A DNA stretch of 64,000 bases from Methanosarcina barkeri 3. GTDB taxonomy: Archaea; Halobacteriota; Methanosarcinia; Methanosarcinales; Methanosarcinaceae. The notes beneath the pieces were generated by a model. That model ran no database searches, had not been told where the DNA came from, and worked only from the letters and a program-made list of their open reading frames with translations. The position numbers were made by a program, and so were the translations under genes. The DNA lies in contig NZ_CP009517.1 in the NCBI RefSeq assembly GCF_000970305.1, forward strand, positions 1,364,001 to 1,428,000, in the 5' to 3' direction. Positions within the stretch are counted from its first letter, which is position 1. Every line of letters begins with the position of its first letter. Shown here in pieces: positions 1 through 64,000 of this stretch.

Positions 1-176
<176 letters not shown>

Positions 177-194
177 TTCAGGGGGAAATGAACA

Positions 195-512
195 ATGAAA
201 ATGATCCGTGCCATACTACGTCCTGAATGGACTGAAGAAGTAACAGACGGACTTGCAGAAGCAGGTTATTATTCCCTTACAAAAATAAACGTCTTCGGAA
301 GAGGGAAACAAAAAGGTATCACTGTTGGCAATGTGCACTATGATGAACTCGCAAAAACAATGATTATGATGGCTGTAGAGGATGAGGCTGTCGACGAGGT
401 AATAAAAATAATTTCCGGAAAAGCATATACTGGCAGCATGGGAGACGGAAAAATCTTCGTGAATACTATTGAAGATGCATATACAATTAGCTCGGGTGAA
501 AGAGGATTATGA
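195..512 (+). CDS. nifI1: Nitrogenase PII-like regulator NifI1
   Basis: A 105-residue GlnB/PII-family protein. It starts at ATG 195 behind a purine-rich Shine-Dalgarno sequence (GGGGG at 181-185). The PII core is visible: the T-loop region starts around GRGKQKG (residues 36-41) and the nucleotide-binding B-loop is TGSMGDGKIFV (about 79-89). In methanogens NifI1 and NifI2 form a complex that binds dinitrogenase and switches it off when ammonium is available, with relief by 2-oxoglutarate and ATP. Its place between the iron-protein gene and the D subunit is the standard archaeal nif arrangement, 18 bp after vnfH. I infer control of V-nitrogenase activity. Confidence 0.92.
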   Translation: MKMIRAILRPEWTEEVTDGLAEAGYYSLTKINVFGRGKQKGITVGNVHYDELAKTMIMMAVEDEAVDEVIKIISGKAYTGSMGDGKIFVNTIEDAYTISSGERGL

Positions 513-558
513 AGAATAATCTAAAAGATAAAAAAATTTAGAACCTGGATGTTTTCAT

Positions 559-2728
<2,170 letters not shown>

Positions 2729-2732
2729 CTAA

Positions 2733-4133
<1,401 letters not shown>

Positions 4134-4153
4134 ATGAAAGGAGGAAAAAATCG

Positions 4154-4174
4154 ATGACAACCAAAGGTACATGA
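4154..4174 (+). other. Orphan Shine-Dalgarno and 6-codon ORF
   Basis: Immediately after vnfK, AAAGGAGG (4138-4145) precedes ATG 4154 at ideal spacing, but the frame closes after MTTKGT (TGA 4172-4174). It is followed directly by tandem repeats. This could be a leader peptide or the decayed 5' end of a gene once located here. No matching gene body is visible. Confidence 0.4.
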
Positions 4175-4180
4175 TGTGAA

Positions 4181-4341
4181 CATAACGAGATCATCTTCTA
4201 TGGTAGTTACATAACGAGATCATCTTCTATGGTGGTTACATAACGAGATCATCTTCTATGGTGGTTACATAACGAGATCATCGTTACATAATGAGATCAT
4301 CTTCTATGACGGTCATATAACAAGATTACCTTCTATAGCGA
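4181..4341 (+). repeat. 29-bp tandem repeat between vnfK and vnfE
   Basis: The unit CATAACGAGATCATCTTCTA plus nine further bases (TGGTGGTTA or a close variant) starts at 4181, 4210 and 4239. A 19-bp truncated copy follows at 4268, then degenerate copies at about 4287 and 4314. Most of the 324-bp vnfK-vnfE gap is this array. No clear promoter is visible, but a start of transcription here cannot be excluded. Confidence 0.85.
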
Positions 4342-4457
4342 TTTTCGGAGCCGTAACTGCCTGAGTATCTTGTTTGATAGCATAAAGCTGTAGCTAAACG
4401 CAATCAAGAAGTTTTTGTTTTTTGATTGTAACCGGTTTCAATAATAATGAGGGTAAT

Positions 4458-5987
4458 ATGGTCGGCATTGCTAACGAAAGTGTAGTGTTTTTTGGACATT
4501 TAAGCGAGCTTTATCAATTAGCGAAAGAAGGAAAAATTGAAACAAAACTACAGGGAAGCCATACCCGTCCCTGTAAATTCTGGACGGCTATGAAAATCTT
4601 AAGCGGCATTAAAAATACTGTTGTTATTGCTCATGGTCCAAGTGGCTGCGCATTTGGAGTAAAACAGGCTTATAAGCTAACAAATTGCAGAAATAGCGGT
4701 TCCCCATACGAATCCATTATTACTACAAATATTGATGAAAAAGCCATTGTATACGGTGGCGAAAAGGAACTACAGGGCGCCATATTCGAGGTAGACAACA
4801 AATATAAGCCTGATATTATTTTCGTAGCTACAAGCTGTGCCACCGGAATAATTGGAGACTATGTAGATGCTATAGTGAACAAAGTTAAGCCCAAAATTAA
4901 CGCCGAAATCATGGCCATTCACTGCGAAGGTTTTGCGGGAGAGTACAGGAGTGGGTTTGACCTGGTCTTCAGGCAGATTGTTCAGCTTATGGATAAGCCT
5001 GATCCAGAGAGCAAATCAAAGCTTGCAAAATCCGTTAATATCGTAGGGGGCAAAATGGGCCCTGAGAGGACGGAAATTGAAACTGATGTTAAAGAACTGA
5101 GGCGGTTAATAGAAAGCATGGGTGCAAGTATAAATGCCGTAATAGCAGGTAGTTGTTCACTGGAAAAAATGAAACAGGCTCCCAGTGTAGCGGTAAATTG
5201 TACCCTTTGCCTTGATATGGGGTATGCTATAGGAAGAGAGATGCTTGACCGGTTTGGTACTCCTTTAAACTCTACGATTCTGCCATGTGGCATAAGCGCA
5301 ACCGAGAAGTGGCTAAGAGGAGCAGCCAGGCATTTACATCTCGAAACTGAAGCTGAAGAACTGATCAAAAGAGAATATGAAGCCATAAGTGTCGAATTTG
5401 AAGAGGCGAAAAAATGCCTTGCAGGAAAGTTGGCAATTGTTGAAGGGCATGATGCGATAAAGTCTCTGTCAATTGCTCATATGCTTGAACGTGATTTTGG
5501 TATGAGGGTGGCTATATACAATTTTCATCCCTGGAGCACGCAGGCAAGAGAAACAAGTATTGATTACCTCTTAGAGACCGGGCTTGATCCTGAAATACTG
5601 ATCACAAAAGGTACTCTTGCCTTTGGAAAATATGAGGCAATGGTTCAGACTGAAAATGAACTTATGGAATATCTGGGAGATTTGGATCCTGAGACAACCG
5701 TGTATTTTGGGTCATCAATGAGTTTTCCGAATATTCCTGTAGTTGATTTAAATTCCATATTAAACCGCCCAAGATTTGGTTATAGAGGAGCCTTAAAGGT
5801 AGCTAAATGCGTTTGTACTGCTCTTGAGTATTCTTTCAGACCTCGCAGCTGGGTAATGAAAAAAATGGTATTCTCTGAAAATTCCGGGCTGTGTTCAGCT
5901 CAGTCCCTCACACCGAAACTAGCTCAGGATTTGCCGGATTGCACATTTTATGCAGGAAAGGAGAGAGGCAAATGTATGACGAGTTGA
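4458..5987 (+). CDS. vnfE: FeV-cofactor scaffold protein VnfE
   Basis: 509 residues from ATG 4458, chosen because GAGGG (4449-4453) precedes it at proper spacing; the frame is also open from a TTG at 4422. It belongs to the NifD/NifE superfamily. Conserved cysteine contexts are GSHTRPCKFW, AHGPSGCAFG and ATSCATGIIGDY, and IHCEGFAGEYRSG is typical of the family. VnfE and VnfN form the scaffold on which the FeV cofactor is completed before transfer to VnfDGK. The last 16 nt overlap the start of vnfN. The array upstream separates it from vnfK, so it may be transcribed by read-through or from its own promoter. NifE-like would be the conservative name. Confidence 0.88.
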   Translation: MVGIANESVVFFGHLSELYQLAKEGKIETKLQGSHTRPCKFWTAMKILSGIKNTVVIAHGPSGCAFGVKQAYKLTNCRNSGSPYESIITTNIDEKAIVYGGEKELQGAIFEVDNKYKPDIIFVATSCATGIIGDYVDAIVNKVKPKINAEIMAIHCEGFAGEYRSGFDLVFRQIVQLMDKPDPESKSKLAKSVNIVGGKMGPERTEIETDVKELRRLIESMGASINAVIAGSCSLEKMKQAPSVAVNCTLCLDMGYAIGREMLDRFGTPLNSTILPCGISATEKWLRGAARHLHLETEAEELIKREYEAISVEFEEAKKCLAGKLAIVEGHDAIKSLSIAHMLERDFGMRVAIYNFHPWSTQARETSIDYLLETGLDPEILITKGTLAFGKYEAMVQTENELMEYLGDLDPETTVYFGSSMSFPNIPVVDLNSILNRPRFGYRGALKVAKCVCTALEYSFRPRSWVMKKMVFSENSGLCSAQSLTPKLAQDLPDCTFYAGKERGKCMTS

Positions 5988-7336
5988 TATTCGATAACTG
6001 CAACCACAGCAGGGACCCTATGGTAGGATGTGCTCTTGAGGGTGCTACCGGAGTGCTGGCAGGCATCAAAGACATTAGTATTGTCATACATTCCCCGCAA
6101 GGTTGCTCTTCAACGGTTTCGGCAGCCTATGACATCCATGAAATCGATTTTACGAAAAGAAAAGTTGCATGCACCAGGCTTTTTGAAACAGATGTGATAA
6201 TGGGTGCTTCAAGCAAGCTGAAAAACTTAATCAAAGAAGCCGATTCGAAATTTAAAACCAGGGCGATATTCGTAGTTGGTACTTGTGCAGCTGATATCAT
6301 TGGCGAGGATATTGAAGGCTTATGCCGAAATATCCAGCCTCAAACTGATGCGAAGCTTATTCCCTTGATGGCAGGAGGATTTCGAGGAAATCTCTATGAT
6401 GGTATTGAACTGGGGCTGAACGCGTTACTTCCGTTTATAAAAAAGCAAAAGGAAAAACTTCCGAACACTGTGAACTTAATAGCGCCTCAAGCAAACCTGA
6501 ACCCCACATGGTGGGCGGATTTGAAATGGATACGCGAAACCTTTGAAAAAATAGGAATTAAAGTCCAGGCTGTGCTTCCTCACGATACGTCTCTGGAAGA
6601 ACTGAATAATGCCGGGCTAGCATCGGCGAATATACTTCTCAGTCACGATGCCGGGTATCAATTTGGGTTAAAAATGCAGGAAGTGCATGGTATACCGCTT
6701 ATACTATCGGACATTCCACTCCCAATAGGACTTAAAAATACTTCAAGATGGCTTCGTGCAGTGGGAAAATACTTTGGCGTCGAAGAAAAAGTTGAGGCAA
6801 TAATAAAAGAAGGAGAAACTATGGCCATTGATGTCCTGAGACGCAGGGGGTTGATGATGATCCCCAGGTACCGTAACTGCAGAGTAGCTGTTTCGGCGGA
6901 TGCGACTATGGGAATAGGCCTGACCAGAATGTTATTTGAAGAGCTGGAAATGATTCCGGAGCTGTTGTTGTTCAGATCGCCTGTATCTGATTCTCAGTTT
7001 CTATTGGAAAATGAGCTTAACAATATGGGAATTTCCCCGAAGGTTGTTTTTTCGGCGGATGGATATCAGATAAAACAATCTTTGATGGAAAGCTGTATAG
7101 AAGCTGTATTCGGTTCTTCGTGGGAGTATTATCTGGCTGAAGAACTGGGGATAAAATTTGCGTTTGATGTTTTTAACCCGACAAACCGACAGAACTACCT
7201 GAACAGGGCATATTTCGGATACGAAGGCATGCTGAACTTTTTGGAAAATGTTGCAAACGACTGGGAAAGGGCTCTGCGTTCAAAGCATATTAACTGGGAA
7301 GAGTTTTCGGAACTGGCTAAAAAATGGAGCTTATAA
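5972..7336 (+). CDS. vnfN: FeV-cofactor scaffold protein VnfN
   Basis: 454 residues from ATG 5972, supported by the strong Shine-Dalgarno GGAAAGGAGAGAGG (5955-5968). It is a NifK/NifN-superfamily protein: CNHSRDPMVGCALEGATG near the N-terminus, HSPQGCSSTVSAAYD around residue 47, and VVGTCAADIIGEDIEG around residue 106. These hold the cluster cysteines that would pair with VnfE. It overlaps vnfE by 16 nt, which suggests coupled translation. Cofactor assembly is inferred from family and context. Confidence 0.87.
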   Translation: MYDELIFDNCNHSRDPMVGCALEGATGVLAGIKDISIVIHSPQGCSSTVSAAYDIHEIDFTKRKVACTRLFETDVIMGASSKLKNLIKEADSKFKTRAIFVVGTCAADIIGEDIEGLCRNIQPQTDAKLIPLMAGGFRGNLYDGIELGLNALLPFIKKQKEKLPNTVNLIAPQANLNPTWWADLKWIRETFEKIGIKVQAVLPHDTSLEELNNAGLASANILLSHDAGYQFGLKMQEVHGIPLILSDIPLPIGLKNTSRWLRAVGKYFGVEEKVEAIIKEGETMAIDVLRRRGLMMIPRYRNCRVAVSADATMGIGLTRMLFEELEMIPELLLFRSPVSDSQFLLENELNNMGISPKVVFSADGYQIKQSLMESCIEAVFGSSWEYYLAEELGIKFAFDVFNPTNRQNYLNRAYFGYEGMLNFLENVANDWERALRSKHINWEEFSELAKKWSL

Positions 7337-7337
7337 T

Positions 7338-7766
7338 ATGGACACCGAATGCACAATTTTAAATGAAGTAACAAAAAAGAGCTCTGAAAATTTTAAGGTG
7401 GCAGTTACTTCAAAAAATGGAAAACTTGTCGACCAGCACTTTGGGCAAACAACCGATTTTATGATTTTTGAGTTTACTGGTGAGGATTATAAGTTTCTCG
7501 AGACACGCTCGACAAAGAAGTACTGCAATGGAGGTAATGAGCTTAACAATGAATACCGTAGGAGGAAAGAAGCAATAGAAACAATCTCTGACTGTGATGC
7601 TGTGCTTTCTATGAAAATCGGGTTGAGTGCACAAAAAAAGCTTAGAGAGCTAGGAATCGACTGCATTGAATATTGTCACACCGTTGAGAGGGGATTAAAA
7701 TATTTACAAACCATGAGAAGCAAAAAAGTGACAAAAATTAGCTTACATCCTGTAGCATTGTTTTAA
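7338..7766 (+). CDS. NifX/NifB-C-type cofactor-binding protein
   Basis: 142 residues from ATG 7338, directly after vnfN. The domain is the dinitrogenase iron-molybdenum cofactor family (NifX, NafY and NifB C-terminus): FKVAVTSKNGKLVDQHFGQTTDF near residue 20 contains the conserved DxHFG-type motif, and ETISDCDAVLSMKIG and LGIDCIEYCHTVERGL follow. Such proteins bind cofactor precursors and carry them between NifB, the EN scaffold and apo-nitrogenase. By position it is a VnfX-like carrier. No radical-SAM domain is attached, so NifB must be encoded elsewhere. Confidence 0.8.
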   Translation: MDTECTILNEVTKKSSENFKVAVTSKNGKLVDQHFGQTTDFMIFEFTGEDYKFLETRSTKKYCNGGNELNNEYRRRKEAIETISDCDAVLSMKIGLSAQKKLRELGIDCIEYCHTVERGLKYLQTMRSKKVTKISLHPVALF

Positions 7767-7918
7767 ATCATTAATTTTTCCTGATTCCGGAAAGTAATAA
7801 GCTGCCATATTATTAGAGTATACTTTTGATGATAGCGAATGCTATGTCAAGAGTACCTTTGCCAGGATATTTGACTTTAAAAATAATGCTGGATGCTAGC
7901 TCATAAAGAGGTATCCGG

Positions 7919-9088
7919 ATGAACAATAGAACAATAGTTATCCTATCTGCCGCAATGCTGTTAGTATTATTTTTATCAGGTTGTATCGGAGAAAAAATCA
8001 GTTCGACAACGCATGATAACACGGTAAACGTATCAACTTCAAATGATAATATGGAAAATACGGCAAACGTATCAACTTCAAACGATAATAATGTGGAAAA
8101 TACGACAACTTCAAACGATAAAAGTGGGGAAACCAGAATTGTTAATGATTCGGCAGGTAGACAAGTTCAGGTTCCTTTAAAGGTGGAGAGAGTTGCGGAT
8201 ACCTGGATGGGACATAATGAAGTGCTGGCCATGCTTGGAGCTGATGACAGGATTGTTGCAACAATGTTCAGTCTCAAAACAAGACCATGGGCGTATAAAG
8301 TTTGTCCGGCCTACTACAACGCTGTAACACTCAGCCCAACATATGATGTCGAAGCTTTGCTTGCCACCAAACCGGATGTTGTTTTCATGCCAAGTAGAGA
8401 TAAAAATATCGAGAAAGTTTCCAATCTTGGAGTTCCTGTTGTGGAGGTAAATTTTACAGATTTTGATTCTATGAAAAAATGTTTTTCAGATACTGCAAAT
8501 GTATTGGGAGACGAAGAGGCTCTGGAACGTTCACAAAAATATAATGCATATCTGGATAGCAAACTAGAATCAGTAAGAAATATCTCATCCAAAATACCTT
8601 ATAAAGAAAGACCTAAAGTTCTCCATCTCGTATCACTATCACCTTTGTGTGTAGATGGAGGCGGAAACATCATCAGTGATTGGATTGAAGCTGCAGGAGG
8701 CGTCAATGCAGCTGAAGAAGTAAAAGGCGGTATTATGCAGGAAGTTTCAATGGAACAAGTATTGAAGTGGAACCCTGATGTGATTATTCTTAGTGTGAAC
8801 GCCAAATCCGAAGAGAAAGAGCAGATAATGAATAGCGAGTCCTGGAAGAAAGTTAAAGCAGTTAAGAATAACAGGGTATATCTAAATCCTGAAGGAGCTT
8901 TTATATGGAGTCGGGCTGGAGCAGAAGAAGCGCTTCAGATTCAATGGGCTGCAAAAACCATCAACCCGGACATGTTTCAATCCATTGATATAAATAATGA
9001 AACAAAGTGGTTTTACAAAACCTTCTTTGATTATGAGCTTACGGATGAGGATGTTCAAAAAATTTTGAATGCACAGGCGCCGGATTAA
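7919..9088 (+). CDS. ABC transporter substrate-binding lipoprotein (BtuF/FepB type)
   Basis: 389 residues. The signal peptide ends in a lipobox LFLSGC with C22 as the lipidation site. A Ser/Thr/Asn/Asp linker with repeated NVSTSNDN-like units (about 36-75) precedes a class-III periplasmic-binding fold: DSAGRQVQVPLKVERVADTW, YDVEALLATKPDVVFMPS, VSMEQVLKWNPDVIILSV and VKNNRVYLNPEGAFIWSRAG. This family binds iron-siderophores, cobalamin, haem or other metal chelates. It lies 152 bp after the vnf genes on the same strand and has no adjacent permease; the nearest is at 12133-13173. Vanadium-chelate binding is an inference from position only. Confidence 0.87.
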   Translation: MNNRTIVILSAAMLLVLFLSGCIGEKISSTTHDNTVNVSTSNDNMENTANVSTSNDNNVENTTTSNDKSGETRIVNDSAGRQVQVPLKVERVADTWMGHNEVLAMLGADDRIVATMFSLKTRPWAYKVCPAYYNAVTLSPTYDVEALLATKPDVVFMPSRDKNIEKVSNLGVPVVEVNFTDFDSMKKCFSDTANVLGDEEALERSQKYNAYLDSKLESVRNISSKIPYKERPKVLHLVSLSPLCVDGGGNIISDWIEAAGGVNAAEEVKGGIMQEVSMEQVLKWNPDVIILSVNAKSEEKEQIMNSESWKKVKAVKNNRVYLNPEGAFIWSRAGAEEALQIQWAAKTINPDMFQSIDINNETKWFYKTFFDYELTDEDVQKILNAQAPD

Positions 9089-9160
9089 TCAGAAACTTTG
9101 GTAAAAAACTTGATTTCTTAAAAATATTAGAGAAAATTAATTTTTAGTTGAGGTGTGGTT

Positions 9161-9670
9161 GTGAGTCTTATTGTAGGCCGAGTCTGGAAATTCGGAGACA
9201 ACGTTAATACTGATGAGATTATCCCGGGTAGGTATTTGCGGAGCAAAGATGTACAGATCTTTGCAGCTCATGCAATGGAAGGAGTTGATCCTGAATTCAC
9301 AAAAAAGTTAAGGATTGGAGATATCATTGTTGCAGGCACCAATTTCGGTTGTGGGTCTTCAAGAGAACAGGCTCCTCTTGCTTTGAAATATTCAGGAGTA
9401 TCATGCGTTATAGCGAAGTCTTTTGCCAGGATCTTTTTTAGAAATTCAATCAATATCGGGTTACCACTTATAGAGGTTGATATTGATTGTCAGGAAGGAG
9501 ATAAAGTTAAAGTTGATCTGGCCAGAGGTGAAGTTATAGTTTCAGACAGAGACATATTTAAAGGGAACAAATTGCCGGATTTCCTGCTTGAGATACTTAA
9601 TGATGGCGGACTTGTAGCTCATAGAAAAAAAGTAACTAGAAAGCAACTACAAAAAGTTTTGTCAGAGTAA
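9161..9670 (+). CDS. 3-isopropylmalate/homoaconitate dehydratase small subunit
   Basis: 169 residues from GTG 9161, preceded by GAGGTG; an upstream GTG at 9155 overlaps this Shine-Dalgarno. It is a LeuD/AksE swivelling-domain protein with [17 protein letters not shown] and the [18 protein letters not shown] motif. The specificity loop reads YLRS. From memory, the methanogen homoaconitase small subunit has YLRT there while isopropylmalate isomerases differ. I therefore lean to homoaconitase (AksE, coenzyme B pathway) or a dual-function subunit. It follows the binding lipoprotein by 72 bp. A large subunit is not in the window. Confidence 0.82.
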
Positions 9671-10212
9671 TCTTATGAATAAATCAAGGATATCAATCCA
9701 ACGTCTTGGAATGAGTAGGTCATCCAGCTTCCTGTGATCTATGAGAAAAACAAAAGGCACTACAAGCAAAAAAGTGAACTGCTTTTCAGGATCCTCTATA
9801 CCATAACTGAAAGTTTATTTTAAAGGAACCGGACTACGCCCCCTAAAATCAAATTCTCCGGGCGAAAGTTCACTGCTGCACAGCTCGGTTTTGTACATAC
9901 AGTCATCATTTTCGGTACAGAAACCTAAAGCATTCCTATTTTCCACAATATTTCACCCTCTCGTTATCTACTTTATTCCTACCTACTGCTTATTTGCAGT
10001 AAAGTTTAGATTGTCTCAAGAGTTTCAGGTATGTTTGGATAGGTCTGTTTGGATTTTTCATGTGTGGGTTCCTTTTTCCTTTCAACTGAATATTTGTGGG
10101 ATTTTAAGGTCTTTACAGCTCATCTTGTTATTGTTAAACTGTCTATAATTTAACTGTCTATATTTAAACTGTATAACTGTAGATGTGACAAATTTTACTC
10201 AGTATTTTCATG
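9671..10212. other. Gap between convergent genes
   Basis: 542 bp between the dehydratase subunit (+) and the ABC binding protein (-). A stretch at about 9712-9825 reads as 34 codons (VIQLPVIYEKNKRHYKQKSE...) without a start and may be gene debris, but I cannot name a source. No RNA gene or strong terminator is recognised. The region includes AT-rich stretches. Confidence 0.4.
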
Positions 10213-11295
10213 TTATGTGCTGGCAGGAGGTAGATGCTGCAGTATCCTGTTTGCTTCATCATCTGTTAAGTTATAGTGGTAGAATTTTGAATAGTAATCT
10301 TTGACCTCGTTAGTCATATTCAAATCCTCAAACAACTCAGGATGCAGACTTTTTGCAAAATACTCCATAAGTAACACCCCTTCAGCACCACCATCCCAAT
10401 AGGCTACTCCCTGTGGGCACAGATACACTCTGTTATTCTTCACGGCTTTTATATTACTCAACCGAGAATCATTTGTAATTATATCTGTACTGTTAACTCG
10501 GCCTACAAAGATCACATCAGGATTCCATGCTAGCAGTTGTTCCATTGTGACACTTTGAAGCCCTTCTTTGCTGGTATTTTTCGCAACACAGTTCCCGCCA
10601 GCCATTTCGATATACCACTGTGTGTAAGAATATTTACCCTGTGTCGTTATTGCATCAGGACCTCTGGCATAGTATACTGTTGGACACTGACTATCTGTAA
10701 GGTTTGCAGTTCTTGATGTCACATAATTCGCTTTCTGATCGAAGTATGCACCCCATTCGTCTGCAATCTTTTTCGCATCCGGCCCCATTACCTCACCGTA
10801 AAGTGCTATTTCCTGTTTCAGGTATTTAGTGAACGAGTCTATGTTTTCAGGGTTTCCTGAGTTCTTCTGAGTGATCACTACAGAGATATTACTCGAATTC
10901 AGTTTCTCCTTATTACCATCATATGACAAACAAAATACTACCTGCACTTTTTTGCGAATAAGATCCTCAACATTAGGGTCATCTTCTATTGATATATTTT
11001 TTAATTGAGGAGCTATTTTGGAAGACCAGGGTAGATTAGTCCACGCAGATAATGTGACTGCCATTTTGTCTGTCTGGTTCAGCAAAATCAGTTTTTCATA
11101 TGACTGACCAGCAAGAGCAGCTACACGGGTAACATTCGTTGGTATAGTTACGATTCTACCCTCTTGATCTGCAATCCGTATGCCCGGATCAGAAGTTTTT
11201 ATTCCTTTGCTACTATGATCTATATTTATTGAAGCAGATATTATTGCAATGACTGCAAGAACTGCAATGATAGCTACTATACCCCTTTTGTCCAC
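10213..11295 (-). CDS. ABC transporter substrate-binding protein (FepB/BtuF type)
   Basis: 360 residues. The N-terminal hydrophobic segment (about 6-23) acts as a signal peptide or anchor; unlike the two plus-strand homologs in this region there is no lipobox cysteine. The class-III binding fold is evident: RIADQEGRIVTIPTNVTRVAAL, VEDLIRKKVQVVFCLS, SVTMEQLLAWNPDVIFVG and VKNNRVYLCPQGVAYWDGG. It is the last gene of a minus-strand operon (permease, ATPase, binding protein), starting 31 bp after the ATPase stop. Predicted role: extracellular capture of a metal chelate for the permease. The ligand is unknown; the vnf genes next door make a V or Fe chelate a reasonable guess. Confidence 0.88.
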   Translation of the reverse strand: MDKRGIVAIIAVLAVIAIISASINIDHSSKGIKTSDPGIRIADQEGRIVTIPTNVTRVAALAGQSYEKLILLNQTDKMAVTLSAWTNLPWSSKIAPQLKNISIEDDPNVEDLIRKKVQVVFCLSYDGNKEKLNSSNISVVITQKNSGNPENIDSFTKYLKQEIALYGEVMGPDAKKIADEWGAYFDQKANYVTSRTANLTDSQCPTVYYARGPDAITTQGKYSYTQWYIEMAGGNCVAKNTSKEGLQSVTMEQLLAWNPDVIFVGRVNSTDIITNDSRLSNIKAVKNNRVYLCPQGVAYWDGGAEGVLLMEYFAKSLHPELFEDLNMTNEVKDYYSKFYHYNLTDDEANRILQHLPPAST

Positions 11296-11326
11296 CCAAT
11301 CACCTCAAGTTTTTTGATATCCCAGA

Positions 11327-12136
11327 TCAAAAACATCCTGCATCCACATGTGGCTGTTGTATTTGCATAGGTATACATGCTCTTCTATGCTCATTTACAT
11401 CCAGAATTTTGACATCTACTCCATAGGCCTGCTTCATATTATGTTCGGTAACAACAATTTCCGGTCTTCCGATTTCCATAATTGTGCCCTGGTTCATGAT
11501 GGCTACTTTATTACAGGATAAAAAGGCGTGGTCTGGAAAATGTGAAGTCATTACAACCGTTAGTCCGGTTTTAGATAATTCTTGTATGACTTTGAGTGTT
11601 CGTATCTGGTTTCCGAAATCCAGATGGGATGTCGGTTCGTCTAGGAGAAGGATTTCGGGCTGTTGAGCTATTGCTCTTGCCATTAAAACAAGTTGTTTTT
11701 CACCACCACTGATCTCAGTGTAGGTTTTATTCTTTAGATGCGAGATTCCAAGCCTTTCCAGAGCTTCCTCAACGATTTTGTAATCTCTCTTTCCAGGAAC
11801 AGATGTTAAACTCAAATGCGGAGTTCTGCCCATTAGAACTATATCAAAAACTGAAAACGCAAAAGTTGAATAATTTGACTGCGGGATATACCCAATGATT
11901 TTTGCAAGTTCGGTTTCTTTCATTGAATAAACACACTTATTTTTCAGTAATATCTTGCCGCTTTTCAGTTTAAGAAGCCGGTTCATACATTTGATTAAAG
12001 TCGATTTTCCGGTTCCGTTAGGCCCTAATATGCATAAAACGTCTCCTTTCTCGATAGAGATGTTCACATTTTTGAAGACGCTTTTCTTTCCGTTATAAGA
12101 AAACTCTGCATTCTTAATATCCATTATATTGCTCAT
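11327..12136 (-). CDS. ABC transporter ATP-binding protein (FepC/BtuD type)
   Basis: About 269 residues from ATG 12136, which overlaps the permease stop as ATGA and follows GAGGG at good spacing; another ATG lies at 12142. Walker A is GPNGTGKST near residue 38, the Q-loop is GYIPQSNYS, the signature is SGGEKQ, Walker B is ILLLDEPTSHLD and the switch histidine is in MTSHFPDHA. Length and motifs fit the iron-siderophore/cobalamin/haem importer ATPase group. It energises the adjacent permease. Confidence 0.92.
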   Translation of the reverse strand: MSNIMDIKNAEFSYNGKKSVFKNVNISIEKGDVLCILGPNGTGKSTLIKCMNRLLKLKSGKILLKNKCVYSMKETELAKIIGYIPQSNYSTFAFSVFDIVLMGRTPHLSLTSVPGKRDYKIVEEALERLGISHLKNKTYTEISGGEKQLVLMARAIAQQPEILLLDEPTSHLDFGNQIRTLKVIQELSKTGLTVVMTSHFPDHAFLSCNKVAIMNQGTIMEIGRPEIVVTEHNMKQAYGVDVKILDVNEHRRACIPMQIQQPHVDAGCF

Positions 12137-13173
12137 GACCATCCCTCGTAACCTTTTTGGAGTAAGTATATGAAAACGGGCGCTCCTATTATGGCTGTCA
12201 GTATTCCCAGAGGAATTTCAATGGATGTGGCTGTTCTGCACACATCATCAACCAGCAGAAGGAAAGTAGCCCCCAGTGAAATACTTGCAGGCAAAAGTTT
12301 TCTATGATCCGGGCCCACGAGAATTCTGGCTGCATGAGGTATTACAAGGCCTACCCAGCCAATGATGCCACTTATACTTACGGCGGAAGCTGTTAGGAGT
12401 GTACAACAAAGAATTACAATCAATCTCATTTTTTCCGTGTTTACACCCAGTGCACGTGCTTCATCGTCGCCCATTGAAAGAACATTAATTCTCCATCCGA
12501 TAAGCAATAATGCTGCAAATCCGATAAGAGTAGGCCCTATTATCATCAAGATACTATTACTGTTAACTGCAGAGAGGCTACCCATAAGCCAGTACACTAT
12601 TTCCGGTAGTTTGCTGTCAGGATCTGCAACGTACTTGATGCATGAAATAAGAGCAGAAAAGAGTGCTGCGATAGCTATCCCTCCCAATACCATCACCAGA
12701 ATAGTATTACCTCTAAGTCTTTTGCTGAGAGAATATGTGAAGATAACTGCGATCAGGCCGAATAAAAAGGCTGTAGTCTGAATCATTACTACGGAAAAAC
12801 TGAACAAAATAGCTATTGCAGCTCCAAAACCTGCACCCGATGAGACACCAAGGATGTCCGGAGAAACCAGTGGGTTCTGGAAAGTTCCTTGAAAAGAAGC
12901 TCCTGAGATTGAAAGAGCCGCACCCACAATCATCGCAGCTATTATACGGGGCAGACGTATATCCCAAACGACTGTATAAATAGTTGAATCTAAATTTGTA
13001 GTAATAGGCACAAAAACAGATACAATAGCCAGTATTACATCCTTAGGAGATACTGGATATCTGCCAATCATAAAAGATCCGAAGAACAAAAGTATTGGGA
13101 GTGCAACCAAAATGGTTGTTAAAGATATATTTCTAATAGTTTCTATGGTTTCCTTATTTATTCGTCTGTTCAT
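12133..13173 (-). CDS. ABC transporter permease (FecCD/BtuC type)
   Basis: 346 residues with about ten hydrophobic segments. FecCD-family motifs are visible: RLPRIIAAMIVGAALSISGASFQ, FQNPLVSPDILGVSSGAGFGAA, LGVNTEKMRL and ISGIIGWVGLVIPHAAR. It forms the membrane channel for metal-chelate import and is the first gene of the minus-strand operon. The ATPase gene overlaps its last 4 nt. A 635-bp divergent intergenic region separates it from another binding protein on the plus strand. Confidence 0.92.
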   Translation of the reverse strand: MNRRINKETIETIRNISLTTILVALPILLFFGSFMIGRYPVSPKDVILAIVSVFVPITTNLDSTIYTVVWDIRLPRIIAAMIVGAALSISGASFQGTFQNPLVSPDILGVSSGAGFGAAIAILFSFSVVMIQTTAFLFGLIAVIFTYSLSKRLRGNTILVMVLGGIAIAALFSALISCIKYVADPDSKLPEIVYWLMGSLSAVNSNSILMIIGPTLIGFAALLLIGWRINVLSMGDDEARALGVNTEKMRLIVILCCTLLTASAVSISGIIGWVGLVIPHAARILVGPDHRKLLPASISLGATFLLLVDDVCRTATSIEIPLGILTAIIGAPVFIYLLQKGYEGWS

Positions 13174-13808
13174 TATTTTTCCACACTAAACGTTTACAAA
13201 TTATCCGTAGTTTCTTCGGAGTATATTTTTCAAGCCCGCTTATTTAGTTCAAATGTAGCTAATTTGAGGCAACAGCTACTCGTCCTCTGTTTAACTGTGT
13301 AACTTTTATAAATTGTATTTTTGTATCTCCTGTACTATTTATTTCTCAATTTTAATTTATTTGGATATTTCGTATGTATTATGTCTAACTAGACATAACA
13401 AATTATATATTCTAAAATACCAGTATCTTATTTCCTAGATACTAGTATATATAATTATTTATGCGCGAAATTTCCTGTATGCATCTTTGATTCGATAAAA
13501 AAGTAAATAGAAATAAACCAATTAAAAATACACATCCTTTTTTGACCCTGTTGTTAGCTCTTTTTGTTATTTAGTTTGATAATTGTCTCTTAAGTGGCAT
13601 ATTTTTAATGAAAATAAGAAAGGTCAATTTATGAATTAATTATATATACTACATAGTAGGTAATTGAATTCTGTATTAATTAGATATAATCTTTGTTATG
13701 GTGGGATGAACATATCGCATGCAAACTGCAAAATGAAATTTAAAAGTTATACAAAGAAACAAATCGTAAGCTATGGGATGGACTCAAAAATATTAAAGAG
13801 ATATTAAG
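13174..13808. promoter_or_regulatory. Divergent regulatory region with inverted repeats
   Basis: 635 bp, very AT-rich, between the ABC importer operon (-) and a binding protein (+), so both promoters should lie here. Palindromes are ATGTCTA-AC-TAGACAT (13381-13396), AGTATCT-N8-AGATACT (13422-13443) and CTAC-ATA-GTAG (13649-13659). The last lies just after a TATA-like TTATATATA (13640-13648). These are candidate operators for a metal-responsive regulator. No known site consensus was matched. Confidence 0.45.
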
Positions 13809-14942
13809 ATGAGATCAACAAAAAGGCCACTAAGTTTGTTAATTTCACTGTGTCTGTTAATGGCACTAGTTATACTGCTTATAAGTGGATGCTCACAGAA
13901 AACAAGCGATGACATAACGGCATCAGCTCCCGCAGTTGACAGAACTGATGCAACAAACACAGAGCAGGAAACAACATTGTCGGATACTGCACTGTCAGAT
14001 ACTCGGGTAATTACCGATCTAGCAGGCAGAAATGTTACATTGCCTGCTGAAATTACCAGAGTTTCAGTATTACATCCTATACCATGCCAGATGGTATGGA
14101 GACTGACACCGAAAAAACTTGTTAGTGTGGACAAGCAGTTTACCGAGCGGCTGGAATTTATGTCAGATGATGAAGAGAAAAGACTGCTGCGTCTTCCGAT
14201 TAACGGAGAATTCCACAGTGACATGAACGTGGAAGATCTTTTAGCAGTCAGCCCTCAGGTTGTAATAACATTAACAAAGGATACGAAAATCGAATCCGAA
14301 CAAAAAGAAGCTGGCATTCCATTTGTTGCTGCATCAAAAGATACGCTTGAAGAGATTGCAGATTCATGGAGGTTAGTCGGCAAAATTGTTGGAAATGAAA
14401 AAGAAGGAAATGAACTTGGAGACTACTGGGACGAGACTATCAAAAAAGTTACCGATCAGACCTCGAAAATTAATGAAAGTGACAAGCTTAAAGTATATTA
14501 TGCGCAATCAGATGTCACCAAGACGGTTGGGTCCAGAACCATTATGGCATCTATCATCAGTTTCGCGGGAGGCATAAGTTTCATGGAAGCAAACCCGCAA
14601 ATGGAATCGGCTAATACAAGTGAAGAAATCCAGGTTTCACTGGAACAAATCTACAAGTGGAATCCAGACGTAATTATTACCAAAACCGCAAAAGGTCGTG
14701 ATGAAATTCTCTCGAAAAATGCCTGGAAAGATGTCGCTGCCGTAAAGAATAAGCGTGTTTACGCATCTACAAAATACGAGATGCTTGACCGAACACAATC
14801 GCTGATGGGGCTCCTTTGGACTGCTAAAGTGCTTTATCCGGATAAAGTGAAAATAGACCTGAACAAAGAAGTAAAAACATTTTATTCAAAAGTATATCTT
14901 GATAATAATGTGACGAATGATCAAATCAGTCAGACAAATTAA
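13809..14942 (+). CDS. ABC transporter substrate-binding lipoprotein (FepB/BtuF type)
   Basis: 377 residues. Signal peptide with lipobox LLISGC (C28), then a Ser/Thr/Ala linker and a class-III binding domain: VITDLAGRNVTLPAEITRVSVL, NVEDLLAVSPQVVITLT, VSLEQIYKWNPDVIITKTA and VKNKRVYASTKYEM. It is the third binding protein of this type within 7 kb, divergent from the importer operon, and has no permease of its own. It probably feeds the 12133-13173 permease with another chelate, or works with a distant importer. It is followed by the Cys-tailed protein at 15046. Confidence 0.87.
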   Translation: MRSTKRPLSLLISLCLLMALVILLISGCSQKTSDDITASAPAVDRTDATNTEQETTLSDTALSDTRVITDLAGRNVTLPAEITRVSVLHPIPCQMVWRLTPKKLVSVDKQFTERLEFMSDDEEKRLLRLPINGEFHSDMNVEDLLAVSPQVVITLTKDTKIESEQKEAGIPFVAASKDTLEEIADSWRLVGKIVGNEKEGNELGDYWDETIKKVTDQTSKINESDKLKVYYAQSDVTKTVGSRTIMASIISFAGGISFMEANPQMESANTSEEIQVSLEQIYKWNPDVIITKTAKGRDEILSKNAWKDVAAVKNKRVYASTKYEMLDRTQSLMGLLWTAKVLYPDKVKIDLNKEVKTFYSKVYLDNNVTNDQISQTN

Positions 14943-15045
14943 TCACAGTAGTAAGTCAACAGATAATTACTTCTGACGTATCCATAAAAATTAAAAAATA
15001 CATAAAGCAAAAACGTGATTTGTTTTTAATCCAGGAAGGTACATA

Positions 15046-16110
15046 ATGTTAACTGTTGAAACAAGCGGACTCAAAGGAATAACGAGCTTTACCACATATG
15101 ATGGCGGTGAACTGAAGGACTGTAAGCTTAAAGAGTATAATTTGATTCACACAAAGTACGGAGATCTTGTTCCGCAGTACGGTAATCCGGGGTTTAGAAA
15201 AAAGCAGTTAGCAGCTTTGTCTTTCTATAAAAATGGTAAAATCAAAAGCATTTCTTTAGAGCAGCAGACTGAAATAAGCACACCAATGGGGATACTTCCG
15301 GCTGAACTGGTTACTTTTTTTGAAGACGGATCAATTAATAGTTTATTCCCTTTAAACGGCCAGATAAGTGGTTTCTGGTCGGAAGAAGAAGAAGGCAAAC
15401 TTGCACAAAAACTCCATTTTTCATTCCCATTTGGAGACTTTTGTGCAAAAATAATAGGACTGCGATTTTATCCTGACGGAAGAGTCAGAAGCCTGATTTT
15501 ATGGCCGAATGAACGAATCATAATTGATACTCCTGCAGGAAAAATGCCAGTTCGAATAGGATTTAGGCTTTTTGAAGATGGGAGCATAAAATCTGTAGAA
15601 CCTGCAGAACCATTCCTGATTGAGACCCCTATTGGCTCGGTAAATACATATGATGCGGACGCACTTGGCATTGATGCAGACAAAAACTCAGTGTGTTTTG
15701 ATGAAAAAGGTAGATTAATTTCTCTTTGTACTTTCGACATCATTACAGTCAGAAAGAAAAACGGTGAAAAAGAAATAATTTTTCCAACATTAAGGCCGGG
15801 CTTGACAACCGAATATGAAAAAGTGCCGATTAAATTGTTCTTTGATACTGATACTGTAAGCATTGGTGATACTAAATCTATAGACTATAATGATAGTACT
15901 AAAGCTGCAGACTACAATGATAATACTAAAGCTACAGACTACAATGATAATACTAAAGCTACAGACTACAATGATAATACTACAGACTACAGCGGTGATG
16001 CCAGAGCAGTTAACTACAAAATAGCTGAATGTACATTCCTTATCATGCGCGGTAACTATATGGAAACAAAATCATGTGGCGATTGCTCCAGTTGTAAGGG
16101 TTGTATGTAA
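15046..16110 (+). CDS. Beta-repeat protein with CxxCxxCxxC tail
   Basis: 354 residues, unrecognised family. ATG 15046 follows AGGAAGG. The first 270 residues consist of short repeats such as LSFYKNGKIKSISL, VTFFEDGSINSLFP, LRFYPDGRVRSLIL and FRLFEDGSIKSVEP, resembling the MORN-like repeats of YwqK-type proteins. A 9-residue tandem repeat (YNDNTKATD, about 279-315) follows. The last residues contain SCGDCSSCKGCM, a CxxCxxCxxC cluster suited to metal or Fe-S binding. There is no signal peptide, so it is probably cytoplasmic. It lies 103 bp downstream of a metal-chelate binding protein. A role in metal handling is inferred. Confidence 0.7.
   Translation: MLTVETSGLKGITSFTTYDGGELKDCKLKEYNLIHTKYGDLVPQYGNPGFRKKQLAALSFYKNGKIKSISLEQQTEISTPMGILPAELVTFFEDGSINSLFPLNGQISGFWSEEEEGKLAQKLHFSFPFGDFCAKIIGLRFYPDGRVRSLILWPNERIIIDTPAGKMPVRIGFRLFEDGSIKSVEPAEPFLIETPIGSVNTYDADALGIDADKNSVCFDEKGRLISLCTFDIITVRKKNGEKEIIFPTLRPGLTTEYEKVPIKLFFDTDTVSIGDTKSIDYNDSTKAADYNDNTKATDYNDNTKATDYNDNTTDYSGDARAVNYKIAECTFLIMRGNYMETKSCGDCSSCKGCM
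15883..15990 (+). repeat. 27-bp in-frame tandem repeat
   Basis: Units of 27 bp starting at 15883, 15910, 15937 and a shortened one at 15964 encode DYNDxTKAx. Later copies are nearly identical, pointing to recent expansion within the coding sequence. Confidence 0.88.
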
Positions 16111-16319
16111 CCTGATGTGTAATAATTGAGCTTATTTCAAAAAAAATTACTTCCAATTCTCATAGACCAATATTAGAATAGATAAAAGGTTCAATAGAAC
16201 TAAACAGAATATATGCCCTCTTTTTTGATAGCCCATCAAACATCTTCAAAACCTAAAATTTTACTTACTTTTTAAGGCTAAGTAATACTTGTGAAAAAAT
16301 TATTTCTGATAATTCTTGA

Positions 16320-16415
16320 ACCAGTAACTATGACTATTCTTGGGTCAGTAAATCTGACCATCCTTCAATCAGTAACTGTGACTATTCCTGGATCAGTGGC
16401 TCCGATTATTCCTAA
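16320..16415 (+). repeat. 24-bp tandem repeat upstream of asnB
   Basis: Four diverged 24-bp units (16320, 16344, 16368, 16392) of the type ATCAGTAACTGTGACTATTC plus four bases. They fill part of the 436-bp gap 16111-16546. The remainder of the gap is AT-rich with no other recognised element. Confidence 0.8.
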
Positions 16416-16546
16416 ATTTGCAATTTTTTAATACTTTGAATTACAATTTTTACTGTTCTGGATTTGGTCTGCTCTTCTTAAATGGAAAAACGATAAATAG
16501 AGATAGAGCGCCTGTATACATCGAAGATAAAGAAAAAGGAGTAAAC

Positions 16547-18013
16547 ATGTGCGGAATAGCAGGAGCAGCAGGAACTCCTGATACAAATAAAGAAGTAAAA
16601 AGAATGCTTGCAGCCCTGAGTCACAGAGGGCCCGATGCTTGCGGAACCTATGAGGCCGAAGGACTGAGTATAGGAAATACCCTGCTTAAAATTACAGGCA
16701 ATATGCCCCAGCCTCTGGTTGGAAAAGGAGCTCTGGTACTCAACGGGGAAATTTTCAATTTCAGGGAACTTGCAGCTGAACAGGGCATAAAAACCGATTC
16801 GGATACTGAAGTACTTTTTGCCCTCATAGAGACAAAGATAAAGGAAGGAGAAACGCCAACAAATGCAGTCTTTTCCGTGCTTTCCAGAGTAAATGGGGAT
16901 TATGCTCTGGCCTATGCCCTGGATAACGAACTTTTACTGGCTAGAGATGCCGTAGGAGTCAAACCACTTTTCTATTCCCTGGAAATAGGAGTAGAAAAAT
17001 ATAAAATCTCCTTTGCATCTGAAAAAAAAGCCTTTTCCAGCCAGAGTAGTTGCACAAAGCCGTTTCCACCTGGCAGAATCATGGCTCTCAATATCAATGA
17101 CAGAAGGCTTGAAGAAAAATCTCTTGCAATTGAGCCTCCACAGGAAAGAATCTCAGAAGAGTATGAAGCTGCTTCTTGCCTGAAGGCGGACCTTGAAAAA
17201 GCTGTCGAGATAAGGCTTACAAAAACCGCAGGAATCGCGTTTTCCGGAGGTATTGACAGTACCTTTTTAGCGGCACTTGCAAAAAGTATCGATCCCTCAA
17301 TTTCCCTTTATGCCGTCGGGCTTCCGAACTCCCATGATCTTACACAGGCTCAGCGTGCGGCTGAAGTTGCTGGCATGAAGGATTCCCTCAGGACCCATCT
17401 CCTTTCTCCTGAAGAAATCGAGGACGCAATCCCGGATATAATTTATTCTACGGAATCGACGGACCCTATGAAAATTGCAATCGGGCTTCCCCTCTACTTT
17501 GTTGCGAAAACTGCAAAAGAAGACGGAAAACGAGTCCTTCTCACAGGTCAGGGTGCAGATGAGCTTTTTGGAGGCTACAGCAGGCATGAGGGTTTCCTTG
17601 AACAGGGGCCTGAGATGCTTGATAGAGAGATCTATTCAGACATTCAAAATATCTCAGTTATTAACCTTGAAAGGGACGATATGGTTACCATGGCCAACTC
17701 CGTAGAGCTAAGGGTACCTTTTCTGGATAAGGAAGTAATAAAAACAGGGCTTGCAATCAACCCTGAACTCAAAGTCCTTAAAAAAGACGGCCTGTATATA
17801 AGAAAATATATCCTGAGAAAAGCTGCAGAAAGCCTGCTTCCATCGGAACTTCTCTGGAAAGAAAAGAAAGCAATCCAGTATGGGACAGGAGTTCAAAAGG
17901 TACTCGACAAGCTTGCCCGCGACGCAGGTTTTCCAAAAAAGGAAGGAAGTCATATAGAAAAGTACCTAAAACAGATTGCTGTAGATGAAGGATTCGATTT
18001 CATATTCAGGTAA
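16547..18013 (+). CDS. asnB: Asparagine synthetase (glutamine-hydrolysing)
   Basis: 488 residues from ATG 16547, fixed by the required N-terminal nucleophile Cys2 in MCGIAGAAG and by the AAAAAGGAG Shine-Dalgarno. The Ntn glutaminase domain covers about 1-190 (LSHRGPDACG, VLNGEIFNFRE). The synthetase domain carries the PP-loop AFSGGIDSTFLAAL near residue 230 and LTGQGADELFGGYSRH near 340. It makes asparagine from aspartate, glutamine and ATP. It appears monocistronic. Confidence 0.92.
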   Translation: MCGIAGAAGTPDTNKEVKRMLAALSHRGPDACGTYEAEGLSIGNTLLKITGNMPQPLVGKGALVLNGEIFNFRELAAEQGIKTDSDTEVLFALIETKIKEGETPTNAVFSVLSRVNGDYALAYALDNELLLARDAVGVKPLFYSLEIGVEKYKISFASEKKAFSSQSSCTKPFPPGRIMALNINDRRLEEKSLAIEPPQERISEEYEAASCLKADLEKAVEIRLTKTAGIAFSGGIDSTFLAALAKSIDPSISLYAVGLPNSHDLTQAQRAAEVAGMKDSLRTHLLSPEEIEDAIPDIIYSTESTDPMKIAIGLPLYFVAKTAKEDGKRVLLTGQGADELFGGYSRHEGFLEQGPEMLDREIYSDIQNISVINLERDDMVTMANSVELRVPFLDKEVIKTGLAINPELKVLKKDGLYIRKYILRKAAESLLPSELLWKEKKAIQYGTGVQKVLDKLARDAGFPKKEGSHIEKYLKQIAVDEGFDFIFR

Positions 18014-18025
18014 AGGAGTTTCCTA

Positions 18026-18088
18026 TTGAATAGACCTACTGAGATCTACTGAATAGATCTACTGAATAGATCTACTGAATAGATCTGA
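18026..18088 (+). repeat. 13-bp tandem repeat after asnB
   Basis: Units of CTACTGAATAGAT repeat about four times. The 407-bp gap 18014-18420 also holds a 17-bp repeat ATTAATCTGAATCAACA at about 18321-18372 shortly before cooC. No RNA gene is seen. Confidence 0.8.
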
Positions 18089-18420
18089 ATATACCTACTT
18101 AATAGAATAATTAACTCCTTACCTGGTGAATTTGTTCGTTATATCTTTTTAAATATCCTTTAACTTTTAACAAATATCTTTCTGACTCTTATAAAACGAA
18201 AAGACTTTAAATAATACTCTCAAAGGAATGATAGGGTGAAGCCAGAGATAAATGAACAAGTATAAACAGCTTGATGATTATATCCCTGCTTAGAAATCAC
18301 TATATTTAGTCTGAGTTAACAATTAATCTGAATCAACGATTAATCTGAATCAACAATTAATCTAAACTAATAAATGATTTAAAACACTTAAGTTTAAATT
18401 AATGTTCAGGGGGAATCCTC

Positions 18421-19209
18421 ATAAAAATAGCAATTACCGGAAAAGGCGGCGTTGGAAAAACAACTCTCTCAGGTACTCTGGCCAGACTGTTTGCAAGAGA
18501 CGGGTACGAGGTACTGGCAATAGATGCAGACCCGGATATGAACCTGGCATCTTCGCTTGGGGTCGAAAATCCCCCTAAGCCCCTGACAGATTTCAAAGAC
18601 CTGATTCAGGAAAGAGCGGGTGCAGAAGGCGGAGCTTTCATCTACAACCCTAAAGTCGATGACATTGCAAGTAAATACGGAGTTATAGGGCCCGATGAAG
18701 TAAGAATGCTCGTTATGGGCACTGTAGACCGCGGTGGAAGTGGATGCATGTGTCCGGCCTCGGCTTTCCTGAGGGCTCTTCTCAGGCACCTTATGCTCAA
18801 GGAAAAGAGTGCAGTGATCCTTGATATGGAAGCAGGGATCGAACATCTCGGAAGGGGCACTACAAGAGGAATGGACCTCATGATCGTGGTAGTTGAGCCA
18901 GGGGCAAGATCGCTTGAAACGGCTGAGAGAATAAAAAAGCTGTCTTCCGAAATAGGAATAAAACACCTTGCTGCTGTAATTAATAAAGGAGGCGCGGGGA
19001 AAGTTAACGACAAACTTGAGGAGATGGGCATCCAGGTACTTGGAGAAATTCCCTTTGACCCCAAATTAATGCAGGCTGACCTGGAGAAACGGGCTCCTAT
19101 TGAGGTAGGCGGCGAAGCTGTTGATGCTATAGTAAAAATTAAGGAAAAACTGATGGAAGTCGTTGAAGAGATCAGGATAGAAGAGGAAGCTAGCAAGAGC
19201 AAAAAGTAA
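18421..19209 (+). CDS. cooC: CO dehydrogenase nickel-insertion ATPase CooC
   Basis: 262 residues if translation starts at ATA 18421. The reading KIAITGKGGVGKTTL immediately follows this codon, and the deviant Walker A motif (residues 7-16) is essential, yet no ATG, GTG or TTG occurs in frame between the upstream TAA (18400) and it. The first in-frame ATG (18538) would remove the ATP-binding site. AGGGGG (18408-18413) sits at good spacing before ATA. Other motifs are AIDADPDMN and C109-x-C111 (GCMCPAS), the metal-binding CxC of CooC dimers. CooC uses ATP to help insert nickel into the CODH C-cluster. No CODH gene is in the window. Confidence 0.88.
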   Translation: MKIAITGKGGVGKTTLSGTLARLFARDGYEVLAIDADPDMNLASSLGVENPPKPLTDFKDLIQERAGAEGGAFIYNPKVDDIASKYGVIGPDEVRMLVMGTVDRGGSGCMCPASAFLRALLRHLMLKEKSAVILDMEAGIEHLGRGTTRGMDLMIVVVEPGARSLETAERIKKLSSEIGIKHLAAVINKGGAGKVNDKLEEMGIQVLGEIPFDPKLMQADLEKRAPIEVGGEAVDAIVKIKEKLMEVVEEIRIEEEASKSKK

Positions 19210-19210
19210 A

Positions 19211-19225
19211 GGCCGGTTTTCGGCC
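19211..19225 (+). terminator. Hairpin after cooC
   Basis: GGCCG-GTTTT-CGGCC forms a perfect 5-bp GC stem 2 nt after the cooC stop, followed by CTACACTTTTC. It is a plausible transcription end between the convergent cooC and the TPR gene. Confidence 0.5.
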
Positions 19226-19256
19226 CTACACTTTTCAGATTTCTAAAACTCTTAAT

Positions 19257-19892
19257 TCAATTAAAGCTGCTGTCCGGAGAGTCAGCTAAAGTTCCTTTTT
19301 TATAAATAACCTCTATAAGCCTCAATTTCTTTTCTCTAATAAGAACATCAGTCGGATCGATGTCAAGTGCTTTGTCATAACACTGCATAGCTTCCCCATA
19401 TCTTCCAAGGCTCTCCAGAGCTGAACCTTTCTGATATAACGAGAATACATCGTCAGGATTTACTTTCAGGACTTCGTCATAAGACTCAACCGACTTTTCA
19501 AATTCTCTCAAATTACTGAAGGCAAAGCCCTTGAGGCACCTGATCCCCAGATTTTCAGGATCGATCTCAAGAGCCCTGTCATAGCAGGCAAGAGCTTCCT
19601 TTGATTTCCCCATCCTATCAAGAGCGAAACCTTTCTGGATCCAGGCATCAAGAAATAAAGGGTCCAGAGTTAAGGCTTTATCATACAGCCTGAGTTTGTC
19701 TTCGTAACTGCCAGTCTCGCCAGCCTTGGCAAGGAGCTGCCTGAGATCCTCTGGTTCTTGGTTTTTTTCTGCCGCTTGAGACTCCTTTTGCTTTGCTTTG
19801 TCCATATTTTCACTCACATTTTCTTCTGTCATATCGGAATCCTCGCTTTTCCAGTGAAAGCTCATTCCGGATCCCTTCCGGATTTTTGCCAC
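19257..19892 (-). CDS. TPR-repeat protein
   Basis: 211 residues from GTG 19892; an internal ATG at 19865 has a better GAAGGG Shine-Dalgarno, so the protein may be 202 residues. A charged, Glu/Lys/Gln-rich N-terminus (to about 50) is followed by tetratricopeptide repeats, for example YDKALTLDPLFLDAWIQKGFALDRMGKSKEAL, YDRALEIDPENLGIRCLKG, YDEVLKVNPDDVFSLYQKG and YDKALDIDPTDVLIREKK. TPRs mediate protein-protein contacts; no catalytic domain is present. Partner unknown. Confidence 0.8.
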   Translation of the reverse strand: MAKIRKGSGMSFHWKSEDSDMTEENVSENMDKAKQKESQAAEKNQEPEDLRQLLAKAGETGSYEDKLRLYDKALTLDPLFLDAWIQKGFALDRMGKSKEALACYDRALEIDPENLGIRCLKGFAFSNLREFEKSVESYDEVLKVNPDDVFSLYQKGSALESLGRYGEAMQCYDKALDIDPTDVLIREKKLRLIEVIYKKGTLADSPDSSFN

Positions 19893-20123
19893 ACCTGGCC
19901 GTTTTTATATTTCACGCATGGAACCAGAGCTAAAACTGGTATTTTGCATTTTTGTTTTCAATGAGATATACTTTTTCTGACTCGAATTTTCTCTAATATA
20001 AAAAACTGTCCTGTAACAGAAGAGGTACAATTGGCTCTTGAGCTCAGGATAGGAGCACAATTTATTGTTAAACTCAAAAACGACCAGGAAAATAAAGGAA
20101 TGATAAAAAGAACTTAAAAGAGG

Positions 20124-20205
20124 GCAAAAGGACAAAAAAACAAACAGTATAAAAGGACAAAAACAAACAGTATAAAAGGAAAAAAAACAAACAGTATGAT
20201 AGGAA
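20124..20205 (+). repeat. Tandem repeat between TPR genes
   Basis: Three units of about 20-23 bp containing ACAAACAGTATAAAAGGA repeat at 20132-20205. They lie in the 380-bp gap 19893-20272, which otherwise shows only A-rich sequence. Confidence 0.7.
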
Positions 20206-20272
20206 AAACTACAGAGAATAACTGATAGGAAAAATATAAAAAAAGACAGAAGGAAAATGTGAAATAGAGAAG

Positions 20273-21493
20273 TTACTGAGAGGATTTGGCCTTCTGTCTT
20301 CGGATTTCCGAAAGGATTTTTACCTTTATTTCAAGTGCAGGAACGAAGCCAGGTTGCAACTCCAGAGCTCGATTACAATTTTCCAGTGCTTCCTCCTGCT
20401 TACCTACTTCCGAAAGAACAAAACCCATGGCTGTCCAGAGCCGAGGCTCTTTAGGGGAGAGATGAAGCGCCTTATTGTAAATCTTCAGGGCTTCCTCGTA
20501 CCTGTCTAGTCTGGAAAGCAGACTTCCGGTCGAAGTAAGGGCCTCAAGGTATTCAGGCCTTATTCGAAGGGCTGAACTGTAAGCTTCAAGAGCTTCTTCT
20601 TCTCTGCCGAGGGCCAAAAGTACGGAGCCTTTCCCTGCCCAGGCTTCAGCATACTCGGGATACTTATGAAGGATTTCTTCATAGGTATGGAGGGCTTCTT
20701 CAAACCTGCCAAGCCTTAAAAGCACGACTCCCTTATTATCCCAGGCAATTTCAAAAGCCGGCTCAAGTTCAATTGTCCTGTCATAAGCTGCAAGTGCTTC
20801 TTCAAGCCGGCCCATTTCCGCGAGAATAACACCTCGGTTATACCAGACCCTGTGATCTTCAGGAATAATTTTCAAGGTTTTTGCAGTAAGCTGCAGGGCA
20901 GTTTCAAACCGTCTGGCCTTATACATAAGCACAGCAGTTTGAAAAAGGGCTGTAGCATCCTGTGGATTTTTTTCAAGCCGTTCAGCACAGGCCTGAAGCT
21001 CTTCGAAAAAAGGCAGGGAAGCATAAACGTCTCTTACAGCCAGGAAAAGAGGCAAAATTTCATAGCTTTTCCCATAAAATACAAGTTTTTTTGTTTCCGC
21101 ATTATATGAAAAGGCGGTTGATTCCTCTTGACCTGCATCTTCTTCTGGTGCATCCTGGTCCCTTTTGTTACTGAAAACGTTTTCTACTCCTGTTGTTTTC
21201 TCTTTCTCTATTCCTTTAATCACAGCTCTAAACCCGGAAAAGGCTGCTGGAGAAAGAGGAGAGTTATTAGAGACTAAAAGCGCAGATCTGAGATATTTCC
21301 CGAGTTTTCTATCGTTTTTATGCCATAAAGCCATTGAAGTGCCCTGACATTCTTTAAGAAATTTCTTCAGGCAGAGACTCTGGGATGCCTGACTCCCGGA
21401 ACACTCAAGCGCAGAAAAAGCTGAAACTGCTGCCCTGCAGTGCTCCCAAAGTTCATTCGGGAAAGTCTTTGTTTTGGAAGAGTAAGCTTCCGT
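20273..21493 (-). CDS. TPR-repeat protein with possible ACG start
   Basis: The conservative reading starts at ATG 21334 (353 residues). The frame is open a further 178 bp upstream to a TAA (21512-21514) and encodes protein-like sequence (FPNELWEHCRAAVSAFSALE). In that stretch a perfect AAAGGAGGG (21500-21508) precedes ACG 21493 at 7-nt spacing, and there is no ATG, GTG or TTG, so I extend the CDS to 406 residues. The C-terminal two thirds hold about seven TPR motifs with WxNxGxxLxxxGRxEEAL...P pattern. It lies just downstream of the PASTA gene, probably in one operon. Function unknown. Confidence 0.65.
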   Translation of the reverse strand, partial: TEAYSSKTKTFPNELWEHCRAAVSAFSALECSGSQASQSLCLKKFLKECQGTSMALWHKNDRKLGKYLRSALLVSNNSPLSPAAFSGFRAVIKGIEKEKTTGVENVFSNKRDQDAPEEDAGQEESTAFSYNAETKKLVFYGKSYEILPLFLAVRDVYASLPFFEELQACAERLEKNPQDATALFQTAVLMYKARRFETALQLTAKTLKIIPEDHRVWYNRGVILAEMGRLEEALAAYDRTIELEPAFEIAWDNKGVVLLRLGRFEEALHTYEEILHKYPEYAEAWAGKGSVLLALGREEEALEAYSSALRIRPEYLEALTSTGSLLSRLDRYEEALKIYNKALHLSPKEPRLWTAMGFVLSEVGKQEEALENCNRALELQPGFVPALEIKVKILSEIRRQKAKSSQ

Positions 21494-21515
21494 TTTAAGC
21501 CCTCCTTTATCTTAT

Positions 21516-22016
21516 TCAGCTGCGGTCGGAAAAAGCGCCGCACAGCGAGTTTCTATCATGTGGCAGAAACTTGCCTTTTACCGCAACTACAAGTTTTACG
21601 GATGATCCGGCAGGTGACTTCGTACCTGGTTTTGGATCTTGTCGGATAATATCTCCAGCCATAACCCCGACGGGTAAAACTGACTTTTGCTCGACAATGT
21701 CTCCTGCTATAAGCCCGGATTCTTCCAGAATTTTAACGGCTTTCTCAAGGGGCTGTTTTATGACATTAGGAACTTCCACGCTTCCTGTGATAGTCCTTGT
21801 CCCTACAGTAGTTTCTGGCTCCTTCACACCTTCTTTTTCTTCCAGCACTTCTTCGAGCAAGTCAATTGCCCCGCTAATTCGAAGAAGGGTCTCACTCAGG
21901 CTCTTTTTCCGGTTTTCAAGCTCAGTAATCTTTAACTCGATGTCTTCAAGAATTCTCTGCCCTGATTCGTATTCTGCCCTGAGTTCAGTTAAACGCTGTT
22001 CAAGTTTTACTTCCAT
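21516..22016 (-). CDS. Coiled-coil PASTA-domain protein
   Basis: 166 residues. The first about 66 residues are a charged coiled coil (LTELRAEYESGQRILEDIEL...). A PASTA-like domain follows at about 78-147: VPNVIKQPLEKAVKILEESGLIAGDI and ILRQDPKPGTKSPAGSSVKLVVAVKG-like sequence. PASTA domains in bacteria bind cell-wall fragments; in archaea their role is unclear. No signal peptide or membrane segment is visible. It precedes the TPR gene on the same strand. Confidence 0.8.
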   Translation of the reverse strand: MEVKLEQRLTELRAEYESGQRILEDIELKITELENRKKSLSETLLRISGAIDLLEEVLEEKEGVKEPETTVGTRTITGSVEVPNVIKQPLEKAVKILEESGLIAGDIVEQKSVLPVGVMAGDIIRQDPKPGTKSPAGSSVKLVVAVKGKFLPHDRNSLCGAFSDRS

Positions 22017-22428
22017 GCTCCTGTATACCCCTTCTGGTTATTTATTTCAGTTTATTCGGTTTTTTGCATTTATTAACTGATTTTGCTTTTTATTTTGTTA
22101 GTTATTTTATTAATTGTTTTATTAATTTCGTCTTCATATCAAGTGCTTTTTAGCTCTCTGTACATTTCCAACCCAATACATTTTAAGTTTTATATTTTTA
22201 CATGCCATCGGACTGAAAAAACCATCTATCCAGATTCAGATATCGTTGGATCGGCATTTTTAAGCGCATAAATATTGTCCGTTACTGGTTACATGCGTTT
22301 AAACTTAAGCATGTCAGACATGATGTAAAAACATTAAATCGTAATTATCTGACTTACAGATTTATGGAATAGCACACACGAACCTAAAAAGACAGAACTT
22401 GGGATTTATACGATTAAAAAGCTGCTTT
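22017..22428. other. AT-rich gap
   Basis: 412 bp between the TctA-like gene and the PASTA gene, both on the minus strand. It should contain the PASTA promoter. No RNA, repeat array or credible ORF is seen. Confidence 0.5.
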
Positions 22429-23829
22429 TTACAAAAAGTACAAAATCACAGGCAGTAAGATGACTCCCATTGCATGTGATTTCCTGACATTCATAAAGGA
22501 GGAGAGCATGCCTATTGGAGTCGAGATTACAAAAATGAAAAATCCGAAAAGCCCTGTGAAAAGGTAAACCATTACTGCAAGCCCTATAAGGACACCTGCA
22601 CAGAGTTTGCTATAGTTAACTTTCTTCAGGAAGAGGTGCGCGTTGTTTCCTATCCAGATAGTAGAAAAGTAGGAAAACAGCGCAGTTAAGACCATGGCGG
22701 CAAAAAAAAGTAGAAGTATGGGTAAATCAAGCGTGTTTGTTTCCAGAATATCTTCTATGGCAACCATTGCCCCGCTTCGTGTCCTTCCGATCACCACAAA
22801 AGCCACCAGCCCGAAAATTGCGTTCGAAGTGTTTACTCCTGAGTTTGAAACTATGAATTCCTTCGAGCTCTCAAGCGTTGAAGGGTTACTGGCATAAGGG
22901 TCGGAATAGAGAGAAGTTTTTAGCTTTCCGAGCTCGGGTTCGGAGGTTTTCTTTTTTAGTGTAATCCTGTCAAAGTCGACTTTTGCAGCAAGGCCCGTAA
23001 GGAGTGCTGCAATTGCTGAGGAGAGGCCTGGCAGCCATGCCACAAGTGAGCCTGCCGCACTGCCTGTAAGGATTCCCCTGAGAATTCTTTTTCGAGAAAG
23101 TTTGAGTGCCGATACGGACTCTTCCGGAATTTTCGAGCTTGTTAGAAGGCTTATTATTAGTTGGGACGATCCGAAAAGCCCGCTCAGAAGCGGCAGGAGT
23201 ATCGACGGCTCTCCAAAATTAACAACCGGAACCATAAGCGATTCCCTATCAAAAGCGAAGAGCCCAAGCAAGCCTGTAATCAAAAACAAAACGAGAGCAA
23301 AAAATTTGTACTTATATTTTGCAAACGGACTTTTCTCCTTTGAATCTTCAACACTTTCACCTTTTTCACTTGCAAGCATCAGAAAGACAATTAAAATGAG
23401 AATCAAAGCCATATGCGCTTCAATATAAGGATATATAGCCTTAAAGAAAAGCGAAAATGGAAGTACGAATATAAGGGAAGCAACTACCGAGCCTGCACTT
23501 CCGAGTGCTGAAAGACGGACTGCCTCAGCTCCGGCTCCGTCAAGTAAAAGCCTGTGCCCTGGAAGGACCATTAGTGCGGTATCTCCATCCGGTGCCCCTA
23601 GAAACACTGAAGGGATAACGTCATGGAAAGTTTGAGATAGTGCATTTGAGAGAATAATTACGGCTATGTAAAAAGGTGAAAGCCCTTTCTCAGCCAGGAA
23701 AGGAGCAAGGGCTATAAGAGCAAGCGCAAAATTATTATTGTGTACTCCAGGCAAGAGCCCTGAGATTATTCCAAGCAGGTAACCCCCTAAAACTGACAAA
23801 AAAAGAATAATTAGTGAGACGTCTTCCAC
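22429..23829 (-). CDS. TctA/DUF112-type integral membrane protein
   Basis: 466 residues from GTG 23829, with about ten or more hydrophobic segments. GYLLGIISGLLPGVHNNN at the N-terminus and FHDVIPSVFLGAPDGDTALMVLPGHRLLL match the tripartite-tricarboxylate-transporter large permease fold. AAGSLVAWLPGLSSAIAALL is the second inverted-repeat GxxPG segment. Archaeal members usually lack the TctB and TctC partners, and none is nearby. A substrate cannot be assigned. Confidence 0.8.
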   Translation of the reverse strand: MEDVSLIILFLSVLGGYLLGIISGLLPGVHNNNFALALIALAPFLAEKGLSPFYIAVIILSNALSQTFHDVIPSVFLGAPDGDTALMVLPGHRLLLDGAGAEAVRLSALGSAGSVVASLIFVLPFSLFFKAIYPYIEAHMALILILIVFLMLASEKGESVEDSKEKSPFAKYKYKFFALVLFLITGLLGLFAFDRESLMVPVVNFGEPSILLPLLSGLFGSSQLIISLLTSSKIPEESVSALKLSRKRILRGILTGSAAGSLVAWLPGLSSAIAALLTGLAAKVDFDRITLKKKTSEPELGKLKTSLYSDPYASNPSTLESSKEFIVSNSGVNTSNAIFGLVAFVVIGRTRSGAMVAIEDILETNTLDLPILLLFFAAMVLTALFSYFSTIWIGNNAHLFLKKVNYSKLCAGVLIGLAVMVYLFTGLFGFFIFVISTPIGMLSSFMNVRKSHAMGVILLPVILYFL

Positions 23830-23999
23830 CCATCCTACCCTCTGAAACTTGATTGAATTCTGTGAATTTCATCCAAACTTTTGTAAGTTATATCAGAGAG
23901 TATAATCATAACTATTTAAAAATATTTCTACTATCTGTTGACTTAACTATTTTTTACTAACTTAACCACATTTTATTTAATTCTTCACCTTTTATTCAA

Positions 24000-24072
24000 T
24001 CCCTTACCTTTTGTTTAATCTCTTACCTTTTGTTTAATCTCTTACCTTTTGTTTAATCTCTTACCTTTTATT
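24000..24072 (+). repeat. 19-bp tandem repeat
   Basis: CTTACCTTTTGTTTAATCT repeats three times with diverged flanking copies, at the 3' end of the decayed surface-protein gene. The gap 23830-24060 otherwise has only AT-rich sequence including the upstream region of the TctA-like gene. Confidence 0.85.
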
Positions 24073-24795
24073 CAGTTCCATTATGTAAAGTACAGCTAGC
24101 AGGCTTATAGCTCCACAAATTATAGTGAACTCAGGAGTTTTTGCTTTCTTTTGTAAGATTGCCTGTCTCTTTTCTTGAAATAATACCAGCATTTTTTTCT
24201 TCATTCCCGTTGCTGCTTCCTTCATCGGAGCCGGTAGTTTCCAGAACGGTTATTGTAGCCGTTTTTGAGGATGTTTTGTTTGCATTGCTTACTATCAGAT
24301 TAACAGTATAGGTTCCTTCAGAAGAGTAAGTATGAACCGGGTTCTAGTTTGTCGAATTTAATCCGTCTCCAAAGTTCCAGTTCCATGAAGTTGCGTTTTG
24401 AGACCTGTCATTAAACTGAACAGAAAGAGACGCGCACCCGGATGTGATATTGCTGCTGAAGTCTGCGAAAAGAGATGCTGTTTTTCCCTGATTTGCTTTC
24501 AGAATAACAAGACAGTTAACGCCTTCAGCTACATAGACATAACTGTCGGAAACTGAGACATCGCTAGCAGAGATGGCTTAACGTCCTTTGAGAACCGGAG
24601 AAGAAGGATTGCTTATGTCAATAATCATAAGACCATTCAAGTCAGCTACATAGGCGTAATTGTCGGAAACCGAAACATAGCGAGCTGCCCTTGTATAATA
24701 TCCTTTTATGGTTGGAGAAGAGGAATTGCTAATATCAACAATTGAAAGACCATTATCGCCATCGGCTACATAACCATAATTATCAATATTTAAGA
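24061..24795 (-). pseudogene. Decayed LVIVP/PKD-domain surface protein
   Basis: Read on the minus strand, the region encodes LVIVP-type beta-propeller units (YVADGDNGLSIVDISNSSSP, VSVSDNYAYVADLNGLMIID). A PKD domain (ASLSVQFNDRSQNATSWNWNFGDG...HTYSSEGTYTVNLIVSN), a Ser/Glu linker and a hydrophobic C-terminal segment (TPEFTIICGAISLLAVLYI) follow. It is broken: TAA after SPVLKGR, TAG after GDGLNSTN, and a frameshift in an A-tract before the C-terminal segment. The N-terminus is absent beyond about 24795. Intact relatives are abundant exported proteins in Methanosarcina. Confidence 0.85.
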
Positions 24796-25652
24796 CCTTA
24801 ATAAATATGAAGAACCATTTTTATATAAGATATTATGGAGTTCACTGGTAAAAAATATAATTAAATAAAAATAATTCACCCAGTTAACCATCAAGAATAT
24901 AATCTAAATCTTGAGTTATAACATAAAAGTACACATAAACTCACAATTACTTTGTTTATGCATATTATACATGGCGTAAAAGAAGATTTTTAATTCAAGA
25001 TTAGATTGAAAAGTAGAGAAAGAAACTATATGTAGTAACAAGTAAATATTTTAACAAATTAGGAAAATTTACCTAGTAATTGGGAAACCTTTAATATAAA
25101 TATTTTGTGCTAAAATCTTGACAATCTTCGTAGAAATTGGCGGTAAGGAGTAATAATAGTCTGTCTGGACGATAAGCCGCTTAAAAATTTTGAGTGTTGT
25201 TTATTACATCAAAGAAAAAGAAAAATCATTTCCACTTATGTTTTATATGTGTTTGATATTCTATAACATGCAGTTCTAAATGCTAATTTTGAATGGGGTT
25301 CATGAGTAGCATTTAGCGAAACACAGAGCAAGGAAACTGAGGTTCGCCATTCCTCAACCTTGCCCTCCACAAATCTGAAACCCCGCCCGAATGGGAAGCT
25401 ATTGAGGTTTTTTGCCATTCCTCAAGCTTTAGTTCGGAAGAGGTTTCAAGGGAAACGGAACTGAGGTTCGCCATTCCTCACTCCGGTTCCGGAAGATCAG
25501 AAGCAAAAAGAAGTGAGAGGAAAATCCCTCTCTATACTGTTTTACCTCTCACTTCAGTTCTTTTCTATCCACGATTTATCCTTTGTATATCTATTGAATC
25601 ATTCAGATTCTGCCTTTAACTCCAATCTATACTCTGTTATAATTATCAATTC
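24796..25652. other. Long non-coding stretch
   Basis: About 850 bp with no credible gene. The left 400 bp are AT-rich. The right part (25338-25480) holds three small hairpins, listed separately. Some 60-residue frames exist but show no protein-like composition. Confidence 0.5.
25338..25480 (+). repeat. Three spaced TGAGG...CCTCA hairpins
   Basis: TGAGG-N9-CCTCA occurs at 25338-25356 and 25462-25480 with identical loops (TTCGCCATT). A variant with a 12-nt loop lies at 25403-25424. Spacing is about 60 bp. They could form small RNA hairpins or protein-binding sites. Confidence 0.65.
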
Positions 25653-25958
25653 TTATCCATTCCCTCTTCCGGGCTGTCCTTCTTTTTTGTCACTTCCTCT
25701 TCCAGGCTGCTCCTCTTTTTTGTCACTCCCTCTCTCAGGCTGTTCTTCCTCATCCTCCCTTGACTGTTCTGACCTTCTTCCATTACTTCCTCTCTCAGGC
25801 TGTTCCTGTTCAGCTTCTTCCGATAATCCCTGCTTTCCACTACTTCCTCTTCCAGGCTGTTTCTGTTTAATTTCCCCTGAATGATCCCGTTTTCCATTAC
25901 TTCCTCTTCGAGGTTGTTCTTTGCTGTCACTTCCTCTCTCAGGCTGTTCCTGGTTCAT
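25653..25958 (-). CDS. Low-complexity hydrophilic repeat protein
   Basis: 101 residues from ATG 25958 behind AGAGG. Composition is extreme: repeated EQPERGSD/N-x-K units about eight times, rich in Glu, Gln, Gly, Arg and Lys, with no hydrophobic core. It lies 109 bp downstream of the pirin gene on the same strand. A second frame (25646-25930) is also open across the same repeats, so coding status is uncertain. If translated it would be intrinsically disordered. Function unknown. Confidence 0.4.
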   Translation of the reverse strand: MNQEQPERGSDSKEQPRRGSNGKRDHSGEIKQKQPGRGSSGKQGLSEEAEQEQPERGSNGRRSEQSREDEEEQPERGSDKKEEQPGRGSDKKEGQPGRGNG

Positions 25959-26067
25959 TTAATGCCTCTTTTTCTTTGTTTTACTTTATTTCTTTTCCTT
26001 TTTCGTTCCTCTGTTTTCCGTCTCGGTTTTCCTTTTTTCCGCGTTCCTTTCTCGGTTTTCCTCCTCT

Positions 26068-26787
26068 TTATTTCACAAATTTCTCACGGCTTGCAGGTAT
26101 ATCGATCAGCACGAATTCTGCAGAAGAAGTCGTATCCAGGTGAAGGCTTTCTTCCTGATTAAGACGGGCCTGATCTCCCTGCCCGAGTTTTTGTCCATTG
26201 ACAGAGAGTTCACCAGCCGAGATGTATATAAAAACAAGTCTACCTTCTTTTAAATCAAAGTGGAGGATATGCTCTTTTTCGAGGCAGGTACGGTAAATGG
26301 TTGCGTCTGCATTAATCTTCAGGACATCCTCAAAACCCTGTCCTGAAGCTAGAGGAAGTAATCGGTTTTTCCAGTTTGAAGCTTCGAATCTCTTTTTAGA
26401 GTATGCAGGCTCCAGATGGCTTCTGTACGGAGAAATCCAGATCTGGTATAAACGAAGGGATTTCTTTCCCCTATTAAATTCCGAATGTTCTATACCCGTG
26501 CCTGTTGTAATACATTGCACATCTTCATTCCTCAGAGTACCCCTATTTCCTATGTTGTCCTGATGAGTAAGTTCTCCTTCAAGCACTATCGTTGTTATCT
26601 CCATTTCAGCATGCGGATGAAATGAAAATCCTTTGTCTGGCTCAATGATAAACTCATTAAAAGCGCTAAGCTCCCCGAAACGGAGATTTTCCGGATTATA
26701 ATAATCCGAATAAGAGAAAAGGAAGAAACTTTTAACCCAGCCCTTATCGGAGTAGTACCTTTCTTCTGCCGGAATAATCCTGATCAC
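26068..26787 (-). CDS. Pirin-family bicupin protein
   Basis: 239 residues. The N-terminal cupin has probable metal ligands H57 and H59 (FSFHPHAEME), H101 and E103 (GIEHSEFN). The segment FGELSAFNEFIIEPDKGFSFHPHAEMEI resembles the YhhW/quercetinase-like pirins. The C-terminal cupin has the GRLVFIYISAGELSVNG motif. Some members oxidise flavonols in vitro; the physiological role in archaea is unknown. Divergent from ncsA across a 342-bp AT-rich region that must hold both promoters. Confidence 0.85.
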   Translation of the reverse strand: MIRIIPAEERYYSDKGWVKSFFLFSYSDYYNPENLRFGELSAFNEFIIEPDKGFSFHPHAEMEITTIVLEGELTHQDNIGNRGTLRNEDVQCITTGTGIEHSEFNRGKKSLRLYQIWISPYRSHLEPAYSKKRFEASNWKNRLLPLASGQGFEDVLKINADATIYRTCLEKEHILHFDLKEGRLVFIYISAGELSVNGQKLGQGDQARLNQEESLHLDTTSSAEFVLIDIPASREKFVK

Positions 26788-27129
26788 AAAAACCCCCTTT
26801 GTGTTTCTCAGATATTATTTGGTTATTTGATTATTTGAATAATATGCAGATTTATTAACTGAAAAAGATAATACACCTGGAAACAAGAGTTCTGAACATT
26901 GTTCGTAAAGCATGAAGAAACAAACAGAAAATAAACGGAAAATAGGCAGAAAATAGGAAAAAGACCGTAAAAAATTTCCGTAAAAATACATAAAAAACAA
27001 TATATACAAGCGGTCCCTTTCCTAAATGAATTCAGGCACAGAACAATTAAAAATAATTAAATTATATCTGTTTGTCAGATTTAAGCTTATCAGATTATTT
27101 TTCAGACAATTAGCAAAAAAAGGATTCAA
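26788..27129. other. Divergent intergenic region, pirin/ncsA
   Basis: AT-rich, no gene. It should contain divergent promoters. AAGGAT just before ATG 27130 serves as the ncsA ribosome binding site. Confidence 0.5.
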
Positions 27130-28038
27130 ATGACAATCAAATGTAAAAAATGCAATCATGAAGCCGTCATTTTTCAGAAATATTCCGGAATGCACCTTTG
27201 CAAGAAACATTTTGTAGAAGATGTCGAGAGAAAAATCAAACTGACAATAAGAAAAGAGTATAGCATCCGCAAAAATGATGTGATAGCTGTTGCTCTAAGC
27301 GGCGGTAAGGACAGCTCGGTTGCCCTATATATAGTGCACAAAATTCTTGGGAACAGACCGGATATTGAAATCGTTGCAATTTCAGTGGACGAGGGAATAA
27401 ACGGATACCGTCCCCATTCCCTCGAGGTTGCAAAAAGCCTCACAAAGATACTTGGGGTGAGGCATATCATAAAGTCCTTCAAAGAAGTACACGGAGTAAC
27501 TATGGACGAGTTGGCTGCAACGGACCGGGAAAAAGGTGCATGTAGCTACTGCGGCGTTCTCAGGAAGAATATTCTTAATAGAACTGCACTTGAAATTGGA
27601 GCAACAAAACTTGTTACAGGACATAACCTGGATGATGAAGCCCAGACAATTCTTCTCAATCACTTAAGGGGAGATGTGGAACGCTTGGTCAGACTCGCTC
27701 CGCCTGCAGCTATTGAAGGCCTGGTCTTACGAGCAAAACCTCTAAGGAATATCCCTGAAAAAGAAGTAGCACTCTATGCCATTATAAACTCCCTTCCTGT
27801 GGACTTCAGTGAATGTCCATATGCAGGAGAAGCCCTCCGAGGAGAGATAAGGGAACTTCTGAACAACTTTGAGGCAAAGCACCCTGGAACCAAATATTCC
27901 CTGCTCAGGGGCTTTGACAAGCTTGCAGGCGCACTTATTAAGGAAATGCCGCCCGCAAAAATCGGGAAATGCAGGATTTGCGGGGAGACCTGCACTGAAG
28001 ATGTATGCCAGACCTGCAAATTGCTTGGCCGAGCTTAA
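27130..28038 (+). CDS. ncsA: tRNA 2-thiolation protein NcsA (Ncs6/TtcA family)
   Basis: 302 residues. The N-terminal zinc site is C5-x2-C8 with C24 and H27. The PP-loop ATP-pyrophosphatase motif SGGKDSS is at 57-63. The central GACSYCGVLRKNIL and GHNLDDEAQT are typical of the TtcA/Ncs6 group and include catalytic/cluster cysteines. A second zinc finger lies at the C-terminus (CRICGETC...CQTC). It adenylates U34 of tRNAs and transfers sulfur to form 2-thiouridine. The symbol follows archaeal usage; CTU1/Ncs6 is equivalent. Confidence 0.88.
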   Translation: MTIKCKKCNHEAVIFQKYSGMHLCKKHFVEDVERKIKLTIRKEYSIRKNDVIAVALSGGKDSSVALYIVHKILGNRPDIEIVAISVDEGINGYRPHSLEVAKSLTKILGVRHIIKSFKEVHGVTMDELAATDREKGACSYCGVLRKNILNRTALEIGATKLVTGHNLDDEAQTILLNHLRGDVERLVRLAPPAAIEGLVLRAKPLRNIPEKEVALYAIINSLPVDFSECPYAGEALRGEIRELLNNFEAKHPGTKYSLLRGFDKLAGALIKEMPPAKIGKCRICGETCTEDVCQTCKLLGRA

Positions 28039-28045
28039 AAATAGA

Positions 28046-28112
28046 AACTAAAATGAAACTAAAATGAAACTAAAATGAAACTAAAAACAGAAACTAAAAA
28101 CAGAAACTAAAT
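28046..28112 (+). repeat. 11-bp tandem repeat after ncsA
   Basis: AAACTAAAATG units repeat, shifting to AAACTAAAAACAG. They lie in the 185-bp gap between the convergent ncsA and a membrane protein gene. Confidence 0.75.
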
Positions 28113-28223
28113 AAAAGTATTAGCTTCTTAGATTAACCTTTCAAAATTGATCTTGCAGAAATTATCCTTCAGAAAGATTTTCGAGAAACTAGCTTCTCGG
28201 AAAAATCTTTCAAAATTTACTTT

Positions 28224-29129
28224 TCAGAAGTTATCCGGGTAGGAAAGCAGATCTGAGGGGTCATAAAGCTTTCTTCCTTTTCTGGCCATATAGAGGCGTG
28301 TCCACAAGACAGCCGTCAGAGGCTGTAGAATCACAATTGGAATCAGAGATATAACTAATGTAAACAGGGTGTTTCCTGAACTTACAAATTCGCTGACCAG
28401 ACCATCAAGTATAGCCAACCCGATAGTGATTATCCAGATAAGGAAAACATCCAGCTTATTATTTGTAAAGAAACGAAAACTTTCACTCAAAGCCTCAAGG
28501 GGTCCAAGTTCGTCGATCACAATGGCATAGCTGCTGAGAGAAAGTGCGAGATTGAGGATTACTATATAAGCGGTCCAGAGAATGAATCCGATACCAAGTA
28601 CCATCACGCCTTTTACTGAGGCTTCCGGATTTTGGATTAACGTACTCAGATCCCCTACTGCGAAGGCTCCGGGCACTATAAATATGACTCCTACAAGCAG
28701 GAGCAGAGTAGTCAGCAGGACTGCAAGGAAAAGCCTGAAGGTGTTTTTTGAACTTGAAACCAGCATATCAAAGATGCCGGTATCTCCCGTCTCGGAGGCT
28801 TTTTTTGCCATTCCTATTGCTCCTGCTGTAAAGAAAGAGTGAACGAAAATAGCAAATAGGGAAAATCCGAGAATCAAAAACAAGGACAGTCCAAAGTTAT
28901 CAGAAAAACCGTTCCATAATACGGAAAGGATTTCCTTGTTGGAAAGGGTTGCAGGATCGATAATACTTCCTGTATTTGAGGTAAAAAGCAAAACGCTTAT
29001 CAAGCCAATGAAAAGGACATAAGTAATCATATTGATAAGAAAATTAAGGATAAACGGAATACAAATGTTTAAATTTCTAAACCAGCTGTTAAATCCTCTG
29101 TTAAGTACTGTTCCAAAATCTTCATACAT
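28224..29129 (-). CDS. Polytopic membrane protein (DUF4013-like)
   Basis: 301 residues with about six transmembrane segments. It starts with the soluble MYEDFGTVLNRGFNSWFRNLNICIPF. The segments SFRFFTNNKLDVFLIW and PLTAVLWTRLYMARKGRKLYDP resemble archaeal DUF4013-type proteins. No catalytic residues are evident. Function unknown; divergent from the PGF-CTERM surface protein. Confidence 0.7.
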   Translation of the reverse strand: MYEDFGTVLNRGFNSWFRNLNICIPFILNFLINMITYVLFIGLISVLLFTSNTGSIIDPATLSNKEILSVLWNGFSDNFGLSLFLILGFSLFAIFVHSFFTAGAIGMAKKASETGDTGIFDMLVSSSKNTFRLFLAVLLTTLLLLVGVIFIVPGAFAVGDLSTLIQNPEASVKGVMVLGIGFILWTAYIVILNLALSLSSYAIVIDELGPLEALSESFRFFTNNKLDVFLIWIITIGLAILDGLVSEFVSSGNTLFTLVISLIPIVILQPLTAVLWTRLYMARKGRKLYDPSDLLSYPDNF

Positions 29130-29566
29130 GTGCTGTGACCTTCCAATTATAAGGGCAGTGCTCCTGCATTTCTCTTACAAACATACCCTACAGATTGTAA
29201 AAGTATAGCTGGTATGCAGGCTCACAGATACCATTTTTGAATACATATGCAGAAGATAAATATATAATCTCTTGTTTTCGTACAAAGGTAATAATGTTGA
29301 AGGCCAGATGGAAGACAGATGAAGATCAGGTTAGTACCATAACTGTGGTCTATCTGTTAATTACGAATAGGACTCCTTTTGGTCAACTCTTTTCCCTCAC
29401 ATGAAGAATATTTTCAAATGATTTTAATAATATTCTTGATTTAAGGTTAGAAACCTGGATTTACTATTTTCGAAGATGCGTAAACTTATTCAGATCCGAT
29501 AATTGCCATATAATATGTCTTATATACCAAAAAATAATACAATGATATAAATCGGAGATGCAGGAA
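29130..29566. other. Divergent intergenic region
   Basis: About 430 bp, AT-rich. Includes TATA-like AAATATATAATC at about 29259-29270. No gene or RNA recognised. Confidence 0.4.
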
Positions 29567-31441
29567 ATGAAAAATCGATTTATTGCATTATTGTTATCAA
29601 TTTTTATATTTATAACAGGATCGGGAATAGGTGCTGCAGCTGACATAATAGTACACAACGGAGAATCCATACAATCAGCTGTGGATAACGCAACACATGG
29701 AGATTCTATAATTGTAGAACCTGGTACTTATTATGAGAATGTCACTCTCAGTACATATGATCTGGTTATTATGTCCCAGTCAGGTAATCCTGACGACACG
29801 ATAATTCAAGGAGATGGCTTTTTCCTCACAGGTGATGCACAGGAGATAACTATTAAAGGTTTTACCCTAAAAGGTACTGGTACATCTTATGGGGTGAATC
29901 TCGCTCAGTTCTCTAACTGCTTAATTGAAAAAAACAAAATTATGAATTATAGTACAGGCATTGACACAAATCTGTACTCTACTTTTACTATAAACGATAA
30001 TGAAATTTCAAATTGTCAATCAGGAGTCTTTGTTGGAGAATGTTATTACGATGCTGTTGTCAAAAACAACAGGATTTCAAACTGTGGAACAGGAGTTGTT
30101 GTGGGAGATTTAGGTGACTCCAAAATTGAGAATAACACAATTAGAGAAAATGACCAGGGTATAGCCCTCATGTACGAAGGTCGTTCTGATATTGCCGGCA
30201 ACACTATAAGTTTTAACAAAAAATGCGGAATTTACGATAAAGCAGACACTGGTAGTAAAATCTACAACAACTATTTCAATAACACAGTAAATGTAATTTT
30301 CGATAGCTATCACGATAACCCTAACACCTGGAACACTACCAGCACAACAGAAAAAAACATTATAGGCGGTCCCTATGTTGCAGGAAACTATTGGGCTAAA
30401 CCTGATGGAACAGGCTTTTCCCAAACACATTATGACGTAAACGGAGACGGTATAGCAGAAGAAACAGTCAAACTCAGTGAAGGCGAAATCGACTATGCAG
30501 CTCTTGCAACGTCAGAGAATTCGACACCTGAGCAACCTCCAGGAGCAACTAATTCAACAGTCACGCCTTCCGAAAACGTCACATCTCCTTCAGAGGAAAT
30601 TACAGACAATAATAGCACCAATTCTGACGGCAGTTCAGATGGCAGTTCAGATGGCAGTTCGGATGACAATTCAGATGACAGTTCCGATAACTCTGATGAC
30701 GGTTCAGATGGCAATTCTGGTGAAAGCAGCCACAGCAGCGGAGGTAGCAGTGGTGGGGCAGGCGGTTCCCCAGAACCTCAAACTAACGTTCAGGTCAAGG
30801 AACTTTCACAGGCACAGGTTATTAACGGAAAAACTGTAATGTTTGATTTTACAAAGAATGCAACCTGTGTTGTGTATATCAGCTTTGATGCAAAGAAGAC
30901 CGCAGGTAAGATTACAGCCATTGCCGAACAGCTTAAAGGAAAATCCACTCTGACTTCAGCACTGAACTCGGGTGAGGTATATAAGTACTTCAACCTCTGG
31001 GTCGGAAACAGTGGATTTGCAACCGAAAAGAACATCGAAAACCCTGAACTATGCTTCAAGGTCGAAAAGTCCTGGCTGCAGGATAAAAAAATTGACCAGA
31101 CCTCAGTCACACTCAACATCTACAACGATAAAAAATGGTCGCAGCTGCCTGTAAAACTGTTAAAAGAAGACAACCAATACCTGTACTTCACGGCACAGCC
31201 CCCGACGTTCTCATTCTTTGCAATAGCAGGCAAAGCAACACAAAAGGGAGCCGTAAATGAAACACAGGCTAAATCTGATACTGAAAACCTCAGTAATAAT
31301 ACCGGAAACAATACCGGAAACGCAACAACAGGTGTTGAGCAAACTTCCGAGCAAAAAGAAAGTAAAGGTATTCCGGGCTTCGAAATGATTTACGGAATAA
31401 TCGGGCTTACTGGAGTGTACCTGTATAGAAGAAAGCGATAA
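29567..31441 (+). CDS. NosD-type beta-helix surface protein, PGF-CTERM
   Basis: 624 residues from ATG 29567; ATG 29558 is an alternative three codons upstream. A signal peptide (about 1-27) leads into right-handed beta-helix repeats (about 60-240: IKGFTLKGTG, NNRISNCGTGVVVGD, IENNTIRENDQGIALM). A long Ser/Asp/Gly-rich linker (about 320-405) is followed by the PGF-pre-PGF domain (about 410-555) and the tripartite sorting signal IPGFEMIYGIIGL...YRRKR. The PGF motif implies archaeosortase processing and lipid anchoring at the S-layer. Carbohydrate binding is likely but unproven. Confidence 0.87.
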   Translation: MKNRFIALLLSIFIFITGSGIGAAADIIVHNGESIQSAVDNATHGDSIIVEPGTYYENVTLSTYDLVIMSQSGNPDDTIIQGDGFFLTGDAQEITIKGFTLKGTGTSYGVNLAQFSNCLIEKNKIMNYSTGIDTNLYSTFTINDNEISNCQSGVFVGECYYDAVVKNNRISNCGTGVVVGDLGDSKIENNTIRENDQGIALMYEGRSDIAGNTISFNKKCGIYDKADTGSKIYNNYFNNTVNVIFDSYHDNPNTWNTTSTTEKNIIGGPYVAGNYWAKPDGTGFSQTHYDVNGDGIAEETVKLSEGEIDYAALATSENSTPEQPPGATNSTVTPSENVTSPSEEITDNNSTNSDGSSDGSSDGSSDDNSDDSSDNSDDGSDGNSGESSHSSGGSSGGAGGSPEPQTNVQVKELSQAQVINGKTVMFDFTKNATCVVYISFDAKKTAGKITAIAEQLKGKSTLTSALNSGEVYKYFNLWVGNSGFATEKNIENPELCFKVEKSWLQDKKIDQTSVTLNIYNDKKWSQLPVKLLKEDNQYLYFTAQPPTFSFFAIAGKATQKGAVNETQAKSDTENLSNNTGNNTGNATTGVEQTSEQKESKGIPGFEMIYGIIGLTGVYLYRRKR

Positions 31442-31486
31442 TCTGGAGAGGTTATCTGGAGAGTTTCAAAATTACTCTTGATAAGA

Positions 31487-31622
31487 TTAAGCCTTGACAG
31501 GGTTAAATCTTGACAGGGTTAAATCTTGACAGGGTTAAGTCTTGAAAGGACTGAATCTTGACAGGGTTAAGTCTTGAAAGGACTGAATCTTGACAGGGTT
31601 AAGTCTTGAAAGGATTGAGGAT
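31487..31622 (+). repeat. 16/32-bp tandem repeat after the PGF-CTERM gene
   Basis: TTGACAGGGTTAAATC repeats in tandem and then alternates with TTGAAAGGACTGAATC to give a 32-bp higher-order unit. It fills much of the 368-bp gap 31442-31809. Confidence 0.88.
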
Positions 31623-31809
31623 GAAACTGCAGTATTACTTAAAGAGTGAGACTTAAAGAGTGAGGAAATGATTTTAAATTAACACTCACTCCTTTTTACT
31701 GCCTCCTGAAAGCAGAGAAGGAAACATTCCAGATATTACCATTGCCAAAGCTGGAAAATAGGTAAAAGACACGAGAAAAACGGTTATTAAACAAAACACA
31801 GGTGAGGAG

Positions 31810-32319
31810 ATGAAAAAGCTGGAAAATTACAAATGTTCTCAGGTTTCGGAAAAACCAGCTGCCAGCGGCGAAACCGAAGAAGTCCTGGTCATAGGCCACT
31901 GTTTGCTCAATCCTCTTGCAAGAGTAAAAGGAGTAAAACCAGTCCAGCCTATCGATACGCAAGGCGCGAACGTTATCCAGCTCCCCTGCCCGGAAGCGAT
32001 GTTTTTTGGCATGAGGCGAAGGGAAATTACTAAAGACCAGCTTGACCATCCTGCCTACAGGCGCTTTTGCAGAGAAATCTTTACCCATTTTGCAGACCTG
32101 CTCGAAGACCTTGCAGCCAGCGGCGTAAAAATAAAAATTCTCGGCGTTCCTAAAAGCCCTTCCTGCGGTGTGGAAATTACAAGCGTTGGCGGAGAGCCAG
32201 GCAAGGTAAAAGAGTTTCACCACAAGCATGCACCGGGACCTGGGGTGTTTATGGAAGAGATTATAAAAGAGCTTAAGAAAAGGAATGTAAAGTTTGAGAT
32301 CGAGGATGCGGGGAAGTAA
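31810..32319 (+). CDS. TudS/DUF523-related putative desulfidase
   Basis: 169 residues. Three conserved cysteine contexts, GHCLLNPLARVKG, QLPCPEAMFFGMRRRE and PKSPSCGVE, match TudS-related proteins. There, three cysteines hold a [4Fe-4S] cluster that removes sulfur from thiolated substrates such as thiouracil. GGTGAGGAG immediately precedes ATG 31810. Desulfidase activity is an inference; the family is mostly uncharacterised. Apparently monocistronic. Confidence 0.75.
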   Translation: MKKLENYKCSQVSEKPAASGETEEVLVIGHCLLNPLARVKGVKPVQPIDTQGANVIQLPCPEAMFFGMRRREITKDQLDHPAYRRFCREIFTHFADLLEDLAASGVKIKILGVPKSPSCGVEITSVGGEPGKVKEFHHKHAPGPGVFMEEIIKELKKRNVKFEIEDAGK

Positions 32320-32905
32320 GGAAATTAAATAAAAATTGGTGTTTCTTTACTAATTTAGTCTATTTATTCAGGAATACAAAGAAGAAATCTTTACTCTTCT
32401 TTCTGCTTGTGGGTTTTTTACAGGTGTCCGCAATAGTTTTTTGCTTACTAATTTTTACTGTTGTTTTTTGCAGGAAAGGTAGCTCTTCTGTGTCGAGTGA
32501 AACAAGAAAGGTTTAGCATTATATAAAGCTTTACAGGTCAGAATAGATCAAATAATATCATATCCCCAAAATAGTTTTTTGACTCGTATGATATCGAAAA
32601 CCTCCGCCAGCTTGTCTGGCGGCCCTACACAAAAAGCAGAAAGAAGTCTAAAAAGGGAAAAAGAGATTTAAAAAGAGCTTTTTCGGGCAGTTGGTTCTAT
32701 TATTCGTTTTGATTGTATTTTTCAGCTATTTATCTACACAATTTTTTGTTGTTTTTATCTCTTTTTCTTCTTTTTGTCTTTTTGTGGGAAAAGCCGCTCT
32801 CCTGCGTCGAGCGGGACAATGATCAAAAAATATAGAGGTTAAAAAGCAGAAAACAAAATATTATTAATTTAATATTCAAAAATTGTCCAGAGAATATGAT
32901 TGAAT
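32320..32905. other. Intergenic region with hairpins
   Basis: 586 bp between convergent genes. It contains CCGCCAG-CTTGT-CTGGCGG (32604-32622), CCGCTC-N9-GAGCGG (32794-32814) and a weaker relative of the latter around 32478-32502 (GCTCTTCTGTGTCGAG). On the minus strand the first hairpin is followed by GGTTTTC and may terminate mobA transcription. T-rich tracts separate them. Confidence 0.5.
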
Positions 32906-33583
32906 TTATTGTGAGTTTTCTTTTTTGCTCGAAAGCCCTATAATACGTTTCATCTCATCAATCGTGTTTATGTTAGCAAAACTCCTCAATTCAGGATCAA
33001 TCTTCCGAATTTCCGAAACCTCAACAAAAACAACATCCTTCATTTCAAAAACCGGTGTAAGTACTGAACGTTTTCCTTTCTCAAACGCTCTTTCAATTTC
33101 AGAAATCATTTTTTTTGAATAAACCGCATGCAAAGGTTCAAACTTTCCATCTTCCCATTTCGGAATGGCAGCATCATGCCCACTCGCTTTCTCAAAAAGC
33201 AGGTTTACAACCCTGGAATCTACAAAAGGCATATCCCCTGCACAGACAAAAGAATATTCCCCCCTGGATTCAAGCAGCCCTGCCCGGATGCCTTCAAGTG
33301 GGCCGGCGTCTTCCAGAGTATCAAAACAGAAACGGATTTCATGGGCAGGGAACTTTTCAAGCACCGGCCTGAACTTTTCTTCCTGATTTTTGTCCCGAAA
33401 CGAGATAATAACCTCATCCACAACCCGAAAAAGGCTTTCCAGCAGGCGCTCAAGAATTGTTTTTCCTTCAAATTCGAGAAGGGCTTTTTCGACCGAGCCC
33501 ATCCGCCTGCCTCTGCCGCCGGCCAGCACGATAGCGCTTCTGAATTTCTTTTGTTTTCGATTTGGTTCTGTTTTTTCGCCCAT
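32906..33583 (-). CDS. mobA: Molybdenum cofactor guanylyltransferase MobA
   Basis: 225 residues. The nucleotidyltransferase signature LAGGRGRRMGSVEKALLEFEGK is at about 20-41, with the metal-binding CAGDMPFVD near 115. It transfers GMP from GTP to molybdopterin to form the guanine-dinucleotide cofactor used by formylmethanofuran dehydrogenase and other enzymes. It starts 61 bp after the MobB-MoaE fusion on the same strand, so the two form a molybdopterin operon. Confidence 0.9.
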   Translation of the reverse strand: MGEKTEPNRKQKKFRSAIVLAGGRGRRMGSVEKALLEFEGKTILERLLESLFRVVDEVIISFRDKNQEEKFRPVLEKFPAHEIRFCFDTLEDAGPLEGIRAGLLESRGEYSFVCAGDMPFVDSRVVNLLFEKASGHDAAIPKWEDGKFEPLHAVYSKKMISEIERAFEKGKRSVLTPVFEMKDVVFVEVSEIRKIDPELRSFANINTIDEMKRIIGLSSKKENSQ

Positions 33584-33644
33584 TTGACCATTTCCAGGGT
33601 TTTCTGTGACTTTTGTTCCCTTTCTGCTTAGATTCGTTTTCCCT

Positions 33645-34502
33645 TTAATTTTCAGGATGTTCTCTGTCGTGGACCCAGAATTCTTCTTCTTCCGTGAATT
33701 CCTTCTTCCAGATGGGAGCTTCAGCTTTAATGCGTTCTATGGCTTCGCTGAGAGCGGGGAAAAGCTCTGTCCTGTGAGCGGATGCGATAACGATGTATAC
33801 TATGTCTTCTCCGGCTTTGATAACGCCTGTTTTGTGGTGGATCAGAACTTCAAGGATGCCTTCTTTTTGTTTAAGTTCGTCCCGAATCCGGTCAAGAGAT
33901 TTTGAAGCTTCCGGTTCGTATTTTTCGAATTCAAGCTTTGAAGTTCTTTCGTTTCCGGCCAGCTCGCGGACAATGCCGGAAAAGGTTCCGATTGCGCCTG
34001 CTTTTCGGATGGCAGGGTTTTTTCTGGCTTTCTTTATCAGGGCTTCCAGGGTGTACCTGTCAGGCTGGGCTATGGCTATTCCTACAAGGGTGGCTGTAAG
34101 CTCCTCGTGCATATCGATGTCTGCCGGCAGCCTGAAAACGACGTTGGAAACACTTTTGAGGTCGCCGATTACAATTTTCGGAAGATTGCTTTCCTTGAAT
34201 CCCTCTACCACGGCAAAATCGAGACCCTGGTCACAAAGCAGGTCAAGCGCGTCTTCAAGGTTCAGGTCTCTGGAAAAGCTGACAACCTCAGTACCTGTTG
34301 CTTCTGTGCCCGTTATTTCTATTACTGTGTCAGCCCCGGCATCAAAGTGTCTGCCTGCATTGATTTCTGCCGGATTGAGGAGCTGTCCCTCCATGTACTT
34401 TATCGTGCCTACGGTTCCAAAACCGGAAAGATTCCGGACAAGAGCTGAGACTACGGATTCATTACCCGATTCTTTATACCCGACAACTGAAATGACTTTC
34501 AT
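33645..34502 (-). CDS. MobB-MoaE fusion protein
   Basis: 285 residues from ATG 34502 (TTG 34505 is one codon earlier). The N-terminal half is MobB-like (KVISVVGYKESGNESVVSALV...GTIKYMEGQLLN...GADTVIEITG). The C-terminal half (about 150-285) is MoaE, the molybdopterin synthase large subunit (AGAIGTFSGIVRE, VLIHHKTGVIKAGEDIVYIVIASAHR, APIWKKEF). MoaE inserts the dithiolene sulfurs. In the MobB part the P-loop reads GYKESGNES where GxxGxGK(T/S) is expected: the invariant lysine is absent, so GTP binding is doubtful. MoaD is not in the window. Confidence 0.87.
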   Translation of the reverse strand: MKVISVVGYKESGNESVVSALVRNLSGFGTVGTIKYMEGQLLNPAEINAGRHFDAGADTVIEITGTEATGTEVVSFSRDLNLEDALDLLCDQGLDFAVVEGFKESNLPKIVIGDLKSVSNVVFRLPADIDMHEELTATLVGIAIAQPDRYTLEALIKKARKNPAIRKAGAIGTFSGIVRELAGNERTSKLEFEKYEPEASKSLDRIRDELKQKEGILEVLIHHKTGVIKAGEDIVYIVIASAHRTELFPALSEAIERIKAEAPIWKKEFTEEEEFWVHDREHPEN

Positions 34503-34617
34503 CAAAGAGCGTTATGCACTTTCCGGTATAAGTAAGGGCCGGCATTTTTGATCTTTTCATAATTATATGTAGTGTGGTGAAGATTCAAATATTGAAACTT
34601 TGATATTATATGCAAAC

Positions 34618-34735
34618 AGTTTAACTGACATTTGACTGATGTTTAACTGACATTTGACTGATGTTTAACTGACATTTGACTGACGTTTAACTGACATTTG
34701 ACTGATGTTAACTGACGTTTGACTGACATTTGATT
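34618..34735 (+). repeat. 22-bp tandem repeat upstream of radC
   Basis: TTTAACTGACATTTGACTGATG repeats about five times with small changes in the 305-bp divergent gap between the MobB-MoaE gene and radC. Confidence 0.88.
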
Positions 34736-34807
34736 ATCTTGCTTGACTAACTTAAAATTTGGATTTACATAGAAATTTTCCGTAAATGGGAAATAGGGGG
34801 GTTGATT

Positions 34808-35497
34808 ATGGAAATAAATAAGGTCAGAATTCAGGACATTCCTAAAGAGGAACGTCCAAGAGAGAGGCTTATCCGAAACGGGCCGGAATCACTTTCAAAC
34901 GCGGAACTGCTTGGAATTATCCTCAGGACGGGATCAAGGGAAGAAAATGTTGTAAATCTGTGCAGCCGGATATTAACAGAATACAGTATCAAGCAACTCA
35001 GTCTTGCAAATGTTTCAAGGCTTATGCAGGTTCATGGGGTAGGAAAAGCAAAAGCTGCCCAGATAGCTGCGGTTTTCGAGCTTGCCCGCCGGCTCGAGAC
35101 TTTTGTGGAAGAGCCTAAAAGAAAAGTTTGCTCGCCAAAGGATGTGTACATACTCATGTATCCTAAGATGCGCGAACAGAAAAAAGAAAAATTTATAACA
35201 CTTTGCCTTGATACAAAAAATCAAATCCTCAAAGAAGAAGTCATATCCATCGGTAGCTTAAATGCGAGCATTGTTCATCCGCGTGAGGTCTTCAAGTCCG
35301 CACTTATGGAATCATCAGCGTCAGTAATTATGGTCCATAATCATCCTTCAGGGGATCCAAGCCCGAGTCGAGAAGACATAATGGTCACTGAGAAAATGGT
35401 AGAAGGAGGAAAACTCCTTGGAATTGACGTGCTTGATCATATCATTATCGGAGAAGGCAGATATGTGAGCCTTAAAGACGAGGGCTTTGTAAGATGA
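34808..35497 (+). CDS. radC: RadC-family JAB-domain protein
   Basis: 229 residues from ATG 34808, chosen because the ATAGGGGGG Shine-Dalgarno fits it; a TTG at 34802 is also in frame. A helix-hairpin-helix (VHGVGKAKAAQIAAV) precedes the JAMM-type motif HNHPSGDPSPSREDI near residue 177. The family name comes from a disproven repair role; the actual activity is unresolved. In bacteria it is often in mobile regions, but no mobile element is seen here. Confidence 0.88.
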   Translation: MEINKVRIQDIPKEERPRERLIRNGPESLSNAELLGIILRTGSREENVVNLCSRILTEYSIKQLSLANVSRLMQVHGVGKAKAAQIAAVFELARRLETFVEEPKRKVCSPKDVYILMYPKMREQKKEKFITLCLDTKNQILKEEVISIGSLNASIVHPREVFKSALMESSASVIMVHNHPSGDPSPSREDIMVTEKMVEGGKLLGIDVLDHIIIGEGRYVSLKDEGFVR

Positions 35498-35579
35498 AAT
35501 GACTTAAAGACCTGAAATCTGAATGTAGAGACCCTCTACTTATAGAAGAGTTTAGTGTAGAGAATTAAATGAAGAACCC

Positions 35580-35882
35580 TCAGTGTAGAAACTCAAAATG
35601 TAAAAACTCTCAGTGTAGAAACTTCAAATGTAAAAACTTTCAATACAAAAACTCTGAATATTAAGCGTTCAATATAAAAAGTCTCAATATAATCACTTTC
35701 TGGTTACTTTCCCTAATTGAAACAAGAATAAAATAATATATTAAAAATATGAAAGGGTTAACTGGAAAAATATTTAAAAAATAGTGGAAAATAGTGGAAA
35801 ATAAAGTAGTTGAAAAATAGTGGAAAATAGTGGAAAATAAAGTAGTTGAAAAATAGTGAAAGATAGTGAAAAAAGTAGTTGA
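35580..35882 (+). repeat. Two tandem arrays between radC and flavoprotein
   Basis: A 30-bp unit (CAGTGTAGAAACTCAAAATG...) recurs at 35580-35660. A 36-bp unit (AAAAATAGTGGAAAATAGTG...GTAGTTG) recurs three times at 35777-35882, ending just before the flavoprotein start. Together they occupy most of the 390-bp gap. Confidence 0.85.
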
Positions 35883-35887
35883 AGATT

Positions 35888-36466
35888 ATGAAAGTTATAG
35901 GTATTAACGGAAGCCCACGAAAAGAAGGCAATACTGCAATCCTGATTCAAACCGTATTTGAGGAATTGACAAAAGAGGGCATCGAAACCGAACTTATTCA
36001 ACTATCTGGAAAAAACATAGAAGGATGCAAAGCTTGTTGGGCTTGCCATAAAAACAAAAATAAGCAATGTGTCATCACGGATGATTTTTTTAACGAATGT
36101 TTTGCAAAAATGCTTGCTTCAGACGGAATTATTCTAGGGTCACCGGTATATTCAGCGGGTGTGACCTCGCAAATAAAGGCCTTAATTGACAGGGCAAGCA
36201 TGGTACTTGCAGGAAATAAAGGGGTTTTCAAGCACAAAGTAGGAGCCTCAGTTGTAGCTGCTCGCAGAGGCGGTGCTATAAGTGCTTTTGATACCCTGAA
36301 CAATTTTCTATATAGCAAAGAAATGTTTTTGGTAGGATCGAGTTACTGGAATATGGCTTACGGGAATGCTATCGGAGAAGTAGAACAGGACCAGGAAGGC
36401 ATTAACAACATGAAAAACCTTGGTCAAAATATGGCATGGATACTGAAAAAAATTCATAATAGTTGA
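35888..36466 (+). CDS. Iron-sulfur flavoprotein (Isf-like, flavodoxin fold)
   Basis: 192 residues from ATG 35888 (TTG 35879 is also in frame). The FMN phosphate loop GINGSPRKEGNT is at about 4-15. The compact cluster motif C-x2-C-x2-C-x7-C (GCKACWACHKNKNKQC) is at about 44-59, characteristic of the methanogen Isf family, which moves electrons between ferredoxin and acceptors such as O2 or H2O2. LGSPVYSAGVTSQIKALIDR is the second FMN-contact region. No operon partner is apparent. Confidence 0.85.
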   Translation: MKVIGINGSPRKEGNTAILIQTVFEELTKEGIETELIQLSGKNIEGCKACWACHKNKNKQCVITDDFFNECFAKMLASDGIILGSPVYSAGVTSQIKALIDRASMVLAGNKGVFKHKVGASVVAARRGGAISAFDTLNNFLYSKEMFLVGSSYWNMAYGNAIGEVEQDQEGINNMKNLGQNMAWILKKIHNS

Positions 36467-36791
36467 ATGTAATTTGGCGTCTCCAGTGAATTAAAATAAG
36501 GTTTAAGGGTTTCCTTTAAATCTTCTGGAAAAGCAGCCAGCAAACCTACCGATAGAAAGATAAATAGTTGTTTTATAACGGTTAGCTCATAGGCGGACTT
36601 GAAGAACTCATGCAAGTCCGTACTATCGAGTTTCACTTGTCTAATTTCACTTGTCTAATTTCACTTTATCGAGTTTCACCTCATCGAATTTACTAAAATT
36701 ACGATACCTATATATATCTATAAGAGATGGGCATTTCGATAAAACAAATTTCCCTCCCAGTTTCGTATTCCTTAAAAAGGAGGTTTTCTGA
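36467..36791. other. Gap with short repeats
   Basis: 325 bp. Contains repeated TTTCACTTGTCTAA-type sequence (36628-36690). GGAGG at 36779-36783 is the ribosome binding site of the next gene. No other feature seen. Confidence 0.5.
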
Positions 36792-37778
36792 ATTACAAAA
36801 CATATAAACGCCTGTGCACTGGACAGCAGGGATATTGAGGAAGTAATCCTGGATGATCCTTATACTGTGCCCTATAGGGGCATTTATGCTATCTGTGACG
36901 CGGCAAATGAGTATGCAGAGATAATTGAGCACTCTAATTGTTATAGTGGGGCCTGCTGGTCCCTCTACCACTATGCAAAAGCGCCACTTGTCCTGAAAGC
37001 CCGTTCGACCGGAAATATGATCCGTTATTTCATGAAAACCGGAACTTCAAACCTGGAACTCAAACCTTCGGTCGCGGCCGCAGGTATCGAATCAGTGATC
37101 GTGAATGGGGATGAGGTAGAGATCACCTATGCCGGGTTAGGAGGCGGAGGTGTTGGCGCAACCCGTTGCAGAGCATTTGCAGACGGAATTCTTCGTTATA
37201 AGATATCAGAATCAGGAGGCGAGAAATGCGCAAGGGGGACAATTGCAGTTCCGCGCAGGGAACGCGTCCTCATAGGTATAGATGACACTGACTCAAAAGA
37301 CGTAGGAGCCACCTGGACTCTGACCCATAACATTGCAAAAAAACTGGACTGCAATGAAGCTGTTTATCTTTCACATTCTCTTGTCCAGCTTTTCCCTGTC
37401 CCGGAAAAGACCCAAAACTGCATGTCTACTGTGCTTGAATTCGGCTGTGTAAACGATAAAGCGAAATCAAGGCTGGTAGATACTTTCAAAAAAGCAATAA
37501 AAAAATATACCGCTTCAACGCAAACCGGATTGGTTGTCCTCTCGGATTTCTATGCAAAAGGACTATATCAATACAGCAACCGCTGTCGGACTGAAAGGAT
37601 CTCGAAAGAGGAAGCTATGCAGTGCGCCAGGAAAAACGGTGTAGAAGTCCTGCTTGACGGCAACGGAGTAATAGGTGCACTTGCCTCTCTTCCCTGGTTC
37701 GGAAGACCTGATGAGTCCATAATTCCCGGTACTGAGATCGAGCCTCTTACTATTGAGAAACTTAAAAATAGTGTTTAA
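36792..37778 (+). CDS. Methanogenesis marker protein 11, probable ATT start
   Basis: 328 residues if translation starts at ATT 36792. GGAGG (36779-36783) lies 8 nt before it, and ITKHINACALDSRDIEEVILDDPYTVPYRG reads as genuine protein leading into the conserved region. The only canonical alternative is GTG 36867, which has no ribosome binding site. The family (TiaS/DUF1743-related) shows IGIDDTDSKDVGATWTLTHN and a final NGVIGALASLPWFG segment. The gene occurs in essentially all methanogens; its function is not known to me. It precedes the IorA-like gene by about 200 bp. Confidence 0.85.
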   Translation: MTKHINACALDSRDIEEVILDDPYTVPYRGIYAICDAANEYAEIIEHSNCYSGACWSLYHYAKAPLVLKARSTGNMIRYFMKTGTSNLELKPSVAAAGIESVIVNGDEVEITYAGLGGGGVGATRCRAFADGILRYKISESGGEKCARGTIAVPRRERVLIGIDDTDSKDVGATWTLTHNIAKKLDCNEAVYLSHSLVQLFPVPEKTQNCMSTVLEFGCVNDKAKSRLVDTFKKAIKKYTASTQTGLVVLSDFYAKGLYQYSNRCRTERISKEEAMQCARKNGVEVLLDGNGVIGALASLPWFGRPDESIIPGTEIEPLTIEKLKNSV

Positions 37779-37888
37779 GAAATTAAGAAAATAGGATAAA
37801 AAAGTAAGGACTCCGAAATAGAAAACTCAATTCGGGTTTAAATTACTTGAACACTGAGTTAGATGGAACTCAAGTCCAAACGGATTTT

Positions 37889-37938
37889 ACAAAACTTTGT
37901 TACAAAACTTTGTTGCAAAACTTTGTTACAAAACTTTG
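37889..37938 (+). repeat. 13-bp tandem repeat
   Basis: ACAAAACTTTGTT repeats nearly four times just upstream of the IorA-like gene. Confidence 0.8.
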
Positions 37939-37975
37939 AATTCGACATATTCTGAATTCCGAGCGTGGGATCAGC

Positions 37976-39790
37976 TTGAAAGAAAAAAAAGAAGTAATAG
38001 AGTACACCGGGTTTCAAGCCCTTTACCTTGCAGCACTTGATAGTGATGTCAGCTTCATAACAGGTGTCCCAGGGTATCCTGTTACCTCCCTTATGGAACT
38101 TTTTTTGAGAATAACTGGGGATTATAGTGCCAGGTGGTTCACAAACGAGAAAGTTGCCCTTGAAACAGCTCTAGGATCGTCGGTTTCCGGCAGAAGAACG
38201 CTTGTGCTCGTAAAGCACGTGGGGATGAACCTGCTTTCTGATCCTCTTATAACCTCGGTCACACACACTATCGGAGCCGGCCTTGTCATAATTGCAGGAG
38301 ATGACCCTGGTGCAAAGGGCTCTCAGAACGAACAAGACTCTCGCTGGTATGGCCGGATAGCAGAGATAGCAGTGTTTGACCCTACTTCTCCAGATACGGC
38401 ATACAGGTCACTGAGACGAGCTTACGAGCTTTCGGAAGAGACAAAGACACCTGTTCTTCTGAGGGTAACAACAGGTCTGGAAAAAACTAAAGGAAAAGTA
38501 AACCGCCTTGGAAAGTCCTCAGCTCCTCATCCTGAGTTTGACCATGAAATCTGGAAAAAACGAATGGTAGAAAAACACAGGCTTTTTCATCTCAGGACAT
38601 ATCCCTTGCTGGAAGAGGAAGCTGAAAACACCGACCTTAATGAGGTAAGGGAAAGGACTGCCGAAAATACAGCAGACGAATCAGTTTTGGGACGTGAGTG
38701 TCTAGGTATCATTTCCTCAGGTTTCACGTCTTCGATCGTGGAAGAAATACTAAGTAAGCAGAACAAGTTTCGTGCTGAGGTTTCTTATCCTGAAATATCT
38801 CACCTATCGCTGGGCCTTGTAAACCCTCTTCCTCTCAAAAAGATAAAGGATTTTCTGAAGATCAACCAGAAAGTGCTCGTGGCAGAAGAATCCGAACCTT
38901 TTATAGAAGAACAGATCCGAATCACTGGCAAGGTTTATGGGAAAAAGACAGGACATCTTCCATACGGGCAGGTCAGGCCTGAAGATCTTGAATTTGCCCT
39001 TGAGCATATTGAAGAAGAAATTTTAAAACTTGAAGCTACTACTTCTTTCGGAGCTGAAAATAAAAAAAGGGTTGGAATCTGCGATAACTGTGCGTACCTT
39101 CCCCTTTACCGCTTTCTTAGTACACTTGATGTGAGGATTGCCGGCGACATGGGCTGTTCCGTTAGGAGCGCACCCGAACCCCTTGCGGCAGTTGATGTTA
39201 GTTTTGCGCTCGGTTCGGCAATTTCAGTTGCATGTGGCTTTGAGAAAAAAGGTATAGCTGTTATCGGGGATTTCGCCCTGGCGCATTCAGGCATTCTAGG
39301 ACTCCTTAGTGCCGCGAATACAGGCTGCAATGTACTTGTGCTCGTACTCCAGAATGAAGTTGCAGCCATGACCGGCGGGCAGGCAGTCCCGGATCTCAGG
39401 AAAGTGGTTGAGGCAATAACTCCTGACGTTTTGGTCTTCGATATCGATGTCAGTGAAAAGAAAGTAGTGGACGAAACTCAGAAAATAACGGATGAGACTG
39501 AGGAACAGGCGGATATAACAGAAGAAGTGGCGGATAAAGTAGAAGAAATAGCCAACAAAATAGAAGTAGAAGAAATAGCCAACAAAATAGAAGTAGAAGA
39601 AGTAGCCAATAAAATAGAAAAATTGACAGATAAAGCTGAGAATGAGATCAAAGTAGAGAATGGAATCGAAAAGCTACTCCTTACTCCCAAACTTTCGAAA
39701 TTAATCCAGGCAAAACTTGCACTTCCAGGGATTTCTGTAATATTCATAAAAGGGAAGTGCAGGAAGTATTGTTCTGGAACCTTCTATTAA
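37976..39790 (+). CDS. IorA-like thiamine-diphosphate oxidoreductase
   Basis: 604 residues from TTG 37976. The N-terminal pyrimidine-binding half (GFQALYLAALDSDVSFITGVPGYPVTSLME) resembles indolepyruvate:ferredoxin oxidoreductase alpha. The TPP-binding half has GDMGCSVRSAPEP and GDFALAHSGILGLLSAANTGCNVLVLVLQNEVAAMTGG. Canonical IorA ends in a 2x[4Fe-4S] ferredoxin domain; here only GKCRKYC remains. A Glu/Lys-rich insert with three 9-residue repeats (EEIANKIEV) interrupts the region before the C-terminus. No beta subunit is adjacent. Activity as a 2-oxoacid oxidoreductase is uncertain. Confidence 0.72.
   Translation: MKEKKEVIEYTGFQALYLAALDSDVSFITGVPGYPVTSLMELFLRITGDYSARWFTNEKVALETALGSSVSGRRTLVLVKHVGMNLLSDPLITSVTHTIGAGLVIIAGDDPGAKGSQNEQDSRWYGRIAEIAVFDPTSPDTAYRSLRRAYELSEETKTPVLLRVTTGLEKTKGKVNRLGKSSAPHPEFDHEIWKKRMVEKHRLFHLRTYPLLEEEAENTDLNEVRERTAENTADESVLGRECLGIISSGFTSSIVEEILSKQNKFRAEVSYPEISHLSLGLVNPLPLKKIKDFLKINQKVLVAEESEPFIEEQIRITGKVYGKKTGHLPYGQVRPEDLEFALEHIEEEILKLEATTSFGAENKKRVGICDNCAYLPLYRFLSTLDVRIAGDMGCSVRSAPEPLAAVDVSFALGSAISVACGFEKKGIAVIGDFALAHSGILGLLSAANTGCNVLVLVLQNEVAAMTGGQAVPDLRKVVEAITPDVLVFDIDVSEKKVVDETQKITDETEEQADITEEVADKVEEIANKIEVEEIANKIEVEEVANKIEKLTDKAENEIKVENGIEKLLLTPKLSKLIQAKLALPGISVIFIKGKCRKYCSGTFY
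39542..39622 (+). repeat. 27-bp in-frame tandem repeat in IorA-like gene
   Basis: Three units (39542, 39569, 39596) encode EEIANKIEV, EEIANKIEV and EEVANKIEK. The first two are identical at base level. Confidence 0.9.
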
Positions 39791-39863
39791 TGTTTAGAGA
39801 CCTAAAGTTCAAAAAAGTTGTAAGGTAGAACAACCGAAACCACATTTATAAGAATGACTCTTA

Positions 39864-39930
39864 AACAGAATAACTCTTGAACAGAATAACTCTTAAACGG
39901 AATAACTCTTAAACGGAATAACTCTTAGAC
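39864..39930 (+). repeat. 16-bp tandem repeat
   Basis: GAATAACTCTTAAACG-type units repeat about four times between the IorA-like gene and the downstream pseudogene. Confidence 0.82.
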
Positions 39931-39989
39931 AAGGCAAATAGTGGTTTTGCCAAATTTGACCGATATTCATTGAAACAACTCGTTCTTAT

Positions 39990-40335
39990 CTATTTTCTTC
40001 TATACAAGAGTACGCTAATCAGACAGACGATGCAGGAAATAATTTCAAAACCTGGCAGGTCCTTATTTTCTTTCTCAAAAATGCTTGCGTTTCCTGTCTT
40101 TTGATTCTCTGTCTTTTTATCTCTTTTTTATGTTTCTTGCCCCCTCAGGCTTTTTTTTCAACATCTGATCCTATATATCCATTATTTTGTCCAAGAGTCT
40201 GAGGGTCAGGTTGAGGAAGGATTTCAGCCAGAATCTCCTCTTCTACCATTTTGCCTGTAATTACAAAAGAAGAGAATCCAGGAGTTTCGGCTGTGAAATA
40301 CAGGTATATATCATTCCCCAATTAGAAGATATCTC
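39990..40335 (-). pseudogene. C-terminal remnant of a PGF-CTERM surface protein
   Basis: Minus-strand translation gives YLYFTAETPGFSSFVITGK, the end of a PGF-pre-PGF domain, then a linker interrupted by a stop and frameshift. In another frame it continues as KDLPGFEIISCIVCLISVLLYRRK, the PGF-CTERM sorting signal, ending at TAG 39990-39992. Nothing upstream of about 40335 encodes the rest of the protein. It resembles the tail of the intact gene at 29567-31441. Confidence 0.82.
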
Positions 40336-40508
40336 TCTAAATATATTAACCTCAATTCCTACTGGCTTTTATAATCAAAAGCATCATGTCAAAAAATAGA
40401 TAATGAAGAAAAACCAATTATCTACAGGGAAAAATTATTAGACACTTTTCAATATTTAAACTTATACTTAAGAATTAGTACTCAAAAGGGAAATGAGGGG
40501 GAAAAAAT

Positions 40509-40673
40509 TTGGAGAGAAAATCTAAAATTTTACTGACTATTGGGACTTTGTTACTGGTAATGGGTATGCTCCTGAGTTTTACCAGAGACCCATTTCTATG
40601 GGGGACAGGAACTGTAACTGCACTATTCATGATACTGCTTTTTAAGATAGATCCTCTAAGTCCGAGTGAGTAA
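40509..40673 (+). CDS. Small two-helix membrane protein
   Basis: 54 residues from TTG 40509 with a perfect AGGGGG (40496-40501) 7 nt upstream. The sequence has a basic N-terminus (MERKSK) and two hydrophobic stretches (ILLTIGTLLLVMGMLL and GTGTVTALFMILLF) separated by SFTRDPFLW, ending in PLSPSE. No family recognised. The strong ribosome binding site and clean two-helix layout support a real gene; an insertion in the membrane is expected. Confidence 0.6.
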   Translation: MERKSKILLTIGTLLLVMGMLLSFTRDPFLWGTGTVTALFMILLFKIDPLSPSE

Positions 40674-41431
40674 GAAAAAAAGGTAAGGGAGAAGAAAAGA
40701 AGGAAAAAATGTCCTTTTTTCTTTTACTAAATATAAAGAAGTTCAACTACCAGCACTTGAGATTTTTTATTAATCGGGTCTAGTATTATGAGTATTAAAT
40801 TATACATTCTCAGAATATATCAGACTACATCAAACTAAATATTATCTGATATATAGAAAATTAAAACTTAAATTGGTTTTAACTTTTTTGACATCGTTTA
40901 ACTATTCTGGCATTTTCCACTTCTTTATTTTTAACAATTTTTTATAATTTGCCATATATGAGAGTACATGATTGTTTTTATAATTAAATAATAACTTTGA
41001 ATAATTTAAATACTAATTGGTAACTATATAATAAGATTTTTTTTTGAAGCTTTACATATTAATTCATTATACACAATTTATATCATAAGAAAGAAAAAAT
41101 GAGTTATTAATAGAGAATGATAATCATTAATTTTTTATTTTAATTAATAATAGAAATTGTTAACCACTAATATTGTTTCTTGGACTAATAAAACGGAGAA
41201 ATAAAATGGAAAAATAAAACGGAAAAGTAAAACGGAGAAAAAAACACAGAAAGAAAATATAGAAAGAAACGGAGAAAGATGCGGAGAAAGAAAATAGAGA
41301 AAGAAGCGGAAAAAGAAAAAATTGTTTTTCGCTCAAGCCTTTTTTCAAAAGGCTTGCCTGAGAACAAAAACCTACCTTTCAGGCAGGCTCCTCCAGTTCA
41401 ATACAGAATCCAAAGCGACCGAGATGAGACA
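40674..41431. other. Long leader region before DUF3160 copy 1
   Basis: About 760 bp, extremely AT-rich to about 41200, then a purine-rich stretch. A perfect hairpin AAGCCTTTT-TTC-AAAAGGCTT lies at 41335-41355, about 75 bp before the gene. The frame of the gene is open upstream to 41279, but that part reads as low-complexity Lys/Glu and precedes the signal peptide. Confidence 0.5.
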
Positions 41432-43840
41432 ATGAAGCACCGAGTAAAGCCAATTGTAACCAACTTAATCCTGTTAATAGTTTTAGCTTCCCTCCTTACA
41501 GAAGGATGCCTGGGACAAAGTTCCGGTGCAAGCAGGGAGAACGTAACAGAAATAAAAGGAGAAAACAGTGAAATCTCTCAAAAGAACTACCTTAGGACCG
41601 AGGAAGTAACTCTTTCAGGTTCAGAGGTTGAAAACTCCTCCATTACAGGAAACTACACGCTTGAAGCTCTCGATGTTGAGTTAAAAGTGCCTTCTTATGA
41701 ATTGCCTCTGCAAACGAAAGAAATTTCGAACTATGGAGACTTTTCCGGCAAAATCCATCTGGATAACTCAGCTCTTAAAATGCTGGAAAGCAATGGTTTC
41801 GTAGTAGTCGAAAACCCCTACGGTTCCTCAAAAGAAGACATAACTGCAATGTATTCTACTCTCAAAGACCAGGAAATCCCTATTTTCATTACTACGGATT
41901 CCCTGCTGCATCTTTACCATATCCAGTTTGATGAAACCCTGCGTAAGATCGAGGAGGAAGAGTTTTTCGATACTCTCTGGGAAACTGACCTTGCTCTGCT
42001 AAATGACTCTATAGAGAAGTATAACAGCACCACTGGTGAAGAACAGGAAGCTGCAAAGAGAAATACAGCCTACTTCTCAGTTGCTTTGAGCCTTCTGCAA
42101 CCGAAGCCCGTACAGATACAGGCAGCAGAAAATACTTATGAAGACTTGGAAGAAGTAGATGATTACGGAGATGTGAATGAGGAGTCCCTTTTCCCTGCAG
42201 GTGCAGAAAAGCAATACCAGTTTGAGATTCCGGAATTCGTAAGAAAAGATGTTGAAGCCGAACTTGCCCTTATCGAAGCTCACCAGGGTTTTGAACTTTC
42301 CCCGATTTTCAAATATAAGGAAGACTATTCCCAGTATGCCCCTCGAGGCCACTATACTCGTTCTGAGAAACTGAAAAACTATTTCAGAGCTTTTATGTGG
42401 CACGGCAGGATGAGTATGCTGCTCAAGGAAAAATTAATCGAATCGGAAGACCCTGTAAAAGATGCTCGTATCCAGACTATTCAGGCAAGTTTAATTGCTT
42501 CTGAACTCCAAAAAAATTCTGAACTCCTTAAGAACTGGAACCGTATCTACGAGGTTACAGCTTTTTATGTAGGTTTTTCCGACGACCTTGGGCCTTATGA
42601 GTATATGGAAGCTCTGGATTCGATCTTTGGCAATGGAGAAAGGGAATTTAACAAAACAACAATTGAGGAACTGAAAGCTAAACTTGTAGAGTATCCGGGG
42701 CCGAAAATTTACGGAGGTACAGGAAACTGTGCTCTGGAGCCACCTTTTACTTCTGAGCAGGCTGAAGAGTGCCTTGAAAACACCACAGGTTTCCGCTTCA
42801 TGGGTCAGCGCTTTATTCCTGACTCTTATGTGTTTTCGAACCTGGTCGGTGTTTATACGGGAGAATATACAGGAGAATATAACGAAAATGAGAAACCCTT
42901 TACTCTCGTAATTTCAGGAAACGGAGAAGCTATTCGCGGATTTCCACGAGGGCTTGATGTAATGGCCCTACTTGATTCGGGAAGGGCTGTTTACTGGCTC
43001 AATGAACTTAACGATTCCAGTTACGAAAACTACAGTATTCAGTATGGAAAAATGGAATCGGAATTCTCGAACTTCAGCACAGCCGACTGGAACAGGAACC
43101 TCTACTGGTCCTGGCTTTATTCTCTCCAGCCTCTCTTAAAAGACTATGGTTCAGGCTATCCGACATTTATGCAGACTGACGCCTGGCAGGATAAGGAATT
43201 GAGTACATCACTTGCCTCCTGGACCGAACTCAGGCACGATACCATTCTTTATGCCAAACAGAGCTACACTAACAAAGCAACATCAATGCCTTTTCCTTCT
43301 AAAGAAAAAGAGGTCGTAGGATATGTGGAACCTGTTCCTGATTTCTACGCCAGGCTGCTCGCCTTAACAAAAATGACAAATCAGGGCCTGGACGAAATGG
43401 GCGTGCTTGACCCGGTTTCAAAGTCAAGACTTGTGAACCTTGAAGATATCCTTTCCAGGCTTCAGGAGATATCGGAAAAAGAGCTTGAAAACAAAAAACT
43501 GACCGACGAAGACTATGAATTTATCAAAAATTTCGGAGACCAGCTTGAAGGTACTATAGCAGACGTTGACGAGAAAGCCAGGAAAACTACAGTTGTGGCC
43601 GATGTCCATACCGACAGTAACACAGAGACCGTGCTCGAAGAAGGTGTCGGGCATGTTGACATGCTGGTAGTTGCATACAAACTTCCGAACGGTAAGATTC
43701 TTCTAGGAGCCGGGCCCGTTATGAGCTATTACGAATTCAAGCAGCCTATGTCCGACCGTTTGACCGATGAGAAATGGAGAGAAATATTGGAGGCAAACCC
43801 ACCAAAAAAACCTGAATGGGCATCTACCTACGTTTCTTAA
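41432..43840 (+). CDS. DUF3160-family lipoprotein, copy 1
   Basis: 802 residues from ATG 41432, chosen because a signal peptide with lipobox LLTEGC begins here. All three copies also share CCGAGATGA just upstream of this ATG. The mature protein is large, acidic and Tyr/Glu-rich with DUF3160 blocks: ITTDSLLHLYHIQFDETL, ALIEAHQGFELSPIFKYKEDYSQY, ARGHYTRSE-type, FMWHGRMSMLL, FRFMGQRFIPDSYVFSNLV, RGFPRGLDVMALL, NLYWSWLYSLQPLL and LASWTELRHDTILYAKQSY. It would be anchored outside the membrane. No enzymatic activity is known to me. The first of three tandem paralogs. Confidence 0.85.
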   Translation: MKHRVKPIVTNLILLIVLASLLTEGCLGQSSGASRENVTEIKGENSEISQKNYLRTEEVTLSGSEVENSSITGNYTLEALDVELKVPSYELPLQTKEISNYGDFSGKIHLDNSALKMLESNGFVVVENPYGSSKEDITAMYSTLKDQEIPIFITTDSLLHLYHIQFDETLRKIEEEEFFDTLWETDLALLNDSIEKYNSTTGEEQEAAKRNTAYFSVALSLLQPKPVQIQAAENTYEDLEEVDDYGDVNEESLFPAGAEKQYQFEIPEFVRKDVEAELALIEAHQGFELSPIFKYKEDYSQYAPRGHYTRSEKLKNYFRAFMWHGRMSMLLKEKLIESEDPVKDARIQTIQASLIASELQKNSELLKNWNRIYEVTAFYVGFSDDLGPYEYMEALDSIFGNGEREFNKTTIEELKAKLVEYPGPKIYGGTGNCALEPPFTSEQAEECLENTTGFRFMGQRFIPDSYVFSNLVGVYTGEYTGEYNENEKPFTLVISGNGEAIRGFPRGLDVMALLDSGRAVYWLNELNDSSYENYSIQYGKMESEFSNFSTADWNRNLYWSWLYSLQPLLKDYGSGYPTFMQTDAWQDKELSTSLASWTELRHDTILYAKQSYTNKATSMPFPSKEKEVVGYVEPVPDFYARLLALTKMTNQGLDEMGVLDPVSKSRLVNLEDILSRLQEISEKELENKKLTDEDYEFIKNFGDQLEGTIADVDEKARKTTVVADVHTDSNTETVLEEGVGHVDMLVVAYKLPNGKILLGAGPVMSYYEFKQPMSDRLTDEKWREILEANPPKKPEWASTYVS

Positions 43841-44010
43841 TTTTTTCTTAAAATTTTTATATTTTTATTTCTTTCAATCTTTCGTGTTCTAATATTTCTA
43901 TTAATTATTTTTACAGCTACTGTCCAGTGCATCTTTTGTGGATCTAACTTACTATACTTTTGAATAGATTAAAATATTTTAATAGATAACTTATGAAAGT
44001 TAAGTTTTGA

Positions 44011-44123
44011 AATTTACCCCTTATACAGGCCTGTGCAAGTCTTCGGTTGCAAAACAGGACATCTGAACTATAAGACTGAGAAGGCAGAAATCCTACCTCT
44101 TTGAGCGAGAAAGCTCGAATCAG
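44011..44123 (+). promoter_or_regulatory. Conserved leader of DUF3160 copy 2
   Basis: This stretch (TGCAAGTCTTCGGTTGCAAA, then ACTATAAGACTGAGAAGGCA) is nearly identical to 46813-46925 upstream of copy 3. It ends in a small hairpin GAGC-GAGAAA-GCTC. Upstream, AAATATTTTAATAGATAA is also conserved and may include the promoter. Confidence 0.65.
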
Positions 44124-44226
44124 ATAGTGACCCAGAATCAAATAGTGACCCAGAATCAAATAGTGACCCAGAATCAAATAGTGACCCAGAATCAAATAGT
44201 GACCCAGAATCAGATAGTGACCCAAA
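44117..44226 (+). repeat. 18-bp tandem repeat before DUF3160 copy 2
   Basis: AGTGACCCAGAATCAAAT repeats about six times between the conserved leader and ATG 44244. Copy 3 has only one equivalent unit, so about 90 bp were gained here. Confidence 0.9.
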
Positions 44227-44243
44227 GTGACCGAGATGAAAGA

Positions 44244-46607
44244 ATGAAGTACAAAACCAAGTTAGTTGCAATTCATTTGGTTTTTTTAATCCTCATAGTC
44301 TCCCTTTTTACAGGAGGATGCCTGGAACAAAGTTCCGGTTTAAATGAAAAAAACGGAACCGAAACGACCAAAGAAGTGAACAGTGACGGAAACACTTCAA
44401 CCGGTCATCTGAAAACCGAAGCAGTAAATCTTTCCGGTTTTGAGGCTGAGAATTCATCACTTGTGGGGAATTACAGGCTTGATGCTCTTGATATAGAACT
44501 AAAAACTCCACAGTATGAACTTCCCTTGCAAGAATCCGATATTACTAATTATGAAAAGTTTTCTAAAAGGTTTCTGACCGATGAAGCGGCTCGAGAGAAA
44601 CTGAAAGAAAACGGATTTGTGGTTATTTCCAACCCTTACAATCCAAAGGAAGACGATATTACTGCTATGTATAACAGCCTTGAAAACGAAGGTCAGTTGA
44701 TTTTCATAACTTCAGATACGCTTCTTCACCTCTACCATGTCCAGTTTGATGACAGTATGAGCCAGATCGAGCAAAATAAATTATACGACATTCTGTGGGA
44801 ACTTGATAAAGCCCTGCTTAATGCATCTGTGGAGGATTATAATAGAACTTCAGGGGAAGAAAAGGAAGCCACAAGAAGAAACGCAGCCTATTTCTCAGTT
44901 GCTTTGAGCCTGCTCCAGCCCAGAGATGAACAAATAAAAGAGATAACGGATCCTTACGGCCCTGAGGCAGGAGTATACTTTGACCCTGCAGCAAAAGAGA
45001 AGTATCAGTTCGTGATTCCTGAGTTTGTAAAAAAAGACGTTGAAGCCGAACTTGCTCTTATCGAAGCTCACCAGGGTTTTGAACTTTCTCCGATTTTCAA
45101 ATATAAGGAAGACTATTCTCAGTACATACCACGTGGTCACTATACTCGCTCCGAAGTACTTCAAAATTATTTCAAGGCGTTTATGTGGCACGGCAGAATG
45201 AGCATGCTGCTCAACGAGAAATTGATCGAATCGGAAGATCCTGCAAAAGATGCCCGCATTCAGACTACACAGGCAGGCCTGATAACTTCCCGGCTTGAAA
45301 ACGATCCCGATCTCTTCAACAAATGGGAACGGATCTATGCAATTACAGCTTTTTACGTAGGTATTTCCGATGACCTTGGACCTTACGAATATACGGAAGC
45401 AATGGAAACGGTGTTTGGAAACGGGTCAAGGAACTTTAACGCAACAACAATAGAAGAGCTGAAAGTAAAGCTTGCCGGATATCGGAGCCCGGAGATTTAT
45501 GGCGGCACTGGAAGCGGAACCCACGATCTCATTCTAACGGCTGAGCAGGCCGATGAACTCCTTAATGATACGAAGGGCTTCAGATTCATGGGACAGCGTT
45601 TTATCCCTGATTCTTATATTTTCTCCAGGCTCATCGGTCCTTATACTAATGAGTACACTGGAAATCAGGAGAAATTGCCTTTCACCTATAAAGCTTCCGA
45701 ATATGGAAACAACAGAGGTTTCCCTCGCGGACTTGATGCTATGGCTCTGCTGGGCTCGAAAAGAGCTGTTTACTGGCTTGATGAACTGAACGATTCCAGT
45801 TATAAAAATTACAGTCTTCGGTATGGAGAACTGGATTCGCAATTTTCGAACTTCAGTGCAGCCGACTGGAACAGGAACCTTTACTGGTCCTGGCTTTATT
45901 CTCTCCAGCCCCTCCTGAATGACTACGGCTCAGGCTACCCGACTTTTATGCAAACCAACGCCTGGCAGGACAAGGAATTGAGTACGTCACTGGCTTCATG
46001 GACCGAACTCAGGCACGATACGGTTCTCTATGCCAAGCAAACATATGGAGTAGATGTATCGCTTCCTGTGTTTGGAGACAAGCCCGTAGGATATGTGGAA
46101 CCTGTACCTGAATTTTATAACAGATTGCTGGCCCTCACCCGAATGACTGAAAGCGGGCTTGAAGAGATGGACGCGCTTGACGAAGATTCAAGATGGAGAT
46201 TTAAAAGCTTGGAGCAGACCCTTGAAAAGCTTATCGAAATTTCCGAAAAGGAACTTGCAAATGAGGAACTGACAGAGGAAGATAAAGTCTACATCTCCGA
46301 ATTTGGAGAAATGATTTTAATGAGTGCAAGTGTTGACGAAGAAGCCAGGAAAACTACTCTTGCTGCAGATGTCTACACTGAACCAAATGACGGACTCGTA
46401 CTTGAGGAAGGAACAGGATATGTGGATATGGCGATTGTGGCTTACAAGCTTCCTGACGGCAGGATTTTCCTGGCTGCAGGGCCCGTTATGAGCCATTACG
46501 AGTTCAAACAGCCAATGGAAGCTCGCCTGACCGATGAAAAATGGAGAGAAATGCTGGAGGCAAACCCGCCTGAGAGGCCGGAATGGGCTGTAACTTACAG
46601 GGTTTGA
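44244..46607 (+). CDS. DUF3160-family lipoprotein, copy 2
   Basis: 787 residues from ATG 44244; the frame is open further upstream only because the 18-bp repeat has no stops. The signal peptide ends in lipobox SLFTGGC. The same conserved blocks as copy 1 are present (ITSDTLLHLYHVQFDDSM, FMWHGRMSML, FRFMGQRFIPDSYIFSRL, NLYWSWLYSLQPLL, LASWTELRHDTVLYAKQTY). It is the most diverged of the three in the N-terminal third and lacks some acidic residues found between ITD and PEA in the others. Export to the cell surface is predicted. Confidence 0.85.
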   Translation: MKYKTKLVAIHLVFLILIVSLFTGGCLEQSSGLNEKNGTETTKEVNSDGNTSTGHLKTEAVNLSGFEAENSSLVGNYRLDALDIELKTPQYELPLQESDITNYEKFSKRFLTDEAAREKLKENGFVVISNPYNPKEDDITAMYNSLENEGQLIFITSDTLLHLYHVQFDDSMSQIEQNKLYDILWELDKALLNASVEDYNRTSGEEKEATRRNAAYFSVALSLLQPRDEQIKEITDPYGPEAGVYFDPAAKEKYQFVIPEFVKKDVEAELALIEAHQGFELSPIFKYKEDYSQYIPRGHYTRSEVLQNYFKAFMWHGRMSMLLNEKLIESEDPAKDARIQTTQAGLITSRLENDPDLFNKWERIYAITAFYVGISDDLGPYEYTEAMETVFGNGSRNFNATTIEELKVKLAGYRSPEIYGGTGSGTHDLILTAEQADELLNDTKGFRFMGQRFIPDSYIFSRLIGPYTNEYTGNQEKLPFTYKASEYGNNRGFPRGLDAMALLGSKRAVYWLDELNDSSYKNYSLRYGELDSQFSNFSAADWNRNLYWSWLYSLQPLLNDYGSGYPTFMQTNAWQDKELSTSLASWTELRHDTVLYAKQTYGVDVSLPVFGDKPVGYVEPVPEFYNRLLALTRMTESGLEEMDALDEDSRWRFKSLEQTLEKLIEISEKELANEELTEEDKVYISEFGEMILMSASVDEEARKTTLAADVYTEPNDGLVLEEGTGYVDMAIVAYKLPDGRIFLAAGPVMSHYEFKQPMEARLTDEKWREMLEANPPERPEWAVTYRV

Positions 46608-46659
46608 TTTTACTCTCAAGTATTCCTAATAATTTTTAATTTTTTTATATTTTATGTCT

Positions 46660-46712
46660 TTCTTTTTATTCTTTCTTTTTATTCTTTCTTTTTTCTTTCT
46701 TTTTCTTTCTTT
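46660..46712 (+). other. Pyrimidine tract downstream of DUF3160 copy 2
   Basis: A run of TTTCTTTTTATTC-type sequence about 50 bp long follows the gene and resembles archaeal T-rich transcription ends. It lies in the 355-bp gap 46608-46962, the rest of which is the conserved leader. Confidence 0.5.
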
Positions 46713-46812
46713 GAGATTACTTTTTAGCGTGTTTTTATTTTGATATAACTACTCAGACTCAAAATAGGTTAAAATATTTGAATAGATAATTTATAAAAGT
46801 TACTTTTCGAAA

Positions 46813-46940
46813 AATTTACCTCCCTCTCCCCTATAAGCCTATGCAAGTCTTCGGTTGCAAAACAGGATATCTGGACTATAAGACTGAGAAGGCAGAAACC
46901 CCCACCTATCTGAGCGAGAAAGCTCGAATCAGATATTGAT
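46813..46940 (+). promoter_or_regulatory. Conserved leader of DUF3160 copy 3
   Basis: Nearly identical to the leader of copy 2 (TGCAAGTCTTCGGTTGCAAA through GAGCGAGAAAGCTCGAATC). Conservation of untranslated sequence suggests shared regulation or recent duplication including the 5' region. Confidence 0.65.
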
Positions 46941-46962
46941 CCAAGGTAACCGAGATGAAAGA

Positions 46963-49413
46963 ATGAAGTACGGAACCAGGTTAATTACAGTTCACTTAGT
47001 TTTTTTGATCCTCATAATCTTCCTTTTTACAGGAGGATGCCTGGAACAAAGTTCCGGTTTAAATGAAAAAAACGGAACCGAAATGACCAAAGAAGTGGAC
47101 AATGATAGTTTACCGAACCTCTATAAAGATGTTCAAAAAACTGTTGTAACGACAGAGGAAGTAGGCAATAACCAAAGCTCTTCAACCGGTAGGCTGAAAA
47201 CCGAAGCAATAAATCTTTCCGATTTTGAAGCCGGAAATTCATCTCTTACGGGAAACTACAGACTTGAAGCTGTTGATATAGAGTTAAAAGCGCCTTCTTA
47301 TGAGTTGCCTCTTAAGAAAGATGAAATCTCCAACTACGGAAATTTTTCCGGTAAAATTTCTCTGAGCGAGTCTGATCTTAAGCTTCTTGAGAGCAATGGT
47401 TTTGTGGTGATTAAAAATCCCTACAATCCTGGAGAAGAAGATATAACTTCAATGTACTCGACCCTTCAGGAAGAGGAAATTCCTGTTTTTATTACTACGG
47501 ATTCCCTGCTGCATCTTTATCATATCCAGTTTGATGAAACACTTAGACTGATAGAAGAAAGGGAATTTTACGATACTCTCTGGAAGACTGACCTTGCTCT
47601 GCTAAATGCTTCCATTGAGAAGTATAATAGCGCTTCCGGAGAAGAAAAGGAAGCTGCAAAAAGAAACGCAGCTTACTTCTCAGTTGCTTTGAGCCTTCTC
47701 CAGCCGAAATCTAAGCAGATACAGAAAGAAGACTACTACGATTCTGATTATATATCCTTTTTCCCTGAAGATACAGCGAAACAGTACCGGTTCGAGACTC
47801 CCGATTTTGTAAAAAAAGATGTTGAAGCGGAACTGGCTTTGATAGAAGTGCACAAAGGCTTTGCTGTTTCTCCAATTTTCCATTATGAAGAGGATTATTC
47901 TCAATATGTGCCGCGAGGCCACTATACTCGCACCGAGCAACTGGAGAACTACTTCAAGGCTTTTATGTGGCATGGTAGAATGAGCATGCTCCTGAAAGGT
48001 GAATTGATCAAATCCATAGACCCTGAAAAGGATGCTCGCATCCAGACTATCCAGGCAAGCCTGATCACTTCCCAGCTCCAGAGTGAGCCTGAACTCCTTA
48101 AGAACTGGGACCGTATCTACGAGGTTACAGCTTTTTACGTAGGTTTTTCCGACGACCTTGGGCCTTATGAGTATATGGAAGCTCTGGATTCGGTCTTTGG
48201 TAGTGGAGAAAGGAAATTTGACGAAATAACGGTCAACGAACTCAAAACCAAACTTGCCGAATACGAGGGCCCAAAGATCTACGGAGGTACGGGAAATTGT
48301 GTTCTGGAGCCACCTTTTACTTCTGAACAGGCTGACGAATGTCTCGAAAACACCACAGGTTTCCGTTTTATGGGTCAGCGCTTTATTCCGGATTCTTATG
48401 TGTTCTCAAATCTGGTTTGGCCATATACGGGAAAATATGCAGGTGCAGGGGAGTATACGGATGAAAATAAGACTCCTTTTACACTGGTAGTTACTGAAGC
48501 CGGTCCTATTCGTGGATTTCCGCGTGGGCTTGATGTAATGGCCCTACTTGGTTCAGGAAGAGCTGTTTACTGGCTTGATGAACTGAACGATTCCAGTTAC
48601 GAAAACTACAGTATTCAGTATGGAAAAATGGAATCTGAATTCTCGAACTTTAGCGCGGCTGACTGGAACAGGAACCTCTACTGGTCCTGGCTTTATTCTC
48701 TCCAGCCCCTCCTGAAAGTCTACGGTACGGGCTATCCAACTTTTATGCAGTCTAATACCTGGCAGGACAAGGAACTGAATACAGCTCTTGCTTCCTGGAC
48801 CGAGCTCAGGCATGATACCATTCTCTATGCAAAACAGAGTGAAACCATGGATGGTAGCATAGCACCAGTTGAATCTGAAGAAAAACCTGTAGTAGGTTAT
48901 CTCGAGCCTATTCCGGACTTTTACGCCAGGCTGCTTGCCTTGACGAAGATGACAAAACAAGGTTTGAGTGAAATGGAAGTACTTAATCCTCGTTCAGAGA
49001 GCAGTCTAACAAGTCTTGAAGAAATCCTCGCAAAACTTCAGAAAATCTCGGAAAAAGAACTGAAAAATGAGGAACTGACAACCGAAGAATATGATTTCAT
49101 CAAGACTTTTGGCGACCAGCTTGAGGGTACTAATGGAGCCGATGATGATGTTAAGAAAACTACAATAATTGCTGATGTCCATACCGACGGAAACTCAGGA
49201 GATGTGCTTGAAGAAGGAGTCGGGTATGTTGACATGCTGGTAGTTGCATATAAGCTTCCGGATGGCAGGATCCTCTTAGGAGCCGGGCCAGTTATGAGCC
49301 ATTACGAGTTCAAGCAGCCTATGTCTGACCGTCTGACCAATGAAAAATGGAGAGAAATGCTGGAAGAAAAACCACCTGAGAGACCCGAGTGGAGTTTGAC
49401 ATACAGAGCTTAA
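46963..49413 (+). CDS. DUF3160-family lipoprotein, copy 3
   Basis: 816 residues from ATG 46963. The signal peptide ends in lipobox FLFTGGC (about residues 19-25); the first 45 residues are nearly the same as in copy 2, while much of the body is closer to copy 1 (for example LLESNGFVVIKNPYNPGEEDI, CVLEPPFTSEQADECLENTT and GDQLEGT). This mosaic suggests gene conversion among the paralogs. Conserved blocks are as in copy 1. Surface location is expected. Confidence 0.85.
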   Translation: MKYGTRLITVHLVFLILIIFLFTGGCLEQSSGLNEKNGTEMTKEVDNDSLPNLYKDVQKTVVTTEEVGNNQSSSTGRLKTEAINLSDFEAGNSSLTGNYRLEAVDIELKAPSYELPLKKDEISNYGNFSGKISLSESDLKLLESNGFVVIKNPYNPGEEDITSMYSTLQEEEIPVFITTDSLLHLYHIQFDETLRLIEEREFYDTLWKTDLALLNASIEKYNSASGEEKEAAKRNAAYFSVALSLLQPKSKQIQKEDYYDSDYISFFPEDTAKQYRFETPDFVKKDVEAELALIEVHKGFAVSPIFHYEEDYSQYVPRGHYTRTEQLENYFKAFMWHGRMSMLLKGELIKSIDPEKDARIQTIQASLITSQLQSEPELLKNWDRIYEVTAFYVGFSDDLGPYEYMEALDSVFGSGERKFDEITVNELKTKLAEYEGPKIYGGTGNCVLEPPFTSEQADECLENTTGFRFMGQRFIPDSYVFSNLVWPYTGKYAGAGEYTDENKTPFTLVVTEAGPIRGFPRGLDVMALLGSGRAVYWLDELNDSSYENYSIQYGKMESEFSNFSAADWNRNLYWSWLYSLQPLLKVYGTGYPTFMQSNTWQDKELNTALASWTELRHDTILYAKQSETMDGSIAPVESEEKPVVGYLEPIPDFYARLLALTKMTKQGLSEMEVLNPRSESSLTSLEEILAKLQKISEKELKNEELTTEEYDFIKTFGDQLEGTNGADDDVKKTTIIADVHTDGNSGDVLEEGVGYVDMLVVAYKLPDGRILLGAGPVMSHYEFKQPMSDRLTNEKWREMLEEKPPERPEWSLTYRA

Positions 49414-49508
49414 GCCCTAAAAAATACTTTTGAAATTTAGTTATCTTAATTAAATTTCAATTTTTATTAAAAGTTAAATTTGATTGGTTAGAATCCGAGG
49501 TACATAAT

Positions 49509-50429
49509 ATGGATTCAAGAAAATGCCTTTTGATTGAGAAGAAATGCCTGGTATTCTTTCAGCTTATTCTTTCACTGATAATACCTTTTGCATTGATGAG
49601 TCCTGCTATGGCAGACGAAGATCCTGAAGAGACAGCAGATCCTCAAAGTCCCGTACAGTTCATTGGGCAAGTTTCTGATTACGGATTAGATCTGGATGGG
49701 GATGGACTATATGATTACCTGGTGGTTAAGTTTAATGCTCGGAGTAGCATACCCTCTACTTATTTTTTCACTGGAGATCTAAGTGTAGACCTGGGTTATC
49801 ATGAGAGTAAAGGTTCAACAGCTCATGAGTTTCGTACGCTTAACCTTGCAAAAAATTATACCTACCTGGACGGAAATACCAGTACAGTTATCCTCAATTT
49901 TGAAGGCGGCAGAATTCATGAGAACGAATTAAATGGGCCCTATGAAGTGGAAATAAGTTTAAGTAATGAAAGCTGGGGTTTTGGAAGGGGAATGGAATAT
50001 ACGACAGAAGAATATGAATTTGTGAAATTCGAACAGCCTGAAATTTTACTATCGGGCCCTGTCCGCTCAAAAACTCAAGCACTTGAGCTTGTCAGGCAAA
50101 GCGCTGCTGAAGCAGGGTTAAACCCTGGAGAGTTAAAGGATATAGACATTTCTTCTGAAAGAAAAGGAGAAGTATGGATTTTCAATTTTGAAGAAAACGG
50201 CACCCATGAATGTTTTGCTGTTGAAGGTAATACAGTTGGAGATATCAGGCACTGGACTCTAAATGAAACAGCAACGAAGAAAACTTCAGCTATTCCTTTC
50301 CTGCATATCAATTTCACAGTTGCTCTGCTTGTAGTTGCATGTTTATTTGCAAGAAAGTTCCCTGTTCAAATCACAGGCCAAAAAGCTGCTGTTTGCCAGA
50401 CAAAAAGGTCAGACAAGAAAAATAACTGA
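49509..50429 (+). CDS. Secreted protein with C-terminal membrane anchor
   Basis: 306 residues; GAGGT precedes ATG 49509. A signal peptide ends near MSPAMADED. A beta-rich domain follows (about 48-185, starting FIGQVSDYGLDLDGDGLYDYLVV, a calcium-binding-like DxDxDGxxD motif). A PepSY-like region lies at about 185-260 (SKTQALELVRQSAAEAGLNPGELKDIDIS). A transmembrane helix near 268-285 and a short basic tail end the protein. Family not named with confidence. It is 95 bp after the third DUF3160 gene on the same strand and may be functionally linked to it. Confidence 0.68.
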   Translation: MDSRKCLLIEKKCLVFFQLILSLIIPFALMSPAMADEDPEETADPQSPVQFIGQVSDYGLDLDGDGLYDYLVVKFNARSSIPSTYFFTGDLSVDLGYHESKGSTAHEFRTLNLAKNYTYLDGNTSTVILNFEGGRIHENELNGPYEVEISLSNESWGFGRGMEYTTEEYEFVKFEQPEILLSGPVRSKTQALELVRQSAAEAGLNPGELKDIDISSERKGEVWIFNFEENGTHECFAVEGNTVGDIRHWTLNETATKKTSAIPFLHINFTVALLVVACLFARKFPVQITGQKAAVCQTKRSDKKNN

Positions 50430-50540
50430 AAATGGAAAGGTAATCGAAAATGGAAAGGTAGTTGAAAATGGAAAGGTAGTTAAAAATCTAAAAATAACTG
50501 GAAACCGAAAAAACAACCGGAAATCAAAAATAAATAAAAC
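50430..50540 (+). repeat. 18-bp tandem repeat
   Basis: AAAATGGAAAGGTAGTTG units repeat three times and decay into A-rich sequence between two convergent genes. Confidence 0.75.
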
Positions 50541-50592
50541 AAGTTTTTAAAATGAGAAAAACAAATGAGTTTAGGTGAAAGATTTAGAATTT

Positions 50593-51810
50593 TCAAATAG
50601 AAAACTTCTCTTCTCCTTTTTCGTTTGTCTTCTTTTCCTGCCTGACCTGAGTAATCAACCTTTCAAGTTGATCCCTTGAGATGCTTTTATGCCTTTCTTC
50701 AGTGCAAACCTTGACTTTATCGATCAGGGCGCAGAGTTCCTCCCGCTCAAGGCAGAGACCTATGCTGTTAATTATGCCTTTTAAGGCTTTTGTGCCTGTG
50801 TGCTTTCCTACAACCAGGTTGCGCTTTCCGCCGACCATTTCCGGGAGGAAGAGTTCATAGGTTCGTGGCTCTTCAAGGATTGCAGCAACGTGAATTCCAG
50901 ACTCGTGGGTAAAGGCGTTTTGCCCGACAACAGCTTTATTTACCGAAGGTGTAATGCCTGAATACTCGGAGACCATTTTAGAAAGAGCGGTCAGCTTTGT
51001 AGTGTCATAACGGTCTATGCCGTACTGTACCCTTAGGGCTACTATCACTTCTTCAAGGGAAGCATTTCCTGCACGTTCCCCGATTGCGTTAACCGTAGTA
51101 TGGAGCTGTTTTGCCCCGGCTTCGGCGGCTGCAAGAGTATTTGCGGTTGCCATTCCCAGGTCGTCATGGCAGTGGATACAGATTGAGGTGTTGACCTCCT
51201 TGAAAATTTCGCTAACAAGATAGTGCGTCGTTGTAGGATTAAGGATCCCGATAGTATCTGCAAGGCTCACATACTGTACTTTATATTCATTTTCGACTTC
51301 CTTGAAGGCCTGTTTTAAACGGTCGATCGGGGTTCGGCTAGCGTCCTCAGCTGCAAAACGTACTTTTAACCCGTGATCGGTTGCGTATTCAATGGTTTCC
51401 TTGGCACAGCCAAGCATCTCCTCAAGGCTTCGATGGTACTTGTATTTGAGGTGCATGTCCGACATTGCAATAAAAATACTCACAATATCAACATCACATT
51501 CAAGGGCAGCATCCACATCCCCTTTTACTGCTCTTGAGAGGCAGCAGATCCTTGAATTAAAGCCCTGGTTTGCAATTTCCTTAACGGTTTCCTTTTCATT
51601 TGCGGAAACTACCGGAAATCCGGCTTCTATAACCTCGATACCCATAGAATCAAGTTCATTGGCCATTGCCAGCTTCTGTTCTTTTGTGAACACAACACCC
51701 GGAGTCTGTTCCCCATCGCGTAGAGTCACGTCACATATTTCGATATCTAGGGGGCGATATTCGATAAAATCCATGAGTTTGTTTCTGGAATACTGCTCGC
51801 TCTCTGACAT
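50593..51810 (-). CDS. aksA: Homocitrate synthase (AksA/NifV family)
   Basis: 405 residues. The LeuA/NifV signature DVTLRDGEQTPGVVFTKEQKL is near the N-terminus, the metal-binding HCHDDLGMATANTLAA near 210, and TVNAIGERAGNASLEEVIVAL follows. The C-terminal LeuA-dimer regulatory domain is missing, as expected for homocitrate synthase. It condenses 2-oxoglutarate with acetyl-CoA, feeding coenzyme B synthesis. Homocitrate is also the organic ligand of the nitrogenase cofactor. Paralogs making citramalate or isopropylmalate cannot be fully excluded by eye. Monocistronic. Confidence 0.8.
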   Translation of the reverse strand: MSESEQYSRNKLMDFIEYRPLDIEICDVTLRDGEQTPGVVFTKEQKLAMANELDSMGIEVIEAGFPVVSANEKETVKEIANQGFNSRICCLSRAVKGDVDAALECDVDIVSIFIAMSDMHLKYKYHRSLEEMLGCAKETIEYATDHGLKVRFAAEDASRTPIDRLKQAFKEVENEYKVQYVSLADTIGILNPTTTHYLVSEIFKEVNTSICIHCHDDLGMATANTLAAAEAGAKQLHTTVNAIGERAGNASLEEVIVALRVQYGIDRYDTTKLTALSKMVSEYSGITPSVNKAVVGQNAFTHESGIHVAAILEEPRTYELFLPEMVGGKRNLVVGKHTGTKALKGIINSIGLCLEREELCALIDKVKVCTEERHKSISRDQLERLITQVRQEKKTNEKGEEKFSI

Positions 51811-52014
51811 TATTACTACTTCCTGTGATTGTTTAATTATTGTGAGGCATTTTCGTAATTATTTTTAATGATATATAGATAATTTATCTGAAAAATACTC
51901 AAAGACTGAATAAGAAGGTACCAAGGTTCAAACGCCCCTAAAAGTCAGAAAATCCTGTATCTCGTCAAAATTAAGCATAGCTTTACCTGCATATGTATAA
52001 ATGTTTTCCTTGGA

Positions 52015-52028
52015 GGAATAGAATTTCC
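52015..52028. promoter_or_regulatory. GGAA-N6-TTCC site upstream of aksA
   Basis: GGAA-TAGAAT-TTCC matches the consensus of NrpR nitrogen-repressor operators in methanogens. It lies 205 bp upstream of aksA. About one such match is expected by chance in 64 kb, so it is only a candidate. Confidence 0.25.
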
Positions 52029-52183
52029 GGCAACGGCTTCTCAAAAAACGGGATGAAAATGAGCTCAAGTTTGACAATTTGGCTCATATCAGGGAGATTT
52101 TCAGTTAAAAGTTACACGAGAAGATTGAAGTATTCCCAGAACAGAAAAAAGCACTCAATATGACAGAAAAACTTAAACTATAA
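52022..52183 (+). pseudogene. Possible gene fragment
   Basis: In one frame the stretch reads FRQRLLKKRDENELKFDN...LAHIREIFS, TAA at 52106-52108, then KLHEKIEVFPEQKKAL...KLKL and TAA. The composition is protein-like and a single stop interrupts it. There is no start codon and no family recognised. Confidence 0.3.
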
Positions 52184-52277
52184 GTAAAGGTTTTTCTCTG
52201 GGAGTATGTAAAGGCTTTTCTTAATATTAAACGAAGGCTCTCTCAAATTAACAAGTAAAGACCTCTCAGAGTAACAA

Positions 52278-52433
52278 GTAAAAGCTTACTCTAATATAAA
52301 GTAAAAGCTTACTCTAATATAAAGTAAAAGCTTACTCTAATATAAAGTAAAAGCTTACTCTAATATAAAGTAAAAGCTTGCTCTAATGTAAAGTAAAAGC
52401 TTGCTCTAACATAAAGTAAAAGCTTAATTCAAG
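52278..52433 (+). repeat. 23-bp tandem repeat upstream/downstream of NAD kinase
   Basis: GTAAAAGCTTACTCTAATAT plus AAA repeats about six times, starting at 52278, 52301, 52324 and 52347. It abuts and slightly enters the 3' end of the NAD kinase gene (stop at 52429). Confidence 0.9.
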
Positions 52434-53256
52434 TAAGTTTTCTCTGGACCCTTTCATAAAAACATGTATCTGAAATTCTTACGAAGCGTGCAGGAAATCT
52501 GGATTTCTTAAGTTTGACGACGTCGTCGGGTTTGATTCTGTAAGATTTCTGCCCGTCAATCGCAATAACCGCCTCTTTTTTTGGAGCCGATAGCCTTATA
52601 GTGATCTCGCTGTCTGACGGGATAACCCAGGGCCTTGACGAGAGTTTAAAAGGAGCAACAGGAACAACCACAATAGCATTTACTCTTGGACTTATAATAG
52701 GGCCACCTGCGCTCATCGCATAGGCAGTAGAGCCTGTAGGGGTTGCAAAAACCACACCATCCGCACGCATCGAGTCAAGAAGACAATCTCCGACATAAAC
52801 CTCAAACTGAATAATCTTTGCGGGCTTTGCAGACATTATTGCAATCTCGTTCGTTGCAGTATCAAGCATTTCCCCATTAAGGAAAACATCGACTCGCATT
52901 CTTTCGGTATAAGAAAAGCCGTAAAGCACTTCTTCTATGGTTTCAAGAGCATTTTCGGGCTCAACATCTACAAGAAAGCCAAGCGTACCCATATTAATTC
53001 CAAGTATAGGAAGAGGGTCTTTCATTTTGGCAATATTTCGGAGTACTGTGCCATCCCCTCCTACACTGATAATGAGTTCCACTCCTTCTTCTCTCATTCT
53101 TTCAACCGGAGTACCTTCTATTCCGAGTACCTCAGCTGTTGGAGTGGCGACAAAAATTTGAACCTTTGAGCTGAAATGGGCAAGAATCTCACTTACCTTT
53201 TCAATTACTTCAGGCCTGTCGCAGCGTGCAGATATTCCTATTTTCTTTATCGCCAA
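52429..53256 (-). CDS. nadK: NAD kinase
   Basis: 275 residues. The catalytic GGDGTVLRN motif is near residue 65, with GINMGTLGFLVDVEP, DGVVFATPTGSTAYAMSAGGPIISP and AIDGQKSYR further on, all conserved in NAD/polyphosphate kinases. It phosphorylates NAD to NADP. ATG 53256 lies 1 nt after the stop of the inositol-monophosphatase-family gene, so the pair is translationally coupled. Confidence 0.92.
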   Translation of the reverse strand: MAIKKIGISARCDRPEVIEKVSEILAHFSSKVQIFVATPTAEVLGIEGTPVERMREEGVELIISVGGDGTVLRNIAKMKDPLPILGINMGTLGFLVDVEPENALETIEEVLYGFSYTERMRVDVFLNGEMLDTATNEIAIMSAKPAKIIQFEVYVGDCLLDSMRADGVVFATPTGSTAYAMSAGGPIISPRVNAIVVVPVAPFKLSSRPWVIPSDSEITIRLSAPKKEAVIAIDGQKSYRIKPDDVVKLKKSRFPARFVRISDTCFYERVQRKLT

Positions 53257-53257
53257 C

Positions 53258-54064
53258 TTATCCCCCGAAGAGTAATTTTAAAAGCTTTTCATGTACGTGT
53301 CCGTTGGAAGCAACCATTTCCACTCTTGCAGTAACATTATCAGGAAGTCTTAAAGAATTTCCGTATCCGTCCGTGACAAGCCCGCCTGCTTCGGCAAGAA
53401 TCAGCTGCCCTGCTGCCACGTCAGTTACCCGCAAAGCATTTCGGACGTCAACAAAAGCATCAAGCTTGCCTGAAGCTACATAACACAACTCGAGGGCTAC
53501 ACTCCCGAATAACCTTACCCTCCTGACGCTTCTGTATATCTTTCGGGTTCTTTCTACGTTTTGCCGGTAGCCGTAAACACTGACACATAACTTATTCAGC
53601 TCCGAGTTGACGGAAGCTTTTATTTTTTTTCCATTAAGGTAAGCCCCTTTTCCGGCTTCTGCGTAGTATTCTTCGCGTAAGGCAAGGTTACTCACATACC
53701 CGAACCTTAGATCTGAAAGATCGTGAGAAGAAATGGCTAGAGAAACACTATAAAAGGGAATTCCGACTGTGGAATTATAGGTCCCATCAAGCGGATCCAG
53801 AACAACAGAAAACTCGGGAGAATCCCCTAAAATAAGTTCGCCAAGCTCCTCGCTGATAATTCTCATGGACCTGCCGTCTTCTTTAAGGACTTCAACTATA
53901 GCGTCCTCTGCTGCGAGATCTATTTTAGTAGTAGGAGTTCCGTCGGCTCCCATACAGATAAAACTACCTGCATCATCAGTACCTGCTAGATCACAGATAG
54001 AGTCTGATGCGGCTTTAAAAGCATCTCGGGATAACTTCAAAAATCCTGAATTTGTTGAATTCAT
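53258..54064 (-). CDS. Inositol-monophosphatase/archaeal FBPase family protein
   Basis: 268 residues. Metal-binding motifs are EELGE (about 68), DPLDGTYNS (about 88-96) and the C-terminal DVAAGQLILAEAGGLVTD. The family dephosphorylates inositol-1-phosphate, fructose-1,6-bisphosphate or NADP. In Methanocaldococcus a homolog is fused to NAD kinase and acts as NADP phosphatase; here the two are separate, adjacent genes. Substrate not determined by sequence. Confidence 0.87.
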   Translation of the reverse strand: MNSTNSGFLKLSRDAFKAASDSICDLAGTDDAGSFICMGADGTPTTKIDLAAEDAIVEVLKEDGRSMRIISEELGELILGDSPEFSVVLDPLDGTYNSTVGIPFYSVSLAISSHDLSDLRFGYVSNLALREEYYAEAGKGAYLNGKKIKASVNSELNKLCVSVYGYRQNVERTRKIYRSVRRVRLFGSVALELCYVASGKLDAFVDVRNALRVTDVAAGQLILAEAGGLVTDGYGNSLRLPDNVTARVEMVASNGHVHEKLLKLLFGG

Positions 54065-54323
54065 GTCTTAGCCATTTTTTCCAATTGAAAATTTCAGATT
54101 ATACTTTTTTATTCAAAAGATAAGGATTTCGGCTTTCTATTTTTTAGATTAGCAAGAAATCCAATGAAGAATACAAATCCAATACAGAATATAAATTTAT
54201 GTATGAAACTTCCGGGTTTCAGAAATTTAATTCCAGATATTCAGGTTGAATATCCGGAACATTCAAAGCCGGAGTCGATATAGACTTAGACTATAAGACT
54301 TAGATTCCGGCACCTTATCTTTA

Positions 54324-55340
54324 TTACTTGTTATACAGACCAATAGCCTTGTTTGTCTTTTCAATTGACTTTGCACCATCGCTTTCAAGTTCCATCATGG
54401 CCCTTATAGCATCAATATTTTCCGGAACTACAATAGATTCTTGATGGACAGCCTGGAAGAAATAAATCTCCTTATCCCCTACAGTGATTGATTCAGGCCA
54501 GATGCAGTTTTCCCACATGTCATTTCTGGGGCGCTTCATATCTCTGGCAAATTCCATAATTTCCGCTGTAGACGACATTCCCTGTCCTACGAAACGGATT
54601 CTTGGCTGGGAACCAAAGATGTTTTTAACTTCATCTACAGTGCAATCCTTATCGACTTCCATGTTCACGGTGTGTACGTGCATTAAGGTTGTCGGAATCT
54701 TCAGGGCTGCGCTTGTAATGTTAATCTGCGGAAGCACACTTTTTACATCAGGCCCGTGATGAGATGGAAGCTTGATCGGATCGGGTACGATTGCATTAAT
54801 TGGCCCTTTCTTTACATCGTTAGGATCGGTTGCCCTTCTTGCAAGAATTACCCTGACCTTTTTTACCCCCAATTCCTTGTCTATTGGGTAAATAGCCCTG
54901 CAAAGTGCGGTAGTGTTACATGAGACAACCCTTACCAGGTCACGGCCCACAGCCTGCTCGTAATTGCAAATCGCATTAAATGAAAAACCTGCAAGTGAAT
55001 GATCTTCGCCGCCCTGCCAGATTGCCTTTACTCCGGCCTTTTCATACAGAGATTTATTTCCTTCCCCAACTCCTCCGGGCGTGCAGTCTACAACCAGGTC
55101 AGCCTTTTCGACCATTTCTTCAATTGTCCCGGCTGCAGGCATTCCGGCTTTCTCAAAAGCTCCGAGATTTGCAGCTGGGGCATAGATGTCATATCCTAGC
55201 TGGTGGGCCACTGCAGCTTCGTAATTAGGCTTCGTTTTGGAAATTCCGATAATTTCCATATCGTCCTGAGCCCGTACAGCATCTGCAACTCTTTTCCCTA
55301 TGGTTCCGTAACCATTTACTGCGATTTTTGCTTTAACCAT
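54324..55340 (-). CDS. gap: Archaeal (type II) glyceraldehyde-3-phosphate dehydrogenase
   Basis: 338 residues from ATG 55340 (a TTG at 55349 is also in frame). The Rossmann motif KIAVNGYGTIGKRVADAV is at the N-terminus and the catalytic cysteine lies in VVSCNTTALCR near residue 140. HVHTVNMEV and RIRFVGQGMSSTAEI are typical of the archaeal type. It interconverts glyceraldehyde-3-phosphate and 1,3-bisphosphoglycerate, mainly in gluconeogenesis in methanogens. Monocistronic. Confidence 0.92.
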   Translation of the reverse strand: MVKAKIAVNGYGTIGKRVADAVRAQDDMEIIGISKTKPNYEAAVAHQLGYDIYAPAANLGAFEKAGMPAAGTIEEMVEKADLVVDCTPGGVGEGNKSLYEKAGVKAIWQGGEDHSLAGFSFNAICNYEQAVGRDLVRVVSCNTTALCRAIYPIDKELGVKKVRVILARRATDPNDVKKGPINAIVPDPIKLPSHHGPDVKSVLPQINITSAALKIPTTLMHVHTVNMEVDKDCTVDEVKNIFGSQPRIRFVGQGMSSTAEIMEFARDMKRPRNDMWENCIWPESITVGDKEIYFFQAVHQESIVVPENIDAIRAMMELESDGAKSIEKTNKAIGLYNK

Positions 55341-55941
55341 TTTATCCAATCCTGTTTAATCCTATTACCCAACTTGACATTAGCCTAAACTACTGAAAGT
55401 TTAAAATTTAGCCGGATATCGTAATTCCGGACATTTGATTACATAAGTCTAGAGTGTAGGCATAAGTTTAAGGTGTATCCATAGATTATAACTATTTTTA
55501 TAATTTTTGCGGATTTGTTGTAAACTGCCGACACGTAATCCAAGATATTGCACTAGCAGACATTTCGAATGTCTTAACCTAAGCCTCTGGTATCTCGGAA
55601 CACATGGAGTTATAATAGACAAAGTCAGATAAATGTTTTTCTCGAGATATCTTATTAATTAAAGAAACTAGAAGGCAGATTCAGAAATTCGGAAGCTTAC
55701 AGATCCTTTTTCTATAGGTTATTCCCGAGAACTAAGTAGGAAAAGAAAGGAAAATAGAGAAATAGAGACAGAGAAAAAGAGGTAAAGGCAGAAAAAAGAA
55801 AGTAAAGACAGAAAAAAGGAATGAAAAAGGAAAAGAAAGTAAGGACAGAAAAAAAGAATGAAGAAAGAAAAAGGAAATAAAGACAGGAAAGAGTATAGGA
55901 TAATAAAAGAAGAGATAAAACAAAAACAAAAACAAAAAAAT
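55341..55941. other. Gap with polypurine tract
   Basis: 601 bp between gap and the CooT gene. From 55736 to 55935 the plus strand is almost entirely A and G (GGAAAAGAAAGGAAAATAGA and similar). It may form unusual DNA structure. The rest should include the gap promoter. No gene is supported. Confidence 0.6.
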
Positions 55942-56130
55942 TTAATTTGCAAGGATAAGGGCTTCTCCTCGTGAGAAGTTAACTTCTTTGACTGAGCCTT
56001 CGACAGTCATTTGGTCCCCTAAAATTCCTGTAAGCTGGACTGAGTCGCCTTCAACAAGGATCCTTGCTACGGAATCCATAATTCTCTCACGCTCATCTCC
56101 ACGAAGCAAGAACACATTGAGTTCACACAT
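55942..56130 (-). CDS. cooT: CooT-like nickel-binding protein
   Basis: 62 residues beginning MCELNVFLL, with Cys2 as the expected nickel ligand of the CooT family (PF10133). The remaining pattern, including ILVEGDSVQLTGILGDQMTVEGSVKEVNF, fits the small beta-barrel. CooT homologs are Ni(II) carriers linked to CODH maturation. The next upstream gene on the strand is a DUF89 protein about 207 bp away. Confidence 0.78.
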   Translation of the reverse strand: MCELNVFLLRGDERERIMDSVARILVEGDSVQLTGILGDQMTVEGSVKEVNFSRGEALILAN

Positions 56131-56337
56131 TTTTTCATATCTCCTTACGAATTATTTCAAATTTTTCAATTTAGTTAATATAACTCAGTATAATAATACA
56201 TTCTATGCCGTGGTAATAGCACTTTACTGCATGCTGCTACATGCATCAAACTGTTTTTCTGCCATCCATAGTATAGCCATAACTATATTAGTGAGCCTGA
56301 GAGATAAGAAGCTTCCGAAAACTTCTCAGAGGAAAGC

Positions 56338-57219
56338 TCAGGGACAGTTCATCAGTTTTGCAATGGATAAGCCCTGTTCAAGTCCCAGGTCTTCAGCAAC
56401 ACACTCACATTTAGTAAGAAGCATGTATGCAATAGGCCCAAAGTTATGTTCGGACAAAGTTTCGTAATTGGCCATGCCCTTGCTGATAATAAGGGTTGCA
56501 TCTTTCATTGCCTGAAGCAGTTCGGCCGGAGCTTCCTCAATCAGGACACCTACGGCATTTGAGCCGGTTGTCATGACTCTATCAACTTTTTTATCAATTT
56601 CGAATTCTCTTACCTCTTCTAAAGTCACGTCTGTCAGAATGGGCTCACCCCGGACTACGAGTGTGATCTTTCCACCGAGTTTTTTGATTATATCAAAAAC
56701 AAGCATATCAAAGAGGATTTCTCCGCAGTTGTCGGCAATGTAAACAACGTCCTGCATGAGCCCGAGCATTTTGGGAGTATCATCCACATCAAGCCCATTT
56801 TCGAAATATTCCCGAAAAGCAGCCTCAAATTTGTCTTCACTTGCATCAAAACCCATGATTCCGAAATCAAAGTAATTAGCGACCACGGATGCCAGCACTG
56901 CACGCCTGAAAAGTTCTCCATTATCAGGAGAATTTTCATAAATCTTTTCTTTCGCCGCAGGCAGGACTTTCAGCGCAGCCTGGTTGATAAGTTTCTTTGT
57001 TACCGCATAAGGGTCATTGTCTTCCAGAACCTCATAGCATTTCCTATGAACTTTAGTGGCTACGGAAGCCGATACCGCATCGGGACTGTAGTTCCGAGTC
57101 ACAACTTCAAGGCATTCTTTAATGGTCTTGCTTATCAGGTCTTCATCGTCAGTAGAAAGCTTAGATTGAAAGTGTACTCTTGAAAGCAGGCAATAAGTGC
57201 AGCGTGGGTTCATCTTCAT
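56338..57219 (-). CDS. DUF89/ARMT1-like protein
   Basis: 293 residues. An N-terminal CTYC motif (MKMNPRCTYCLLSRVHFQS) is followed by a helical domain. The metal-dependent phosphatase-like core has IADNCGEILFDMLVFD near residue 182 and LIISKGMANYETLSE near 248. DUF89 proteins in other organisms remove damaged sugar or pantetheine phosphates and use Co, Ni or Mn. The physiological substrate here is unknown. Confidence 0.82.
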   Translation of the reverse strand: MKMNPRCTYCLLSRVHFQSKLSTDDEDLISKTIKECLEVVTRNYSPDAVSASVATKVHRKCYEVLEDNDPYAVTKKLINQAALKVLPAAKEKIYENSPDNGELFRRAVLASVVANYFDFGIMGFDASEDKFEAAFREYFENGLDVDDTPKMLGLMQDVVYIADNCGEILFDMLVFDIIKKLGGKITLVVRGEPILTDVTLEEVREFEIDKKVDRVMTTGSNAVGVLIEEAPAELLQAMKDATLIISKGMANYETLSEHNFGPIAYMLLTKCECVAEDLGLEQGLSIAKLMNCP

Positions 57220-57836
57220 AAAAACATTTCCTGTTTTTTGATCCGAAAATAGGTTTTGCCATTATAGATATTTACGGCAAATATAATAAGAATTTACTCT
57301 TCCTGACAGAACAGAGCTTTAAAAAGGTAACTGAAGTTTGAAGCGTAGAAAGCTAGAACATTGACACGCTAGTAGATCCTATAAATATTTTTTTAGTATT
57401 TTCTTTCCAAAAAACTCAGGGCTTTTAATAAAAGTGCGTGCTCTTCTGAGATCTAAACACATTATATGTAGTAAGTTTGAGATGGGTTAGAATAACCTTC
57501 AGTGTGTTCTGATTAATCTTACTTAATTTTACTGAAATTTGAATTAGTTTCAGTTATATCAGATCAGTTCTACTTAGATCCAAGTTGATTACAGTTATGT
57601 TTTAATTTTTACAACTAGATATAAATAAAGCTGATTGTATATTAAATAAGGTTGAACTGCGAAGTAAGAAGGAAATGAACTCTATTTTTGTACATTTTAA
57701 CTCCAACTTTTTAACTCCAACTTTTTAACTCCAACTTTTTAACTCCAACTTTTCCCAGACCTATGTTCAGAATCATTGTTTCAAAAACAGTTTGAACCTA
57801 AATTACATACTTTCCATATCAAGATATTGAGGTGAT
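57220..57836. other. AT-rich gap with 14-bp repeats
   Basis: 617 bp with no gene. CTCCAACTTTTTAA repeats four times at about 57700-57753. Divergent promoters for the DUF89 gene and the small Cys-rich gene are expected here. Confidence 0.6.
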
Positions 57837-58004
57837 ATGAAAATGAACTGTGGAGATTTGAAAATGGGTCAGACTCTTCGTTGTGAAGCATGTGGTTTTG
57901 AACTTCAGGTAGTAAAAGAGTGCGGAGATGCATCCTGCTCTACTGATGCCTGCTGTACGGGCAACGTAACATGCTGCGGAGAACCAATGAAACTAAAACA
58001 ATAA
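57837..58004 (+). CDS. Small cysteine-rich protein
   Basis: 55 residues from ATG 57837 with GAGGTGAT just upstream; an ATG two codons later is an alternative. Nine cysteines occur in only 55 residues: NCG, RCEACGFE (a zinc-ribbon CxxC), KECG, SCSTDACC and TCCGEPMKL. The final CCGEPM resembles desulforedoxin/desulfoferrodoxin-type metal sites. It is probably a zinc- or iron-binding protein. Function unknown. Confidence 0.75.
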   Translation: MKMNCGDLKMGQTLRCEACGFELQVVKECGDASCSTDACCTGNVTCCGEPMKLKQ

Positions 58005-58231
58005 GCAGATAAATAGCACAACAAACATAGAAGAAGAGATTCCGGAATATTTCAGAGGAGCATAAATCCCGGAAAAGTCCGGAAAAAGATATAATAAAGA
58101 CAAGTCCAGAGAAGTTTCTTATCCAGGATTTTTTCTGGAACTTGAGAAATTTTATAGTATATTTTTTAACAATGTATTTTTAATAATATGTTTTAATAAT
58201 ATGTTTTAATAATGTGCTTTAATAATGTGCT

Positions 58232-58627
58232 TTAATAATGTGTTTTTTGCTGCCTTTTTTCTTTCATTTTTCCCAAGAAACCCTGGATCAGCCTGGTTGC
58301 AAAATATGAGCTGAAAAACCAGATTATAAGGGCAATAATAATTGAAAGACCCCATCTATTAAGGTGCTCCATACAGAAAGCAGCAGTGAACACACATATA
58401 GTGCAACCTATCATCCCTGCACTGGCCCCGAGAGCAATGTCAGAAGCCTGCTCTGAAGTCCCGAAATGTCCTGCCATTATTACGGCAGCTGCCATAACTG
58501 CTGGAAAAGCTGCAAAATCTCCCGCAAAAGATTTCGAAGGGATTATCTGCAATATAATATAACATGCAGCAACAGCAGCTCCCCCGAAGATGAACCTTAG
58601 AGCAAGGTCCTTGAAATCTAATTTCAT
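58232..58627 (-). CDS. Small four-helix membrane protein (DUF3147-like)
   Basis: 131 residues with four hydrophobic stretches (about 10-27, 38-53, 66-86 and 94-114) and a basic C-terminus (KMKEKRQQKTHY). FGGAAVAACYIIL and DFAAFPAVMAAAVIMA resemble DUF3147 proteins, but I hold the family name loosely. Function unknown. Upstream, 3' of the gene, a short repeat TTTAATAATGTGC is present. Confidence 0.65.
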   Translation of the reverse strand: MKLDFKDLALRFIFGGAAVAACYIILQIIPSKSFAGDFAAFPAVMAAAVIMAGHFGTSEQASDIALGASAGMIGCTICVFTAAFCMEHLNRWGLSIIIALIIWFFSSYFATRLIQGFLGKMKEKRQQKTHY

Positions 58628-58888
58628 GATATAACTCCTTACTGTAACTTTTTCTAAAAAGACTATTAAACTATTTTAAAATTCTTGATCAATAGTATTT
58701 TTCATTCATCTTGTATAGGAACCACTACAAAATAATTTCGTTACTGATTGTATTGTTTGGTCCATGACCAGATTGATAGAACTCTATGATTGATAGAGCT
58801 CTCTAATTAATAGGTAAAGACTATTTCTTATTAAAAACTAAAACCAGTAAACCTACATACAATTCATTTCTTTTTATGTTTTACTTCT

Positions 58889-60918
58889 TTAAATCACTCT
58901 AAATTTCACAGTAAATTCCGTCCCATTGTCCTTTTTCAGTTCAAGTTTGCCTTCTAACTGGTCTATGAGAGTGGTTACCAGTTGCATGCCAAGGCTAGCA
59001 GGGTTCTTCAAATCAAAATCTCCAGGCATACCTATTCCGTTGTCTGAGACTATCAGGATAAAACTGGTACTTTGAACTTTCTCTTGTTTGCTTCCTGCCA
59101 TATTGTTTTTATATCCACTTGATTCCTCTTTGAAAAGTTTAATTTGAATCTGCCCGTTATCTCTGTCGACAAACGCATGTTTAAGAGAATTTGAAACAAG
59201 TTCGTTAACGATTAGCCCTAACGGAACTAAAGTATCCATACCAAAGAAAATATTTTTTCCAGATCCATATTCAACCTAACATCGACATTTCTAGATTTGT
59301 ATGTCTGGAAAAGGTTCTCGACAAGCCTCTCTAGATATTTAGAAGATTTCAATACCTCGCTTCCCTTGCCTTCGTGCAGCTCTTCGTGGATGAGAGCCAT
59401 AGAAACTACTCGGTTCTGGCTTTCCCTGAAAGCTTCAACAACTTTTGTGTCATTGAACTTATCAGCCTGAAGATCGAGAAGGGAAGAAATTACCTGAAGG
59501 TTGTTCTTGATCCTGTGGTGGATTTCCTTTTTACGGGCATTTTCTATGCTCTTAAGGAAGTATTCCGTTTTTTTTCTTTCAGTAATGTCTTTCAGTACTC
59601 CGATAGCTCCATAAGGCTGGCCGTTATCACCCATAAGCCAGACTCCGTTATTTTCTACATAAATGCAACTTCCATCTTTTTTTCTTAACCTTAGTTCTTC
59701 CTTAAATCTGCCTCCGGTCTTTCTCGCACTCTGAAATTTATCATCTCTACTATTCATATCTGTTAGGTGGATATTTTTAAGCCACACTTCCTTGCCAAAC
59801 CTCTGGAACTCTTCAAAGCTATACCCTGTAACTTCTTCTATAGCACCTGCCCAGCTGCTCTTATCTGTTCTTAAATCATATTCGTATACCACTTGCCCTG
59901 TCTGCTCAGTAGCGATTCTGTACCTTTCTTCACTTTTCCGGAGTTTTTCTTCTACTCTTTTGCTTCTGGTTATATCCCTGGAAATAACTGAAATAGAAAC
60001 CAGCTTTTTAGAGGCGTCAAGTATCGGAGAGAAAGTCACTGAAACATTTATTATCCTGCCATCTTCTCTTAACCGTAAAGTCTCATAATTGTGGATTTTA
60101 TCTCCCTGTTTAAATAGTTCGATCAATTCTTCTGTTTCCTCAACTAAGATGGACGGTTCAAGGATGGATATTGGCTTCCCAATAATTTCTTTAGCTAAAT
60201 AGCCATAAATTTGCTCTGCACCTTTGTTCCAGCTGGTGATGGTACCATCAAGCGATATAGTTAAAATAGCATCATTTGATAACTCCACAATATCTGCTAA
60301 ACTCCGGATTTTTTCTTCTTCCTTTTCACACCTGGAATTTTTTATCTGTTCCAATTTTCCTTCCCTTTTGATTAACACAAACTGGTGGTTGATAGCCACC
60401 TCAATAACTTCAGGTGCATCGAACCTGTCAAGAGAATAAGTGCAGAGAGCGATCATCCGGTAATTGCCTATATCACTGTCCAGTTTTATCTCATGGTTAA
60501 CAAAATCGCTCCGATCCTTTTTCTCCAAACGCAAAGCGTTTCCACTCAACCTCAATCCATCGTATCCACTTGCCAGGGCCTTATTGAGTTTTTCAACCAG
60601 AAAATCTAAGACTCTATCCGAATCAAAAGCGCCCTCTTCTGTATAAAACCGATAGTAGGGAATAATTTGTATTTGTCCTTTCTCCAAACAGCTATCAATA
60701 TCGGGAACAGCCACCCTCAGGAATTCTTTTGCATCTTCGACTTCCAGGGGTTCTGATGTGATCCACATACTAAACTCGTTGTTTTCCAGTCCCGTCTTGA
60801 AGTAAGGAACCAGTGTATCCATTAAATCTTCTTTTGTTTGATAGAATTGACAGATATGTGTGCCCCAGGGTATATCTCCAATAATATCAATGCCAGATTT
60901 CCTCAGGCTTTCTTTCAC
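58889..60918 (-). pseudogene. Frameshifted MEDS-PAS-PAS sensor histidine kinase
   Basis: The N-terminal part (from GTG 60918, behind GGAGG at 60928-60932) encodes a MEDS domain (GDIPWGTHICQFYQTKEDLMDTLVPYF), two PAS domains (NDAILTISLDGTITSWNKGAEQIYGY; YEYDLRTDKSSWAGAIEEVTGY) and a HisKA_2 domain with the phospho-accepting histidine in IHHRIKNNLQVISSLLDLQ. The frame then closes at 59227. The HATPase_c part (LGLIVNELVSNSLKHAF, DNGIGMPG) continues in another frame (58889-59239). One extra A in the A6 tract at 59253-59258 would restore DLEKNIFFGMDTLVPLGL. Such kinases sense cytoplasmic or methyl-substrate signals. Confidence 0.85.
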
Positions 60919-61516
60919 TTCAAATTTCCTCCAAATTGAGAATGTAAAGGCAAATGTTTTTTTTATGAATTTACATGCCTTAATTCTCTCATTTTTCACA
61001 GCTTCGGTTCTAATATTTTGAACCCTGAAGTTAATTAATAAAAAATGTAAACACAGGAATAGACTTAGTTCTAGTAAACATATATTCTGCTAATTTTTTT
61101 AGATTTAATCAAAACTGACCCAACAATTATGTTTTATATCAAATCACATAACAAAAATTGACACTTATCTATTAAGCAAAGTGAGTTTGGTTCATACATA
61201 TAAGTAACTTAATTAATTAGTTTACCCTAATATAATACTTTCTTCGATGACAACAACTCAAGATTTTCTGATATTGAGTAACTTATCAAATTTCTATATA
61301 TCTATGAAAAGTCAGCCTCTAAAACCTATCTCAAAACTACAGTTGACGCTACAATTGGGATGATATATTCTACTTCATAGTAAATATACTCCTGAATTTC
61401 AATAATTCCCGATATAAAGTCATTTACAATATAAAGTCAAAACTAACAATGTCAATTATCCAATTGTAGAAATAAGTTGAGTTTTGAGACAGCCTGATCC
61501 GGAAAGTTTTTTATTT
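60919..61516. other. AT-rich intergenic region
   Basis: About 600 bp between the histidine kinase and the CheB-CheR hybrid, both on the minus strand. It contains the kinase promoter region and ribosome binding site. No other element seen. Confidence 0.5.
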
Positions 61517-64000
61517 CTAGCTCTTATTCTCATTATTTTCTAATTTGATTGCCCGTTCCATGGTTGTAATTGCATAAACGTTTCCGGCTTCCTTCACCAG
61601 AGAAGTGGCAGTTAGCCAAACATCCACTATCCTGCCATCTTTAGTAATTCTTTGGGTGTGGTAAGGTTCAAGGACCTCAGCCTGACTAAGCTTTCTCACT
61701 ATAGACAACTCTTCTGTTTTCCGATCCTCAGGGATCAGACTGCTAATATTCATTGAGAGTGCTTCGGTTTCACTCCAGCCATAAATGCTCTCTGCCTTTG
61801 GATTCCATGCCAGGATATTGCCTTCCATGTCCTGCAATGTTATAGCATCGCTTGCATCGTGCACTATTGCAACCAGACGGCGCATAGCTTCGGACTCCTT
61901 AAGCTTTATCCGTTCCATCTCGGAAATATCCGTAAAAGTAATTACCGCTCCTTCAATAGTGTTTTCAAGGGTACGATATGGCCGGATACTCAGTAAATAC
62001 CAGGCATTCTCCTTAGTCTGGACTTCAATATCTTTAGGTGTCAGACTTTCCAACACCTCCTTTATGTCCTCTACCAGGCGATCGTAGCCTATAAGGTTTG
62101 AGACAATATGTCCAACCGGCCTTCCAATGTCTGACGGGATCAGGTTTATCAAACGTGTAACCGGAGGAGTGAAGCGCATGATGCGTAGTTGATAGTCCAC
62201 AAAGATAGTGCCTATGCCTGTTCCAGCCAGGAGGTTGTTCATGTCATTATTAGCTTGAGACAGTTCAGCTACTCTGTTTTGTAGTTCAATATTGACCGTG
62301 CCAAGTTCCTCATTTACTGACTGCAGTTCCTCCCTTGAGGTCTCCAGTTCCTCGTTTGTTGACTGTAGTTCCTCGTTGACTGACTGCATCTCCTCGTTTG
62401 CAGATTTAAGTTCTTCATTGGAAGTCATCAGTTCCTCATTGGAAGCTTTTAAGCTTTCTTCCTTGGCCTGTAACTCCTTTTTCAGCTTTAAGATTTGCAA
62501 ATCCACATCCGTTTCACAAGCTTTTTCACCAGAATCTATGGAGGTGGCCTTTTTAGTTTCGATCTGCTCCAACTCCAGTGGTTCCTCAAAAGTAACCAGG
62601 AATAAGTTTAGCCAGGTTGCTGTATCATTGTCTCGTTCTACAGGTCGTACTACCAGATTAATTGTAGTAAAATCGCCGTTGGTTTTAACTCGCACTCTGG
62701 GATAAAATACTGGCGTTTTATTTATAATGGCTCTGTGCAGAGCTGTAGTCAGTTCCGACCTTAATCCCTCTCGAGCCATACTCAGTATGTTCATGCCAAC
62801 TTCACCCAAAGCCGGTTCAAGATACATGCCAGTACGGCCATAAATGTACAGGATATTACCTTGTTCGTCGATCAGAATACTGACAGGGGCATAGTATTTC
62901 AGCATTGTCTGCTCGGTCAGCTTGCGCAGTTGAGGTCGGATTTCGACAGGAACGTTACCTGAAGGTTTTCTGACTTGAATTTTCATCGATGGTGAGATAA
63001 AAGTCCCTATGGAAAGGAAATACTCACTGCTAGCGCCTCCTTTTTTTATATACAGTTTTGACTTGCGATCCAGTGTGTCAAAAAGATTAGTGAACTCACC
63101 CACATTTTCGGAGGGACCAAGAAAGAGAAATCCACCCGGGTTCAGTGCATAGTGGAAGAGAGGAATGAGTTTCTTCTGCAGTTCTTTGTCCATATAGATC
63201 AGCAAGTTGCGACAACTGATGAGGTCAAGCTTAGAGAATGGAGGGTCCTTAATAATATCCTGCTCGGAAAAAATAACCATTTCACGGATATTGTGCCGAA
63301 TGTGGTAGTAGCTGTCTGAATCCAGAGTGAAAAAGCGCTTAAGTCTTTCAGGTGAGATATCGGTGGCAATACTGGCGGGATAGCGGCCACTCCGAGCTTT
63401 TTCAATAGTCTTACTGTCAATATCAGTGGCGAAAATCTGCACTCTAAAATTTTGGTTCAAGATTTCCATCTGTTCCTGAAGTAAAATAGCTATGGAATAT
63501 GCCTCTTCCCCAGTTGAACATCCGGGCACCCAGACGCGTATTGATGACTCTGGATACTTGCCGACAAAGAGACACGGGATAACCTGTTCCTGGAGTGCTC
63601 TAAAAGCTTCAGGATTACGGAAAAAACTGGTGACGCCGATTAAAAGGTCATGAAAGAGAGCTTCAACCTCAGCGGGCTTTTGCGCTAAATAACGTACATA
63701 TTCATCCATATTCTCTATATTCCGGACAGCCATGCGCCGCTCAACGCGACGATTGATGGTACCGTACTTATAGTGAGAAAAATCATGACCAGTCTTTATA
63801 AGAAGGAAATTGAATATATTTTTCATCGAACCTTCAAATTTTGAGGCTTCTTGGCGTGTTTTCCCGAAAACATAGTTAATATAGGCAATGAGATGGGCAG
63901 GCATTTCTTCAGGCTTCAGGACGTAATCTACCTGACCTGTGGCAATGACACTAAGAGGCATATTGTTATATTCGCTGGACTCGGGCGTCTGTGCCATTAC
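61517..64000 (-). CDS. CheB-CheR-PAS hybrid signalling protein (partial)
   Basis: At least 827 residues; the gene runs off the right edge. The first visible residues (VMAQTPESSEYNNMPLSVIATGQVDYVL) are the C-terminal end of a CheB methylesterase domain, so ATG 63997 is internal. The CheR methyltransferase follows (INRRVERRMAV, VWVPGCSTGEEAYSIAI for SAM binding, ISCRNLLIYMD). Next come a PAS domain, a long coiled coil of repeated ELxSxNEE heptads (about 490-585) and two more PAS domains (ILAWNPKAESIYGW). No histidine kinase or receiver domain is visible. It probably signals by methylation or partner contact. Confidence 0.85.
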   Translation of the reverse strand, partial: VMAQTPESSEYNNMPLSVIATGQVDYVLKPEEMPAHLIAYINYVFGKTRQEASKFEGSMKNIFNFLLIKTGHDFSHYKYGTINRRVERRMAVRNIENMDEYVRYLAQKPAEVEALFHDLLIGVTSFFRNPEAFRALQEQVIPCLFVGKYPESSIRVWVPGCSTGEEAYSIAILLQEQMEILNQNFRVQIFATDIDSKTIEKARSGRYPASIATDISPERLKRFFTLDSDSYYHIRHNIREMVIFSEQDIIKDPPFSKLDLISCRNLLIYMDKELQKKLIPLFHYALNPGGFLFLGPSENVGEFTNLFDTLDRKSKLYIKKGGASSEYFLSIGTFISPSMKIQVRKPSGNVPVEIRPQLRKLTEQTMLKYYAPVSILIDEQGNILYIYGRTGMYLEPALGEVGMNILSMAREGLRSELTTALHRAIINKTPVFYPRVRVKTNGDFTTINLVVRPVERDNDTATWLNLFLVTFEEPLELEQIETKKATSIDSGEKACETDVDLQILKLKKELQAKEESLKASNEELMTSNEELKSANEEMQSVNEELQSTNEELETSREELQSVNEELGTVNIELQNRVAELSQANNDMNNLLAGTGIGTIFVDYQLRIMRFTPPVTRLINLIPSDIGRPVGHIVSNLIGYDRLVEDIKEVLESLTPKDIEVQTKENAWYLLSIRPYRTLENTIEGAVITFTDISEMERIKLKESEAMRRLVAIVHDASDAITLQDMEGNILAWNPKAESIYGWSETEALSMNISSLIPEDRKTEELSIVRKLSQAEVLEPYHTQRITKDGRIVDVWLTATSLVKEAGNVYAITTMERAIKLENNENKS

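Follow-up and report, generated by a model that had tools for sequence, protein, structure and literature searches.

The engineering of nitrogen fixation would benefit directly from answers to two questions: how cells separate Mo, V, and Fe cofactors, and what additional proteins the alternative nitrogenases of archaea require. An open reading frame of unfamiliar type in a 64-kb stretch of Methanosarcina DNA (hereafter the window) raises the question of whether it encodes one of these proteins.

The BRN gene and its surroundings

The ORF, given the working name BRN, occupies positions 15046..16110 of the plus strand and encodes 354 aa from an ATG start. A vanadium nitrogenase cluster, likewise on the plus strand, fills the first 8 kb of the window. 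A P-II/NifI1-like gene (195-512) and an ORF in the NifI2 position (559-930) precede VnfD (951-2393), VnfG (2390-2728), and VnfK (2748-4133), which scored above the NCBIfam cut-offs (TIGR01860, TIGR02930, and TIGR02932). These are followed by two NifE/N-type scaffold genes (4422-5987 and 5891-7336) and a gene for a NifX/NafY-type protein (7248-7766). The iron-protein gene in the vnfH position starts just outside the window (L105:5350-6177), and together with positions 195-7766 it makes the cluster complete. Elsewhere in this genome are an anf operon, at G000:C1:2481657, and, at about G000:C1:3.54 Mb, a Mo-nif cluster.

Between this cluster and BRN, Pfam identified the ABC ATPase (11327-12142, minus strand) and FecCD permease (12133-13173, minus strand) of a metal-chelate importer, and a FepB-like binding lipoprotein (Peripla_BP_2; 13809..14942, plus strand). 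The lipoprotein gene ends 103 bp upstream of BRN, with which it is probably co-transcribed. FecCD/ATPase importers with Peripla_BP_2 lipoproteins were seen inside the vnf island both here (10213-14942) and at L079:1450-7222, and in G076 HMGL/homocitrate-synthase-like genes accompany the importer in the vnf island. The importer is a candidate for supplying nitrogenase by uptake of V, Mo, or Fe chelates.

Architecture of the BRN protein

Neither a signal peptide nor a membrane helix was apparent in BRN, as expected of a cytosolic protein. The dN/dS ratio between the BRN gene of the window and eight other Methanosarcina copies was 0.09-0.17, indicating that the gene is real and, as judged from these comparisons, under purifying selection. 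The alignment, an AlphaFold2 model, and a weak match to PF07661 together delimit a conserved beta-hairpin (MORN_2-like) core at 15079..15870 on the plus strand (residues about 12-275), in which the motifs PQY, PAE, FPL, FW, S-EP, and TPIG are invariant or near-invariant in the alignment. This body is what defines the family. The model, built from an input alignment of 27 sequences, had a mean pLDDT of 81 and a pTM of 0.77; structure prediction, which the earlier note had proposed as a check, gave a confident beta core (pLDDT largely above 85-90) and low confidence for the linker (pLDDT <50 at residues 281-318) and the Cys tail.

The MORN-like strand repeats claimed in the earlier note were recovered, if faintly. 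MORN_2 (PF07661) matched the window protein at 21.3 bits, below the gathering cut-off of 29.6, and matched 24 of the 27 members at E<=0.1 when each was scanned singly (best E 6e-9). With so many relatives matching, it is credible that the hairpin repeat is distantly MORN_2-like. BRN shares with MORN_2 proteins (PF07661; YwqK/COG2849 type) the short F/Y-x-x-x-G-x-hydrophobic beta-hairpin repeats, but differs from them in falling below the Pfam cut-off, in its family-specific motifs, in its strict linkage to nitrogenase, and in having no identified toxin partner.

NCBIfam yielded no match for the window protein, nor any meaningful one for the family. Searching the PDB by sequence gave no solved structure, and Foldseek comparison of the model with the PDB returned nothing below E 0.08. 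Scans with Pfam and NCBIfam gave no match to the AnfO profiles (PF09582 and TIGR02940), and PF02579 (NafY/NifX/VnfY) had no sequence match to BRN. As judged by these searches, the family fits no Pfam, NCBIfam, or PDB family, in agreement with the initial failure to recognise it. A clear match to a known cell-surface or toxin-antitoxin family, which would have overturned the first reading, was also sought; beyond the weak MORN_2 similarity none appeared, and PADLOC returned zero defence matches. The weak MORN_2 matches, and a Foldseek search of a viral library in which the best of the uniformly weak matches include MORN-repeat and YwqK proteins, would fit a MORN_2/YwqK-type immunity or cell-surface protein that lies in nif islands by chance. 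This explanation is barely credible, since the gene is under purifying selection, neither a toxin partner nor a PADLOC match was identified, and the strict co-occurrence with nitrogenase described below already largely refutes it.

Two features had first drawn attention to BRN, and both were confirmed in the window. The 27-bp coding tandem repeat was located by TRF at 15869..15992 on the plus strand, in frame, as an array of 4.6 copies (90% match, score 197) with the unit ATDYNDNTK, coding for the disordered linker. This expansion is private to the window's genome; no BRN homologue has the array, a single DYNDD-like unit is present in G076, and most homologues have none. The terminal CxxCxxCxxC, read as CGDCSSCKGCM at 16075..16107 (plus strand), is the only occurrence of this pattern in the six-frame translation of the window. 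Almost every Methanosarcina copy retains the four Cys (G073 has three), as do several Clostridia-type members (L034, L070, L071, L072, and L073). The tail is not universal, however: it is absent in all nine Selenomonadales-type members, cut to one Cys in three Chlorobiaceae members, and missing as a four-Cys motif in 12 of the 27 aligned sequences. The family-wide conservation that marks an Fe-S or Zn tail protein was therefore not found. Because the array is private and the tail is present in part of the family, neither defines BRN, and the tail cannot be the core function, given that one large clade has lost it. The tail might be a tethered ligand for a metal or cluster, optional in the family, although we regard this as doubtful.

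Association with nitrogenase and AnfO

The distribution of BRN was surveyed in archaea, two Bacillota groups, and one pattern scan of GTDB genomes. The p-values for co-occurrence are naive throughout and too small, because the genomes share ancestry and are not independent. In the order of Propionispira (G433; Selenomonadales-type), BRN was detected in 9 of 189 genomes and a strong NifD in the same nine (naive p 1.4e-15). A Bacillota sample of 348 genomes (phylum of G432) held 55 with nitrogenase, among them all six BRN carriers (naive p 1.2e-5); three of the four genomes with an unmistakable alternative nitrogenase carried BRN, compared with 3 of the 51 other diazotrophs (Fisher p 0.003, equally naive). 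Among 393 archaeal genomes of the phylum, BRN was found only in Methanosarcina, where nitrogenase was present in 13/13 carriers and 3/11 non-carriers (naive p 2e-4). Across the samples, none of about 480 nitrogenase-negative genomes had BRN, so that within the genomes checked it was restricted to those with nitrogenase. Plasmid carriage was not detected by tblastn. On these genome comparisons, BRN is very probably linked to nitrogenase.

The association extends to the type of nitrogenase. BRN was intact in all seven Methanosarcina with an alternative nitrogenase; of nine Mo-only diazotrophs of the genus, it was intact in four, broken by frameshift or truncation in two (G070 and G078), and absent in three (naive p 0.03). 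Such breakage and absence fit a relaxed need after loss of the alternative nitrogenase. Six of the 13 BRN-carrying Methanosarcina have Mo nitrogenase alone. G084, presumed to be M. acetivorans, has all three nitrogenases and two BRN copies, one of which lies a few kb beyond the vnf cluster.

BRN adjoins anfO, with which it is operon-linked, in three lineages, namely seven Selenomonadales-type genomes, the Bacillota genome G964, and Methanosarcina G098. The order is anfO to BRN in the Selenomonadales-type genomes and G098 and BRN to anfO in G964; in the latter two genomes BRN overlaps or abuts anfO beside alternative nitrogenase genes. The seven Selenomonadales-type pairs, from nine such genomes, have nitrogenase structural genes within a few kb, and we infer the presence of nifH in these clusters from position. 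AnfO was present in 13/13 BRN-carrying Methanosarcina and 14/17 BRN-carrying bacteria. The Chlorobiaceae members have neither AnfO nor an alternative nitrogenase and stand among unrelated neighbours, and several other bacterial members are distant from nif genes; adjacency to nitrogenase or accessory genes thus holds in several lineages, not in all. Two further observations concern these loci. Methanosarcina genomes contain broken or partial anfO genes at G000:C1:2479221-2479367, G032:C1:2626456-2627030, and G084:C1:1434050-1434544, with intact copies elsewhere in G000 and G084. At L063, L064, and other Selenomonadales-type loci, the AnfO/BRN pair is flanked by a CbiQ-type ECF transporter whose ATPases include one that has a TrpP-like domain.

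In the seven Selenomonadales-type genomes nifI1, nifI2, nifD, and nifK are no more than a few kb from BRN, as might be expected of a post-translational nitrogenase regulator or sensor of the NifI or DraT-like kind that responds to metal or redox through the Cys tail. We consider such a role improbable, since Pfam and NCBIfam recognised no enzyme or ligand-binding domain in BRN, the PDB gave no fold match, and the tail is not conserved. The earlier note had suggested metal sensing or delivery; its metal-related setting stands, and a carrier or sensor is compatible with it, but nothing specifically supports sensing, and the constant companion of BRN is nitrogenase, often with AnfO.

In the tree of the family, the main Methanosarcina clade groups with Bacillota G964, whereas BRN from G098 separates from the other Methanosarcina copies and joins Bacillota bin83; the long branches of G098, G964, and G826 make their placement less sure. 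This topology makes it likely that the gene has crossed between Bacillota and Methanosarcina at least twice.

Shared control sequence and proposed role

An operator-like palindrome, AGGAAATARGWWWCTGNWTTCC, was found with no mismatch before anfH, the anf operon, vnfH, fecCD, and BRN (G062, G078, and G100). About 77 motif matches were obtained in 24 genomes, compared with 1 for a reversed control pattern. Genome-wide, exact matches were found at anfH, anf, vnfH, fecCD, the FepB-like lipoprotein gene, and BRN, and at one unassigned site (G032:176932); Mo-nif promoters gave weak partial matches only. The form AGGAAATAGG-WWW-CTG-NN-TTCC stands beside a TATA-like stretch upstream of BRN in G062, G055, G100, and L033 (G078). 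In G084 the motif precedes anfH, the anf operon, and vnfH, as it does with small changes in the window's genome. A CCG variant (AGGAAATAGG..CCG..TTCC) was seen at G000:C1:2908018, 2513963, 2734779, and 4009950 and at G084:C1:1431646 and 1935267, at some sites before FepB-like lipoprotein genes, and may represent a separate, though related, class of operator.

In the window itself, the copies are weaker than the exact sites elsewhere. With a matrix trained without the window sequence, its two best scores both fell inside the 635-bp fecCD/lipoprotein intergenic region: a copy of 16.9 bits at 13413..13437 (minus strand), 264 bp upstream of the divergent fecCD operon, and a weak copy of 14.1 bits at 13657..13681 (plus strand), 152 bp upstream of the lipoprotein gene. 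The fecCD-side spacing is kept at 252-266 bp in L029, L079, L080, and L081. Read-through from the lipoprotein promoter into BRN is likely, because the lipoprotein gene ends so close before it. No motif above 12 bits was present near BRN in L075 and L076 (M. acetivorans-type copies) or in L078, and an NrpR-type GGAA-N6-TTCC operator was not found upstream of BRN. Taken from these motif positions, BRN likely shares a regulon with the alternative nitrogenases in Methanosarcina.

Membership of the same probable regulon, in an arrangement confined to one group, can explain the FepB-type neighbour. Such a gene is directly beside BRN only in the M. barkeri-like group (the window, L029, L079, L080, and L081); other Methanosarcina and the bacteria lack this neighbour. 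The idea that FepB-type proteins are constant companions of BRN was rejected; the neighbourhoods in Methanosarcina, Bacillota, and Chlorobiaceae rule it out as a family rule. The linkage is probably local and co-regulated. A narrower form of the role suggested in the earlier note, a metal carrier that takes Fe, V, or Mo from the FepB/FecCD importer through its Cys tail and passes it to nitrogenase assembly would agree with the place of BRN close behind the lipoprotein gene, the motif shared by the fecCD and lipoprotein promoters, and the four C-terminal Cys. It is nevertheless unlikely, since the majority of homologues have no importer of this kind next to them and the Selenomonadales-type proteins have no Cys tail.

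BRN is probably an unrecognised nitrogen-fixation helper and not a general metal sensor, because it was found only in nitrogen fixers among the genomes checked and has a control sequence common to vnf and anf. The chances seem even that it is a cytosolic nitrogenase accessory or maturation factor that acts with AnfO when Mo is short. AnfO sorts nitrogenase cofactors: its N-terminal domain binds the immature FeFe protein, and its tethered C-terminal domain captures FeMo- or FeV-cofactor, by which misincorporation is prevented (PMC11938142, with earlier work in PMC9310841). The two proteins are alike in being nitrogenase-linked and cytosolic, often with adjacent genes, and the docking domain, flexible linker, and capturing C-terminal domain of AnfO (PMC11938142) broadly resemble the modelled layout of BRN, in which a stable body is followed by a flexible stretch that differs in length between members and, in some of them, by a tail with the potential to bind metal. 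BRN lies outside the AnfO family, however, consists of beta-hairpin repeats, and ends in a short Cys motif rather than a domain, so that the likeness is analogy, not membership. By this analogy, it falls just short of an even chance that BRN is a maturation partner of AnfO. The NafY/NifX/VnfY carriers (PF02579), one of which is encoded at 7248-7766, are accessory to dinitrogenase maturation, as is proposed for BRN, but share no PF02579 sequence match with it. A literature search turned up no paper in which MORN-repeat proteins are mentioned together with nif clusters.

In the proposed mechanism, BRN would be made when Mo is scarce and would act with AnfO in maturation or cofactor sorting of dinitrogenase. 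Its beta-repeat body may dock on immature dinitrogenase, or on AnfO or NifX-type carriers. In Methanosarcina and several Clostridia-type members, the four-Cys tail on its flexible tether could keep a metal or Fe-S species close to where the body docks, a step modelled on the tethering of a cofactor-capturing domain to the apo-FeFe protein by AnfO. Put at its fullest, and tentatively, BRN would be a new part of alternative nitrogenase maturation, acting with AnfO to sort or deliver cofactor or heterometal. It would have travelled with nitrogenase between Bacillota and Methanosarcina on more than one occasion, and it would be part of a Mo-starvation regulon defined by a new operator. As an unnamed family that tracks nitrogenase closely, near AnfO and under a vnf/anf-type operator-like motif, BRN is a compact, testable candidate, and M. 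acetivorans is a genetic model in which it could be tested.

Two further features lie downstream of BRN in the window. Imperfect 24-bp direct repeats are present at 16312-16397, between BRN and an asparagine-synthase-like gene. Further on, a P-loop sequence (IKIAITGKGGVGKTTLSGTL) at 18400-18540 is in frame with, and upstream of, the first ATG, GTG, or TTG of the ORF at 18538-19209; translation of this CooC-like ATPase may begin at a codon outside the standard set, for example ATA.

Follow-up and report, generated by a model that had tools for sequence, protein, structure and literature searches.

Comparative sequence analysis predicts a conserved AUU start codon for methanogenesis marker 11 in Methanosarcina and a small recurrent class of AUU/AUA starts

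The analyzed window is a 64,000-nucleotide stretch of the Methanosarcina barkeri 3 genome (NZ_CP009517.1, positions 1,364,001 to 1,428,000). The gene for methanogenesis marker protein 11 (mmp11), which carries a TiaS-like TCKD/FLD region, occupies positions 36792-37778 of its forward strand according to TIGR03280, Pfam, and fold searches. The frame is open for 328 codons and begins with the predicted start codon AUU (36792-36794), directly preceded by an in-frame TGA (36789-36791) and, 8 nt upstream, by the GGAGG of the Shine-Dalgarno sequence AAAAAGGAGG (36774-36783), all on the forward strand. A sequence-only reading of this DNA had described this arrangement, had proposed that translation starts at the AUU, and had named GTG 36867 as the only canonical option. 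The positions in the window agree with that description, and the GTG at codon 26 (36867-36869, forward strand) is the single ATG, GTG, or TTG within the first 26 codons. If the AUU is read as methionine, the predicted N-terminus is M-TKHINACALDSRD. The bare GGAGG-N8-ATT pattern is not above chance level, with three occurrences in the window vs a shuffle mean of 2.54; the significance of the mmp11 AUU start lies in its conservation in 34 of 34 distinct sequences. Upstream of mmp11, putative RadC-like and flavodoxin-like genes (34802-36466) were named by eye. In several sister genera, the DNA just before mmp11 resembles, by eye, the terminal part of radC, which suggests the entry of a gene between the two.

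Mmp11 scored 396.2 bits against TIGR03280 (methanogenesis marker 11; cut-off, 255.8 bits), matching positions 1-290 of the 292 in the profile. Its Pfam matches were to TCKD/FLD, and a fold search returned TiaS, the tRNA(Ile2) agmatidine synthetase, over about 150 positions. Mmp11 has the TCKD and FLD regions and the fold in common with TiaS, but only these 150 or so positions align and the score is far below the TiaS equivalog cut-off (35.8 vs 600 bits). By the curated cut-off, Mmp11 is not a TiaS. In the structure model (pLDDT 86, 38 sequences), residues 1-9 are disordered and the first strand spans residues 30-35; the N-terminal extension of 14 codons (ITKHINACALDSRD; 36792-36833, forward strand), which is of low confidence in the model, is thus probably not part of the fold.

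Marker 11 protein matches were found in 105 of the 111 genomes of the family and, at E <= 0.001, in 28 of the 30 genomes of the genus (G015 by a weak TiaS-like match only). Three of the 30, namely, G015 with this weak match, G018, and G026, gave no mmp11 locus; they are 60-81% complete. The ATT-carrying loci, 55 in two overlapping genome collections, correspond to 34 distinct sequences, 28 from the genus Methanosarcina and six from two neighbouring lineages. These sequences form one group (34/34; support, 0.951) with a summed tree length of 2.9 substitutions per site, and the switch to ATT therefore most simply happened once, with ATT kept since. Both ATT and GGAGG were invariant and the spacing was exactly 8 nt in all 34. 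On the tree, positions -15 to -9 and all three positions of the ATT were unchanged, whereas the eight bases between GGAGG and ATT differ among copies, many of which lack a stop there. The spacing lies within the range of 6-10 nt seen before ATG in a genome sample of M. barkeri 3. In the same sample, GGAGG occurred within 20 nt before the ATG of only 14 of 227 long ORFs; since a strong Shine-Dalgarno sequence is rare in this position, the invariant GGAGG at mmp11 looks like compensation. Near the start of the 98 distinct loci outside the ATT clade, no GGAGG-N8-ATT was found.

Five of the 34 sequences (L008, L014, L018, L027, and L163) have no usable ATG, GTG, or TTG start. A TGA adjoins the ATT in each of them and the first canonical codon is codon 76, deep within the conserved part of the marker 11 protein, which makes a canonical start impossible in these loci; the copy in the window itself retains the GTG at codon 26. 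Elsewhere in the clade, a TTG lies close upstream of the ATT in L025 and L068, upstream ATG or GTG/TTG codons are found at a greater distance in L011 and L069, and five of the 34 sequences contain an in-frame ATG inside the extension, at codon 10 or 13. Taken together, the comparison makes it very likely that mmp11 in Methanosarcina and the two adjoining lineages is translated from an AUU located 8 nt after a near-perfect Shine-Dalgarno sequence, as the sequence-only reading had proposed.

A gene finder limited to ATG, GTG, and TTG would choose GTG 36867, which is the first canonical codon after the ATT in 21 of the 34 sequences; on this reading, the upstream GGAGG and ATT would be accidental. 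Codon 26 is, however, GTG in 25 sequences, GTA in eight, and GTC in one, so that the supposed start is replaced in 9 of 34. Sister genera start 11 codons further upstream; initiation at the GTG would therefore delete L20, P23, and Y24, which are conserved across genera, in line with the earlier statement that this start would cut the N-terminus. Comparison of N-termini gave no homolog starting at the equivalent of the GTG (+75), and 97 of the 98 loci outside the ATT clade have an ATG, GTG, or TTG upstream of it. A start at the GTG would also leave the invariant GGAGG-N8-ATT unexplained and is already contradicted in the five genomes with codon 76 as the first canonical codon. Translation from this codon is considered extremely unlikely.

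Outside the ATT clade, an in-frame ATG was present at +27 to +60 in 87 of the 98 distinct loci and only GTG/TTG, at +27 to +63, in 10; one locus (L078) is unclear. In Methanolobus, Methanococcoides, Methanohalophilus, and others, the ATG stands at the equivalent of codon 15 and is typically followed by KEIEL-x-DPY or a similar sequence, and in-frame stops are often present between this ATG and the sequence corresponding to codons 1-8. Codons 15-25 (IEEVILDDPYT) are accordingly old protein sequence, and of the 25 codons previously described as an extension, only codons 1-14 retain that status, with the remainder being the older N-terminus that is ATG-initiated in sister genera. Codon 15 in the window (36834-36836, forward strand), the place of the ancestral ATG, is itself ATT.

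The DNA of codons 2-6, ACAAAACATATAAA (36795-36808, forward strand), matches a BRE/TATA-like block, ACAAAACATTTAAA, that is conserved in sister genera 26-41 nt before the ATG (-41 to -26). The information content of this block reached 1.86 bits per position in an alignment of 53 distinct regions, which were picked for an ATG at +33, +39, or +42 and a few of which lack the block. The composition of such a block and its distance from the ATG fit the archaeal BRE/TATA element of a leaderless gene. A putative new TATA-like promoter element, CTATATATATC (36708-36718, forward strand), about 80 nt upstream, is shared by the genus and L031-L034 when the upstream regions are aligned, and was not seen there in L068/L069. 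Judging from the spacing, a transcript from CTATATATATC would start at approximately 36735-36745 and include the Shine-Dalgarno sequence.

The comparison with sister genera thus supports well an origin of the extension and its AUU from the promoter of an ancestral ATG-started gene. The ancestral mmp11 would have had its ATG, at what is now codon 15, about 26 nt after the TATA-like box, probably on a leaderless mRNA. The old promoter would then have become coding sequence and the old ATG would have decayed; a new upstream promoter would supply a leader carrying the strong Shine-Dalgarno sequence, and AUU would have taken over as the start. On this reconstruction, mmp11 documents a gene whose promoter became part of its own coding sequence.

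It could be argued that the old promoter within codons 2-6 is still in use and produces a leaderless mRNA starting at codon 15, which would be AUU in the window. The match of ACAAAACATATAAA to the TATA-like element of sister genera, the unusual conservation of its third positions, and the ATT found at codon 15 in 19 of the 34 sequences are compatible with this idea. In the other 15, however, codon 15 is ACT (nine), ACA (two), ATC (two), AAT (one), or ACC (one). In 7 of 34 sequences, a CAT-to-CAC change disrupts the TATA-like core and yet preserves the reading frame, and a leaderless start at codon 15 accounts neither for the GGAGG nor for the coding pattern seen in codons 9-14. Such a transcript as the source of the protein is very improbable.

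The substitution pattern likewise favors translation from the AUU. Among 57 inferred changes in codons 2-14, 35 fell at third positions (p = 1.3e-5 against 1/3), and the same held for 25 of 45 changes in codons 9-14 (p = 0.0018); the tree behind these counts was built from codons 16 onward of the same gene. By this comparison, the 14-codon extension evolves as coding sequence. Codons 1-8 (36792-36815) are, in addition, conserved beyond what the protein would need: they showed 10 third-position changes, while 277 other 8-codon windows averaged 41.9 and never fell below 22. Residual promoter activity may account for part of this extra conservation, as may the demands of initiation. The third base of the ATT changed 0 times, compared with two to eight times in each of six other codons that always encode isoleucine. 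ATG is one substitution away from ATT and was adopted in none of the 34 sequences; this points to selection acting on a weak start.

Initiation at another near-cognate codon of the extension was also considered. ATA is present at codon 5 in 33 of the 34 sequences and CTG at codon 10 in 25, but each of the two is lost in part of the clade, and their distances from the GGAGG, 20 and 35 nt, exceed normal spacing. AUU is the only near-cognate codon kept in every sequence, always 8 nt after the invariant GGAGG, and there is very little chance that one of the other two serves as the start.

An upstream ATG, contained in the hexamer ATGGGC 63-88 nt before the ATT, might in principle reach mmp11 in frame, by frameshifting, or by stop readthrough. 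ATGGGC occurs in 28 of the 34 leaders (36727-36732 in the window) and opens a frame with mmp11 in six; in L013, L015, L016, L017, L022, and L024, the protein could instead be extended from an ATG in frame at -63 or -66. Its frame relative to mmp11 is nevertheless mixed (0 in 14, 1 in seven, and 2 in seven, with the hexamer absent in six), the encoded peptide is not conserved, and in many copies the frame terminates upstream of the ATT or shortly past it. The copy in the window is out of frame and followed by the TGA before the ATT. Use of this ATG as the mmp11 start is hardly to be expected. A role of ATGGGC as a leader peptide was rejected as its frames are not conserved. Regarding RNA structure, no Rfam match was found in 36300-37900, and the fold stability of the leader was ordinary (z = 0.47), with no unusually stable structure. 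A CCUCC/GGAGG complementarity that caught the eye in many Methanosarcina leaders does not extend to other lineages and was dropped.

Escherichia coli infC and pcnB initiate at AUU. As in mmp11, the AUU of these genes follows a Shine-Dalgarno sequence; with AUG only a single substitution distant, it is maintained by selection, as seems to hold for mmp11. The product of infC is the factor that discriminates against AUU and thereby regulates itself, whereas Mmp11 is no known initiation factor. At mmp11, the AUU is presumably read by initiator Met-tRNA, so that the protein would still begin with methionine, and the strong Shine-Dalgarno sequence may compensate for the weak start codon. The mmp11 case differs further in being archaeal: in archaea, according to PMC6237735, aIF1 discriminates start codons and destabilizes initiation complexes on non-AUG codons. 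AUU may have been kept because low or regulated initiation is useful, for example, through start-codon discrimination by aIF1.

In Methanosarcina mazei, of the same genus, Ribo-seq of unannotated small ORFs showed that non-ATG starts are translated, with TTG and GTG at about 20% each and CTG at 5% (PMC11456600, main text). The starts given there are ATG, TTG, GTG, and CTG, and the term 'AUU' is absent from that main text. In a survey of start-codon switches, 1 of 61,358 ancestral AUG starts had changed to AUU, and AUU starts were treated as few (PMC5622118); by our reading, the count rests on annotated starts and would miss genes such as mmp11. Searches of the open-licence literature in PubMed Central turned up neither an AUU or AUA start in mmp11 nor an archaeal class of such starts.

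A second gene of this kind was identified in the window. A mechanical scan returned an ORF (18403-19209) with a Pfam match to CbiA, which we interpret as a CooC-like P-loop ATPase (18421-19209, forward strand) with a predicted AUA start at 18421 behind the Shine-Dalgarno-like GGGGGA (18409-18414). The N-terminus from the AUA would be M-KIAITGK, and the P-loop precedes the first canonical codon, an ATG at codon 40 counted from 18421. At the expected start, all 28 readable loci of the genus carry ATA, a count that omits L233 and L234, frameshifted fragments of one genome. In neighbouring lineages (n = 6), the codon is ATA in five and ATC in one. More distant loci (n = 17) carry ATG at this codon or the one before it in 15 cases and GTG in L256. 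In L249 (G106), an ATA was observed at the preceding codon, behind GGGGTGAG, where sister genera have ATG, possibly an independent AUA start.

The genome sample, in which the window was combined with 40 stretches of 20 kb each to give 864 kb (approximately 19% of the genome), added three AUU/AUA genes. The first encodes a GH15-like protein (L267:14535-16577, forward strand), with a conserved ATT after GGGGG/GGAGG and the first canonical codon at position 103 from the ATT. ATT was found in 23 of 27 readable rows, two of which represent the same place; the others have ATA, GTT, a start shifted by a codon, or belong to a distant paralog. An in-frame GTG at -9, inside the Shine-Dalgarno sequence, is present in eight rows. 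The second, a universal stress protein (Usp; L271:18933-19517, forward strand), carries an ATA whose place is taken in close relatives by ATG, after a similar Shine-Dalgarno sequence: among 30 rows, ATA occurs in eight (six distinct) and ATG at the same position in seven, with the rest being paralogs or misaligned. The third, a P-type ATPase (L342:11637-14486, reverse strand), was compared in nine copies, one of them broken, and has ATT in this genome at the position of ATG (three), GTG (three), or ATA (one) in relatives. Such exchange of ATG/GTG and ATA/ATT at one position, behind one Shine-Dalgarno sequence, provides direct comparative evidence for an equivalent role of these codons.

As far as sequence comparison goes, AUU/AUA starts thus appear as a small recurrent class in this genome and not a one-off; five genes in 864 kb would correspond, very roughly, to 25 per genome. 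Overall, it seems likely that Methanosarcina truly initiates a recurrent minority of its genes at AUU or AUA, for the most part after a strong Shine-Dalgarno sequence, that the mmp11 promoter turned into coding sequence, and that its AUU has been kept by selection since the lineage split, perhaps as an expression limiter sensed by aIF1. The retention of the same AUU start across the genus and its nearest relatives suggests that annotation misses a start-codon class in these archaea, as would any start prediction limited to ATG, GTG, and TTG. If this is true, AUU and AUA join the start codons of a model archaeal genus, and these genes could serve as clean natural reporters for the control of archaeal start-codon fidelity by aIF1 and Shine-Dalgarno strength. 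Where a canonical start is assumed, the N-termini of several conserved proteins in the genus would be wrong, and constructs for Mmp11 or the CooC-like ATPase that begin at the first canonical codon would yield a truncated protein, in the latter case without its P-loop.

Several further candidates were set aside. Most of the 15 from the first scan of the sample lack a Pfam match and look like chance frames, and in L268 (DUF3267), the domain lies well after the first canonical start. A codon-score scan returned seven ORFs; mmp11, the CooC-like gene, Usp, and the P-type ATPase were among them, but the GH15-like gene was not, and the ORFs L263 and L273 had no AUU, AUA, AUC, or CUG candidate behind a Shine-Dalgarno sequence. 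The L345 aminotransferase was not counted as an ATT start, as the next codon is CTG or TTG in nearly every aligned copy, which makes CUG/UUG an equally likely start. In this class-III aminotransferase gene (L345:9836-11257, reverse strand), ATT/GTT followed by CTG/TTG stands behind GGGGAGGAA, and the start is ambiguous, perhaps CUG.
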